Shown in pieces: positions 1 to 64,000 of a stretch of DNA of 64,000 nt. The DNA is from Cliona cf. orientalis (lineage: Eukaryota; Porifera; Demospongiae; Clionaida; Clionaidae), in assembly GCA_963930775.1 (NCBI GenBank), contig OZ005689.1, forward strand, positions 25,914,058-25,978,057, in the 5' to 3' direction. Each line of letters opens with the position of its first letter. Positions within the stretch are counted from its first letter, which is position 1. A model generated the notes under the pieces. That model was given only the letters and a program-made list of their open reading frames with translations. It had not been told where the DNA came from and ran no database searches. Position numbers and translations under genes: made by a program.

Positions 1-1240
1 ACATCAAATTGGCTGAAATAGCCGTTGGTACTGTCTCCCAGTACCCACACTTTTATTCCACACTTCGTTGGCTTCTTAGGCATGTATTTTTTCAGGTTGG
101 AACGACCTTGAAACTTGATCATGGCCTCATCTACAGCAACCTCCTTTGATCGTTCATAGAGGGTAGCAAACTTGTCGCTGAGATGAGTGATCAAGGGTCG
201 AACCTTGCCAAGCTGATCGTGAGCTGAATCACCACGTGGAGCAAGATGGTCGTTGTCCATAAAGTGTAGGTACCGGGAGATTTCCCTAAAGCACCAGCGG
301 GGAATCCTGTCGGCGATCGGAGCATACCGCAGTCGTTGGTCACGGCTCCAGTAGTCATCAAGCGATGGCAGATGGTTCACACCCATCAAAATGGAGAAGC
401 CAAAGAAAGCCTTGAGCTCCTTCACAGTGATGGGTGTCCACGACTGATACTGTTGATCGCCCATCACTTTCTTAGCATATCGATTGCTTTCCCTTACAAT
501 CTCTTCCTGTAGGTCGTTGGAGAAGAGGAGTTCAAGAACATCGATAGGCGACTCGGGGATCTCTATGGTGGGACCTACTGTGGACGTGAAGTCGTTGATG
601 GTGACTGGTTGCAGTTGATCAGTCCCCGAACTTGGTGATGTTCCTACAATGATATTGAAACATGGTAAGTGCTAAAAATCTGCGAATATGTCTAACTGTA
701 TGTGTGTGCGTGTGTGTACTTGTGTGTACATGTGTGCGTGTGCATGTGTGTACATGTGTGTGTATGTGTGTGCATGTGCATGTGTGTATGTGTATGTGTA
801 TGTGTGTGCGTGTGTGTGCATGTGTGTACATGTGTGTGTGTGTGTGTGCATGTGTGTACATGTGTACATGTGCGTGTGTGCATGTGTGTGTCTGATATGA
901 CTGAGTGAATATTGTGTGTGGATTGGGTCCCACTCTTGCCTGGGTTTTTCAAGGTATATAACACTAGCTTACTCCACTAAACTAACCATTAGCAGCTTGA
1001 GAAGTTGAGGGTGGTGGTGGTGGTGTTGGTGGGGCGCTGTCCATGTCGGAGTCATTGCCTGGGTCAAAGTTGTCATAGAGGGGGCTGAGTGATGGTTGTT
1101 GGCCATGCAAGTCCGTTATATCATCATCATCATCACTATCTAACTCCAGGTCGGAGAACTCGTCATCACGCGAAAATGGCGTCGAGTGCAGCGATCCGTG
1201 TCTATGTGCTAGAGGGCCAATATGCTCAGCTATCTACTCT
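1..1240 (-). CDS. piggyBac-like transposase, partial (two exons visible)
   Basis: DNA transposase of the piggyBac (PGBD, DDE_Tnp_1_7) family, cut by the window edge. The reverse strand of 643-1 reads continuously and contains KFQGRSNLKKYMPKKPTK followed by GIKVWVLGD, the diagnostic piggyBac block, preceded by DEAMI, which supplies the first catalytic Asp of the family. The exon has an AG acceptor at 644-645. An upstream exon, about 1230-987, ends in AATG|GTTAGT and encodes an acidic, proline-rich stretch (DDDDD, then APPTPPPPPS), typical of piggyBac N-termini; the junction keeps frame. No in-frame ATG is visible in the upstream exon, so a first exon or start is missing or spliced. The intron holds a long TG/CA microsatellite. 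Family assignment is firm; completeness cannot be judged. Confidence 0.85.
690..893. repeat. (TG)n-rich microsatellite in the piggyBac intron
   Basis: About 200 bp of imperfect TG repeat with interspersed CA and TA. It leaves every frame open, so the short ORFs here are artefacts. Confidence 0.95.
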
Positions 1241-2015
1241 GGGCTTCCCTGCCTCGCTTGTGCTAGAGTTGCAGGAGCGTGGTCTTCGCTTAGACAACGC
1301 AAAGTGGTCGTCTCGCCGCTCAGATGCCGGGTTTTCGGTCTCATTCTTCTGGCCAGTAGCCCTTACATCTCAACGTCGTAGGTGCAGGTGCAGGAGAAGG
1401 AAGCCAAAACCCCAGCAAGTTCCTAAATATGTTAATAGTGATTGTGATCACCAACAGCTACCTGATATTCCATCTGCTGCTACGTTACCAGCGTCAGCTT
1501 CACCCTCAGGCTCCCGGTCTATTGTTCCAGCTAATGCCCACCATCCTCTACCATCAGCTGTCACTAGCTTTCCAGTTGCTGTGTCCCTTTCCACGTCTAA
1601 GCTTGAAGTCTCTCCTGAGCTAGCTGATAGCAGTGCCACTGATAATGTATCTGTTGAAAGTACTGCCACCAGGAGCCCCAACTGTGATGTGAGTCTTGAA
1701 ACAGCGGACTCCTTGCAACATCTTGACGATGCAGACTCTGTTGAATTTGAGGTTAAGGATGAAGAACCAGTAGTGAAGCACACAATTAAGGGAAAAGTTG
1801 GCTGGACACCCATCAGAGTTACCAACCGCTATTCAACTGAGGGAGAGGAGTATAGTGTAGAGTACTTAAAGAAGTGCAAGAAGATCAGCATTCTTTGTAA
1901 TGAAGACTCTGGCTGGCAAGCTAGCATTCGCTGTGGGTCTGCCTGGTTTTCGACACCAATTGCAGCTCGTACTCGCTCAAGAACTAGCAGACGTAGCAAA
2001 ATTTGTTTTTGTTGA
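1176..2015 (+). CDS. unknown protein, divergent from piggyBac gene
   Basis: An intact 279-codon ORF from the ATG at 1176. The N-terminus (about residues 1-60) is compact and aliphatic, with LGFPASLVLELQERGL and a GFSVSFFWP segment. A short basic cluster RRRCRCRRRKPKP follows, then a long Ser/Pro/Ala-rich acidic linker, then a C-terminal block with GKVGWTPIRVTNRYS and KKISILCNEDSGW, ending in Arg/Ser-rich sequence. I do not recognise the family. The first 60 bases overlap the piggyBac 5' exon on the other strand, so the two genes are head-to-head. It may be an accessory protein of the same transposon or the ORF1 of a retroelement; neither is shown. A CACTAAG-type miniature element begins about 100 bp after the stop. 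Confidence 0.5.
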   Translation: MASSAAIRVYVLEGQYAQLSTLGFPASLVLELQERGLRLDNAKWSSRRSDAGFSVSFFWPVALTSQRRRCRCRRRKPKPQQVPKYVNSDCDHQQLPDIPSAATLPASASPSGSRSIVPANAHHPLPSAVTSFPVAVSLSTSKLEVSPELADSSATDNVSVESTATRSPNCDVSLETADSLQHLDDADSVEFEVKDEEPVVKHTIKGKVGWTPIRVTNRYSTEGEEYSVEYLKKCKKISILCNEDSGWQASIRCGSAWFSTPIAARTRSRTSRRSKICFC

Positions 2016-2121
2016 TCTCATGTGTGACATTGTGTATGTTTACTGTACAAGGGGCACCCCTCGCATTAGCCTTTGGCTATTGGGTTCTCCTGTAGCGATG
2101 CTACAAATTGTTATAGTTAAA

Positions 2122-2498
2122 CACTAAGTAGAAAAAAAAAGCAAATAATAATTAATTCATGGGAGATTTGGGAGCACTTGGGGAAATAATTTTTATACGG
2201 GCGCGCAGAATGGGTCGAATGCAGAGATTTGACCTTTAGGAATTTTGATTCACGCCTTAGAATTAGTTACGGCCCTTTGAAGTTTCCCCATATGTTTGTA
2301 CAGGGAAGCCATACGTTTGCAATGTTTCCACCCACGCGCTACGTGAGGGGCGGGGCCACGCGCGCACATAAACGTGACGACCTTTACCAACTTTTTGACA
2401 AAATTGCAATTTAGGCTTCCTGCTTGCATTATATGGTTCTACTATGCATCCAGCTCGATTATATGGTGGTTTTTGGACAATTTTTTTTCTACTTAGTG
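2122..2498 (-). mobile_element. CACTAAG-ended miniature element (solo copy)
   Basis: A 377-bp unit with terminal inverted repeats CACTAAGTAGAAAAA and its complement. It matches, in reverse orientation, the units arrayed at 36.2-39.3 kb over its whole length. It contains no coding sequence. The CACTA start recalls the CACTA/EnSpm superfamily, but no target duplication is evident. Confidence 0.75.
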
Positions 2499-2839
2499 TT
2501 CTGGGCTCCTTGAAAAAAAAAACAAAAAAAAAACTGCCAGGCATTAGTGGCTCATCTGGATCATCCAGCTCATCCTCATCATCACTCAAGTTCTGTGCTA
2601 CCTCCTCAGTAGTCCACCTAGGCCTCTTAGTTATTGTGCAGTCTCTCTAGTGATTATAGATTAGCTAGTCAGTGCTTAGGTTATAGCCTTAGCCTACACT
2701 ATTTCAATTGTAAATATTGTCATGCACGTTTTTATCATTGATATTTTATGCTTGGTTTATGATACTTACTGGCTACCAAGCAATATCAAAAGAACTATCA
2801 TAAGTTACCTCGATAGTAGTCCGAGAATCCTCGCAAGTG

Positions 2840-2969
2840 CTGAAAAGAATGGCCTCTCCTCTGGTGACTTATCGCGAGTACAGCTGGAGTGATTGCAGCT
2901 GCCGCGAAAACGCGTCAATGGTGCCGCGCATGCGCGACGCATTATTGTGTCTGGCATATAATCGGTTAA
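2840..2969 (+). mobile_element. fragment of a TTAA-type miniature element (right end)
   Basis: Ends in GCATATAATCGG followed by TTAA, identical to the right terminus of the complete element at 47752-48409. Only this end is recognised. It abuts a truncated CACTAAG-type unit. Confidence 0.5.
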
Positions 2970-3187
2970 AGTTACCCCATATGTTTGTATAGGAAGCCAT
3001 GCATTTGCAATGTTTCCACCCATGCACTACGTGAGGGGCAGGGCCACGCGCGCACATCAACGTGATGACCATCACCAACTTTGGTCAAAATCTATGTACA
3101 GGCTCCCTGCTTGTATTGTATGGCTCTACTATGCATCCAGCTCAACTATGTGGTGGTTTTAAGACAATTATTTTTTTCTGCTTAGTG
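2970..3187 (-). mobile_element. truncated CACTAAG-ended miniature element
   Basis: Same family and orientation as 2122-2498, but missing the first part. It ends in CTGCTTAGTG, the inverted terminal motif. Confidence 0.7.
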
Positions 3188-3249
3188 TATGGTCTCCTTG
3201 TCATATCCCCCACCTCACGCCCATGTACTTTGGTGAAACCTTAAGTTGG

Positions 3250-3296
3250 GTGAAGTAGCTCAAAAAGTGGGGGGTGGGGGGGCCACGGCCCCTCTT

Positions 3297-3327
<31 letters not shown>

Positions 3328-3342
3328 TCCGACGCCTATGAT
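3250..3342. repeat. poly-C tract with likely hAT-type miniature element end
   Basis: A G-rich stretch is followed by about 28 consecutive C and then GGTTCCGACGCCTATG, which looks like one terminus of a hAT-type miniature element. The opposite terminus was not found, so this is a fragment at best. Confidence 0.35.
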
Positions 3343-3414
3343 AATGGCGATTGTAGGAAATTCTCAAATAACAATAATACTTTTCCTACTAGTATAGCCA
3401 CAACACTCTAGAAT

Positions 3415-3700
3415 GTTGGAAAACTGTAAGCCTCAAGAGGAAAACCAAAGGCAGACCAGTCGATATGGGACTCGTCCAACTACCTCCTCTCTATCCTGGA
3501 CGGAGACAGATTAGTCAGGCAAAGCTAACTGACCTCAATGAGCTTCTGTCTATGTTCCATCTGTGCACCATGCTTTCTATATGGCACTCACAGCTGCTAA
3601 TGCTGATGGCAGTGGCGAGAGTGACCTGGGCTCACACAGAGAGGTAGAAGTTGATTTTGAATCAAACATGTGGAAAGTGACAATGACTAGTCTATTGTAA
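3415..3700 (+). pseudogene. decayed C-terminal fragment, transposase-like
   Basis: One frame reads KTKGRPVDMGLVQLPPLYPG then RRQISQAKLTDLNELL. After a frame change it continues as HAFYMALTAANADGSG and EVEVDFES. The LPPLYP-G-R pattern followed by a Tyr-containing tail resembles the extreme C-terminus of several cnidarian and sponge transposon proteins. No upstream part is present and the frame is broken. Confidence 0.3.
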
Positions 3701-4558
3701 ACTGGTGCTATTCTGTCATCTTCGCCCAGTTACATAGTTTTAACTTACTAGTATCACCGCTTACTCTTGTAGCACTTTCACCCTTCATCACTCACTAGTA
3801 TCACCACTCACTCTTGTTGCATCTTCACTCACTGTTGTAGCACTTTCACCCTTCTTTAACAGTTGCTGTTATGCACATGTTTGTGTTGGACATTCTCACT
3901 CACACTGCATCTCTGTATCGGTGAACTGGTGAATGTTGGCACAAACTAAACTGGAAACTGATTGTACCTTAGGTTGACATCTCATAAAATCTTACACTAA
4001 TCTGTACATATTAGAATACTATTAATGTCTACAAGTTGGGCTTTGAGCCACCAGGAATTTATTGTAAACGAAGAAGTTAAAACGCTCATATCTAAAATTG
4101 TGGACTGTGTGGGTTGTACAACTATGCTTTTCAGCCCTTTAATTACATGTCATCCTAGTAGAAATCTGTACGTAATCTCTGCTCCATGCTACAGACCTGG
4201 GCCAAAGTTATCAAGAAGCACGATAAATTTTTATTTACTTTCATTGTTAAGTTGTGTAGTACTTCTGGTGCTACTGAAGGTATGATTTTTATATAAGTAT
4301 GGAGCATAAAAAATGATCATACTTTCATATAGGAAGGATCTGAAGAGATCCCACCTTGTACTCGTCCAAATTTTTTGATAGCTTAGCAAGTTATTGCTAA
4401 TAAAACTACTAGGACCTAAAAGTTCATTAGCAATAAGAGCACATATCAGAGTGATGATCCTTACCAAATACGCTGAATTTGCATTTGGCCTATGAAATAA
4501 TATTATGGTGGGATTTTTTCCCAACCCCCCCAAAATATACTAATTTGGTTTCACTATG
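3701..4558. other. no gene recognised
   Basis: AT-rich sequence with a short imperfect duplication (CACTCACTAGTATCACC repeated near 3750 and 3790). No coding pattern or terminal repeats were seen. Confidence 0.5.
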
Positions 4559-4783
4559 CAGTGGTGGATCCAGGATTTCTTGAAGGGAGGTTCTAGTACA
4601 GTCTTGCGCGCGAAATTTTAGAAGCCACGCCCACTTTGGGGCAAAACCACGCCCATTTCGATCGTTTTTGAGACAAAATACCAGCCCTACCAGTCCAATC
4701 AATCTGTTTTTGAACGAATTTTCTTCTAAACCATTCTAAGGTGAGCCATTAGTTCTATAGCCAGAAAGGGGGGTTCCATTTAG

Positions 4784-5407
4784 TTAACCCTCGGCGCATG
4801 CGCGAGGGTTACGGTAGTTGTTCTGTGTGTGTGTGTGTCTGTCTGTCTGTCTGTTACCACGCTAACTGCTACATACCTCGTTTGCGAGTCCAAATTGCGA
4901 TGTTATAAGGTTCCTTATGGCATTCCAAACTCATGATTTGTGTGGATTTCGTAGAGAACGCTTTGTTCGCTAGTTTTGGAGTCATTTGCTGATTCTAAGC
5001 TTCTTGACTTCTCCAATCTCAACCAGCTAATTTTTCATATAAATAGAACGCTGGGTGTGTCGCGCTATATACGGCATAGGCCTAATAGTTATACGCATGC
5101 GCGAGGGTTACGAAGGCGGGGTCAGGGGACATATGAATGAGATGTATTAAGTTAGCAAAAAACAGCAACCAGCAGCATTAAGCTGGGTTGGCTGAGTGGA
5201 GAAGTGGTCATGGGTTTGAATCCCGCTTGATCTTTGAATTTTTTTTTTCCCTTCCACTTTCAAAATTTTCAAAGCTTTTTTGGTGGGCTAGTTTGCCGAT
5301 ACTCAAAGCGCTAAATTTTAGACACAGCCTAATATTATATAATCATATTTATAGCTACCTGCGTAGTATAATATCATTACTATAAATCTGACTGTGCCGA
5401 GGGTTTA
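4784..5407. mobile_element. miniature element with AACCCTCGGCGCA termini, nested
   Basis: Left end TTAACCCTCGGCGCATGCGC and right end TGTGCCGAGGGTTTA are inverted. The left end includes a GCGCATGCGC palindrome identical to the NRF1 consensus core, followed by a GAGGGTTAC box that recurs at about 5100. A tRNA-like A/B box pair lies inside. The element at 35558-36123 has the same architecture. Confidence 0.55.
5183..5235 (+). ncRNA. tRNA-like pol III promoter remnant (possible SINE head)
   Basis: TTGGCTGAGTGG matches an A box and GGGTTTGAATCCC matches a B box about 25 bp later, shorter than in a real tRNA. It is followed by a T-rich tract. No complete cloverleaf can be drawn, so this is a tRNA-derived remnant rather than a tRNA gene. 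Confidence 0.35.
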
Positions 5408-5506
5408 GCACCAGTGGTGTTCATTTATATCAGTACTTCTTAGTGTTAGATGCAACCCAAAGGGGGGTACACTTGCACCCCCCTTACCCCGCTGGATCCG
5501 CCACTG

Positions 5507-5899
5507 CTATGCAAGTGCTGTATATTATTATAATCGCATAGTAACTTATGAACAAGAATGTGAAAAAGACAAGCACAGGGGCAATCTTTGTTCGGTGGGA
5601 CTGGGACATTGGCAGGCAGATGTTTGCACCTCTGTGCTAGTGATGCATGGAATTAAGTCGACTGCATAAATAGAACAAACTTTAATCATGTGCACTGTAA
5701 TCCCACAGATTTCACTTGGCACTAACTATAACTATGCTCAACCATTGGTAAATTTCAGAAAATTTCATGCATCCTTGCAAAGTATGCTGTAACTGAACAC
5801 GACCAAGTGGCTGTATATCACTGTTAGTACAGGGTCATCATGCAGCGAGGCCACATTCCCAAGTCCTATGCTGTTACCTTCACAAAGACAGGAGTATAT
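5507..5899. other. no gene recognised
   Basis: Plain unique-looking sequence between two mobile elements; no coding pattern or repeat termini. Confidence 0.5.
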
Positions 5900-6311
5900 G
5901 TGACCGTATCTGACAAAATCCGGCATATGGGATCCGCACAATGCATGTTTTTAGTACCTGAAGTCAAAAAATGTGTAAGTTGAGTTTTTGTCATATTCAT
6001 GCCAAAGAACCTTTCTACTAACCTTTGTCGTCGTCTATGGAGGCTAACCAAAGTTACAAAGGCGAAATAAGACTTCATTTTGACCTACCTAGTCTGTACA
6101 GCTACCGTACACAGAGCCCGTTGCTATGGACATGGGCGCTAATTATAATTCTCTACCTTGATACAGCTAGATTCATCAAACTACTTTATGTTCGCTCACC
6201 TTTTTAGCTTCCATATCGAAACATGCCTATGGAACAGTTAAGATCAGTAGCGCGCATGAGCGCGTGCAATAATTGATGAATACGTCATTTTCTTAAAAAT
6301 TTTTATGGGTG

Positions 6312-7091
6312 ATGACGTCACATATGCAGGTATCCATGGTGCCGGTTGATATGATGGAAGCTGGAGCTGAAAGAAGGCCTGGACTACGTCCAGCTCATCG
6401 CGTGAACTACAAAAAGCTGTCTGAACTAAAACTACCGAAAGCGTCTAGATCAAGGCCGTCAACAGTAGACCAAGAGCATCTCTACCCTGTGGAAATAGTC
6501 GAAGAAGATTCTCTGCGTTATAAGGTGCACTACGTGGGATATAGTCGATCGTTTGACGAGTGGAAATCGAAAGAAGAGATCGTAGCGTTTGGAGAAGACG
6601 CGGATGAAGACACAGGTAGTGTAGAACTTGTTCCTAACTCTGAGCGTTTCATGCTGTATAATGAGCTTGCAATACGGATAAAAACCTCATTAAATAGTCA
6701 CAGAAAGTTATCTCCAGTAGTGAGAATCGATATGCCATTCGATCGTATTGAATTTGATGGTGGATTACGTATCTCTGGGAAAGAGAAAAGATCTATTCAT
6801 GGAGTACAGCGATATACCATAGCACAATTTCAGGATCTAAACAGATTATTAGGAGTAAATTGGCATTTCAGAGGCATTAATGCTAATGGAGACTTTTGCT
6901 ATGTTATTCGTAACACAGTAGAATATTACCTCTACCATCGGCGACCTTTAAAAGAGTTTATGCCATCAATAGGAGAAGGATCTAGCCCTATTAAGTTACG
7001 GGATACTGGCTATATGCTAGTGTTTACGTTTGTGAGGGGAGATGGGACCTCCGACAAATTTGGAACTGACCCTCAAATATTTGTGAACTAA
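6312..7091 (+). CDS. chromo-barrel (Tudor-knot) domain protein of RAG1-like transposon
   Basis: An intact 259-residue ORF from an ATG at 6312. Residues about 50-95 form a chromo-barrel/Tudor-knot domain: LYPVEIVEEDSLRYKVHY, VGYSRSFDEWKSKEEI, with the aromatic cage-type Tyr/Trp positions of MRG/MOF chromo-barrels. The remaining 160 residues (RFMLYNELAIRIK... to ...FTFVRGDGTSDKF) form an unrecognised globular domain. The gene lies inside the terminal repeats of the 4.9-kb transposon and is transcribed away from its left end, convergent with the transposase. A role in chromatin binding or target choice is inference from the domain alone. The same chromo exon recurs in inverse orientation at 9788-9896. 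Confidence 0.75.
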   Translation: MTSHMQVSMVPVDMMEAGAERRPGLRPAHRVNYKKLSELKLPKASRSRPSTVDQEHLYPVEIVEEDSLRYKVHYVGYSRSFDEWKSKEEIVAFGEDADEDTGSVELVPNSERFMLYNELAIRIKTSLNSHRKLSPVVRIDMPFDRIEFDGGLRISGKEKRSIHGVQRYTIAQFQDLNRLLGVNWHFRGINANGDFCYVIRNTVEYYLYHRRPLKEFMPSIGEGSSPIKLRDTGYMLVFTFVRGDGTSDKFGTDPQIFVN

Positions 7092-7276
7092 CTTGAATAC
7101 AATATGAAAACTTGAGTATAATATTGTGAACTTGAATACATAATGTATATATACACACTTCAAGGATAAAATGTTTATCATAATTATACGTAATCTTATA
7201 TTAATTTTATGGTACACATAATGCACAATGTAAGGACACCATGCAAGTGTGCTTTACTTGAAATACGTACATGTGT

Positions 7277-7412
7277 AACAGTGTGCTTTATTCAGAAATA
7301 ATCGAAGTCATATCGGATTTTCGTGTCCAGGTGCTAGTACATATGTAACAGTGTGCTTTATTCAGAAATAATCGAAGTCATATCGGATTTTCGAATTCGT
7401 GTCCAGGTGCTA
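7277..7412. repeat. 68-bp tandem duplication at transposase 3' end
   Basis: AACAGTGTGCTTTATTCAG through GGTGCTAGT occurs twice in a row. The second copy carries the end of the transposase reading frame, so the duplication extended the 3' flank. Confidence 0.85.
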
Positions 7413-9628
7413 GTTCTCGAAGTGGGGAACGAGATGGGCAGGTGCGTCGATTATGATCAACTTTTCCACACACACTACACGTTTGTTGCCGTATATTGCG
7501 TTTGAATCCATCGTCCTCAAGTTCTTCGATGCGGTTTCGCTTTTCCATTACTTGCTTCAGTGCAGCCACGTCATGATGATTGGTAGCACGTAAGAAGTGC
7601 TGGGTAGTCAGATCATTCAGGTTTTCCAATCCTTGTTGATTAAACTTGCATACACTGCCATACTGTTCAATAAACTCAGGAACATGGAATGCAAATGCAT
7701 GGACATATGGGGTTATGTTCTTCGTCTGATAAACTTTAAGAAAGTTTCTCACCCAATTTTTTATGTCCTCCTGTAATTCCCTAGTATCAATGTCAGTCTT
7801 TCCGAGTTCATTGAATAGACGCCAAAATTCGATCCATATGTCTTGTAGCAATGCACCATGTTGTAGTGCCGGAAAAAAACTTAGGTATATCAATATTCTT
7901 AAATAGACGTATTTTTTCCGGACCAGTGAGATCCCTCCACTTCATCTGTTTCGTTTCCTGTGATGTGTACCACCTAAAGTGTATTTTGCACACAGTGTTC
8001 AAGAAGGTTTCGTACGACGTAACATTATTGTGTTTTTCTCTATTTAGAGCAGCATTTGCTATACCATCCTCCCTGCGTAGATCTTGAATGAGAAGATTGA
8101 TAAGTAAATCAGACACACGAAGAAATAGATGGAGGGTGTCAATAATCACGTGGTCTATTGGAATGAATTTAAAGATTGGGACTTTACAACAACTAAAACA
8201 TTTGGACTTTGATAATTTGCAGTGTTTTTCGATTTCGTCCGTGGTCCTTGCTCCTTTTGACGCATCGAAAGCCGACCAATCCTTGCTCATATCCCACCTA
8301 TCACCGCTGGCACACTTGCACCAAATACAGGCATACTTCGCATTTGCTGCCTCAATTCCACACACTATAGCAAGGAATTTGAGATCACCTCCCAAAAAGT
8401 ATTCGATATTATGCTCCTTTCCTTTAATTTCAATCGACTGTAGTTCGCTAGCTTCTTTTACAATATCTGAGAGCGACGTTGCAAGAGTATTGTAGTCTTC
8501 TGGTCCCTGTAGTATTGCAAGAGAATGGTTTCCAAATGGTGAACTAGCAATGGATTCTTCGTTAAGCAAGGTAAATGCAAAGTTTACAACATGTATACTC
8601 TTCGCAATATTAGTTCCATCACCAGTCAGCTTAATTTGAATTATCTCTCCATCCTTGAGGCTCAGGGCTCCTAATCGTACTAACAACCTAGCTTTAAGAC
8701 TTTGCTGGACACCAATTGTCCCACTAGGAGAGGATAAAATTTCAAATTGCGAGTTCATATCCTTCGTTAGTTCCTTCAGTTTATACAAACGTGGAAGATC
8801 TGTTGTGAGTTGACTTATCTCACGGTATGTAGCATCAGAAAGGGAAAATTTGTCCTTACAGTATAGGGCAAAATGGGTCATGTCGTGATCAGTCATAGCA
8901 CTAGTGCTGCATTGCTTTCTCGTGAATGTACCTTTATCCAAGTCAATTGTTTCATGCTTTCCTGTTTCAATATTTTTGACTTCTACAGACACTGGACTAA
9001 AACATTTTGTGTCACAGGCTGAGAGTGCTGCCTGGACTCCTGAAATTAAATTTTTGCGCATTACACTCTGATGTGGTCGGCTATATTCGGACCATCTTTT
9101 GGATGACGTCCCACGCCCTTGCTTAGATTGTCCCGTCTTTAGTGATACTATTGTTGCAGCCTGATCTTGGGATACTTTCTTTAGTGACTTCAGTTCATAC
9201 TTGAGTGAGGATGCAACGGACTCAATCTTTTGCCTCTTTGATACTTCATGTTGAAGCTGATTTTCCACTTGTCGCTTACGACTAATGAGCTGCCTGCTCA
9301 CTTCACGAGGATCAATAGTGAATGACCATACTGTTTCTTCCCACTTCTGTAATAGTTTATGGCGCTGAGTTCCTCCAAGGCCAGATATGGATTTACCGAG
9401 TCGCCAAAGCTTACTTTTGAACGTAGTTCTGATATTATCGGATATTTCAAGAGGTATGGCATATCGTGTAAATACCTTTGTGATCACACGTTCTTCAGCA
9501 AGTTGTCGTTCAGTGAATGAGTGACTGCTTCCTATTTGAGCTTCAGTATCCTTTGATAGATCAACTGTTGGCATTCCATGTTTATCAGGGTGGGAAATGG
9601 AATACAAAAAGTAGCTGTTGTGTATCAC
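7378..9628 (-). pseudogene. RAG1-like DDE transposase (one frameshift)
   Basis: The reverse strand carries a transposase of about 770 residues in two overlapping frames. The first frame (9628-7808) has a coiled-coil N-terminus (VENQLQHEVSKRQKI), then the core: IKLTGDGTNIAKS (first Asp), GPEDYNTLATSLSDIV, GGDLKFLAIVCGIEAANAKY with a CxWC pair, and IDHVIIDTLHLFLR (second Asp). The second frame (7893-7378) continues with YVHAFAFHVPEFIEQYGS, then QQGLENLND (candidate third acidic residue) and a CCHC knuckle C-x2-C-x4-H-x4-C. Order and spacing parallel the RAG1 core (GDG, IDALHC, HVPEIIERDGS). The break is one extra base in an A/T homopolymer near 7877, so it could be a sequencing error. The frame opens without an ATG; translation may begin at an internal Met (about residue 19) or on a spliced upstream exon. 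RAG1/Transib-type assignment is by eye. Confidence 0.7.
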
Positions 9629-9787
9629 GGTATGAATGGATCGCGTGTACGTGTGTGCCAGGGAGGGGGAGAGGGAGAGAGAGGTAATTTATATGGTTCT
9701 TTTGTACTGTGTATATTAAAATAATATAAATTTACTTGTTAATTGGGTATGATTCCATCACCGTATCCAATCGTATTAAATATGATT

Positions 9788-9896
9788 TCTTCTTTCGACT
9801 TCCACTCGTCAAACGATCGACTATATCCCACGTAGTGCACCTTATAACGCAGAGAATCTTCTTCGACTATCTCCACAGGGTAGAGATGCTCTTGCA
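9788..9896 (-). pseudogene. second chromo-barrel exon, inverted relative to 6312-7091
   Basis: The reverse strand encodes EHLYPVEIVEEDSLRYKVHY and VGYSRSFDEWKSK, almost base-for-base the chromo exon of the plus-strand gene. It lies just upstream of the transposase, so it could be a 5' exon fused to it by splicing or a dead copy from an internal inverted duplication. No start codon or clear splice donor was confirmed. Confidence 0.6.
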
Positions 9897-9985
9897 CCTT
9901 CGCAGCTGCTTCGCTGATGGAACTCGACTACCATGCCCCCGCATATACGCACTGATACAATAGAATTAACTAGAACTCGACTACC

Positions 9986-10138
9986 ATGCCCCCGCATATA
10001 CGTACTGATGTAACAAAAGCGGATATTAATGTTGGACTTTATTACACTTGTTTGGTATCAGGAGGATGTGACGCTCATGCTTATGACACAGCAGAGCGAA
10101 CTGGAGGAAAACCCCTTACGAAACTCGAGAAATATTGA
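9986..10138 (+). CDS. small ORF in RAG1-like transposon (50 aa)
   Basis: ATG at 9986, stop TGA at 10136. It reads like protein: GLYYTCLVSGGCDAHAYD then KPLTKLEKY. About 35 bp around the ATG are directly repeated just upstream (near 9926), suggesting a duplicated start or exon. It could be the last exon of a plus-strand gene. No function is proposed. Confidence 0.35.
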   Translation: MPPHIRTDVTKADINVGLYYTCLVSGGCDAHAYDTAERTGGKPLTKLEKY

Positions 10139-10458
10139 TATTTAGAACATGACTTAATTATGTCCATAATAGTGATAGTACAGAAAAGGTCAAAGTGCTC
10201 CTACTAAAGCAGCAAATAGCGTTGTGTTCTTGACCAGCGATGGGTGCAAGAGACCTCCATATTGTAGCGAAGGCGTAGAAGGTATGTAACTGCGAACTAC
10301 ATAAGAATTGAACTGTAGAGACCTGCAATAAAGAAAAATATCACAAAATATGACGATTTTTGGACAGCTCTTCATAGGCTTGTATAGTCGTTATCGATCT
10401 TGTAATATACCTTGTATATTGTAATTATCTAGTATAGCAAATCTTACACTGTGGTTTG
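10139..10458. other. non-coding interior of RAG1-like transposon
   Basis: No coding pattern. It ends where similarity to the right half of the 0.66-kb miniature elements begins (TTGGGCATCTAAGAACAAT at about 10464). Confidence 0.5.
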
Positions 10459-10808
10459 ATATGTTGGGCATCTAAGAACAATCAGCTCTCTTTATCAACA
10501 AAGAAATTCAACTATTGCTCGATCTTTACGCACATTTCGAACAGGTCCATTTAATTGATTTCCGAGTCACGCGTAGTATGCAGGAACGTCATACTCATGC
10601 ATAGCAACACTTTAGGACCATAATTTCTCTATTATTGGGGGTGTGGCGTGATCGCTAACAAAGCACTGTATCTCCACAGACGCACAGTCGGTCTGAAACT
10701 TGAACGCGGGTTAGCTCTATGGTAGAGCTTATCAACCATACATAAAACTCAACTTGCAGAAAAATCCCATATGCCGGGTTTTCTCAGAGACGGTCAGGTC
10801 ACATTTAA

Positions 10809-11432
10809 CCGATTATATGCCATTGACGCCAATTGGCGTCAGTACAGCTATATTAGCGCTATGGCACCGCCTACATTCCAAAGAACGAGAAGCCATAGCT
10901 TTGGCTTCCTGTCTATGACTACTAGGGGGCCTCCCTTGCATACCTGTGGTGTGAGGTCACGATTGGCCCAACCTACCGCTCGCTACTAAAAATGTTTTTG
11001 TGAAGATCGACGATAATGGCGATCAATCCGGGTACGAGAGCGGTACGTTTTCTACCACAGGGCAGGAGCTACAGCTCTGTCGCTAAGTATATACACTGTA
11101 GCTAGACTAGGTCTATACCTACACAGATATGATGAGCTTTTCAACAGACCCAAGCGCTTACCTGGGAGCGACTCGAAGACGGCAGCCATTATGGAGGTTA
11201 GTAAGCTTATAAGCTTTTGTGTATGTTTGTAGCTTATAGTATGTATAGTAGCGCCCTAGCGGCGTACTAGAATGTAGCAGCTACCTGTCTTACATATCAT
11301 GAAGGCCTGTACTGCCTGTGTGGCTGTGCTGCTATGTTGTATAGGACACTTTATTTGTGTCACTATACTTTCTTGAATACAATTCGGCGTTGGCAATACA
11401 TATGACGTCATGACCTCTTGGCCTATAATCGA
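10809..11432. mobile_element. TTAA-type miniature element, copy 1
   Basis: Starts TTAA|CCGATTATATGCC and ends GGCCTATAATCGA|TTAA. Inner sequence (GCTAGACTAGGTCTAT, GACGGCAGCC, GGAGGTTAGTAAGCTT) matches the element at 47752-48409. It begins six bases after the end of the RAG1-like transposon. TTAA targets are used by piggyBac and Kolobok elements. Confidence 0.8.
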
Positions 11433-12040
11433 TTAAAAAGAAGCGTCCTATTTCCATATTAAGAAATAAATCTGGTCCAATCAAGGTCAAAGATTCAATT
11501 TTGCTTCATTGTAGCACAGACGTAGCAATTCACAAAACTCCCTGTTCATGGTGCAGGTGGTGCCTGTAAAGCTGTGCTCATGGCTAGCAGGGTGGCACAT
11601 CACTACGTATTGCGGTGCAGTTAGAGCGGGTGGAAATCATCTAAGGTAATTGGACTATGGTATACATCCCAATGCTCCACCATACAAGCACTGCACACTG
11701 ATTAAATTATTGTGAGCTAGGTTAGCTTTGTTTTGTTAGTTTTCGAACATGATTTGGCTATGGATGCTCTACTGGAGAATGGTCGTAGTAACATTAGATG
11801 TTACCATATGAACATATACCAAAGACTGATAGTTCATATGGAATGCTTAATTTGCTCAAACTACATGTACCTCACAGCTCATAATCACTTTAAATGAGGT
11901 AAAAGAATTTTAAAATCATACTCAATTAAAATTTAATAAGAACCAGGATCCACTACTTTTACCTCTTCTCTCTCGGTACGGCATGGCTGCAAAAACCTGG
12001 CTATAATTTGCTCAAACTACATGTAGTTTGATACTTTACT
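11433..12040. other. no gene recognised
   Basis: Intergenic sequence between the TTAA element and the truncated 5' end of the retroelement. TTTGCTCAAACTACATGTA occurs twice (about 11850 and 12007). Confidence 0.5.
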
Positions 12041-12047
12041 CACTGTT

Positions 12048-14447
12048 TTGTGTTCTTACATTAATGTGTCTTTATTAGCTAATTTTATTCTTATCGGTGA
12101 CTTTAATGTCGATATTTTGAATACTTCTCACCCATTATTGCCAAAGTTGCAGGCTTTGTCATCTAGTCTTTGTTTAAGCCAGGTTGTGTCTGAACCCACG
12201 CATATCACTACTGAAAAGGCTACCTCACTTATTGACTTAATTTATTTATCTGTGCCTTCTTCTGTTCTCAGTTGTGCAACCATTTCTCCTTTAGTGAATT
12301 CCGACCACCTTGGCTTGTATCTCTCTATTTCTGTAGGGCAAAGGAAGTCTGCTCCTAAAACCAGGAGTCGCAAGATTTGGCGATACGCCCATGGAGATTA
12401 CAACCGCGCCTGTGAACTTCTAGATGCTGTGGATTGGGGATCAATTTTCAATCCAAAGGACGTTAATGAAAGCTGGTCAAAGTGGAAAAAGAAATTTTTG
12501 GAAATCATGCAACTGTGTATTCCACAATCTACAGTCCGTTTGTGCAGAAACTTGCCTTGGTTAAACAAGAAAGTGATGCAAGCAATCCGAAAACGTGATG
12601 CTCTATTCAAGAAGGCCAAGCGATGCAAAAATCCTATGACATTCCAAAAGTATAGGGCTGCGAGAAACAGAGTCACTGCAATGATTCGCTTGAATAAGTT
12701 GAAATTTTTTCAGTCTTTGAAAGGTTCGGACTCCAAAGTATTCTGGAAGGCTATCAAGGTTTTGAATAATCGCGAAACTACCATTCCAACACTTGTTTAC
12801 AATGGTTCTTCGTACAAGACAAATTGTGATAAAGCCAACGTGCTTAACTGCTATTTCCACCAATGCTTCAACAAGGATGTCCCTGCACTAAATCCTCAGC
12901 CGACAACACTTGATCCACTTCTTTTCCCTCAAGAATATTTGTGTACAGAAGATGAAGTGTATGATTTAATTACTGAGCTTGATGTCTCAAAATCCACTGG
13001 ACCTGACGACATCTCGGTAAAAATGCTCAAGGCTACCATCACTTCTATTACAAGCAGTTTGACCACCTTATTTAACCTTTCTCTACGTAATGGTACTCTT
13101 CCCATGGAATGGAAACTAGCTCGGATTGTTCCCATCCCCAAATCCACAGATCTATCTTCACCGACCAACTTTAGACCCATCTCAATACTGTCTATCTTGA
13201 GTAAACTGATTGAGCGTCATGTGCACCGTATACTTTATGACCATCTGTGTAATACTAATCCTATTTCAGCTAGGCAATGGGGATTTCTTCCTAAAAGGTC
13301 AACCTCATCTGCTCTTCTCTGTGTAATGCATGATTGGTTGGCACAGTTGGACAGTGGCCGTGAAGTATACTCAGTCTTTTTTGACATTCGGAAAGCTTTT
13401 GATAGCGTCTCACATGAACTCTTGTTATCTAAACTCGCTTGTATCCAACTTAATCCTCACATTATTCAGTGGATAAGGTGCTACTTAACCAACAGATCCC
13501 AAACAGTGGTTGTAGGTGGAGAACAGTCTGCAGTTTTACCGGTTCTTTCAGGTGTCCCTCAGGGTTCTGTGCTTGGACCTCTTTTGTTTATACTGTTTAT
13601 TAATGATGCTGTTCTGCAGATCTCTCCAGGAAGCACTCTTTCACTATTTGCTGATGACATGGCCCTCTTCCGTACTATCCTAACTGTGGAGGACTACTGG
13701 CGCCTGCAGTGTGATGTTGAAGCTCTAGCCAACTGGATAGATTCAAACTGCCTATCACTTCAGCCAGCGAAATGCTGCTCCATGCTCATATCCAGGAGGA
13801 GGAGCTGTGCAATTCCTCCCCCGATCATCTTTGTAGGTAACTGCCCGCTTGCTCAAGTCTCCTCAGTCAAGTACCTCGGAGTACACATCAGTTCAGATCT
13901 AACATGGTCACCCCACATAGCTATCCTTTGCAATAGAGCAAGACGATTAATTGGTCTCATGTATCGGAGATTTTCCAAGAATGCAGATACAAAGACTCTA
14001 CTTCAGCTTTATAAGTCCTTCATCAGGCCCCACCTGGAATACTGTTCCATTGTATGGGACCCATACCTAGCTAAGGATATTGAGGCCATTGAGAAGGTTC
14101 AGCGGTTTGGTCTGAGGACGTGTCTGAAACAGTGGGACTTGAACCAGGAGGAATTACTTCAAGTGGCAAATGTAGCCTCACTGGCGTCCAGGAGATCCCA
14201 AGCCAAACTAAATCATCTTTATAAGATTGTGAACGAGTTGGCTGACTACCCGAATGCACCTCTACTCCCCAAAATGCATCACTATAATTCTAGACGGTCT
14301 AATTCAAGGCAATTTGTTCAACACCGAGCCAGAACAACTCAGTTTCAAAGATCTTTTTTTCCGGACACAATAAAGAAATGGAATTTACTCCCTGCAGAAG
14401 CTTTGGCAGTACAATCTTTACCAAGTTTCAAGAAATATATCTTGTAA
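12048..14447 (+). CDS. non-LTR retrotransposon ORF2, 5'-truncated
   Basis: About 800 codons open to the stop at 14447 with no internal break. The N-terminus holds only the C-terminal half of an AP-type endonuclease: ILIGDFNVDI near residue 17 and NSDHLGL near 85. The reverse transcriptase domain runs from about 350 to 620: RIVPIPKS, FRPISILSILSKLIE, FFDIRKAFDSV near 445, SGVPQGSVLGPLLF near 500 and the catalytic FADD box near 533. The tail (KYLGVHISSDLTW, RPHLEYCSIVWDP, DTIKKWNLLP) is typical of CR1/L2/Jockey-like elements. The frame opens without a true ATG, so this is a 5'-truncated insertion. The reading frame is intact, suggesting recent activity. Confidence 0.9.
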   Translation: MCSYINVSLLANFILIGDFNVDILNTSHPLLPKLQALSSSLCLSQVVSEPTHITTEKATSLIDLIYLSVPSSVLSCATISPLVNSDHLGLYLSISVGQRKSAPKTRSRKIWRYAHGDYNRACELLDAVDWGSIFNPKDVNESWSKWKKKFLEIMQLCIPQSTVRLCRNLPWLNKKVMQAIRKRDALFKKAKRCKNPMTFQKYRAARNRVTAMIRLNKLKFFQSLKGSDSKVFWKAIKVLNNRETTIPTLVYNGSSYKTNCDKANVLNCYFHQCFNKDVPALNPQPTTLDPLLFPQEYLCTEDEVYDLITELDVSKSTGPDDISVKMLKATITSITSSLTTLFNLSLRNGTLPMEWKLARIVPIPKSTDLSSPTNFRPISILSILSKLIERHVHRILYDHLCNTNPISARQWGFLPKRSTSSALLCVMHDWLAQLDSGREVYSVFFDIRKAFDSVSHELLLSKLACIQLNPHIIQWIRCYLTNRSQTVVVGGEQSAVLPVLSGVPQGSVLGPLLFILFINDAVLQISPGSTLSLFADDMALFRTILTVEDYWRLQCDVEALANWIDSNCLSLQPAKCCSMLISRRRSCAIPPPIIFVGNCPLAQVSSVKYLGVHISSDLTWSPHIAILCNRARRLIGLMYRRFSKNADTKTLLQLYKSFIRPHLEYCSIVWDPYLAKDIEAIEKVQRFGLRTCLKQWDLNQEELLQVANVASLASRRSQAKLNHLYKIVNELADYPNAPLLPKMHHYNSRRSNSRQFVQHRARTTQFQRSFFPDTIKKWNLLPAEALAVQSLPSFKKYIL

Positions 14448-14560
14448 TATTAATTTTTGTAATTGCCCTTTCCCTGGCTACATACTAGAGTTAGCTTTGC
14501 TATTTATGTATGCCTCTGTATGTAATAATACAGGAATTGTTATAGAAAAAAAAAATAAGT
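14448..14560 (+). mobile_element. 3' end of the non-LTR retrotransposon
   Basis: A short 3' UTR ends in AGGAATTGTTATAG followed by an A10 tract near 14547-14556, the expected retroposon tail. No clear target duplication could be matched to the 5' junction. Confidence 0.6.
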
Positions 14561-14825
14561 ACACTCCAGAATACACGACATTGAATCTATACAAATAACC
14601 CTCTATTAAACAACTCACCTCCTCGCAGTCTTTGCAAGGTCAGCCTCTGCTCTATAACAAATGTATTCTAAATCAACAGCAGATAGAAGTTTTGTATGTC
14701 TGTCACCAATGAGTGGGTGCAATGAAAGTTAACCATTAAGCTTAGGAAACAATATCGTAGAGATTCATTGCTATAGACTTAAATGAGAGAGTTGTTCAGC
14801 TTAGCATAGCATACTTTTCATCGAT

Positions 14826-14858
14826 GGGATGTTTCGGTCCGTGGACCTTCGTCAGCAA
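14826..14858 (-). ncRNA. hammerhead-ribozyme-like core of Penelope-like element
   Basis: The reverse strand reads CTGACGAA, then a hairpin GGTCC-AC-GGACC, then GAAAC: the two conserved hammerhead boxes around a stem II. Penelope-like elements are known to carry such ribozymes. I could not fix the cleavage triplet or stem I, so activity is unsupported. Confidence 0.4.
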
Positions 14859-14980
14859 TAAAACAAATGCACGTTACATGTAAATAAATATGAAAAATGT
14901 TAGCAGGTAATTAGAGAGTAAAATGATAGAGTGTTGGGGTGTGGTCTATCAAGTGCGCATGGTCCATGTATCACTGAGCG

Positions 14981-15310
14981 TCAGCCCACAGTCCAGATTG
15001 CACGTTTGGGGGGTCTTCTGAATCCAGATCGCCTCCAAGACACGTCTCTTCCATTGGTGTGGCTCAGTCTCCATGCCTCCCAGTCAGGTTGGTGACCCAT
15101 GTCCCATGTGTGAACTGCGATACCATTCTTTCTGTTGTTGATTTTGACTACATATTTGTGCTCCGTGATTCTCTTCTGCAGGGTCCTCCCTGTTTGACTT
15201 ATGTAGCTGGTTTCACAGTCTTGATAGAGGATCCTGTATACTACTTTCTTCATCAATACTGGTGTCTTGGTCTTCACTCTGGTCAGTACATTCCGTAGGG
15301 TTCCACTCAA
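14981..15310 (-). CDS. GIY-YIG endonuclease domain, Penelope-like, partial
   Basis: About 109 residues on the minus strand: VVYRILYQDCETSYISQTGR then TLQKRITEHK and AVHTWDMGHQPDWEAWRL. This is the C-terminal GIY-YIG nuclease of Penelope-like retroelements; the usual YIGQTGR is YISQTGR here, altering a conserved Gly. The N-terminal reverse transcriptase is absent, so this is a 5'-truncated copy. It ends in a tail without further motif. Confidence 0.75.
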   Translation of the reverse strand: MSGTLRNVLTRVKTKTPVLMKKVVYRILYQDCETSYISQTGRTLQKRITEHKYVVKINNRKNGIAVHTWDMGHQPDWEAWRLSHTNGRDVSWRRSGFRRPPKRAIWTVG

Positions 15311-15561
15311 TGTAGTTTAATGAAAAGTATGCTATGCTAAACTAAACAACTCTATCTTAAGCACCACAAGTACACGCAGTTTGGTGTCTTGGGAAGTTCT
15401 TCCTGGCGTGTGCCTGTTTTGGTGAGAAAGAGAGAGCAATAGTAAGTGGCACAATAGTATTACCACACACAGTAGCTTCATGCACATGTACAATGGACCA
15501 GTATGTATAGTAGGATATTGTCAGATCTGATTATGAAGTTTCTATGATAAATTATGCATAA

Positions 15562-15788
15562 TACCGTATTTCTTCTAAAAATTCGGCATGATAATAAAAT
15601 TGCTTTAGCTTTGCCGAATTTTTCGAGGTTAATATTCAACATTCTGTCTGCGCATTCCATTCCCGTTTATAGCATATACACATGACGACCTTTGCCGAAA
15701 AATTGACTATATTCATATTCAATATTCAATCATTTGGTAAAGGGTGCCAAATAATTAGAAGGGCCGAATTTTTAGAAGAAATATGGTA
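15562..15788. mobile_element. Tc1/mariner-type miniature element
   Basis: Terminal inverted repeats CCGTATTTCTTCTAAAAATT and complement, followed inside by CGGC, flanked by TA on both sides. 227 bp including the TA dinucleotides, non-coding. TA duplication is characteristic of Tc1/mariner. Confidence 0.85.
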
Positions 15789-16804
15789 ACTCCTATTACT
15801 TGGATGCAGATGCACAGTATCCCAGAGTGAGAGTAGCATTGACCAAACATACATTCCCAATGATACAATAGCCCTGCTGGCCTCTATGCAGGTTACCCCC
15901 TGGTAGCTATGACTGCACAGAGGTATTAAATTCTTAGCGGAATGCTCCACCCTCTAGTAACATACCACCCCACAATCTTGGGAACAAGTCACTGGTTAAC
16001 CCGCTCTTCGTTCTGTAGGACTCTGATTGAGGTGTGTGCACAAAACGGGGAGCTGCGGACACACTGCATAACTTGTCAGTGTATTTCTGGCTTCTTAGAC
16101 TTCATCAGCACAGCATACCCTAATTGAAATAACAAGTTAGCACTACCCAATACAAAAGTATACACGAATAAGCACACATACACACACACACACACCAACC
16201 TGCAACTTACGATTGATTCTACATTTCTGATCGTCAAAACATATGCACTAGATACAAATACTAGTTATGTATATAATATGTATACACAACATTAATTTTG
16301 AGAAGCTATACAAAAGAGCTGTATGGAGGTTAGTCAACTGGGAAGTTACGACAGTGCATACATCAAAAATTAGTCTCCAGTTACACGTGTGTTTGCATAC
16401 CACAGTGGGCGTGCAAGAGATTCTATCACCACCTATGCTTCCAACATGCAGAATGGTTCATATGCAGAACAGTAATTATCATCATCCTACACCACTGTGT
16501 AGCTATGTCTATTCAATATGATAGCTGGGTGATTTGTGAAGTGAATGAATTTCACGAACATTCTATTGCTAGCTACAGTGGAACCCCTCTATAGTGGCCA
16601 CCATTGAGGAAGTCATAGAGGGGTGGCCCTATATCAGGGGTTGGCTGTTGACCGTGCCTAATATGTTTTTCCATCCACGAAGAATGACGTGCTCATTAAA
16701 GACACTATCAGCAAAAAGCAGACACAAATGGAAACCATGACGTTTAGTGACGTTTTTTGTATTTTTTCTGGGCCAGGAAAATGCCATATACGTGCTCCAT
16801 ATAT
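15789..16804. other. no gene recognised; possible pogo/Tigger-type end at 16576
   Basis: Mostly unremarkable AT-rich sequence with a short (CA)n at 16170. Near 16576, CAGTGGAACCCCTCTATAG resembles a pogo/Tigger-type terminus with a partial inverted partner (CATAGAGGGGTGGCC) 30 bp later; no second end was found. Confidence 0.4.
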
Positions 16805-19327
16805 GTGACCGGATCTGAGAAAACCCGGCATATTCGATTTTTCATGAAATTCGCGATTGCACTCTAGTATCATCGTATGACCTTTGAACTAACTGCCGTT
16901 CAAATTTGAGAGCGATCGCTTACTTTTTTTCTGAGATGTGACGCGTTTTATGCGCCCGCGCTTGAAATATTAAATTCGAGAAATTACGTTCTAAACGCGT
17001 TGCTAGGGGCGTGAACCACGGTTCCATATATCAACCGTATACGCGCGCGCATTGCGCTAAAGAAGCGATTACGTAATAGTCAGCTGATCGCTATAGCCGC
17101 TTGAGCTAACACAAAGAGAACGTGGAGAGAACGAGTTCTTAAGATCATAGAGAGAACGAAGCGGCAAGGTAAGTGTATGGGCTAATACGGAAAGGGGGTC
17201 TTTAGCTTAGTTTTATAATGCCCTTTTGCCACTGTTTGATAGATTATTTCGAAGACTGGCTGTACTACAACATCGAAGAACGCAGATGTCAGCTGTTTCA
17301 AGGGAGAGAGAGGCAAGGTAAATGTGACTGGATTTGCGAAAACCCGGCATGTCGCGACAATGTACAATAATGGCTATGGGCGGTTTTAGGCCACTGGGCC
17401 GAATTTTGTCAAAATCGCGATTATTGCATGGATGGGTAGATAAATGACCTATTTACGTACCTGCGAAGTTAGAAGGCTCGAAGCGTCACCATAAGGGCGA
17501 AATAAGCCCAGACGCCGGGCCATGTCTGTTCGCTTGCACGGCTACATCACCAGTATACGGAGAGCGTTGCTACGGACGCTAATTGGACGCTTACATGACT
17601 GTACAAGCGCGCGCGCGGGAGCCTACCTTGTTACAGGTGGATTCTAGTCAGAGAAGCAGCCGCTTTCGAGATGTCGTCGTCTAAAGAAGTAGCTCGAGCT
17701 ATCAATCGCTTCGCGCGAGAAGGTCTCGACCTTCTCGGAAGTTCAGATGGCTCCGCCCTCTTTGACTTTGTCGAAGAGTACTTATGTGGGGACGACCCCT
17801 ATGATAATGAGGACGAGCTTTCCTCAGGTAAGGTACCGTTTCAATAGAAAATACAACTTTATCAAACACATTCTGGTACAGATGAGACAGAAGACGGAGA
17901 CTTGGCTACTGCTGGTAATACTTTTACATTCACAACTCACAACAATGCATGTAAAAAACTAAATCTAAACTAGATTCTTGTGATGATGGGTTGGAGGATG
18001 ATGGTGGTGGTGACAGTCCTCTCATTGTCGATGTAGAGGAGGCAGTAGCCAGTATTCCAGGTGACATCCTTGACCCACCTTCAGACTTGACTCGGGCACC
18101 AGCAGCCACAGTAGCTAGCCCAGAGAGTGTGAGTGAGGGTGCACCTACCCCAGAGAGTCTTGACTGCCGAGAGCAGTGTGGTAAGTCTGTGCCAAGTCCT
18201 ACAACTGTCTCACCATTCACTGCTTCACTAGGATCCAGATCCAGACCTCACCAGGTTTTTGGAGAAGGGATGTGGCTGCAAAAGAGGAGCAGGAGGAAAG
18301 CCATGTTCAGCACTGTTTCCTCGAGAACACTATGAGGAATACAGGCAACAGTGTGCGGCACTCACGAGAGACGAGCTAGATCTGGTGCTCCTTGGCCAAA
18401 TAATGGCACTGCTGTCCAACGACACAGAAACTGGAGCCAGGTCAAAGAAAGCACCAACCACAAGACAGCGATCAGCTATGCTGTTCCATCATGGTGGGTG
18501 GAGAATATGCAGCAAAACCTTCCAGAAGCTGCATGGAATTGGTACGATAGCCATTATAAATACATGTACATGTGAAGGGAATGAAAGACAATAATAAAGG
18601 TACATTGAATCCCAGGTAAAGATCGCTTTATGGCTGTGAAGGCACATTTCCTTGCCACGGGTCTCACTACAAGGATACACAAGCGGAGCAAGTGCTTACC
18701 CCATAATGCCTTGTCTTTCGTTGAGGTCCAGAATCTCGTCCGCTTCTTGAACAACTATGCTGAGACACACGCCATTCTTCTGCCTGGCCGTATCTCTGGA
18801 TACAAGCGGGATGATATTCAACTATTACCAACTTGCACCACCAAAAAAGTTAGTTTTAGGCATGTCATGCACCAGTATCACACAATTCCAATCGTAAAAG
18901 CACATACATTGACACTAGTGGCTTATAGGCCCCCCTCCTCCGCTTTCTTGTGGTGTACAAGCCCTTTGTGGCTCACACCACCATAGGTAGCAAGCATTAG
19001 CAGGCCCACATACCCACTACATTACTTTGACACACTCTAGTTCCCACAATCATTAACATACCTTGCATGAACATGCATTGTAGGCTGTCTGGATTGACTA
19101 CAAGCTTGCTTGCGACGACACAGGGCTAAGAGCAGCAGCGTACACCACGTTTTGCTCACTGTGGAGACAACTGACACCACACATCACAGTCATGAAGCCC
19201 TTGTCTGATCTGTGCTGGGTTTGCCAGAAAAATAGCAGAGCGATCATGAGATCAGCCAACACACCCGACTCTGAAAAGTCACAGGTAAACAACACACACG
19301 TGCCACTCCCAGAAATGCATAATATAC

Positions 19328-19634
19328 GCATGTGCATACACACACGCACACAAATGCATACACACAATGCGCACTCACATACACACACACACATACACAA
19401 ACAGATACACACACTCACATGAGCACATCCGCACACACACACAAGCACACTCACATACGCACACACATGCACACACACACTCACATACGTACACACACAC
19501 AAACACGCACGCACACACACACACACACACACAAATGCATACACACATGCACACACTCACATACGCACACGCACATGCACACATAAATGCATACACACTC
19601 ACATACGCACACACACACACACACACACACAATA
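19328..19634. repeat. (CA)n microsatellite in intron of copy 1
   Basis: About 300 bp of CA-rich repeat; ORFs in it are artefacts. Confidence 0.95.
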
Positions 19635-19638
19635 GTTA

Positions 19639-19697
19639 TCTACCAGTAATTGGGGTGCATGAGATGCATGGTCGAATGCACCCCAATTACTGGCAGA
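19639..19697. repeat. hairpin, AATTGGGGTGCA arms
   Basis: CAGTAATTGGGGTGCA and TGCACCCCAATTACTG face each other across about 18 bp, immediately left of the next miniature element. Confidence 0.7.
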
Positions 19698-20105
19698 TAC
19701 CGTATTCGCTCGATCAGACGCCGCGGCTACTATTTATTTCATCGCCCGAGTTTATGCGGCGTTTATTCGAGAGCGGCGACTATTCGAGAGCGGCGTTTAT
19801 TAATACCAGTAGCTGCCAGAGAGGCAATCCTCAGAGAAACTGTCGATTGACAGAACTGATCTAGGAGATTCTGGCCCTTTTGCTGATGTAGAAGAAGATT
19901 AAAACTTGCTCTAGACTGGTTCTCGTGTACCTGCCATCGAAAACGAGTCGCGGGACATGTCCATGTGCTGGTGTTCTCGAATAGTAGGCGTGGCGCGGCT
20001 ACTATTCGAGAGCGGCGACTATTTCGTTCAGCACTTCCGGAGGTGCGGCGACTATTCGAGAGCGGCGACTAATCGAGAGCGGCGTCTGATCGAGCGAATA
20101 CGGTA
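19698..20105. mobile_element. miniature element, TA-flanked, CGAGAGCGGCG-rich
   Basis: Ends TACCGTATTCGCTCGATCAG and complement, both continuing into ACGCCGC, with TA at each extremity. The interior repeats CTATTCGAGAGCGGCG several times in both halves. 408 bp, non-coding, inserted in an intron. Confidence 0.85.
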
Positions 20106-20109
20106 ACTA

Positions 20110-20226
20110 TTTTGTTGGTAGTTGACCTCTGTTCATCATTGGCCTACTTTATGATGACCCAACCCCTTCCCATAGCCGGCAAATTGCCTATAAAAGCTTT
20201 GGTTGCTAGGCAACTACCAACAAAAA
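20110..20226. mobile_element. 117-bp miniature element with TTTTGTTGGTAGTTG ends
   Basis: TTTTGTTGGTAGTTG at the left and CAACTACCAACAAAA at the right form inverted ends. It sits directly beside the preceding element in the same intron. Confidence 0.7.
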
Positions 20227-20440
20227 TGCATGCACACACACATGCATGCACACACATGCACACACACTCACATACGCACGCACACACGTGCATACACACA
20301 CATGCACACACTCACATGTGCACACACATACGCATACGCACACACATGCACACAAATGCATAAACACACTCACATACGCACACACACAAACACACAAATG
20401 CACACACACACATGCACACACTCACATACGTGACACCCAC
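20227..20440. repeat. (CA)n microsatellite
   Basis: CA-rich repeat in the same intron, with ATGCA interruptions. Confidence 0.95.
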
Positions 20441-22471
20441 ACAAATACATGTACAAAAACTTACACATTGATCACCTTCTCCATAAAGGTACTCAAAGAC
20501 GCTGAGGCGCACCTCTTGCTGGCAACCCAGGAACGCTCTTACTATAAGAGCTTGATTGATACAGCCAAGGCAGTCCTGAAAGAGACGTTCACGGTCGATG
20601 GAGAGCTGAAGGTGCCATGTCTTAGTGCACGGATAAAGCCTGGAACTGAAAAGATCACCATGCATTACAGTTTTGACATGGCACAAGTTAGTATACCTAA
20701 AAAATGCTTCAGAACTTACTAGTTATTCCATCATAGGTCCACTATCCATCAGACCCGCAGCAGCCAGGACCCATGTACTTTTTGACACCGCGAAAGTGTG
20801 GGATCTTTGGTATCTGTTGTGAAGCGATACCACGTCAGGTGAACTACTATAATCACAAGTGGTACTCTGCATAAGATTAAAGGCCACATGTCAAAGACAC
20901 TTACAGCTTACTACGGGTGGGCTATAAATAGGAATTTGTTGCACATGTACTATGGGTGGGCTATAATTAGGAAAGCATGGACACACACACACACACAGCT
21001 GATGACTTTAAGGACAAATTATTTCCCACAGGTTAACTACTTAATTGATGAGGCTGTGAACACCGGCAAGGGTGCTAACAGCATAATCAGTATGCTGCAC
21101 CATTACTTTGAGCACGTACCACAGCTTAGGGGAATCTGACCTCGCTCTCCACGCAGATAACTGTTCTGGTCAGAACAAAAATCGATATGTGATGCAGTAT
21201 CTTGCGTGGAGAGTGATGGTTGGCCTCAATGATAGCATCAGTGTATCATTTTTGATTGTGGGGCATACCAAATTTGCTCCCGATTGGTGCTTTGGCCTGC
21301 TGAAGAGAGCGTTTCGACGCACCAGAGTGGGCTGTCTGGACGACATCGTCAGAGTGGTGGAGGAGTCTGCAGAGGTGAATCATGCCCAGCTTGTAGGTGC
21401 TCAAGATGGTAGTTATCGTACCCACTTACAACTGGGCAGATTACTTCGATCCCTTCTTCAAGCAAAATGCTTTTAAAGGGATCAAGGCGATGCACCACAT
21501 GAGGTTTTCGAATCAACACCTTGGGAAAGCCTTCGTGAAGAACTCCGTGGACTCGCAGGAGAGGGAGATCAGCATGCTGAGAGACTCAGGATGGCAACCT
21601 GACAGAAAGGAGCTTCCTCCAATAGTTCCTCCATCTGGGCTTTCATTGGAAAGGAGGAAGTATCTTTTCGAAAAGATACGGGAGTTTTGTCCGCGTGATT
21701 GTCAAGACATCGTTTGCCCTGAGCCAGTCGACAATGCAACACCACCAACGCCTAAAAGAAGGAAGCATGGCGATTAGTTTAACTCATTTCATTGTTTTAT
21801 TGTTTGTCTTGCCATGCATTATGTGTAAAAGCTATAATAATTACCCCTCCATGAACGCGAGGGGGATACAAGGCCAAGGGTGGTCAACAAGCGTACCTAC
21901 ATGTACGTTATAATGATGACTGTATCCTATCAAAATCGCGTTAAAGGCATTAATCTAGGCCTAGATCACCTTAGGCACCTCCCGCAAATACTCTGAGGAG
22001 GCTACTTTAGTTCTTACCTGGCTCTTTCTTCGCTGATATTCCACTCCTTGTAGCTCATGTACGTGTCAGCTGATTCTTTACAAACCGCACGTGTTCACTT
22101 GTACGTGACGCGAAGTATACGGACACCCCGCCCATCTCCGTAGCAACGTGTTTGGATTGTATTTTCTCGATTCCAATATAGCGGACACGGGTGAATAAAA
22201 CGCGTCATATCTGAAAAACTGTACGGACGATCGCTTCCAAAATCGAGCGGCTGCTAGGTCATGACCAGTAGAATCGTGCAGGTGCGCAATCGCGATTTTC
22301 AAGATTTTCGCGACATGCCGGGTTTTTCCAGGTACGGTCACAAATGCCTATGAATAGGCACCTGAAATAGCATGTAAAGCATGCACAGATATAAAAGAGA
22401 TAAACTGGAGCTATTGCATGCACAGATATAAAAGAGATGAACGGTACAAAAAATAATAAATCGGAAGTAAG

Positions 22472-23211
22472 TCAGTGCCTCCTCTGTCGCTTAGGTGTAG
22501 GTGGAGTGTTCTCTTTTGCAGGGTCTGGACAGACGAGATCTTGACACTCTGCTGGGCAAAATTCTCGAATTTTTTCAAATAGATATTGCCTACGTTCAAG
22601 TGACAGCCCAGGGGGTAGTATAGTATGGTGGGAAGTAAGCAATCAGCTGAGGGTGCCCAATGGTCATCTTGTATGAGCTTGATCTCTCACCATCAACGCT
22701 GTCCTTAACAATTACACAGCCACGTTTGGTGCTGGTGAAAGTCAAGTGATGCATCGACTTGATGCCTTTCAAAGCCCGCTGTCTGAATGGTTGATCGAAA
22801 AAGGTTGCCCAGTCGTATGTGGGTACGAGGACCTTGCCATCTTGTGTGCCAACCAGCTGAGCATGATTGACAACTGCTGAGGACTCCACTACTCGCACGA
22901 TGTCATCCAAGCACCCTATCCTCGTTCGCCTGTACTGCTGTTTGAACAGGCTGAAACACCAGTCCGGTGAGAACTTAGTGTGTCCCACTATAAGGAATGA
23001 TAGGGTGATGGTTTTGTTCAGGCCAGCCAAGACTCGCCATGCAAGATACTGCATGACGTAGCGGTTCTTGTTCTGGCCTGAACAGTTGTCTGCGTGGAGG
23101 TGGAGGTTGGCTTCTCCGAAGTTGTGGGTTGCCAGAAAGTGGTGGAGCATGCTAACCTATGTTGTTTGCTCCCTTGCCAGTGTTGACCGCTTCATCAATC
23201 AGGTAGTTTAC
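22472..23211 (-). pseudogene. DUF7869-like transposase copy 2, C-terminal exon
   Basis: Reads VNYLIDEAVNTGKGAN, then LHADNCSGQNKNRYVMQYLA, FLIVGHTKFSPDWCFSLF and RRTRIGCLDDIVRVV, closely parallel to copy 1 and without the two frameshifts of copy 1. Near 22615 a single-base change shifts the frame; the family C-terminus (LSLERRQYLFEKIREFCP, TPPTPKRQRRH) then runs to a stop at 22472. The exon is separated from its upstream exons by the AcademH-like insertion. Confidence 0.75.
23203..23211. repeat. 9-bp target duplication, left (GTAGTTTAC)
   Basis: Identical to 29010-29018 on the far side of the AcademH-like element. Confidence 0.85.
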
Positions 23212-23468
23212 TAGTCTCGTAAACCACACCCTCCTACTTCCGCAGCGCTGGATGTATTGCATCACCAGCACGCGGAGAGAGAGGGTCTGGGAACTCTGGG
23301 CGCTACGCCGTGTCGCCTGCAGGAATGTCGGCAGAGCCAATGGGATTGCAGTGGTCACATGACATCGAGGTCCGCGTCCACAAAAATGTTATCATCGCGA
23401 AAATATACTGTACATGCCAGCTATATACTACTATTAATACTCGCGGAAAAACTGAGAAGTTGGCCAAC

Positions 23469-24823
23469 ATGTTTGATCGAGTAGACGCTGCTATCCACAG
23501 TGCAGTCTCAAGACTTGGTTTCTCTGAACTGAGACCCAAGCAGTTGCTATGCGTCAGAAGGTTCGTAGAAGGCCACGATGTGTTTGTCTCCCTCCCTACC
23601 GGTAGCGGCAAAAGTTTGTGTTATTGGGTTCTTCCTTGGACATTTGACGCTCTCAAAAGAAGACATCGCTCCACAGTTTTAGTTATCAGCCCTCTTGATG
23701 CTTTAATGAAGGATCAGCAGCGCAGTCTTCAATCCCTCGGAGTCAAGGCTATACAGGGTACCTCAGATGACAATAAAATCATTGAAGACATCAAACAAGG
23801 GTACTATGAGATTGTGTTCATCAGCCCCGAACGCTTGCTAACTAGTGAAGACTGGAGGGATATGCTACAATCACCTCTCTACAAAGAGCAGCTAGTTGGT
23901 GTTATTGTAGATGTGTGAAGAAGTGGTAAGTTGTACGCAGTACTCTCAGAGTTAGCTACCATAATCCTTTTCCTCTGTGGTACAGGGGTCAGGAGTTCAG
24001 GAAGGAGTTTTCTCATCTTGGAGAGGTTCGCAGCTTGATTCCTTCAGATGTGCATCTAATGGCACTGACAGCTACAGCTACAAAGCAAAGCAGGAGGGAT
24101 ATTTGCAAAGTACTGAGTATGAAGAAGCCTGTGGTTGTCTCAGTGACCCCTAACAAGCCCAACATCAAATACGAAGTAATTCCGAGATGCAGCACTTTAG
24201 AGGAAACATTAGCTTCTCTGGTTGAGGAACTGCGCCAACAAAGACGCTTGATGGATAGGGTTTTAATCTTTTGCCAAAAATATGACGATGTCACACATGT
24301 CTACCGCTTCTTCTTGAGCAGGATTGGAAAAGAGGCATTTGACCCAGTCGGTGCTCCTAATATGGTCAAATATCGTTTGATTGATATGTTCACAGCTTGC
24401 ACCCATCCTGATGTGAAGGATTCAATTTTGGCGTCTTTTACCACTGCTCAGTCTACACTGCGGATTGTGGTGGCAACAATAGCGTTTGGGATGGGGCTTG
24501 ACTGTCCTAATATCAGACGGATTATCCATCTCGGACCTCCGAATGACATAGAATCATACCTTCAGGAAACGGGTAGGGCAGGAAGGGACAATCAGCCAGC
24601 GAAAGCTATTCTCTACCATAACAAATCTGACCTCAAAGTACAACACATACAGGAAAGTATGAAGGCTTATTGTCGAAATACAGAACTGTGTAGGAGAGAA
24701 TTACTTTTAAAGGACTTTGATCAGGAAGAAACACCTAACATCAGTACTGACAGTGTCTGTACATGTATATGCATGTGCTGTGATATATGCAGCAAGAAAT
24801 GTTCATGCCAAAGTAATGATTAG
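23469..24823 (+). pseudogene. RecQ-like helicase of AcademH-like element, motif II deleted
   Basis: Two exons. Exon 1 (23469 to about 23925) has FSELRPKQLLCVRRF, motif I LPTGSGKSLCYW, VLVISPLDALMKDQ and IVFISPERLL. It then reads GVIVD followed at once by sequence matching the end of the HCVKKW block out of frame: about 10 bases of the expected DExH box are missing, causing a stop. Exon 2 (23986-24823) has GQEFRKEFSHLGEVRSL, motif III LMALTATATK, RVLIFCQKYDDV, motif V IVVATIAFGMGLDCPNIRRI and motif VI YLQETGRAGRD, then a C-terminal Cys cluster (CTCICMCCDICSKKCSC). Helicases of this type unwind DNA in 3'-5' direction. Loss of the Walker B box should abolish activity. Confidence 0.8.
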
Positions 24824-24896
24824 AATGTGTCATTGTCAATAATAATTATTATTGATTAGCTCATTATAAACTTTTATAAGGTAAGGGGTCAGGGTT

Positions 24897-27800
24897 TCAG
24901 TGATATGTAAGAATCTTACTAACTGTACTAGTCAACCACTGTTCCAGTTCTTTTCTGGACAAAGAATTCATTGAATTTGGGCGAAAATTAGGAAAGTTTA
25001 CATGGGACCTTTGCGGAATGTCAGAAAATACGTGTGTATCCTGAATTTGTTGGAGGACTTTGGCTAAATCTTTCTTGCTTGAATGTGTAGTATGATACCC
25101 AGATTCCTGTGGTACACCTAGCATCGCATCAAGGTTGTGTACTGTTTCACTTAACACCTTAATAGCCCTTCCGACCTTCTGAATAGATTTACCAGTGATA
25201 TTGGCACCCATACTGGATATTGCATTCTTGCACTCACGATTAAGGTGCTCCATATGAAGATCTGAGGACACATTCTTTCCTGGTCTACCATGAATGTTGA
25301 CTGTTCTGTTCCATTTTAACTGGGCAGCCATGCGAGGTGAAAGGGTAAACTGAAGTTGAAGGAGAAGATGTACAGCCTCTATTGAGTAATTGGTTCGACC
25401 ATTCGCTTTGAAGATTAGCATCATGTATCGCCAACATCTACATATACGATGACCATCTCCTTGTCGAATAGCATCAATGAATTCCATCAGCAGTAAACCA
25501 AGATTGAGGATTTCACATGCATACTCTTTCACACCATCACTGGGAGCCGAGGTAGGCGTTCTTTTCTCCCCTTTACCGAAACTGACGTCAACAAAGGAGG
25601 TTACTATCTGACCAGCTGCTTTAAGGAGGATGTCTCGCCTCTGTAGACTATCAGTTTCTTCTGAAACATTAAACATCTCATGACTTGGTGTGTCCTCCAG
25701 TGATTCCATTCCAAACAGAGTCATAGCTGCAGCTAAAATGTGTGCTTCTGTTAGAAGTAGCATAAAATCCTCACAGGCTACCACATTTTTCTTTGTATCC
25801 TTGACTACATTTCTGCGGTTGATTAAGTTACGCAACTGGTACATGGTACCTTTATCCATTCCCGAGGTGGTGCTATATAAACGTTTCCATATGACCTGTA
25901 TTAAGAAGTTATATGGCACCAATAAACGACTGAGAATTTGTGGGGGGGGGGGGGGGGGGGGGGGGTTGATAGGTGATTTATGCTATGCCCTTATAAGGGT
26001 ATGCTCTCAAAACTTACATGGGTGGAGCAATAATGCCTTGCCATGTGGGCAAATATAATGTACTCATATGCACACAAATACATACCGCCAAAAGAATTCC
26101 CTTTGCATGCCAATCCTCACTGGTTGGTTCAAATCCTTCAAGTCTGTCTAAACTTCTTTCTGAATTGCTTCGTATACGTTGTGCACCACGGGCTCTTGCT
26201 GCCGTAAGTTGATCACCTCCCAACAACATACGATGGAAACGATCTTCTGTAACCGAGCAATCTTCAACTTTGCCTTCAACTGTAACACTTGTCTTAGTAA
26301 CTGATGTAACCATTGGTACGTACTTGTGGAGATCCTCTAGGATAGCTATCATATCAGCATGATTAATCTCGCTTTTCAAAATTATCCCTAAAGGGACCTG
26401 TATACACAGAGCAAATAAGTAAGAATAAGTCAATGTACACTATAGTGTAAACTTCTCACACAAGCAGTACAATTATTGCATATGCAATTTTCTCATTACT
26501 GTGCAAATTGCTCACATGGGTCAATAATTACCCATCACGGAAATTGGAGATGATGGATTAATTTTTGAGGTGAAAAATTAGCCACTTAGATTTGCTACCA
26601 TTCACTTTTAACTCCCCCCCCCCCCCCCAACTGAAGCCAGGTATTGAATGTAAATGTAGTAGTCAGTTAACTTACTACATTCGATTTTGAACTCATCTCT
26701 TCATAGTACTCGTGCCTTATGTGCCGCTCCAGACCATTACCAAACTCTTTAAAAAAAGGCATATGTTTCTTCAATACTTGGGCAATTAGTATGCAAAAAT
26801 TAGCACAAAGAGCCAATTCATCTTCTTTGCTGGGAAGGAGCTTGTCGATACAAATAGAGCTGATATCTGGAGTAGGTTGTTGATCATCATAGTTGGTTAA
26901 ATCAATCCGATCTCTAACACCGTATACATGAAAATAGTGAAGAGACTGTGTTTGATTATCCTCTCTCATGTCACGGGGCTTGTCAAGGTTATCACCAACC
27001 AACTTGAGAGTAGGAAGGGAGGCCGTGGTGGGAGCAAAAGAGATATCATGACCAAATACGTCAGTTACTGATAGATCTGTTGAGCTGCTGTCATCAGGAC
27101 TGCTGGAAGTGGACTTTGCAGATGAAGAGGATTCAGCTGATATATCAGAATACGTGGGTGGTTCAACACTGGGTGCAGATGAAGAGTCGTCATCCGATTC
27201 CGTTGCGATGAGGGGATTCCCAGGATCCACTTGAAATGAAAGACTTGTTTGTTCATCAACACGTTCTGCACCATTGGAATTGGTAGCATCTTCTTCTACA
27301 GGACTGGACTCACTCTAAGACCAAAAACAAAAAAAAATACAATAATACAGGGATTAATACTATAACTGTATGTACTATCGTGCACCAGCCAATAAAGGGG
27401 ATCTGGGGACATGCTCCCCCAGGAAACACCACACAAAGGGGGAATCCCAGGGAGGGAGAAAATCCCAATGGGGGGGGGGGGGGGGGGGGGGAATCCCAGG
27501 GTACGTGTGCCCCCTCTGTATTAATCCCTGCATAATTTTTCATAGCATACCACGTTCATTCTCCTGGTGATCTCGTCTCTCCATTTGATCACAGATGCAT
27601 CAAAGTTACTACCAAGCTTCTCAACACACTTGTTAGTGGCATAGTTGGAGAGGCAAAGACACAGCTTTTGCAATCTGGTATAAACCTATCATATTATAAC
27701 GAGATACCATTAATAATAACAAACATCTTCATTCCTTCATTCAGTGAGCTCACCCTCTTGGATGTGTGACCACAGTATAAGATGATGGAAATGATACGCT

Positions 27801-28776
27801 GTAGAAGATTCATCCTCTGACTCCGACCTCGAAGAAGAAGAGCACAACACACAGATACAAGAAGATCAATGTCGATGATCCTAGATTTCAATTTTTTGTG
27901 CTTAGAAGGTTTTCATCCAAGTAAGCAGCCACGCAAAATTGTCAGAACCGAGGGAGCATATTCTTCCATCTCTTTAATCACAGCTTGGATATCAAAAGAT
28001 TGAATGCTACTAAAATCTCTCTTACGTAGAATGGAATTGACCTTCTTTGAACAAAGCTTTTTCATTTCCTTGCCAGCATCAGTGCCCATGATTTCTACAA
28101 TCTTTAAACGTATACGCTTGTCCTTCATTACTTGTCGAGCAATTGATTCTCTCTTTGACATTCCAACACTCTTGCCAAGCCTTTTTAAGGATCTGCTTAA
28201 AGCGAAGACACGAGAGGAGCCTTTCTTTCGTTTCAGCAGAACCTATAGTATACGTGTACATGTAAATTGATGCAACCAGCTACAACAAAATAAAAATCAT
28301 GATCTCACCGAGACAGATGGTGATCCAGTAACCACTGTTCTTGATAGAATCCGTCTTTCAGGGGTGTCATAGTGTCGCCTTCGCTTTGGGGATGGTCCAG
28401 AGTGGAGTGGTGGTGATAAGTCCCTTTTTTTTGGTGTGAGCGGCAGGATACTATTTTGAGCGGGATACTGTATGAAGAGTGTTCCACCAGATTGTAAAGT
28501 AGAAGTAATCTGATTTACTACTTCTTGAGTATCATTCCTCAGCTTTAATAACTTTTCAAGCTTGGCAAAGCAAGGTCTACACCAGAACAATCGTGAGTTC
28601 TCACCAAAGTCAGGAGGCAGGAAGGTTTTCCCGGGGAATACTCTCTCATACAGCTCAACGAAAACAGGGAGCACTAGCTTGGATGATTTTCCTCCTACTT
28701 TCCTTCTGGAATCGCTTCTAGGAACCGCCCTTCCACAGCAGACACAGAGCTCGCATGGTGTACTCCCTGTAGCCAT
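24897..28776 (-). CDS. DUF6589-type (Academ) transposase, multi-exon
   Basis: Minus-strand gene starting at ATG 28776. Exon 1 has a Cys-rich finger: CELCVCCGRAVPRSD and LFWCRPCFAKLEKLLKLR, then a basic PSPKRRRHY region. Middle exons (about 28250-27913, 27890-27560, 27300-26667) are helical and acidic (SSSAPSVEPPTYSDIS). The exon near 26433-26090 holds VPLGIILKSEINHADMIAIL and GGDQLTAARARGAQRI, the signature block of DUF6589. The last exon (25922-24897) has the helical C-terminus RNVVKDTKKNVVACEDFM to LEQWLTSTVSKILTY. DUF6589 proteins are the transposases of Academ-like elements; metal-binding residues cannot be assigned by eye. Exon junctions were not all verified; no internal stop was noticed in the main exons. 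Confidence 0.7.
25943..25964. repeat. poly-G tract
   Basis: A run of more than 20 G in an intron of the Academ-type transposase. Confidence 0.9.
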
Positions 28777-29009
28777 CGCGAGAATTCACATAAGACATGC
28801 ATGCACGCACAATTAATATCAAACGCGCTCGCGCGATGTGACGGCTGATGACGTTGCAATGCGGTATGTTTTACACGTGACATTGGCAATTATTACATTC
28901 CAAGGCGACACGGCGTAGCGCCCAGAGTTCCCAGACCCTCTCTCTCCGCGTGCTGGTGATGCAATACATCCAGCGCTGCGGAAGTAGGAGGGTGTGGTTT
29001 ACGAGACTA

Positions 29010-29018
29010 GTAGTTTAC
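29010..29018. repeat. 9-bp target duplication, right (GTAGTTTAC)
   Basis: Partner of 23203-23211. Confidence 0.85.
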
Positions 29019-29224
29019 CTGTATAGCATTATTACCAATAAAGTGAAGTAGGTACTGTTTTCTAATTAAAGCGCACCTGCCTCGGTACCGCCTCACAGCA
29101 CACCCCGAAAATTGCACACTTGCGGGGTATGAGGAAGTACATTGGTCCCGGTTGTTGTGGATCACTGGGATAGTGCACCTAAAACATGTATTGTACATGT
29201 ATTGATGGTAATGTACAGTATTTA

Positions 29225-31291
29225 TGCCAGTGAATAACATACTTGCTGAGCCATGTCAAAGCTAAAGTGCATGGTTATGTTCTGGGTTGCAGGTGCCAGG
29301 TATGCATTGACAGGTGGAACTTTGAGCTGGCCGTCCACAGTAAAAGTCTCCTTTAGGACCTCCTTGGCTATATCTATAGCGCTCCTATAATAAGACCTCT
29401 CCTGTGTGGCCCGATAAAGGTGTGCCTCAGCATCTTTAAGCACCTGTTGATGTGAATAAATGTATGTATTTCACCCTCGGTGTGCGCACGTTTTTATTAC
29501 CTGTGATTTCTCTTCCTCAGGTGTGTTAGCTGACCTCATGATAGCCCTACTATTTTGTTGGCACACCCAGCAAAGATCTGACATGGGCTTCATCACCATG
29601 ATCTGTGGGGTCAGCTGACGCCAGAGTCGGCAGAAGGTGGTGTAAGCAGCAGCAGTGATGTCTGCCTCATCGGCCGATAGTTTGTACTGCACCCAAACCG
29701 CCTATATTATATACAGGTATGAATTCATGTCTTGGCACATTTGCATGTACATGTGCATGTAGGTAGGTTACATGTAGTCACCTTCTACACTGAGCTCTGT
29801 GATGTATGCACTACTGAGTGTATATTAACTCGAGTTTTGCTATGCTAAAATCTGTTCACCTTCTTTGTTGTATTTGATGGATAGTTTATACTGCACCCAA
29901 ACCGCCTATAGTACGTACAGGTATGAATTCACGTCTGGGCACATTTGCATGTACATGCATGTAGGTTACATGTAGTCACATTCTACACTGAGCTCTGTAA
30001 TGTATGCACTACTGTGTGTATGTAAAGTCTAGTTTTACTATGCTAAAATCTGTTCACCTTCTTTGTTGTGTTTGATGGTAGGAGCTGGAGATCATCTCAC
30101 TTGTATCCGGGAATCCGGCCAGGGAGGAGGATGGCATTCTTCTCCGCATAGTTGGATAGAAAGGTAATGAGGTTTTTTACCTCGTCCATGCATGCTTAGG
30201 GAGCTTTTTTGTATTTCCATGGATTCGCGTGGTCAATCCCGTAGCCAGGAAACTAGCCTTGACAGCCATGAAGCGATCTTTCCCTACAAGTGTGTAATGT
30301 GCTATACATGTCAGTGATTCACAGAAACTACTGTCACTAAGTCTGGGTATGGTATGATTGTGTGTGTATAAAACTTCTTGGTATAGTATGATTGTGTGTG
30401 TATGTGTGTGCATGTGAGTACGTGTGCATGTTCACTAATCATTGTACCTATCCCATGCAGCTTTTGAAAGGTTATCCTGCAGATCCGTGCTCCTCCATGG
30501 TAGAAAGCCATGTTGGAGCGCTTGCGTTGGTTGTTGGCAGCAGTGTCTGGATCACTTGAGAGCAGTGCTGATATCTGTCCAAGGAGGACAAGGTCCAGCT
30601 CATTCCTCGTCAACTCACTACACTGCATTCGTACACTCTCATAGTGATCTCGGGAGAACAGAGTGTAGCAAGGCTTGCCCTGGTTCCTTTTACACCCACA
30701 ACTCTTCTCCAGAAATGCAGTGAGGTCAGTATCAGTGCTGTTGTCAACCTATTACATTACTGTAGTTCAATAGCTATCTTTGTATGAAGCGTTTATTAAG
30801 TACCTCTCTCTCTCCCCCCCTTGTGTATTTACTTCAGGAGCTGTTACTGGGTCCGAGGAGATGTTATCTTGCACTGTGCTAGGCTCGAGAAGGTGTGCTG
30901 GTGTCCGTGAGGCAAGGTCATCCAAGTCTAACTCCCGGATCAACGGATCATCACCACCATCATCATCATTCCCATCATCACAAAAGCCTATAGCCATACT
31001 TTAGCTCTATTGTGTGTGTTTCTATTCAGTATTAATTTTATTTACCATTGAAATCAAAGAGAGTGTCTTCCTGGTCTTGCTCGTCTGCAGTTAGTGGTTG
31101 TTCGGTAAGGAGGGTTCAACAGTAAAAGTTAGGAACTCACCAGCGGAATCATTATCAGGGTCATCCCCACAAAAGAAGGCGTGGACAAAGTCTGTTAGGG
31201 CGGAGTCATCCGCACTGCCAAGGTAGGCGAGGCCTTCCCGAGTCATGGAGTTGAGAGCGCGAGCAGCAGCTCTGTCTAGCGACTTCGACAT
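29225..31291 (-). CDS. DUF7869-like transposase copy 2, N-terminal exons
   Basis: Starts at ATG 31291: REGLAYLGSADDSALTDFV, ending at a GT donor near 31141. Following exons encode an acidic stretch (DDGNDDDGGDDPLI, 30991 to about 30800), the Cys-rich block LEKSCGCKRNQGKPCY with TRNELDLVLLGQ (about 30740-30460), KDRFMAVKASFLATGLTTRI (about 30300-30190), YKLSADEADITAAAYTTF with KPMSDLCWVCQQNSRAIM (29692-29500), and DAEAHLYRATQERSYY (29443-29250). A further exon beginning VHYPSDPQQPGPMYF lies at 29180-29050. Order and splice phase follow copy 1. The first exons seem intact. It continues on the other side of the AcademH-like insertion, so it can no longer make a full protein unless that insert is spliced out or excised. 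Confidence 0.7.
29680..30080. repeat. about 195-bp tandem duplication in copy 2
   Basis: TACTGCACCCAAACCGCCTA through ATCTGTTCACCTTCTTTGTT occurs twice, differing at scattered bases. The duplicated unit includes an exon's splice acceptor region, producing a partial second exon start. Confidence 0.85.
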
Positions 31292-31655
31292 GGTTCAGAA
31301 AGGACGACAAACGTTCGCTTGAAAGGTCCTCAAGGCTGTCATTACAGGTGGCATTTACCCGCGCGCGCGCTTAGCAGCGCCGCATCACTAGCAACGTACT
31401 CCGTAAACTACAATCGCAGTCGGACAGTTCGCCTGACATGGCGGCACGTTTGGGCTTATTCTACCCTTTCTGTTGAAGAATACCGTCTATAACACCTGTA
31501 CTGCATCCTGTTCATCATCATCATAATAATATTATGAACGCAAGTTAATGAGGGGCGTGGCAAAGAATTTTGCATACCTCTCATCTTCCACTAAATCAGA
31601 AGTTGTGAGCAAACCATGTAAGAAATTACACTAAGTGCAATAAAAAAGAACAGAA

Positions 31656-32042
31656 ACAAGAATAAAAACAATTGAATAAAATTGAAGAATGAAGTAGGGA
31701 TGGCAGGATCAAAAAGTACACAAACAAGAGATAATCACATCTACTATACATCCCTATGCTTGCTTTTTGAGGGGTGCAAAAATATCCAGTAATAACTATG
31801 ATGCGATTGAATCAAAATTAATAAACCGAACCATCGTGACAACTAGGGAACAACCTGCATGAATTTCTCCCACATACCGCACTTAACAAACACGTCAACC
31901 ATGATTAATAGGTGCACAATACTACGGTCGAGAAAAGCAAGCATAGGGATGTATAGTAGATGTGATTATCTCATTTGTGTACTTTTTGATCCTGCCATCC
32001 CTACTTCATTCTTCAATTTTATTCAATTGTTTTTATTCTTGT
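31656..32042. mobile_element. foldback element with about 110-bp arms
   Basis: ACAAGAATAAAAACAATTGA through CCCTATGCTTGCTTTT (31656-31770) is repeated inverted at about 31930-32042. Spacer of about 160 bp, non-coding. No target duplication could be defined because the right flank runs into microsatellite. Confidence 0.8.
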
Positions 32043-32044
32043 AT

Positions 32045-32142
32045 ATGTAGAGTATGTAGTATGTAGTATAGTATGTATGTATGTATGTGTGTATGTGTGT
32101 ATCTGTATGTATGTATGTGTGTGTGTGTGTGTGTGTGTTTGA
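32045..32142. repeat. GTAT/TG microsatellite
   Basis: Degenerate GTATGTATG and TG repeats. Confidence 0.9.
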
Positions 32143-32879
32143 AGAAAAGAAAATGGGTGGGAGAGACGTCTGTCAACTGTCCACGACTGGAGACTATATG
32201 CTCCTAAATGGAATATTTTGTTACCATTTCCTGTGACTGTTCAACTGGTTCCCAATGGTTCACCTTTACTACATAACATGCTCATTTTATTTCTCTCCCC
32301 CCCCCCCCCTTCCCTCAACAAAATATTTTGTTGGTTCACTAATAACACTTAGTTAGTAATATATAAGTTGTGCATTGGGGTGCTGAGTGCCTGGCCTTGA
32401 GAACCAGGAATGGTAGGTTAAAAGAGCTCTTTGTCCCCGGGGAACTCTCCCTACTCACCCAGCCTGCTCCCCAAGCTTGTGGACATGTTACATGAGGGGT
32501 TTATTTACGGCCTACACATAGATCATATATTTCACAATTACTATTATAATATAACATACCTGACATAGAAGATGAAGCCATTTTCTAAGCTGCTCAAGAT
32601 CAATACAGTAATTTTGTCATCTAGGTACTTTTATACTTTCTAAACCCTTCTAGAAGGTTGCTGAATATTCAACACTCGTGACTAACACCTAACAGGCTCT
32701 GGCCTTTTCCCACCATTTATTACCTCAGGAACTCCCCTGTGGCCTCTAGCAGGCAGTGTGAAAGTATTTCCACTACTTCTATTTAGTTCTACAAGGCTGC
32801 TGAATATTAATTGCCATCAGTGGTTAACACCCTTCAACCCTTTCCCACCAATTATTATCCTAGGGATACCCTGCGGAAT
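32143..32879. other. no gene recognised
   Basis: Contains a poly-C tract near 32298 and an imperfect duplication (TGCTGAATATTAAT near 32800 resembling TGCTGAATATTCAA near 32652). No coding pattern. Confidence 0.4.
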
Positions 32880-32884
32880 ATTAG

Positions 32885-32919
<35 letters not shown>

Positions 32920-33030
32920 TATGTGTGTGGGTGAGATGTTTGTGTGTGTGTGTGTATGCGTATGTAGGCGTATGTAGGGTAGGTAGACACTGAGAGTGTG
33001 TGTGTGTGTAGAGTACTGTGTGTACCTTGT
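32880..33030. repeat. (TG)n microsatellite
   Basis: TG-rich repeat at the truncated 3' side of DUF7869 copy 3. Confidence 0.95.
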
Positions 33031-34153
33031 TAATTGTGCTTGATGGCAACAGTTGAGTGGTGTCCCGTTGATACCCAGGAATGTGGCCTGGTAAGAGAAT
33101 AGCCTTATTCTCTGCATAGTTGGAGAGAAACGTCAGGAGATTTTTAATGTCCTCTATCCTCAGGACATTTTTGCGTTGGTGTTTGGTATTGCCATGAACC
33201 CGTGCCATCAAGTCAGTAGCCAAATAGCTTGCCTTCAGGTTTTTGAAGCGATCTAATCCTGTGATGGAACTATTTGACAGCTGCATATATTCTGCAATTC
33301 CTGTCTTACTTAACCCATGTAACTTCAGAAACGTTTCCCGACAGACTGGTATGGTACTCCGTGATGGTGGAAGGCCATGCGGTGTTGCTGTGTGGATGGT
33401 CTGCAGGAGCTGCTGGTCTGGGAACTACTTGGCAAGAGAGCTGAAATCTGGCTGAGTATGACCAAGTCTGACTCCTTCCAACTCAGCTCTGCACATTCCA
33501 TTCTTGATTCTCGTACTGCTCCCTGGTGAAGGATGTGTAGCAGGGTTTGCCAGCATTCCGCTTACAGCCACATCCTTTTTATGAGCTTGGGATCTGGGTC
33601 ATCCTATGACATCAATTATTTTTGTGAGTAAACTATTCACTAAAATTGTTGTTTATGTCAAATACAGTTTCTGCTGTTTCCTCCTGCAAGGTTGAGGCAG
33701 GTTCAGTCCGTGAAGCGGGCTCTGGTGGAATGGGATGTTCCTGCTCTGTTAGCTCAGGTGGCACTTGGCTGACAACATCACCTAGGTTGAGCTCTTGTAT
33801 CAGTGGCTCATCACAACCACCATTATCAAAATTGCAACTGTTGTCATTCTCAAGCTCTGTATACATAGCTAGCTTATTACTGTATTGTATTGTATCTGTA
33901 GTTTAGTTGTGTGTGTGTATTTTACCGTTGAAGTTAGAAATTTGCTCTTGCACTTCATCCTCTGTAATAATAATTCGGTAAAGTATAGCTAAGTTGATTA
34001 CATTCCACTTGCCATCGCTATCAACAGGGTTATCCCCATAAAAGAATTTATGGACAAAGTCCAAGAGAGCAGAGCCATCGCAACCTCCAAAAATGTCGTG
34101 GCCTTCTCGAAACAAAGTGTTGAGAGCACGAGTGGCGTCTCTGGCGTTCGACA
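33025..34153 (-). pseudogene. DUF7869-like transposase, copy 3, N-terminal part only
   Basis: ATG at 34153 opens SNARDATRALNTLFREGHDI and GSALLDFVHKFFYGDNP. Then an acidic exon (33866-33640: CDEPLIQELNLGDVVSQVP), a decayed Cys-rich block with frame changes (33600-33320) and GLDRFKNLKASYLATDLMAR with LLPGHIPGYQRD (33286-33025). The HADNC catalytic-type exon is absent; the copy stops at a microsatellite. Its 5' terminal repeat appears at 34475-34497 (GGTTTGGAAAAACCCTCCGT on the minus strand). Confidence 0.7.
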
Positions 34154-34474
34154 TGGCAAGAAGACAAGAAACAAAAATTGATTGATCTGATATTCTGTTG
34201 TACACCCTCAGCTGCAAGTACCCGCGCACGCTTTGTAATTAGCGTCCCTAGCAACGCACTCCGTACACTATACAAGCTGCTGCTCGGTGTCTTGGACATG
34301 TCGGGACATTTTGGCTTATAACTGGTCTTGTCAGGAAGAATTGGCCTCTGTAACTGCAGTTTCATAGAGAAGAAAGGTCAGTCAACTCATTTATGTCCGA
34401 AATGTGATTATCATAGGATATGAGATGACTCACTAAAAACACCTGTAGCGAAAATTGCGTGCGCGTACGTTACG

Positions 34475-34497
34475 GAGGGTTTTTCCAAACCCAGTCA
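34475..34497 (-). repeat. terminal repeat of DUF7869 copy 3
   Basis: The minus strand reads ATGACTGGGTTTGGAAAAAC then CCTCCGT, a variant of the GTGACCGGATTTGGGAAAAC terminus. Confidence 0.6.
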
Positions 34498-35557
34498 TAT
34501 ATTCGACACCTGTGATGCTGAGCTGCAAATGCGGCCAATTTGCCGATATATCCACCCACGCAATTTACGGCACCCTATGACGATAGCAGCCATATGCACC
34601 ATCCGGTCCACGTGTAAATAAATGCGCCTTGATGTACTGCTGTATATGCGAGATTTAAGAGACTAAGCAAAAGAAAAAGCATACAACAACAACTCTTTAA
34701 CAAAATTATTATTGTGATCGTTGTATCATGATTTATAGCATTTAGCTATCATGACAGTCATTTAGAATAATCATCATAAGTTCAATATCTAAGGCTAAGT
34801 ATAATGTTCCATTTGCAGGCTTAGTCATCTTTATCTGTTGCTAATATCCACCTCTGCCGATATGGCCCAGTAGCCTTCTGTAAGCTGTCAGTTATCTGCC
34901 GCCAGTGCATCTACAGGAGTGTCCGCAGTAACTGATGCGTTAGCCTCTAGTATTTGTTCTGCAGCTATTAATAATGACATAAAATAAATCGGATATAATT
35001 CTACTATTTAAGTATCTTCTATGTATCGAAACTTTATGCTGCCTGTTTTGTGGGTGAACGTTCTGGTCATGGTTGTCATTGACTTCAGCTTATTGGTTCT
35101 CAGGCAGATGGTTGTCAGCCACTGTATATATGATCATGAGATGTTGAAGACTACAAATCTATCCAAAACATTTGACAGCCTATAGCTGCTTATTATAGCC
35201 TGCGGTAGTGGTTCTACGTTGGTGGAAACTCACTTTCAACAGCTTATGCAATTACAATTTTCTGGCAGTTAGACTGATCAGTGATCTATACTTGATAGAC
35301 TGAATTTCTGCACTAGAATGAGATCGCTGGTGGATTGTCGGAGGTGAAATTGTTTAGGTACCATTTGCCCACTATGGCCATTTCCAGATCCACACTATCG
35401 TTGCTTCTTGAAAGATGAAGATTGTTGTTACTATATTGGTGCTTTAGGGTTGTATAGGTGTAGGGTAATTGCAATAAGTGTCGGTGTCTGCCGATGGGAG
35501 CTCGAGCTGCACGCACGCATGCATGCACGCACGCACACAAGCATAGATGCTTATTTT
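34498..35557. other. no gene recognised
   Basis: No convincing coding pattern. The region 35510-35545 is a CGCATGCACG-type simple repeat. Confidence 0.5.
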
Positions 35558-36123
35558 TACCCCGCGCGCATGCGCAAGGGGTAAAGTAATCGGTTGTGTC
35601 GTCGTTGTTGTCGTTGTTAGCACAAAAATCGCCTTATCTCGAGATGTAGGGGTCTAAGCGAGTCATAAGCACAACGAATCAATCGAATTTGGCGAAAAAA
35701 TGGCTTTAGTGTGCGTCAAATCGAGGGATACGGTCCACGAGCGTCACAAATAGTATCTTTTTGTTGGCCACCGTAGCCACGCCTATCAACAGTGCCCATC
35801 AATGCATGATGCATGCCCATTCATTATTGTGCTTTCTGCTCATGCGCACAACTAACAAGCGTATGACTGGTAAAGATCGTTGATGTTCTAAATAATGCTC
35901 ATTACGTCTATAGTGACTGAAATCTGCAATCTGAAGCCCCATGGAACCAATCAGTATGTAAGATAGCTATACTATTATTATAACGAAATATAGGTAAAAG
36001 TGCATGTCTTCCTAGTCTGGCTCGAACAACTAAAAATCATTTCCATTATTTCTCTCAAGTTCACAAAAATATAGCCATGCACCGAAAATAAATCTATAGA
36101 TTGCGCAATGTGCGCGCGGGGTA
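35558..36123. mobile_element. miniature element with TACCCCGCGCGCA termini
   Basis: Left TACCCCGCGCGCATGCGCAA, right TGCGCGCGGGGTA. The left end again carries the NRF1-like GCGCATGCGC palindrome and is followed by a GT-rich box. 566 bp. Similar in size and plan to 4784-5407. Confidence 0.6.
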
Positions 36124-36181
36124 TGTGCTCTACAGAGCTCTAGTTCTCTTTTTTTTTTCTTTTCTTTCAAGGAGACCAGAA

Positions 36182-39100
36182 CACTAAGCAGAAAAAAAAA
36201 TTGTCCGAAAACCACCACATAGTTGAGCTGGAAGCATAGTAGAGCCATACAATGCAAGCAGGCAGCCTATACATCAATTTTGACCAAAGTTGGTAATGGT
36301 CGTCATGTTTATGTGCGTGTGGGCGGAGAACATTGCAAATACATGGCTTCCTATACAAACATATGGGGGTAACTTCAAAGGGCCATAACTTTAATTCTAA
36401 GGTGTGAATCAAAATTCCCTGCCGTCAAATCTCTAGTTTTGACCCATTCTGCGTGCCCATGTAAAAATTGTCTCCCCAAGTGCTCCCAAACCCTCCAAAC
36501 ATTAATTAATTATTTAAATCCTTTCTTTTTTTTTTTTTTCAAGGCGACCAGAACACTAAGCAGAAAAAAAAAATTGTCCAAAAACCACCATATAATCGAG
36601 CTGGATACATAGTAAAACCATACAATGCAAGCAGGCAGCCTAAATTACAATTTTGTCAAAAATTGGTAAAGGTCGTCACGTTTATGTGCGCGCGTGACCC
36701 TGCCCCTCACGTAGCGCGTGGGCGGAAACATTGCAAACGCATGGCTTCCCTGTACAAACATATGGGGAAACTTCAAAGGGCCGTAACTTTAATTGTAAGG
36801 TGTGAATCAAAAATCTGTCCGGTCAAATCTCTAGTTTCGACCCATTCTGCGTGCCCATGTAAAAATTATCTCCCCAAGTGCTCCCAAACCCCCCATGAAT
36901 TAGATTATTTAATTATTTAATTATTTAAATCTTTTCTTTTTTTCTACTTAGTGTTTAACTACTTAGTGTATAATAAGGAGACCACGCACTAAGCAGAAAA
37001 AATTGTCCGAAAATCACCATAATAGTTGAACTGGATGCATAGTAGAGCCATACAATGCAAGCAGGCAGACTATACATCAATTTTGACCGGAGTGGGTATT
37101 GGTTGTCAGGTTGATATGAGCGCGTGGCCCCACCCTCACATAGTGCATGGGCAGAAAACGTTGCAAATGCATGGCTTCCTATACAAACATATGGGAAAAC
37201 TTCGAAGGGCTATAACTTTAATTCTAAGGTGTGAATCAAACTTCCCCTGCGTCAAATCTCTAGTTTCAACCCATTCTGCGTGCCCATGTAAAAATTATCC
37301 CCCAAGTGCTCCCAAACCCATGAATTAGATTATTTATTTAAATTTGCTGTTTTTCTACGTAGTGTGTAATTTTTTAAGCAGACCACACACTAAGCAGAAG
37401 AAATTGTCCGAAACCACCACATAGTTGAGCTGGATGCACAGTAGAGCCATACAAGTAAGCAGCCTGTACATTAATTTTGAGCAAAGTTGGTAATGGTCGT
37501 CACGTTTATGCACACGCGTGTCCCTGCCTCTCACGTAGTGCGTGGGCGGAAAACATTGCAAATGCATGGCGTCCTATACAAATATATGGGATAACTTCAA
37601 ACGGCCGTAACTTGAATTCTAAGGTGTGGATCCAAAGGTCAAACCTCAACCCATTCTGCATGCTCATGTAAAAATTATTTTCCCAAGTCCTCCCAAACCC
37701 CCCAAACATTTAAATTTTCGAGGAGACCAGAACACTAAGCAGAAAAAAAAGTTGTCCAAAATCACCATATAATTGAGCTAGTGGAACCAGACAATACAAT
37801 CAGACAGCCAAATTTTCAATTAAAGTTGGTTAAGGTCGTCACGTTTATGTGCGCGCGTGGGCGGAAATATTGCAAACGCATGGCTTCCCTGTACAAACAT
37901 ATGGGAATACCTTAAAGTGCCATAACTTTAATTCTAAGGCGTGAACAAAAATTCCCCGCCATCAAATTTCGTGTTTCGACCCATTCTGTATGGGGTGCCG
38001 TTTGTGTCAAAATTCATTATTGGCAGGTATTTAGAAAAGTCTGGGGATTTATGAAAGTAGTGGACATTAAATTTTATGTAAATCACTACGACATGACGTG
38101 AATCATAGAAGACATCAAGTAGAGATGCTACAACTGAGGATTTATGAAAGTAGTAGATATTTACATAAATCTCACTGGTAGATATTGTGTAAATTGCAGA
38201 CATTAAGTGATGTCAGGAATTTACAAAAGCAGTGGATGTTTACAAAAAAACAATGTTTGTGACAAAATTCTGTAGTGGCAGATATTATGTCACAGGAATT
38301 TACGCAAGTAGTGGATGTTACAAAAACACAGTAGACATTAAAACCAATAGTAGTAATATTAACGTCATCCCCATAGGTTGTGTGCCCCATGCATACGGGG
38401 TGTTGTGGGGATTAAACTACTAGAGGTCCATAATTATTGACTAATACAATTAGCAAGTCGTATTATGAGTACTTTTGGTCAAAAGTGGGAGGGGTCTGGA
38501 AGAGCCAGGGATGATTATGCAAGTCATTGTAAAGGCCCCTGAAGAAAAGGCAAGTAATTGTCCACTGGCACAAAAATTAATTATAAACTTTAATTAACCT
38601 TGTGGGCATGCCCCAAGTCTTGGGTCCAGTATTTGTGCTCGTGTGTGTGTTTGCATGGGGCACACAATATATTGTACTATTGATTTCAATGTCCACTGTG
38701 TTTTTTGTAAATATCCTCTACTTTCGTAAATTCCTGCGATATCACTAAAATTTAATGTTGGCCACTACAGAAGTTTGTCACAAACTGTAAATATCTGCTG
38801 CAGTTTACTCAATGTCTATATACTGGTGAGATTTATGTAAATATCCACTACTTTCATATATCGCCACAGTTGTAGCATCTCTAAAATTAGTGTCTTCTGT
38901 GATTTATGTCAAATTAATTCCCATTGTAATTTACGCAAATGTCCACTCATAAATCCCTAGACTTTTCTAAATGCCTGCCAATAATGAATTTTGACACAAA
39001 CGGCACCCCATAATTCTGCGTGCCCGTGTAAAAATTATGTCCCCAAGTGCTCTCAGTTCCTCCACGAATTATATCTTTTTTCTATTTAGTGTTTAATTAA

Positions 39101-39300
39101 TTTTAGTTAGTATGTAACAAGGAGACCACACACTAAGCAGAAAAAATACCTGCAAACCTCCACATAGTCAAGCTGGATGCATAGTAGGGCCATACAATGC
39201 ATGGAGGCAGCCTATACTCCAATAAACAACTGTCCAGAAAGCACCACAAAGTACTGGTGAAATGCATAGGAGAGACATAAATTGCAAGAAAACTCCTAGT
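36182..39300 (+). repeat. tandem array of CACTAAG-ended miniature elements
   Basis: Six head-to-tail units begin with CACTAAGCAGAAAA at 36182, 36554, 36987, 37388, 37733 and 39131. Several end in CTACTTAGTG or a variant (36944, 37355, 39082). Units are about 370-430 bp and separated by a short linker containing GGAGACCA. Each contains GGGCGGAAA, CATTGCAAA, CAAACATATGGG and TAACTTTAATTCTAAGGTGT. Non-coding. One foldback element is inserted in the fifth unit. Confidence 0.85.
37989..39012. mobile_element. 1-kb foldback element with 6-bp duplication, nested
   Basis: Terminal inverted repeats TATGGGGTGCCGTTTGTGTC and complement, extending as long imperfect arms of about 400 bp (AAATTCATTATTGGCAGGTA, TTTATGAAAGTAGTGGA). 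Flanked by ATTCTG on both sides. The neighbouring CACTAAG units supply the empty site (CCATTCTGCGTGCCC), confirming the boundaries. Confidence 0.85.
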
Positions 39301-40942
39301 AGAGCCTAGAAAACTCAGAGTATATGGTCAGTATTGAGGTTGAGTACCAGTGGCCCTTGCAATACTTTACTTCCTACTAGTACTCAAGATCACAACAGCA
39401 CACACACAAGGCTAGGAGAAAAGCACATAACAATATCAGTTGTTTCTCAACTCCTTATACTTTCCCACACATCCATGCATGCACAATGTAAAATTATAGC
39501 TGTACGCCACCTACCCATTGCCAGATATATGCATGTACGCGCGGACATCCATATCTTTATGGTAGCTGACTTTATAAACTGAAAAATAATTTCGATTCCC
39601 TGTGGTCACACCCACCCGTTACGTTTCAGTTGATCCCAGACGTTTACTGGTACGCAATGATGGAATGTCAATTATTGAATCCCACCTACGAGCACACATG
39701 GCGAAGCGACCTAGACCAGAGCCTGGATTTTATACCTACCAGCAGCGTTGACTGTAAATTATTATTATACGGTACCATCAGTAAACGATTTTTAATTTTA
39801 GTAGTTGATTCTCTGAATCCTTCGGCTGCCACCACCAAGAAGAGATCGATACTTCAAGAACCAGAACACTTATATATTGACATCTTTCTTGTTGACAGAT
39901 TGTTAACCACTAGACTTTCTAAGACTCATAATGTGAGCATTCATGCACATGCATCAATATGATGTTTAACCAACGATCACCACTAAATATAATACTATGT
40001 GCATAGGGACATGTCGAGTATCTTGTGCGTCCGAAGGAAGAGGCAAGCTGGATCCTGGATACAGATGTGACAGCACCTGCAGTAGAGTGAGGATGTAATC
40101 TTGGCAATATATTATATGTACATGTAGTACTGCCCATCATCGTGTCACATGTTTGTATAATAATTATGTACAAGAGGGGTAGTCTCGTGCCCAGCCTCTT
40201 TTTCTGTTAGTGATAGACTTGGGGGGGGGGGGGGGGGGGGGGGCAGTGCAGCATAACTGTACAAATATCCCATACACAAATTTAACCATAACTGTAAGTG
40301 ATAACGCCTCTCCTACATTGTCATACATGCATACAGAATATTCAACTACCCTCAGCCAGAGAAGAGAGTTGTTTTAGATAATGGTAGCAATTTTTGTCAG
40401 CTATAAATAGAAGTTTAAGTTTAGGTACAGTACATATGCACGCACGCACACATTCTCCGTAGATTTTAATTTTGATGTTTTTAGATTTTGTTTAGTGACA
40501 AGGGAAGGACTCCTAGCAAAGGACAAGGATTATTGTACAACAAAAACGACTGTGCTAGTGAGTTCTTCCACAAGGACTGGGACGTAGTGTTGAGATAGGT
40601 TAGGTGATGAGTGTACAATTGAGTTTCCAGTGCAGCTGAGACTGCTTGTCAAGGTTAGCAAGAAATGTTTCTTTCGAGGTAGTGATGGTATTCTGACAGA
40701 GAAACCTAGGACTTTCGTATGTGTAACACTTTTTAAGCAGAGATGTTGAGTTTTGTATCATACTAATTAAATTTTGTTATTCAAATCTCCTTTAAGACAT
40801 TACAAATATTATCTAACTGGGGACAATCATTGCTATAACTAAGAATTGTTCTATTAAATTCTTTTAGCTTGATAGATCGAATCACAATCGAATTATACTG
40901 CTTAATGACTCTACCGCATGAGTAGATATCAGTTGCCACAGA
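39301..40942. other. no gene recognised
   Basis: Sequence without convincing coding. At 40180-40197, TAGTCTCGTGCCCAGCC resembles one half of the 32-bp palindromes described at 44.7 and 59.2 kb. A run of about 24 G lies at 40220-40243. Confidence 0.5.
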
Positions 40943-41962
40943 TTAAGCTACCAGTCCATCCCTAAGATCAAGTGTGATATGAGAATGTTCCACTTTGAAT
41001 TCTTGTCGTTCACTCTCACTTAAAGTATACATTTTGCCACAGTCAATCCTATGTGCCTTACCGAAATCAATTATGTAAGGCTGTAACTGGTGATTCCTAA
41101 TACAATGTTGTCCAGCTTGATGTCGTTGTGTAAGAAACCCTGTCCATGTATGAACTGCAGTCCTTTGCACACTCCCACCAAGGCACTAGCACATTGTGGG
41201 GCAGAAAGAGCAAGGTCTGGATTCTCTTGCTTGTGTAAAAGGGTGTACAAAGTCACTGGTTTGTCATCAACATGGATATAGGACAACTATAGAGTGAAGA
41301 GATGAACAAGCTCCAAAGCAGTGTGGCGTGACATCTCCAGTGTTCACGGCAAATAGAATGGCAGCTTCTGACTTTACAGCACTTCAAGACACACGCATAT
41401 CAACTTTTTTTACACAGACCGTGAAGGTGTCCTTGTATGTCATGCGTGTGCAATGATCGAACCTTTCACTTCCTACGGCACTAGCAGGAGACGTATCACT
41501 TTGCAACAATTCATCAGAAATTAATGGCACAGGAGATAATTGCTGATAGGTATCTGGTAAGGATGGTGTTGCTTTGGCTATAGTACGATGTGAGGATGAA
41601 ACACGGGTTAACTGGGCAAATGAACGTTGAAGAGAACATTTCCGGGTAGATAATTGGGCCAGCTTGGCTCTTTTTTCGTTATTGAGCTTCCTAAACATAC
41701 ATGATAAAAAATCAATCATCATGCCTACACGTACAATAATCACAATGTTATAATATTGTGTGTGGTATGTTAGTGTCTCAGTGTCTCAGGTTACTGCTTA
41801 CCTTTTGTAAGAGAGAGTTCTTTCTGTCCAAGTGCAGGTTGTTTTCTCGATAGAAACTCGTAGCTTTCTCTCCTTTACCAGATCTGATCTTATTCTTTCC
41901 AACTTATCCTTCCTTTTCATCCTTCTTATTTTAGACTTGGGGACAGCGTGGACCGAGTCCAT
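40943..41962 (-). pseudogene. protein-kinase-like gene, decayed
   Basis: Exon 1 (41962-41802) encodes a basic N-terminus (HAVPKSKIRRMKRKDKLERI). Exon 2 (from 41690) continues in frame as KLNNEKRAKLAQLSTRK, a Ser/Thr-rich linker, then MTYKDTFTVCVKKVDMR, resembling the kinase beta-3 Lys region. An in-frame TGA follows, then SEAAILFAVNTGDVTPHCFG in the same frame. After a further frame change come CKGLQFIHGQGFLHNDIKLD and NIVL, the catalytic loop with HND in place of HRD, then another frame change and YIIDFGKAHRID (DFG motif). Kinases of this form, with a coiled N-terminal region, are numerous in sponges. One nonsense codon and two frame changes make it a pseudogene. Confidence 0.7.
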
Positions 41963-42281
41963 GATGCACTAAACCAATTAGCTACCTCATGTGCACCAGT
42001 TACAGTTTGAATGGGCAATTAATCTATACTACCGCAGAGCACGCACGCTGTCAACCGAACGCCCACGTAATTAGTAAAACGTCCATAGAGAGTGCATGGC
42101 AGCGGTAGCAATCATTGCACACCACGGACATGGCGGGAAACCATATCCTTATTATGCACAAATTCGTTCTACCTTCATGAAAAGACCACATGGCAAACTG
42201 CTTTAGCTCTGAAGGCTTCTCCAGTACATCCGATCAACATGAGTCAGACTCTTTGTCTCAATTACATCTGGAGGTAGCACA
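41963..42281. other. possible shared 5' region of the kinase pseudogene and proline-rich ORF
   Basis: The two genes diverge from this interval. It contains short coding-like stretches (HHGHGGKPYPYYAQIRSTFM, then SEGFSSTSDQHESDSLSQLH in another frame), suggesting a decayed first exon. Confidence 0.3.
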
Positions 42282-44534
42282 ATGCAATTGAATGATGATA
42301 ACTTTGACATAGTGCTGACATTGGAAATCCCGAATCAGCTGCTCTATGACTGGCACAGAAGTTGCATCCCCCCACCTTCAGCTATGCAGTCCAGTCTACG
42401 ACCACCTTTAGCCATGCTATCCAGTCTACCAACGGCCCCATCACCTTCGGCCATGCAGTCCAGTCAACCAACGGCCCCACCACCTTCAGCTATGCAGTCC
42501 AGTCTACCAATGCCCCCACCACCTTCGGCCACGCTGTCCAGTCTACCAACGGCCCCACCACCTTCAGCTATGCAGTCCAGTCTACCAACGGTCCCACCAC
42601 CTTCGGCCATGCAGTCTGCTCTACTAACGACCCCACCACCTTCAGCCATGCTGTCCAGTCTACCAATGCCCCCACCACCTTCAGCCACGCTGTCCAGTCT
42701 ACCAACGGCCCCACCACCTTCAGCTATGCAGTCCAGTCTACCAACGGCCCCACCACCTTTGGACATGCTGTCCAGTCTACCACCACCTTTGGCCATGCAG
42801 TCCAGTCTACCACCACCTTCGGCCATGCAGTCTGCTCTAACCGCCCCACCATCTTCAGCCATGCTGTCCAGTTTACCAATGCTCCCACCACCTTCAGCCA
42901 CACTGTCCAGTCTACCAATGGCCCCACCACCTTCTGCCATGCTGTCCAATCTACCAACAGCCCCACCACCTTTGGCCATGCTGTCCCGTCTACCACCACC
43001 TTTGGCCATGCAGTCCAGTCTACCACCACCTTCGGCCATGCAGTCTGCTCTACTAACCGCCCCACCACCTTCAGCCATGCTGTCCAGTTTACCAATGCTC
43101 CCACCACCTTCAGCCACACTGTCCAGTCTACCAATGGCCCCACCACCTTCTGCCATGCTGTCCAATCTACCAACAGCCCCACCACCTTCGGCCATGCTGT
43201 CCCGTCTACCACCACCTTTGGCCATGCAGTCCAGTCTACCACCACCTTCGGCCATGCAGTCTGCTCTACTAACCGCCCCACCACCTTCAGCCATGCTGTC
43301 CAGTTTACCAATGCTCCCACCACCTTCAGCCACACTGTCCAGTCTACCAATGGCCTCACCACCTTCTGCCATGCTGTCCAATCTACCAACAGCCCCACCA
43401 CCTTCGGCCATGCTGTCCCGTCTACCACCACCTTCGGCCATGCAGTCTGCTCTACTAACGCCCCCTACATATACAGTCCAACCTCGATTATCCGAACCCC
43501 TTTCTTTGGCCAAGGGGAAATTTCAAACCGTTCAGATAAGCAAATAGTTCGGATAACGTTGACCACACCCACCAGACCGATCATGCATACAAAAACGTAT
43601 TATTGACAGATTTATCGATGATTTTAATCCCATCCTCGATTGATAGAAAGCTTACTTTGCGTTTCTTTTACTTCTTTGAGTGTTAAAACTAGATTTGACA
43701 GCTGGGCAGCAGCTGGTTCTCGCGTGGCAACTACGCGACATACATTTACTGCGCATGCGCAAGCCGCACAATGTGTACTTTGACCCGCATTTTCTTTGTA
43801 TCTCGAGTTCGGATAATCGAGGGTTCGGATAATCGAGGTTGGACTGTATTGAGTTTCTATCAACGGCCTCTCAGTCCAATGACCCCTCGATCTATTCAGT
43901 CTGCTCTACCAACGACCCTCTATCTACTCAGTCTGTTCTTCCAACAGCCCCTCCACCTTTTCAGTCTGTTTTACCAATGGCCCCTCCATCTTTTCAGTCT
44001 GCTCTACCAAAGACCCTTCCATCTACGCAGACTTCTCTTTCAACAGCCCCTCCATCTACTCAGTCTGTTCTACCAAGGGTCCCTCCACCTATTTAGTCTG
44101 TTTTACCAACAGCCCCTCAATCTGATCTACCAACAGCCACTCCATCTATTCAGTCTGCTTTACCAACAGCCCCTCCATCTATGCAGTCTGTTCTACCAAT
44201 GGCCCCTCCACCTATTTAGTCTGTTTTACCAAAAGCCCCTCAATCTGATCTACCAACGGCCACTCCATCTATTCAGTCTATGCAGTCTATTCTACCAAGG
44301 GCCCCTCCACCTATTCAGTCTGCTCTACCAACGCCCCCTCCATCTACGCAGTCTATTCTACCAACGGCCCCTCCACCTATTCAGCCTGCTCTACCAATGG
44401 CCCCTCCATCTATGCAGTCTATTCTACCAACGGTCCCTCCACCTATTCAGTCTGCTCTAGTAACAGCCCCTCCATCTACGCAGCCTGCTCTACCAATAGC
44501 TGCACATTCAAAAAACAAATGTGTAATATGTTAA
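42282..44534 (+). CDS. proline-rich repeat ORF built on a minisatellite
   Basis: ATG at 42282 opens a unique N-terminus NDDNFDIVLTLEIPNQLL, then about 380 residues of a 13-residue repeat (PTAPPPSAMQSSL) from a 39-bp unit. A higher-order period of roughly 215 bp is visible at 42840-43430. The repeat unit has no stops in three frames, including the reverse strand, so the open frame is not by itself evidence of a protein. A pogo-type miniature element at 43474-43846 interrupts it. Beyond that a related 33-bp unit (PPSTQSVLPTA) continues to 44534 with some stops. No domain recognised. Confidence 0.4.
43474..43846. mobile_element. pogo/Tigger-type miniature element
   Basis: Inverted ends CAGTCCAACCTCGATTATCC and complement, continuing GAACCC, flanked by TA. 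373 bp. The interior includes TGCGCATGCGCA. Confidence 0.85.
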
Positions 44535-44700
44535 AGTAGCTGCTCAACTTTTGTATAATTATATCGTAAGCTGCTTTACATTTTATTTCTGTTGTTCGCT
44601 ACTCATCTATTATTAATCTATAGTATATCCTTGTATTACCAATAGCTACACATACCAATGCCAGCAGAGAGAAATTGAGTGATATAGAGATATACCATAT

Positions 44701-44750
44701 GGAGCGTGTTAGCCTCGTACCCAGGCCTGGGTACGAGGCTAGAAGCGTGT
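44701..44750. mobile_element. 32-bp perfect palindrome with 9-bp flanking repeats
   Basis: The palindrome occupies 44710-44741; each half reads TAGCCTCGTACCCAGG. Its flanks are GGAGCGTGT (44701-44709) and GAAGCGTGT (44742-44750), eight of nine identical. Compare 59175-59206. Confidence 0.65.
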
Positions 44751-44759
44751 GTGAGGCGA

Positions 44760-45595
44760 GTGTATCAGCATAGAAAAAGTCCAGGAATGGGTGAGCCTTA
44801 CCAGTGTAGTCTGGATACATCAGAGGAATAGTCTGTATTGTAAAGCAGCTTACATCAAAGCTGAAAATCCCGAGCATATACTTACAATTGAGGGTAGCTA
44901 ACACTTCACTAGTGTTCTGGTACTTCACCCCCCTCCCTCTCTCTCTCTCTCTCTCTCCCCACTCTGACCCTGACCCCATGCACATACACAATAGGTGATG
45001 TTCAGATTTATCGAGTGTTGGAAGAGAGTAATTTCTGTCAACCATAGCTGTGATGATGGAATAGGAGACTGATTGTGAAAGCTCCAACAACCTTCAGCAA
45101 GAGTTCAAGATGGCCTTTGATAGTTAGCAGCTATAATAGCTGGCTTGTACTATGTAATAATATTATCATTGATTGTATGTAAACATACACGGTGAAATAA
45201 CAATTTTTGTACTATTTTTAATAGCGTGTAACTCTGGAATGGCTCGATGGAAAAACTTCGTTCCAGTCTCATATTCTAGAGCAACACAAGGGCTATTGAA
45301 TGGTACCTGAATCATGGGAATCCATCCAAGGGAACCTAGATGCCCCACTTTTTGCGCGAGGCACTTTTGTGAGCGCTTGCCGTGGAGCTCATGAATGTCT
45401 CTGGGTTATGGGACTTGAACGAGAAGAAAGTAGAAGAGTTGCTCTGTCTTCTGGTCTTTGGAGTCCTAGAAGTGAAAGATGGCCTAGATAGAATAGGTAA
45501 GAAAACATAGATAAAAACGGCAAAATTTGCATGCACTGGAATGTGCCACCGGATGCACTTCCTGGATCTGCAACGCTTGTACGTGTTTTGGACCG
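44760..45595 (+). repeat. inverted duplicated segment, copy A
   Basis: Matches 58385-59285 in opposite orientation over more than 800 bp, with scattered substitutions and indels (for example GGAATGTGCCACCGGATGCA and TTGTTGGAGCTTTCACAAT). Both contain a CT/GA-rich tract and short ORFs of similar start (LELSQSVSYSIIT), but no sustained coding. Probably two copies of one non-autonomous repeat. Confidence 0.8.
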
Positions 45596-46325
45596 CTAGC
45601 TTATCGACTGGAAAGTAAGCAATATCTAGCTAATCTATTCTGTGAGATATTAGTACACTAAAATGTGACCGGATTTGGGAAAACCCTCCGTAAGGCGTTG
45701 CCAGAAATGCCGTATGGAGCAGCAGACATCCATGTTTGCATTATAAAAGCCCTTGTAATTACTGATTACAAGCATCATGAATATCATTATAAATTTCATG
45801 ATCGATAAAATCAACTTATTTATCATTATAATCAGGCCTTTGTAGGCTCCTACAATGTAATTTAGTTGCCGTTTGTGATAAAATAATGTAGTCCACAACA
45901 GATCAGTGCAGTTCAACAATGATACTTGATACTAGACAACAAAGTCTAGGTACTGATGGATAACTACACTAAAGTAGCCTAATCTTAACTATTTTCAATC
46001 TAAATAGTCAACAGAGACTTCATCTTGACACTCACAGAAGTCCTGTTCACGATTCAGGGCTTCAGCTGTAGACCAGTTCAAAGGTCATGACATCACTAAC
46101 TAAAACTTCTGCAATATTGCTGAACTTCACCCTCAATTTTAAAATGGCGATGAAGTGAGATTTAGGCTAGATCTATGAGATTTCATAGCTAAACAAGTAG
46201 TCTAGATGATCGGAAGTCGGAATTTTAGGCTACTATTGATGCAAAATCGTGCAAGTTTACAGGCACTTCAGCAAAAATGTATTGCTGTCTATGGACAACT
46301 TGATCAAGTACGTTTGCTAAAATAG
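45596..46325. other. no gene; a solo GTGACC-type terminus at 45665
   Basis: GTGACCGGATTTGGGAAAAC then CCTCCGT at 45665-45691 is a terminus of the DUF7869-type family without a visible partner. The rest shows no coding. Confidence 0.5.
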
Positions 46326-46547
46326 CAGACCTGTCAAGTCTCACGCATCTGGCGTGAGACTCACGCATTTACCTTACTTCTCACGCTCACACGCATTGGC
46401 ACCAAAATCTCATGCATCCAGGATAGGCTATTATTATTATTATTTGTTATTGCGTTATTAGCGTGCACGCGCATGCAGTCTATTCCTAGACGCGTTGACG
46501 ATACCGTACCGATCAACGGTTGTACCTTGGAGCACGTGTAAACCGAA

Positions 46548-49437
46548 ATGGCTGATGCTTCAGAAGGCTTTGTAACTGAGTTTTCAAGTGCGGACGAAGG
46601 CAGTGATCGCGAATCAGAAGGTACAGATCATGATTCAGATTCAACTCAGGCGCCAGATCCCAAACGAAAGTACAGAGGTTCGGCTTTGTATAACACTACT
46701 AAGTATGATCGTGCTTGGCGGGATAGCTATCCCTGTGTACAGGCGGTTAAAAATGACCCATACTCCTTCCTTTGTACTACTTGCAACAAGGTTGTGTCGT
46801 GCAATCATATGGGTATTTCAGATGTAAAAAGGCATGTACAAGGGCTCTATCACCAAAAGATATCGAAGCAGCTGGACTCTCAACCGAAGCTCCCATTTGT
46901 TTCAAGCAGCAGTTCAACAGCAAAAAAGGTGTGTAGATGCCTATAACTGTGTGTGTATGTGTGCATTTAGGTATCTATTTTCCCCAGGTTCAACGTGCTG
47001 AAGTGAAGATGTGTGTCCTGTTGGCACAGCACAATGTTCTTCTTGCTTTGGCAGACCATTTGAGCCCACTCATACGGGATATATTTGATGGTGAAGTTGC
47101 TAAAGGGTATTCATGTGCTAAAACTAAGACCTCATGCATCCTCAATGATGCTATTGTCCCCGAATTTCAGCATGAGCTAGGCAGCTTGATGCAGCAGTCA
47201 CCATATTCTTTATGCATAGATGGGTCAAATGATACGGGATTGTTGAAGATGAACCCCCTTACTGTTAGAATCTTTGATTTGACCCGTGCAAAAGTGGACA
47301 CAAGGTTTTTAGATATGTGCACCACTAGTGGGGTAAATTCAGCAACTGCTGAAAGCATATTCAGCAAAATGAATGAGGTTCTTTTCAGGTACAACATCCC
47401 ATGGGTAAACTGTGTTGGAGTAGGTGTTGATAATGCTAGTGTCAACACGGGCAAATCTAATTCAATCATGACAAGGGTTTGTCGAGTCAATCCAGGCACA
47501 TACTTTATGGGTTGCCCCTGTCATATTGCACATAATACTGCTAACACAGGGAGTGACGCTTTTACGCAGGAAGTTGGTTTTGACATAGAGGAAGTAGTGG
47601 TTGATTTATATTATTGGTTCGATAAGAGTACTAAAAGAAAAAGCCTTCTTGAAGAATACTGCTGCTTTTGTGATGTTGAGTACAGGCAGGTAGTAAAATG
47701 TGTTTCTACCCGTTGGCTTAGCTTGGAAGCTGCAGTTGAGCGTGCTCTTAACCGATTATACGCGAGAAGCGCCTTAAGGCGCATGCGCGTGCATGTCACT
47801 AAGCGCGAGAGACGCCTTAAGGCGCAAGCGCCATTGTTGCTGTGCTATAGCCGCGCTCATCATTCCATAGTAGATTAGTTTGGGCTTGGCATCCTGTCTG
47901 AGGTTAGTACAGGAAATACCTTACTATACTCCAGTGTGCTTCGAGGTCACTTGTTGACCTTCAGAAAGGAAGTACTAACGAGATTACTTATCGAGATCGA
48001 GATGGCCACGATCGACCTAAGCGTTGAAGTAGCCTTGTTTTCTGCCACAGTACGTGCAGTAGACATATCGCTAAGCATACAGTTAGACTAGGTCTATGTC
48101 TACCTTACTGTGTAGACAAAGTGAGATGAAGAGTTCTACTAACCACGGATGGACTTGAGACGGCAACGGTTTGGAGGTAAGTAAGCTTTTAAGCTTTATG
48201 TTCAGAAATAGCGTACTATATGTACATACGAAGCTAAAGTAACTAACTACGAAGGTTTTACAATGACTCCTTCGTGTGAATAAAGCGTCCATAGCTATGA
48301 CAACCGTTCTAGGACGCTGTACAAAGACTAATAGCTAGTACACTATTTTTACATAAATTAATTTAGCGGTTACGGGTAATGATGTCATCTACATTCCGCA
48401 TATAATCGGTTAAACAGTTTGAAGGCTTACGCTCCTACTTTCTCTCTGAATCTTGTGAGCAAGCTAGGTTTATCAGACTCCAAAATGTGTTTGGTAAGCC
48501 AATTTGTGAGGTATATCTCCTTTTTTACCAGGCTATTCTTCCTGTTTTTAATAAATATCTACAAAGAGAAGACCCTTGTATCCACCTAGTACATGATCAG
48601 TGCATGAGCCTCCTGAAGAAGTTGATCTGGAAATTTATAAAAATTGACATCATTAGAGCTGCTAGCTCTCTTGTTGATGTAGATATTGATACTAGCAATC
48701 AGCTGGGAGATGCAAATGTATTCATTGGCTCTATAACCAGGCAGAAGCTTCTAAAGCTTGAACGAGAGGGAGATGTGAGCCCAAGCGAAAGAAATAAATT
48801 TTATAAGGGGGTGCGGAAGTTTTATGAACGTACAATTGATTACATTCGGGCAAAATTTCCCCTTAGTGATGATCTCCTGATGCATGCACGGTTTGTCAAT
48901 TTTGGAGAGAGAGAAAATTGCGAGTTTGCTGATGTGGAGTATTTTATTGCTCGCTACCAAAGCATTCTCTCTTTTGATGATATGGATATGGATGGGATAT
49001 TTGATGAATTTGTCGAATATCAACTTCTCGAACAAAGCGATATTCCACAACATGTATGGCAATCAGCAAAAGAAAAGAGAGAAGGTGATGAGAGTGAGGA
49101 AAGTACATTTATTCGCATGGATGTTGTATGGGCTTTTCTTAGCAGTGCAACCACAGGTGATGGTTGTAAGTTAAAGTTTGCTCGTTTGTCGAAGGTTGCT
49201 AGACTTATCTTAGTCCTGCCTCATTCAAATGCTGGCGAGGAGAGAGTATTCAGTATGGTGCGTCTTAATAAGACACCCTATAGGTCGAGCCTCAGTCTTG
49301 ATGGTACACTCTCTAGTATTTTAACCATAAAGCTACACAACCATAAACCTTGCTACAAATTTGAACCATCAGCGGATATGCTTGATAATTCCAAAAAAGC
49401 AACATGGAAATACAATAAGAAACACTCTAAGAAATAA
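46548..49437 (+). CDS. hAT transposase, two exons, interrupted by a TTAA insertion
   Basis: Exon 1 (46548-46936) begins with an acidic leader (SADEGSDRESEGTDHDSD) and a BED-like finger: FLCTTCNKVVSCNHMGISDV then KRHVQGLYH. It ends AAAAAG|GTGTGT. Exon 2 starts at 46988 with VQRAEVKMCVLLA. It carries YSLCIDGSNDTG, VGVGVDNASVNTG and MGCPCHIAHNTAN (CxxH of hAT), CVSTRWLSLEAAVERAL, then a 658-bp insertion, and resumes QFEGLRSYFLSESCEQARF in the same frame if one TTAA is retained. The C-terminus has RLILVLPHSNAGEERVFSMV, the hAT dimerisation region, and stops at 49437. Apart from the insertion I saw no lesion. Confidence 0.8.
47752..48409. mobile_element. TTAA-type miniature element, copy 2 (inside hAT exon)
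   Basis: CCGATTATACGC at the left and GCATATAATCGG at the right, flanked by TTAA at 47748-47751 and 48410-48413. 658 bp. Related internally to 10809-11432. Contains a palindromic AGCGCCTTAAGGCGC motif near its left end. Confidence 0.9.
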
Positions 49438-49829
49438 TTCAACTAACTTGAACACAAATATTGTTTTCCATAATACTATGATTTGTATAATAATTGAGTG
49501 ATTGTTTCCTGTGATTTGCATATAAATTAAAAAATAAATTCTTTGTATCTGAGATGTGTGATACTCCCACAGCGCGCACATAACAAGAGTTTTGAAAAGT
49601 CATGTTTGTATCTCACTCATTTGGAAGCTCTGACCTTGACAGGTCTGAAATAGTAAATTCTATGCATGCAGTATGGATAGTCGTAAATCATCAGGAGCTT
49701 CCTTTCATTGTATCAAAGAAGTCTAGATCATCGGAAATTGGGTAGTTTGTTGTTTTGGTTTATCCCCATAGAGAATGTACACATCCAATTAAACGAATTA
49801 TGAAACATTTTCGCTATTCCAACTCTGGG

Positions 49830-50485
49830 ATGGCCGCGTATTTCTGGCAACGGGATCCGCACGCGATTCGTGCAATGCGCGTTTTTAGTAGCTCAGGTCG
49901 AAATTTATCAAAGTCCAGATTTTGTCATACATGTCGGGACAACCCTTCTAACTGTTGCCGTCGTCTACGGAGGCTAGTCAATCTATACAAAGGTGAAATA
50001 AGCCTTCATTTTGACCCACCTAGTCGGCCCAGCAGCCGTACCCGGAGTCCATTGCTATGGGCGCTAATTATAATTCTCTAACTAGATACAGCTAGATTCA
50101 TCAAACTACTGTACGTTCGCTCACCTTTTTAGCTTCTTGCGCATCTAAGAGCAATCGGCTGTCGTCAACAACGAAATTCAACTCCTGCTTGATCTTTACG
50201 TTCATTTCGAACGGCTCCACCCAGGTCCATTTAATTGATTTCTGGGTCATGCGTAGTATGTGGAAATGCCATACGCGTGCATAGCAACGCCTTTAGACCA
50301 TAATTTCCCGATTATTGGGGGTGTGGCGCGATCATAAACAAAGCGCTGTATCTCCACAATGAAGCGTGCAATCGGCGTAAGACTTGAACGCGGGTTAGCT
50401 CTATGGTAGAGCTTATCAACCATGCATCAAACTCAATTTTCAGAAAAAATCCTATACGGAGTGTTTTTCCAAATCAGGACACCAA
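49830..50485. mobile_element. miniature derivative of RAG1-like transposon, copy 1 (degraded ends)
   Basis: From GGCAACGGGATCCGCACGCG through AATCCTATACGGAGTGTTTT it follows the element at 52203-52863 throughout, including the join TTTTTAGCTTCTTG-GCATCTAAGA. Its outer termini have diverged. Confidence 0.75.
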
Positions 50486-51680
50486 TATGAACTGCATGGA
50501 ATAGTTAAGGTCGGCGTCAGAGCCGTGCATACTTCCGCCTTTTTCGATTTTGTTTACAAGCATATACATACACTTATGACCCCGCCCACAGTGACATAAT
50601 GGCTTTCGGTTAATTAATATAATTTAATTACAAGAGAGGGTGAAGATGAAATTTTCTGTTGGTGCATAGTAAAAATTCATAGGATGTACAGATGCTGAAA
50701 TATATGGCATTGAAGTTGTCAGTAAATACTCTCTCATTCCACAGTGACCCAGGCCTTAAATTATGGCGTTGAGTGTGTATTGTCTCTTAAGTTAAGCAGT
50801 ATTGTATGATTCTAATGTTTTTTAATAATGCTAATACTTTTCATGTTTAATAATGAATCATTTCCAAAATAATGCAGTAGCTAACTTCTGATATTTATAT
50901 GTGACCCGCTATGGAAAAATCGACCACTCGTGATTTTGTATGAAAATCGCGTTTTGGGTATAGATCGATGGAGAATTTACTGTAGAGTTCAACGGTCAAA
51001 GAGCCAGGCTTTAAAAAGCTTCCTAAGCCGAGTTATGGCCAAAAAATTGTACATGGGTCACCCATGCCTCGGTTCATAATTTAAGCGATGGACTCTACAT
51101 TTTGTAAGTTGTCTATGATTGTTTGTATAACTAAGGCTGCATGTAATAAACACCCCTGGGTGTGATTCAACATGAAATACTTCTGGCGGCCAAGTACGAA
51201 GGAGTCTGACACATGAGATAGCCGTTTGTAGCTGTGAATTTTAATACTAGCTAGCTTTGTGCGCTGTTTGATGTGAATTACGGTTGTAAAAAGCTTTACC
51301 TTTGTTGTGGAAAATGTGATTTTGAAGGCTCTGTACTGCACTGTGTGTCTACCAGTGTCAGCGGAGCCCATACGGCAGGTCCAGCGCTTACCGGACCAAA
51401 CAAATGAGTTTTTAATACCTTGATCAATGGTAAGTGTAGCTACTTCCGAGCGGCTTTTTCAGACACTTGGACATCATTGAAATGGCCCACTGTCATTTGA
51501 GGGTGTGTCCAAACGTACCAGGCCCCACCCTGGACACTTGCGCCCTATAATATGTTTATGTGCATGCGCGCCCGAGGGACGAGGGCGGAGTCTAGGGACA
51601 AACGTGCGCAAAACATGAACAGTACGAGTACAAGTCTCATGATAGGCACGTGATCGAAGGAGCACTGACCTTGAAAAGCC
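50486..51680. other. no gene recognised
   Basis: AT-rich, no coding. GTGACCCGCTATGGAAAAAT at 50902 resembles a transposon end but lacks a partner. Confidence 0.5.
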
Positions 51681-52202
51681 ATGGCCATGTCTACTTTGCC
51701 TGAGAAGTTCCATCCTCAAAAGCTCTTTGTGTTTCCAAAATGCAAGTTTGGATCTAAGGGGTGAGGAAAGGACGTTTAGGGCGGACTGGTGCCAGCAGTA
51801 TCAGTGGCTGCACTATGATGTTGTACAAGATGCTGCCTTTTGTTACCTTTGCACGACAGCTGAGCACCAAAAGAAATTTTTAGCCAGCAGGAAACGAGAC
51901 CCAGCCTTCATAACTAAAGGATTTACGTACTGGAAAGAGGCGACTTCGGCTTTTAAGAAGTACCAATCGACCGACTGTCATAGAGAAGCAACACAAGTTG
52001 TCATATTCCAGCCGAAAGAGATTCGTCCAATTGATGAAATGCTAAACGAACAGCATAAAACAGAAAAAGCAGCAAACAGAAGAATGTTCTTGAGGATACT
52101 TCATAACCTTAGGTTTCTCTCTCGTCAAGGTCTACCTCTTCGGGGCTGATAGCAATTTCTTTCATTTGCTACCCCTCCAATAAATGGATTTTCCAGAGAT
52201 AT

Positions 52203-52863
52203 GTGACCGTCTACGGGGAAACCCGGCATATGGGATCCGCGCGCTATTCGCGCAATGCGCGTTTTTAGTAGCTCAGTTAGAAATTTGTCAAAGTCCAGAT
52301 TTTGTCGTATACATGTCGAACAACCCTTCTAACTGTTGCCGTCTTCTACGGAGGCTAGTCGTGCTATACGAAGGCGAAATAAGCCTTCATTTTGACCCAC
52401 CTAGTCGGCACAGCCACCGTACACGGAGCCCGTTGCTATGGGCGGTAATTAGAATTCTCTACCTAGATACAGCTAGATTCATCGATCTACTGTACGTTCG
52501 CTCACCTTTTTAGCTTCTTGGGCATCTAAGAACAATCGGCTGTCATCAACAACGAAATTCAACTCTTGCTCGATCTTTACGTTCATTTCGAACGGCTCCG
52601 CCCAGGTCCATTTAATTGATTTCCGGGTCACGTGTAGTATGCGGAAACGCCACACGCGTACATAGCAACGCCTTTGGACCGTAATTTCTCGATTATTGGG
52701 GGTGTGGCGCGATCACAAACAAAGCACTGTATCTCCACAACGAAGCGCATGATCGATCTAGAACTTGAACGTGAGTTAGCTCTATGGTAGAGCTTATCAT
52801 AGATGCATCAAACTCAACTTTCACAAAAAATCCCATATGGCGGGTTTTCCCATAGACGGTCAC
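52203..52863. mobile_element. miniature derivative of RAG1-like transposon, copy 2 (complete)
   Basis: GTGACCGTCTACGGGGAAAC at the left and complement of GTGACCGTCTATGGGAAAAC at the right, each continuing into CCG-CATATGGGAT. 661 bp, flanked by ATAT at 52199-52202 and 52864-52867. The left half equals the left 320 bp and the right half the right 345 bp of the 4.9-kb element, joined at TAGCTTC|TTGGGCATCT. Confidence 0.9.
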
Positions 52864-53855
52864 ATATTGTTGTAGATAAGCAGAAAAACCAACAAATATA
52901 CATCTCATGATATCCAAAATGAGTGTTTACGACTAATGGCATTACATATTCTTCGTTAAGTGAGTGCTGGTATTCAGGCCAGCCAATATTACAGCATAAC
53001 GGCTGATGAATGCTCCGATATTGCTACCAAAGAACAATTCACAATATGCCTAAGGTGGGTTGATGACAATCTGGATGATCATGCGGACTTCATTGGTCTA
53101 TATCAGGTTGACAGCATTGGTGCTAACAGTCTTGTACAAGCTATTAAGGACACCCTGATCCGATTGAACTTACCAATATCTGATTGCCGAGGCCAGTGCT
53201 ACGATGGCGCTTCAAATATGAGTGGCTGTAAGAATGGAGTTGCCACACAAATCATAGCTGATGAAAAACAGACAATCTTTATCCATTGTCATGCACATGC
53301 ACTTAATTTAGCTGTTGGAGATTGTATAAAAAAAGTCCAAGATCTGTTGTGAAGCTCTTGAAACCGCCTTTGAGATTACCAAGCTCATCAAATTCTCTCC
53401 GAAGAGAAATGCTACCTTTGACAAGATTAAGGCAGAGATGGCTAATGACGACTCGAGTGGTGGTATCCGCAAATTTTGCCCAACAAGGTGGACAGTTTGT
53501 GGAGGAGCAATCAAAATCATTTTCGAGAATTATGACGTCTTATATCAGCTATGGGAAGAGTGTCTAGAAGAAAGATTGCAGCCTGATGTTAAAGGGAGGA
53601 TAATTGGTGTCCAGACATGTATGTCACATTATGTTTGGGCTGAAGCTTTGTGAGAGGATCTCGTGCATTACTGACAACTTGAGCAAGACTTTACAGAAAC
53701 AGTCACTATCTGCTGCAGAAGCACAGGAGCTTGCCAAGTTAATTAACCAATGAAACACTGAAAAGCTTCAGAACGGATGAGGCATTTGAACTGTTTTTTC
53801 AGCTGATAGAATGCCTCAGTGACAAGGTTGGAGCAGATGGACCTAGAAAAAAGAA

Positions 53856-54195
53856 CAGGGGCGGAGAAATAGGGGGGGGGCAGGGGGGGGGGGCTTCAGC
53901 CCCCCCACTTTGAAAACAAGGGGGGCTGAGCCCCCCCCCCCCCCCCCCCCATTTTATCACATGCCCATACTACAAAATTACAGCAACATAGTTCTGTCAT
54001 AATTCTAGGTGTTCGTAAAGAGAGCTAAAGTAAAATTGCTACTAAAATCAATCCAAAAATTTGCATCAGAAACGCTCTCAGGGAGTCGAAGTTTCCAAAA
54101 TGCCCACAGCCTAACAATTGTCACAGTACACAGTCAAAGGTCTGAGCCCCCCCCCCCCCCCCCCCCCCACTTTTGCTACCTATTCTCCGCCCTTG
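53856..54195. mobile_element. hAT-type miniature element with poly-C/G interior
   Basis: CAGGGGCGGAGAA and TTCTCCGCCCTTG ends, with long G and C runs inside (53874-53955, 54147-54170). AAGAA lies on both sides. 340 bp. Confidence 0.8.
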
Positions 54196-54819
54196 AAGAA
54201 GGCACCAAAACGCTACGAAATTGGTGAAGAAGGTTATCATAGCCCTACGGTCTCGGATCACTATCGCCAATTGTATTTTGAAGCTATTGATCTCGTCACA
54301 TCTGGAATCAGCAACCGCTTTGATCAGCCTGGTTATGCTATCTACCAGAATTTAGAGGGACTTCTTCCAAACAAGGAAGACTACTCTTCTGAGTTCACAG
54401 AAGTGACTACGTTCTATGGAAGTGATATTGATAACAGTCAACTTACATCACAGTTGTTGATATTTGCGACAAAATTTGCTACAGAATGTCCGACTGGCAA
54501 GAAGATCACTCTAGTAGACATTCTCTCCTTCTTGCAGAATCTCTCTGAGGGACAGCGTACTTTCTTCAGTCAAGTGTGTACCATTGCTCGTCTCCTAATT
54601 CTACCTTCTACAAATGCCGTCAGCGAAAGGTCTTTTTCGTCTATGAGACGATTAAAGAGCTATTTAAGAAGCACTATGGGCCAAGGAAGGCTAAACCATC
54701 TCATGCTCCTCAGTATTTACAAAGACCTGCTTGATGGCCTAGATCTCAAAGTGATAGCCAGTGAATTTGTTCGAGAAAGTGAACATCGTCAGCGTGTATT
54801 TGGAGACTTTACTACCTAA

Positions 54820-55457
54820 ATTACACCATAATACCAGTGATACTAATTTCTAGCATTATCATTGTTTTCTTGTTGGCTCCACGAACTTACTTTCTGCTTT
54901 TGTAGCGAGCTCGTGCACTGTAGTGTACTTGTAGGCGAGTGCGCCCGCTATCTACGTGCATACGCACACGCTCGCGGTACACTAGGGATGACGTCATGAT
55001 CATGAATATAATTAAAAATGTAAAATTTCGCAGCGCGCTTGGCGCGCCGTTACATTCATGATATCTTACCTGACCAACTGTAAATAGCTTCCGCTGACCC
55101 TGTCTACCAACTGATTGGATGTGATACTATCACTGAGGATGAGTCTGCTCATCGTTTATATTTGGAAAGCTAAGGTACATGAAGAGTAGGACAACAGACA
55201 GGGAGTTTGTGTGCATGTTGAAGAGTGTGTGTGTGTGTGCATGTGTGCATATCTATGCGTGCATGTACATGTATGATGTACTTGTAGAAATTGGGGGGAG
55301 GGAGGAGAGAAGGGAGTGACTGGCTTAGAGCTGGCGATACATTGACAAGGTCTTCTCAGTAGTTGTTTATGAAGTTTGCTGCACAGGTACTAGTTCCTTC
55401 ATCCTCGTTCATAACCGTACAAGTAACATGCATGTCAAATTATACGTGTATGTATAG
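54820..55457. other. no gene recognised
   Basis: Contains a short GT-rich tract near 55225 and a GGCGCGCC-type GC-rich patch near 55040. No coding. Confidence 0.5.
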
Positions 55458-55551
55458 GTTACATCACGAGGTAGAGGTCTCTACGCGATTTACACACCGA
55501 GGGCCTTCGAGGCTGTGTATTGCGTAGAGACCGATACCAAGCGATGTAACC
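55458..55551. promoter_or_regulatory. hairpin upstream of small ORF (inverted repeat, about 40-bp arms)
   Basis: GGTTACATC...GGTCTCTACGCGAT pairs with ATTGCGTAGAGACC...GATGTAACC around a CCGAGGGCCTTCGAGG centre. A CATAGCAACAGCG box (half RFX-like site) follows at 55651. Compare the hairpin at 62585. Confidence 0.4.
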
Positions 55552-55719
55552 GATCTTATACCATGGCTATTAATAGCAACCAGTCAGCGTTGGATAAGCC
55601 TGTGCTGCATTGGATACGCTTAGCAACGTACTGAGTACAAAAGAACGTACCATAGCAACAGCGCTCCTATTTTCTCTTTATTTTGCTTTTTGGTCGCTTC
55701 GGTTGCTTTGTTTCGAGCT

Positions 55720-55893
55720 ATGGACCCTGAAGACCAACTCGACTCGCTTCTCTCTCAACTATCGCAGCATGACCTTTCAACTTGGTTAGACTCCGCCCAG
55801 CTTCTTTCTGCGCATGCTTCGCAGCAGCCCCTCCCTTCATTGTTGCAGCCCGTCCCCACTGGTAGAAAAGTGCCGTTTACTGCTACAGTATAG
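55720..55893 (+). CDS. small ORF, unknown (57 aa)
   Basis: ATG at 55720 follows a TTTCGAGCT leader. Encodes DPEDQLDSLLSQLSQHDLST then WLDSAQLL, an amphipathic acidic helix, and a Pro/Gln tail ending at 55893. Possibly the first exon of a truncated gene. It resembles the ORF at 62799 in having a hairpin and AGCAACAG box upstream. No function proposed. Confidence 0.35.
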   Translation: MDPEDQLDSLLSQLSQHDLSTWLDSAQLLSAHASQQPLPSLLQPVPTGRKVPFTATV

Positions 55894-56204
55894 GTGTAGT
55901 GCAGCTCATGGACAGATCATCTGACAATAGCATTTACTGTATCAGTACTAAATATGTAGCAGTATAGGGCACAATTTCCTTGCAATTTCCATATGCACGA
56001 TAGACCAAATTTCTTGTACCTTTCCTTATATGCCATCATTTCATATTTCAGTAAGCTATCAGGTACATTTCCTATCATCAGTACTGTTGACATTTTGGCA
56101 TTATGCAAGGTACCTATCCTGTACTTTAATTCTAGTACACCTATATTAAATATTGTCTTATCCCTGTACCATGCCATCCTATAATATTTTACAAGTTATA
56201 ATTA

Positions 56205-56640
56205 TTATTAATTGTGGTAGGATATGAGAAAAGGGACCACTTCGCGCAAAACGCGTTTTTTTGCCATTTTTCAAACTGTCACCATTTCAAGGCCTCAAGA
56301 GCCCCAGGCTTCCCACTTGGTTTATAAGCAGTTTGGGCCTTGTACTTCACAGATCCAACGTTAGAAGCTACAGCAAGCCTCCTGTCCCGAGCGGTGAGCC
56401 GCCAAAGTGAGGCATAAAACGGCGATTTTCGAACGAGATCGACGCGGCCGCTCGCCCCGCCCACACCAGATGTGGGCGGGGCTCGCTATTTGCAGCGAGT
56501 GTAGCAGGATGATGTAAGAATATTCATGCCAGGTTTGAAGTTCATAGCTACTATGGTTCCAGAGATATAAGCATTTTAAAATGAAAATTCGGGAAATGCG
56601 CGAAGTGGTCCCTTTTCTCATATCCTGTCACAATTATAAT
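56205..56640. mobile_element. miniature element, GGATATGAGAAAAGGGACCA ends
   Basis: AGGATATGAGAAAAGGGACC, continuing ACTTCGCGC, is repeated inverted at 56594-56626, with weaker similarity extending to AATTGTG on both sides. About 410-435 bp. The interior contains a GGGCGGGGC palindrome pair near 56450-56480. Confidence 0.8.
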
Positions 56641-56776
56641 AATAATCAAATCCATTCATGTGCAATAATAATATTATTAATATTATAAATGAAGATCATG
56701 ATCAGTAGCTAACATTGTATTAAGTTTCAAGTGTCAAAATTTAATTAATTTTTCTTACTGGATTAAGTATAGTTCT

Positions 56777-57925
56777 TCAATTAAAGAGCCAAGCTGAAAG
56801 TTCATCAATTGGCTCGGTGCGAGATGAATTGTCTCCTTGGATTCTTTTCTTTGCTTGGCGTCTCGATTGAGATGAGCGATCACTTAAGATTCTATCATCA
56901 AGGCGTCTTAAGATATCATTAACCTCCTCACTTCGCCACGGCAATGGCTTAACTTGTATAACCTCAAGGTCGCCTTCAACTGCACTCTCTTCACTGGACA
57001 TTAGTTTGATGTGTAGAGCCTCACGCCATTTATCCTTCTTAGGATCAGAAAATGTCATTTTCTCCAATGTAGCTGTGCGTTCTTGTAACTTCTATATATA
57101 AAATAACAACAAAACACAGTCAATGGAAATATATAATTGTGTATCCCCCCTTGAGATTATAACACGCGAGTTTGCCTCCTCCCAGTAAGCCATCCCCCCT
57201 CCCCCACCCCGCCCTGGGAATCACAGATTAAAATTTATTGGTGGCTCATGCTACCAGTGATGGGTTGATTACTTACACTTACTCAACTAATCCTCTCATG
57301 TGCTCTCTTCTTCTGTGCTATACTTTCAGCTTTGCCCCGTCGTCTTATGGACTCTTGTTCACTGCTACTTTTGTAATATCGGTAAGCAGCTTCTGCAAGG
57401 CATAATAATTATAACATACATGCATATTATTTGATAACAAAATAGATATATCTGTACCTCGAATGTCTTCTGTCTTAAAATCGGAATTAAGACCTTTCAC
57501 CTCTTTCATCAACTTATTAAGCACAGCCTGGTTTCTAGGAGACTTGAACGAGACACTGCATAATATAATATTCATTCAATACTGTGAACCAATAGCACTT
57601 AAGTATACAAGCATACCCTGGTGCAATTATCCATCCCACAAAGTCATCATCTTCGTTCTCAAGTAAGGCATACACTCGTCTTGTTTCTCGCTATAATTAT
57701 AGCATAATAGAAGCATTTACCTTAACATGATTTATGAATAAACTTACTCGAACAACATTAGGAACATCAACAGATTTTGAACGTTTCTTTGAGGACCCGC
57801 TACAACTTGTGCTGCTGCTAATCGAGGTGTCCAATTTCTCTTCGAGAGCTGCAACACGACGCTGAGTTTTTGAAACTTGTGATATTAATTTTGCTAGTAG
57901 TTCATTTGTTTTTCGTAGTTCCTCA
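56777..57925 (-). CDS. coiled-coil protein, multi-exon, 5' incomplete, unknown
   Basis: Exons on the minus strand: about 57925-57765 (CEELRKTNELLAKLISQVSK, then RRVAALEEKLDTSISSSTS, ending VVR|GTAAG); near 57690-57620 (RVYALLENEDDDFVGWIIAP); 57555-57460 (FKSPRNQAVLNKLMKEVKGL); 57395-57290 (AAYRYYKSSSEQESIRRR); and 57090-56777 (MTFSDPKKDKWREALHIKLM, then EELSAWLF-type tail to the stop). Starts in a heptad coiled coil and ends with an acidic helical region. The 5' end stops where a plus-strand fragment begins. I do not recognise it; similar helical proteins accompany transposons in sponge and cnidarian genomes. Confidence 0.4.
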
Positions 57926-57951
57926 CACGTATTAGGTGGTAGTTAGAGAGT

Positions 57952-58302
57952 TATCGTGATGCCCATCCAAGTCTTATACTTGATCAGAATCGATATATAG
58001 AAGTATTTGTTGGTGGTGACAGTCAAGACCACAGGGGCCTATTGCGTGTCTCTACAGAAGAATATTTTGCTAAAATACATCGTCAGGAAACTAAGGCTAT
58101 GTCTTTGTGTAGGATGTTAAGGGATCGAATAGAAAACTTGGAGAAGGAATTAGAATCTGGAAGACAAAAATTGGTCACTGTTCATAAAGAAAAAAATCGG
58201 GCTGTTGGTGCCATGCGAGATTTCTGGAGGAATAAAATATTTGAACAGCAATCATACGGAGGGAAGATGGTCTTGGCTGCCATTCGAAGGGGATACTTTT
58301 AG
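57952..58302 (+). pseudogene. C-terminal fragment of an unknown coiled-coil protein
   Basis: Reads from just after a TAG: ESYRDAHPSLILDQNRYIEV, FVGGDSQDHRGLLRVSTEEY, then a coiled coil (LCRMLRDRIENLEKELESGR) to the stop at 58302. No initiation codon precedes the first residues, so the N-terminus is lost. Head-to-head with the minus-strand gene, breakpoints within 30 bp. Confidence 0.4.
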
Positions 58303-58384
58303 ACTATAATTAACTTTGCTGAAGCGGATAATAATATTATTATCACTAAAATTTTAATTAATAATAATAAAGATCAAAATTATC

Positions 58385-59059
58385 AGTCGTTAAGCCAGCG
58401 GTCCAAAACACGTACAAGCGTTGCAGATCCAGGAAGTGCATCCGGTGGCACATTCCAGTGCATGCAATTTTTGCCGTTTTTTATCTATTTTTCTTACCTG
58501 TTCTATTTAGGTCATCTTTCACTTCTAGGACTCCAAACAAAGACCAGAAGACAGAGCAACTCTTTTACTTTCTGCTCGTTCAAGTGCCATAACCCGGAGA
58601 TATTCATGAGCTCTGCGGCAAGCGCTTTTGTGCATGCTACTATAAAGCGCTCACAAAAAGGGCCTCACGTAAAAAGTGGGGCATTTAGGTTCCCCTGGAT
58701 GGATTCCCATGATTCAAGCACCATTCAATAACTCTTGTGTTGCTCTATAATATAAGACTGGAACGAAGGTTTTCCATCGAGCGGTTCCAGAGTTACACGC
58801 TGTTAAAAATAGTACAAAAATTGTTATTTCACTGTGTACGTTTACATACAAACCAATGACATTAACCATAGTACAAGCTAGCTGTATTGCTACTAGCTAT
58901 CAAAGGCCATCTTGAAGTTTTGCTGAAGGTTGTTGGAGCTTTCACAATCAGTCTCCTATTCCATCATCACAGTTATGGTTGACAGAAAGCACTCTCTTCC
59001 AATACTTGGTAATCTGATCACAGGAACATCACCTATTGTGTACGTACATGGGGTCAGGG

Positions 59060-59093
<34 letters not shown>

Positions 59094-59285
59094 GAGGGGG
59101 GGGCGTGAAGTACCAAGACACTAGTAAAGTACTAGCTACCTCCCAATTGTAAGTATACGCTCGGAGTTTTCAGCTAGTCTTGTCCCCAGCCTGGCGCGCG
59201 AGACTAGTTTTCAGCTTTGATGTGAGCTGCTTTAACACAGACTCATCCTCTGATGCACACTGGTAAGGCTCACCCCATCCCAGTT
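58385..59285 (-). repeat. inverted duplicated segment, copy B
   Basis: Partner of 44760-45595. It contains the 32-bp insertion at 59175-59206 that copy A lacks, plus a GA-rich tract near 59065. Confidence 0.8.
59166..59215. mobile_element. 32-bp near-palindromic insertion with perfect 9-bp duplication
   Basis: The insert at 59175-59206 begins TAGTCTTGTCCCCAG and ends GCGCGCGAGACTA. It is flanked by GTTTTCAGC at 59166-59174 and 59207-59215. Copy A has a single ATTTTCAGC at the same place, an empty site. Termini match those of the AcademH-like element (TAGTCTCG). Confidence 0.8.
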
Positions 59286-59375
59286 TGATTGGTGAGCGAG
59301 ATCGTGAGCTATCCTTTGGGTACTTTGCTAACGTGCTACTCCTCTCCTTTAAAATTTTCCTACTTGAAAGTGCCA

Positions 59376-59559
59376 ATGGACAACAGCCACCTCTCAAAGT
59401 TGTCGTCGGATGGCTTGTGTGATGCACTTCAAGACAAAATCCACGAATCAGCATTTCTCACCTTAAGAGCAGATGATCAATGGTGCAATGTTTGTCAAAC
59501 TGACAGAGGATGATCTTAAAGACCTGTTTCTACAGGTTGGTGCTCGTCTGTCCAGAGAG
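59376..59559 (+). pseudogene. SAM-domain-like fragment
   Basis: ATG at 59376 opens LSKLSSDGLCDALQDKIHES with AFLTLRADDQW. In the next frame FVKLTEDDLKDLFLQVGARL follows, ending near a GTATAAG donor. The LT-EDDLK-L-GxR pattern is typical of SAM-domain C-terminal helices. The two parts are in different frames, so this is decayed or an undetected splice. Confidence 0.35.
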
Positions 59560-60330
59560 GTATAAGTATTAATAGTGGTACTGTATATTAAGGTAGTGAA
59601 TTTATTTTCATTAACAACTACATAACTATTAATGTGTGTGCAGGAAAAGTAGTCCACGTAAGCGGACTAACACGGTCCACCGTAGTGACAAAACAAACGG
59701 GCGCCACACTACAAGTGGACGGCCTTCCTTTAACGCGGACTCAGTCAGTGCCCCGTATATGCACAGCACGGTAGCCTACGGTCTCCGTTGCTTGCGCGGA
59801 CACCGTACCATCCCCGTACGTGGCAAACGACGGACTCCGTTGCTACACCTAGAATAACTCCACCCTAATGCCACGCCTACATATTACTGGGCCTCCACAC
59901 GCGCCGGCACATCAAGCATTTCTGCGCATGCGCATATACATTGCCTGCCAGGCGCGCTATATATATGACAACCAAAGAGGTGTGGTTTTCAAGTTAACGA
60001 TCGATCGAGCAGACAGTACAAGTCAACAACAGCAAGCATGGACATTTGTGGATTCTCAGAGCAAGTCCTCATATCGCCACAAAAATAGCCGAGAATGGCC
60101 AAAGGAACAACCAATGAATAAGAGTCTAGTCTCGGAATCTGGACATACTTCAGTTTTGCTGAGATAGTCTCGACGACCCATCACCGCACAGCCAAGTTCA
60201 ACGGTCCATAATTTGGATGGGATGTGAAACTACAGGTATGGCCATACTATTTGTTTACTGGCATAGATACTTCTGCTTGATAGAGCTGGTTCAGTTTTGT
60301 TGGAAACCGAGCCAGCGCGCCAAATAATAT
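59560..60330. other. no gene assigned
   Basis: An ORF at 59868-60167 is open but shows no recognisable motif. TGCGCATGCGCA at 59923 is an NRF1-like palindrome. Confidence 0.4.
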
Positions 60331-60860
60331 TACCATATCCTCCCGAAAATAAGCCCCCCCTTTTTCAGCAGTAGACATGACCTAGACTGGGGAGGGGGCT
60401 TATTTTCGAATATGCACTTTCCCTTGAATATAAGCCCCCCTTAGCCACCATCGTTGGTCACGTACCGCGGGAAATGTCCAGAGTTTGCTTGTCTTATCTC
60501 CAAAAGAGCGGCAACACGAGGATCGGAGGTAGGAAAAAGACTTGTTGTTCCGTGTGTGTACGTCTTTAGAGGAAAGTAAAAGCATCTTGACCGGTTCGTA
60601 AGTGTCTTCGCCAAGCTAGAAGTGCCATCATAACAGAATGACTTCAAAACAGGCTTTTCTAAAAGCCAGCACCATCTTTGTACTCGTAGTCAATTGAAGG
60701 GCGGGGTTACGTACGTACGTACGTACGTGCTCGCGCGCGTGTATATTATGTGCAGTCTATCTACTTGGTGGGAGGGGGGCTTATAATCGAGGCAAACATA
60801 CCTGTGCAAGAACTTGAAGGTCAAAGAGGGGAGGGGGCTTATGTTCGGGAGGATACGGTA
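60331..60860. mobile_element. Tc1/mariner-type miniature element (CCTCCCGAA ends)
   Basis: TACCATATCCTCCCGAAAAT and complement of TACCGTATCCTCCCGAACAT, both continuing into AAGCCCCC. TA at both ends, 530 bp. Internal copies of AAGCCCCCC lie at about 60430 and 60780. Confidence 0.85.
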
Positions 60861-61279
60861 TATTTAAAAAGCCGCCTAGCTAGCAACAAACATTTAATAC
60901 AGTTTCACCTCCTACCTACACCTACACACATTTATAAGCGATCACAGTTGAAAATTTCCAATGACCACTCGCAAAAGGATTGAAAGTTAAGTGTTTGTGT
61001 GTAAAGCCATAAGGGAATGTGTGTTGGTTTTATTGTACTTGCTAGCTCCATACTAGCTATAGACAAGAGGTGCACTCTGCACATAGCTACTAATATTGTG
61101 CACCTGGTATGATGGTTAGCTAACAATAGATTCTGTAATTGAGCTAATAAGCGTTATCTGTCCGATGAATCAACGATGATAATCACTCAATACTTTATCA
61201 TTCTACTTGGTGTTTACTATGCAACTAGACTGGATAGTAGAATAATATTATATGCGTATAATAATTATTATGTTGGAGT
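60861..61279. other. no gene recognised
   Basis: AT-rich spacer before the satellite. Confidence 0.5.
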
Positions 61280-62440
61280 GTCATTTAGGTGTGTAGCTGA
61301 AAGAGCATAAAGGTTAATTAAGGTTATGTGTGGATAATAATAATTATATTAGATGTATGTGTGCGGAATTTGAGCCTGTTCGTGAGTGATTCTGAATGAG
61401 CATATAAATAATATTGTCTAGCCTACTGTAAGATAGCACATCTTACACAGTAAGACTCAGCTAAGATGGCACATCTTTAAGCTGAAAGAGAATAAGGGTA
61501 TGGGTACATGTATGTGTGGATATTTTGTATGTGTGGAGCTTGAGCCTGTTTGTGTCTGGTTGTTGATTCTGAACAAGCATGTAGGATTCTGAACAAGCAT
61601 GTAGTTATTTAGCCTGCTGTAAGATGGCACATCTTTAACAGCAAGACTCAGCCAAGATGCCACATCTTTTAAGCTGAAAGAGAATAAGGGTATGGGTACA
61701 TGTATGTGTGGATATTTTGTGTGTGTGGAGCTTGAGCCTGTTTGTGTCTGGTTGTTGATTCTGAACAAGCATGTAGTTATTTAGCCTGCTGTAAGATGGC
61801 ACATCTTTCACAGCAAGACTCAGCTAAGATGGCACATCTTTAAGCTGAAAGAGGATAAGGGTATGGGTACATGTATGTGTGGATATTTTGTGTGTGTGGA
61901 GCTTGAGCCTGTTTGTGTCTGGTTATCGATTCTGAGCGAGCACGTAGTTATTTAGCCTGCTGTAAGATGGCACATCTTTCACAGCAAGACTCAGCTAAGA
62001 TGGCACATCTTTAAGCTGAAAGAGAATAAGGGTATGGGTACATGTATGTGTGGATACTTGTGTGTGTGTAGAGCTTGAGCCTGTTTGTGTCTGGTTATCG
62101 ATTCTGAGCGGGCACGAAGTTATTTAGCCTGCTGTAAGATGGCACATCTTTCACAGCAAGACTCAGCTAAGATGGCACATCTTAAGGGTATGGATGGATG
62201 GATGTGTGGATATTTTGTGCGTGTGTGTGTGAAGCTTGAGCCTGTTTGTGTCTGGGTGAGTGATTGTGAACGAGCATGTAGGTGGATATCTATTATAGCG
62301 TGGTGTAAGATGGCACATCTTTCACACCAAGACTCTGCTAAGAATCGTTTGGCACAATTCACATATAGCACATCTTTTTGGCCATGCGTAGCCGGTAGAC
62401 AGTGCCGGCCATGTGCTTTCTATATACTCGTGTGCATATG
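61280..62440. repeat. satellite, about 172-bp unit, six to seven copies
   Basis: AAGACTCAGCTAAGATGGCA recurs at 61452, 61643, 61815, 61985, 62158 and, diverged, at 62329. Spacing is 170-173 bp, except one of 191 bp with an extra copy of GATTCTGAACAAGCATGTAG. Each unit holds two GATGGCACATCTT boxes in the same orientation. Confidence 0.9.
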
Positions 62441-62584
62441 AGCGCCTACATGGCAAGACAGTATTATGCAGTTAAAGTTTGGCAGTTAGTACTAGCATAT
62501 CTGTTTAGATTCGAATTCAGTATGTACGCGGGGTATGCATAATTATGTACTCCGTACAGTTATACAGTTTAGCTATATTATGTA

Positions 62585-62706
62585 ATAGTTATATCACGGG
62601 CGCGAGGGATGTATGGGATTTATTGCACCGAAGCCCGAGGGCGCAAAGCGGCCCAAGGGCTGAGTGCAATAAATCCCATACATCCCGAGTGCGCGTGATA
62701 TAACTA
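62585..62706. promoter_or_regulatory. hairpin upstream of Crypton/ZMYM-like ORF
   Basis: ATAGTTATATCACG...GGATGTATGGGATTTATT pairs with AATAAATCCCATACATCC...CGTGATATAACTAT, about 45-bp arms around CGAAGCCCGAGGGCGC. Possibly a miniature element serving as promoter; function inferred only from position. Confidence 0.4.
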
Positions 62707-62798
62707 TTTTATATCCCGAGGCACTGCTGCCATAGCTACAACGCTTAATAGCTTAACACTACTATAGCAACAGAGCGTCTCAGTCTTCGAACTCTTGA

Positions 62799-64000
62799 AT
62801 GGCTAGTTCACCAGCTTTCTATCCCGTTGTTTCTCCTTCGCTCCTGGAAAGTATTACAGTACATCCAACTTGGCCCGAATTCAGCTTAGGAATGGAGGAA
62901 TGGACAGACTCTTACCTTAAATCGCTGAAGTGAAATTTATCCGCTGTCAGCAGCAGGCTCAACGCACACTCTTCTCTATCTCCGCCCCCGCCCAAGTCCC
63001 GCCCAGGCCCATCCTCCCAATTAGCGCCACTTCAGCCCCACCCTCAATATCTATCGCTCGCTAGAACTGCAAATATCCAGGTCCACCCCTCTGAATGCCC
63101 ACCACCTGCAAAGAAGACTCGTTTCTCTAAGCTCAGCAAAGAAGAGCTAGATACCCTTTCTAAAGCTTGTGTTCCTAAAAACACTGAGAATTCAACAAAA
63201 TGGGCATTGGAGAACTTTAACTCCTGGATGAGCAACAGAAACGAGAGCAGCGAGGAGAAGTGTCCTGAGATCCTCATAGAAGATATGGAGCCGACTAGCC
63301 TTAATAAGTGGTTATCCATCTTTATAGCCGAGACCAGAAAAGTTAATGGTGAACCGTATCCTCCTACCACCCTTTAGTTATTGCTATCTGGTCTCCAAAG
63401 ACACATGAAAGCTGTGGATAAGGAGAGAGCTCCAAATATCTTTGCGAAAAATGATGTAGCCTTCCAGACACTGCACCATACGATGGACTCAGTGTATAGA
63501 AAGCTGAGGGCAGACGGTGTTGGTGCTCAGAAACAATCAACTGAGACTTTCACAAAGGAGGAAGAGAACCAGCTATGGGCATGTGGTGTATTAGGTGTTG
63601 ACAACCCTACAAGTTTGCTGCGGGCTGTGCTTTTCAACAACGGGAAAAACTTTTGCTTGCGAGGTGGAAATGAACACAGGAACTTGCGACTGTCTCAGCT
63701 CAGACGAACCGAAAATGGATATACGTACACTGAGAATGCATCTAAAAATCGCTCTGGTGGATTGGCACAATTGCACATCAAAAACAAATCTGTTCAGATT
63801 CACGAGAATCCTGAAGCTGGAGATCGCTGTCACTGTCGTCTCTTGGATCTTTATATTAGTAAACTTCCACCAGAAGCTGTTGAAAAGGATCTTTTTTATG
63901 TTCGCCCAATGGAAAAGGTGAATAAACAACCCCCTACCTATGAACGGTCCGTGTGGTACTACAGCATCCCACTTGGACGCAACAAACTCTCACAGATGGT
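62799..64000 (+). pseudogene. Crypton/ZMYM2-like tyrosine recombinase ORF, two in-frame stops, runs off window
   Basis: ATG at 62799 opens a frame running to the window end apart from TGA at 62931 (codon 45) and TAG at 63375 (codon 193). The N-terminus is Pro/Ser-rich (SPPPPKSRPGPSSQLAPLQP). Then FSKLSKEELDTLSKACVP and ENSTKWALENFNSWMSNRN open the N-terminal helical domain of the ZMYM2/QRICH1/KIAA1958 group. LLSGLQRHMKAVDKERAP, FNNGKNFCLRGGNEHRNLRL and KNRSGGLAQLHIKNKSVQ follow, the DUF3504 region derived from Crypton tyrosine recombinases, with the HxxR-type EHRNLR segment. The catalytic Tyr would lie beyond the window. Either a Crypton element or a domesticated paralogue; the stops argue for decay. 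Confidence 0.75.

Follow-up and report, generated by a model that had tools for sequence, protein, structure and literature searches.

The window analyzed here is a 64,000-nt stretch of the genome of the sponge Cliona cf. orientalis (217 Mb; assembly GCA_963930775.1, contig OZ005689.1, positions 25,914,058-25,978,057, forward strand), and all positions below are counted within it. At 59175-59206 (plus strand), the window contains a 32-bp insert, TAGTCTTGTCCCCAGCCTGGCGCGCGAGACTA, which lies between two copies of GTTTTCAGC (59166-59174 and 59207-59215, plus strand). This confirms a sequence-only reading of the window, which had described a 32-bp insert with a perfect 9-bp target-site duplication (TSD). 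The same reading had pointed to a pre-integration site, and this also holds: an inverted copy of the neighborhood contains one ATTTTCAGC (44860-44868, minus strand) and no insert. We scanned the window for inverted-end units (16-80 bp, with no more than 1 of 8 end positions mismatched) that are bounded by exact 9-bp repeats; 59175-59206 was the single match, and block shuffles gave 0 matches (n = 3). A second scan of the window and of 3-kb loci, for other 9-bp-flanked inverted units, gave additional matches that, judged by eye, were tandem repeats or chance.

Both neighborhoods belong to a carrier repeat that is present twice in the window: as a partial copy with the insert (58384-59281, plus strand) and as an inverted copy without it (44789-45610, minus strand). 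From BLAST comparisons of the window copy to eight 3-kb loci, the full carrier is about 1.6 kb long and has inverted arms of about 430 bp. Its ends read CAGYCGTTAAG..., and 4-bp repeats border several of the copies, as read by eye. Long arrays of 30-39-bp and 33-bp repeats adjoin the empty-site copy (42401-44496), and another tandem array, with a 171-bp unit in 3.5 copies (96% matches), lies at 61585-62183.

Beside the empty-site copy is a perfect 32-bp palindrome, TAGCCTCGTACCCAGGCCTGGGTACGAGGCTA (44710-44741), which is flanked by GGAGCGTGT and GAAGCGTGT (44701-44750 in all, plus strand) and which we read as a second scar. It has a 9-bp duplication with 1 mismatch, and the sequence-only reading had made no mention of this palindrome. 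The palindrome sits in the same type of carrier as the insert, at another site; we refer to the insert's site as A and to the palindrome's site as B. Allowing up to 3 mismatches, we found the palindrome at 36 places across the genome (72 rows, on two strands). Many of these are the one carrier site, recognizable by GAAGCGTGT; others, in unrelated DNA, sit between exact 9-bp repeats. A scan of viral_contigs for the palindrome gave 0 matches. Site B had no insert in all 8 examined carriers that bear insert A (in L002 it was shortened), and site A had no insert in all 10 examined carriers that bear the palindrome. Thus, the two inserts provide reciprocal empty-site controls for each other. Site B contains the 32-bp form in 11 of 14 places and a 36-bp form in the other 3. 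A second excision is not required for the 36-bp form, which may have arisen by later small changes: L152 and L155, which are two copies of another site, have a common core with later small differences around it, so the two forms at site B may differ for the same reason. We therefore withdrew differing junctions at one site as proof of repeated excision.

The window also contains an AcademH-like transposon at 23212-29009 (23203-29018 with the TSD GTAGTTTAC on both sides; no strand assigned), with TAGTCTCG at both ends. Its inverted arms span 119 nt including part of the flank, which gives a TIR of about 107 bp. Inside it are pieces of helicase domains (23223-24823, plus strand) and of DUF6589 (PF20231; 24897-26439, minus strand), which we take to be the Academ transposase. 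DEAD, Helicase_C, and DUF6589 scored above the cut-off, and RecQ_Zn_bind scored below it. The DUF6589 piece has 342 homologous proteins; the best 120 of the 342 are all PF20231, and nearly all of these are unnamed. An NCBIfam profile search with the same piece returned 0 families. The resemblance that had been noted between the 8-bp ends of the insert and the ends of this element holds over 8-9 bp, beyond which no identity was seen; TAGTCTCG is also present at the right end of the insert.

The 20-bp end of the AcademH-like element occurs at 20 places in the genome. In two cases, opposed ends face each other at distances of 5,798 and 5,766 bp, and each pair has an exact TSD; the second pair (G000:C10:5681655-5687420) is known from its ends alone. 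The other places are five two-ended remnants (88-139 bp) and six single places. Across these 11 remnant loci, the TSD is exact in three (123, 139, and 69 bp) and has 1 mismatch in two (120 and 48 bp). No 9-bp repeat was seen in the other 6, which counts against the interpretation that we favor below. The word GCCGTGTCGCC is found at precisely the same position, 96, in both AcademH ends and at position 67 in one end of a 337-bp element (L182); it did not appear in the first 200 nt of each end of 11 other elements that we scanned. This is at most a lead toward mobilization by the AcademH transposase.

The sequence-only reading had proposed that the insert is a mobile 32-bp unit. A genome-wide search with an end-anchored pattern for the insert found 40 places (the reversed control found 0). 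We inspected the flanks of all 40, and every one had the same neighborhood and the same position in the ~1.6-kb repeat. L180 is one further, diverged copy of this site beyond the 40. A duplication of fixed length is present: the 9-bp repeat around the 40 matches is exact in 27, has 1 mismatch in 9, and has at least 2 mismatches in 4. However, these are all copies of one event: because all 40 copies share one carrier site, they reflect a single insertion that was multiplied by the carrier. We did not find independent insertions of this unit at many sites, as all 40 copies are at one site. The unit is always part of a longer conserved element, which the sequence-only reading itself had named as evidence against its view. 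We therefore rejected a self-moving 32-bp unit as the explanation for this insert, and the earlier interpretation is, overall, partly supported.

We propose instead that the insert is the excision scar of a longer AcademH-type DNA transposon, with stubs of its two ends joined together (probability of about 0.78). First, the two halves of the insert match ends that are found on longer elements. The right end, TAGTCTCGCGCGCCAG, occurs at 243 places, and the loci that we fetched include elements of 448 and 337 bp with exact TSDs and one of 475 bp with 1 mismatch; several other fetched loci, among the matches listed, had no partner end. The left end, TAGTCTTGTCCCCAG, occurs at 185 places genome-wide. 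We fetched 20 non-carrier loci among the matches listed: the TSD is exact in two (216 and 391 bp), has 1 mismatch in two (344 and 315 bp), and has 2 mismatches in three (368, 58, and 29 bp), whereas 13 gave no element. In L201, the end runs on as TAGTCTTGTCCCCAGCCCCC; over 109 bp, it shares 72% identity with one end of L182. Compared to the ends of L201 and L181, the insert keeps 17 and 16 nt, respectively, with an overlap of 1 nt. Among the loci fetched, no single longer element has exactly both of the insert's ends.

Second, longer elements with such ends and exact 9-bp TSDs are found more broadly. The related end TAGCCTCGTACCCAGGC occurs at 873 places. Thirty of these loci were fetched, from among the matches listed: 17 have a matching far end and a 9-bp repeat that is exact or has 1 mismatch (some of the 17 are the two ends of one element), 1 has two mismatches, and 12 have no partner. 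The elements with exact 9-bp TSDs are 280, 313, 632, 639, and 960 bp long, and shorter units with a 9-bp repeat are 123, 65, 53, 33, 32, and 26 bp long. Another version of this end, the C form, occurs at 1,650 places, including at least one element of 470 bp with an exact TSD; thus, palindromes of the C form have possible parents of their own. For each of these ends, and for the TAGCCTCGTACCCAG pattern described below, loci were drawn from the first 100 matches listed, which lean to the first contigs.

The lengths of these pairs are also bimodal. Among the matches listed for four end words, there are 56 opposed end pairs: 32 are 39-139 bp apart, 0 are 141-270 bp apart, and 24 are more than 270 bp apart. 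The pairs were picked by hand (each place was matched to the nearest following one listed for the other strand, up to 1,200 bp away), with the two 5.8-kb AcademH pairs added, and the count misses pairs with altered ends. The AcademH-like family has short remnants as well as end pairs 5.8 kb apart.

Third, the genome contains many short two-ended units that are specific to their loci, as expected of excision scars. The pattern TAGCCTCGTACCCAG-(0-30)-GAGGCTA has 232 matches (115 + 117, with palindromes counted on both strands); a match had to include a minimum of 15 nt from one end and 7 nt from the other, so the stub lengths are biased. We fetched 59 of the listed places, and the 9-bp repeat is exact in 31, has 1 mismatch in 7, has two in 1, and has at least three in 20. 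When we added the 36 palindrome places and 3 other loci, the set came to 98 loci with 68 distinct unit sequences of 26-51 bp, in 63 flank clusters. (L113, a 45-bp unit that lacks a clear TSD, was left out of the clustering, as were L085, L101, and L104, which are longer members of the short class.) Most of the units are locus specific, and just five sequences are common to several clusters; some of the differences are later mutations. In 38 of the clusters, the unit lies between exact 9-bp repeats, as joined stubs of two ends would; another 5 clusters have 1 mismatch and 20 have at least 2, including two with exact 10-bp repeats. The remaining 18 clusters, which lack both an exact 10-bp repeat and a 9-bp repeat that is exact or one base off, count against the scar interpretation, as do a nonpalindromic 38-mer and a 26-mer that are each found in 2 clusters. 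A 46-mer is also found in 2 clusters, but since both have the duplication GTAGGTTGA and flank clusters are ungapped matches, which may split one site, these are probably a single site.

Some of the short units deserve separate mention. L085, L090, L097, L233, and L234 have hairpin-like ends that contain CCACTCCCA(C/T)GTTTTCAATG or a slight variant of it. In some of these loci the unit measures about 65-90 bp, and together they are possibly a true multicopy mini-element. More generally, some of the short units of 65-90 bp with recurring interiors may be a true mini-element family, a further point against the scar interpretation. The 38-bp units of L129, L131, and L170 lie within GA/CT-rich simple repeats, where an apparent TSD is uninformative; the 38-mer of L129 and L131 is also found at an unrelated place, L130.

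The scar at site A could have formed as follows. A longer nonautonomous AcademH-type element, whose ends resembled TAGTCTTGTCCCCAGCC... and TAGTCTCGCGCGCCAG..., would have entered an ancestral copy of the ~1.6-kb repeat; the 9-bp target duplication and the ends are observed, and we infer the insertion of the long form. A transposase would then have excised the long element and left stubs of both ends on the flanks. If the two sides of the break were joined directly, overlapping by 1 nt, then the product would be 17 + 16 - 1 = 32 bp, with the duplication kept; the sequence fits this arithmetic, and the joining is the presumed step. Multiplication of the carrier then copied the scar into 40 or more places, as found above. 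We found no long element at either carrier site: all 30 places with the exact left junction of site A carry the short unit, and all 14 with that of site B carry short units. This counts against the scar interpretation, and the excision at these sites is therefore one that we infer.

Sibling scars fit a similar scheme. Two stubs that end in ...CCCAGGCC have the self-complementary word GGCC in common, and if they were joined there, they would form a palindrome of 14 + 4 + 14 = 32 bp. Joining at GGCC would explain the exact 32-bp palindromes without any pairing of the ends of a 32-bp DNA. The next self-complementary word is GTAC, and before searching we asked whether its joining product exists: it was found at 3 places (control, 0), and the one locus that we fetched has a 9-bp TSD with 1 mismatch. 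The product of joining at GCGCGC turned up at 1 place, where no TSD is clear, which counts against the scar interpretation.

How the stubs would arise is less certain. By analogy with the P element, AcademH-type transposases might cut one strand deep within the ends, and the stubs might then rejoin, often at self-complementary words; we offer this proposal tentatively, at somewhat less than even odds. Compared to reference ends, the stubs are 7-36 nt long (longer in the AcademH remnants), and this wide range is hard to reconcile with a single cut unless trimming or copying also took place. An alternative way to form a scar is for the cuts to be at the tips of the element and for the stubs to be copied back from the sister copy, with gap repair halting early. 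This would account for the wide range of stub lengths and for the filler at many junctions. However, interrupted copying might be expected to leave intermediates, and the short class ends near 140 bp among the matches listed. We consider this version, which is part of the probability given above for excision, to be possible but rather doubtful.

Another alternative is that there was no excision: an inverted repeat might have been broken or deleted in place, by hairpin cleavage or a replication error, leaving its tips and the TSD. By eye, several of the ends do have further inverted repeats within them, and several of the junctions resemble fold-backs. But the 5.8-kb AcademH-like element, which is not a simple hairpin, has the same kind of remnants. 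The absence of pairs of 141-270 bp among the matches listed also argues against collapse, although full lengths that are typical of each family add to this gap. We consider in-place collapse to be improbable.

We also considered whether the perfect 32-bp palindrome, and by extension the insert, might itself be mobile, as two 16-bp ends back to back that an AcademH transposase moves in trans. In support of this, the palindrome TAGCCTCGTACCCAGGCCTGGGTACGAGGCTA and its C/G form are each found in 4 flank clusters (one of which is the carrier site), as a mobile unit would be, and every one of the eight clusters includes a member whose 9-bp TSD is exact. However, joining at GGCC explains this recurrence. 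The insert itself is at one site in 40 of 40 copies, the 98 units that we fetched comprise 68 sequences that are mostly confined to one cluster, and the end words are far more common than the palindromes (873 and 1,650 places) and are present on longer elements. Also, 32 bp would probably be very short for the pairing of two ends. Thus, mobility of the recurring perfect palindromes is unlikely, and we give it little weight. Finally, a chance palindrome or an unrelated insertion has a negligible probability and was rejected, as reversed-pattern controls gave 0 in 12 of 12 genome searches and the 3 window shuffles gave 0.

If the insert is an excision scar, then the many similar scars in this genome may document the way in which a little-studied transposon group exits from DNA. 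The position of the transposase's cut and the role of the helicase would become a counting problem in a genome that is rich in scars and still has longer elements. If the cut really is deep within the ends, then AcademH-type elements would be scar-writers: their departure would fix a short tag, in many cases palindromic, in which the 9-bp duplication is retained, and genomes would hold extensive records of AcademH excision that have yet to be read. A more general caution is that a short palindromic insert, even one with a clean TSD, is not necessarily a minimal transposon. Our literature search, which did not reach the main AcademH paper, found no account of Academ-type excision; we view this as a weak sign of novelty.

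The key paper on AcademH, in the Academ superfamily, is reportedly that of Kojima in 2020. According to the accessible part of another source (PMC10045372), AcademH elements have TSDs of 9 or 10 bp. This is similar to what we found, with exact 9-bp repeats in 38 clusters and exact 10-bp repeats in 2, and the element in the window has both helicase pieces and DUF6589. In contrast, the 32-bp unit has no gene or interior and is read as a product rather than an element, and the terminus that it has in common with the AcademH-like element is just 8-9 bp.

The footprints of P elements keep about 13-18 nt per end. The P transposase of Drosophila is described, in the portion of PMC7776569 available to us, as placing its cut at the 5' end within the inverted repeat, at a depth of 17 bp. 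On that description, a deep cut would leave stubs at the donor site beside the TSD, and the 17 + 16 nt of the insert would fit. P elements differ in having an 8-bp TSD, and the sponge stubs range more widely. Unlike the footprints of Stowaway and mariner elements, the sponge scars (26-51 bp) keep stubs of both ends. Copies of Galileo, also from Drosophila, that are reduced to two TIRs exist, as stated in the available section of PMC3573991, and the sponge units are likewise reduced to two inverted ends. The TIRs of Galileo are long, as far as that section describes them, whereas the sponge units are a few tens of bases overall and are mostly locus specific.
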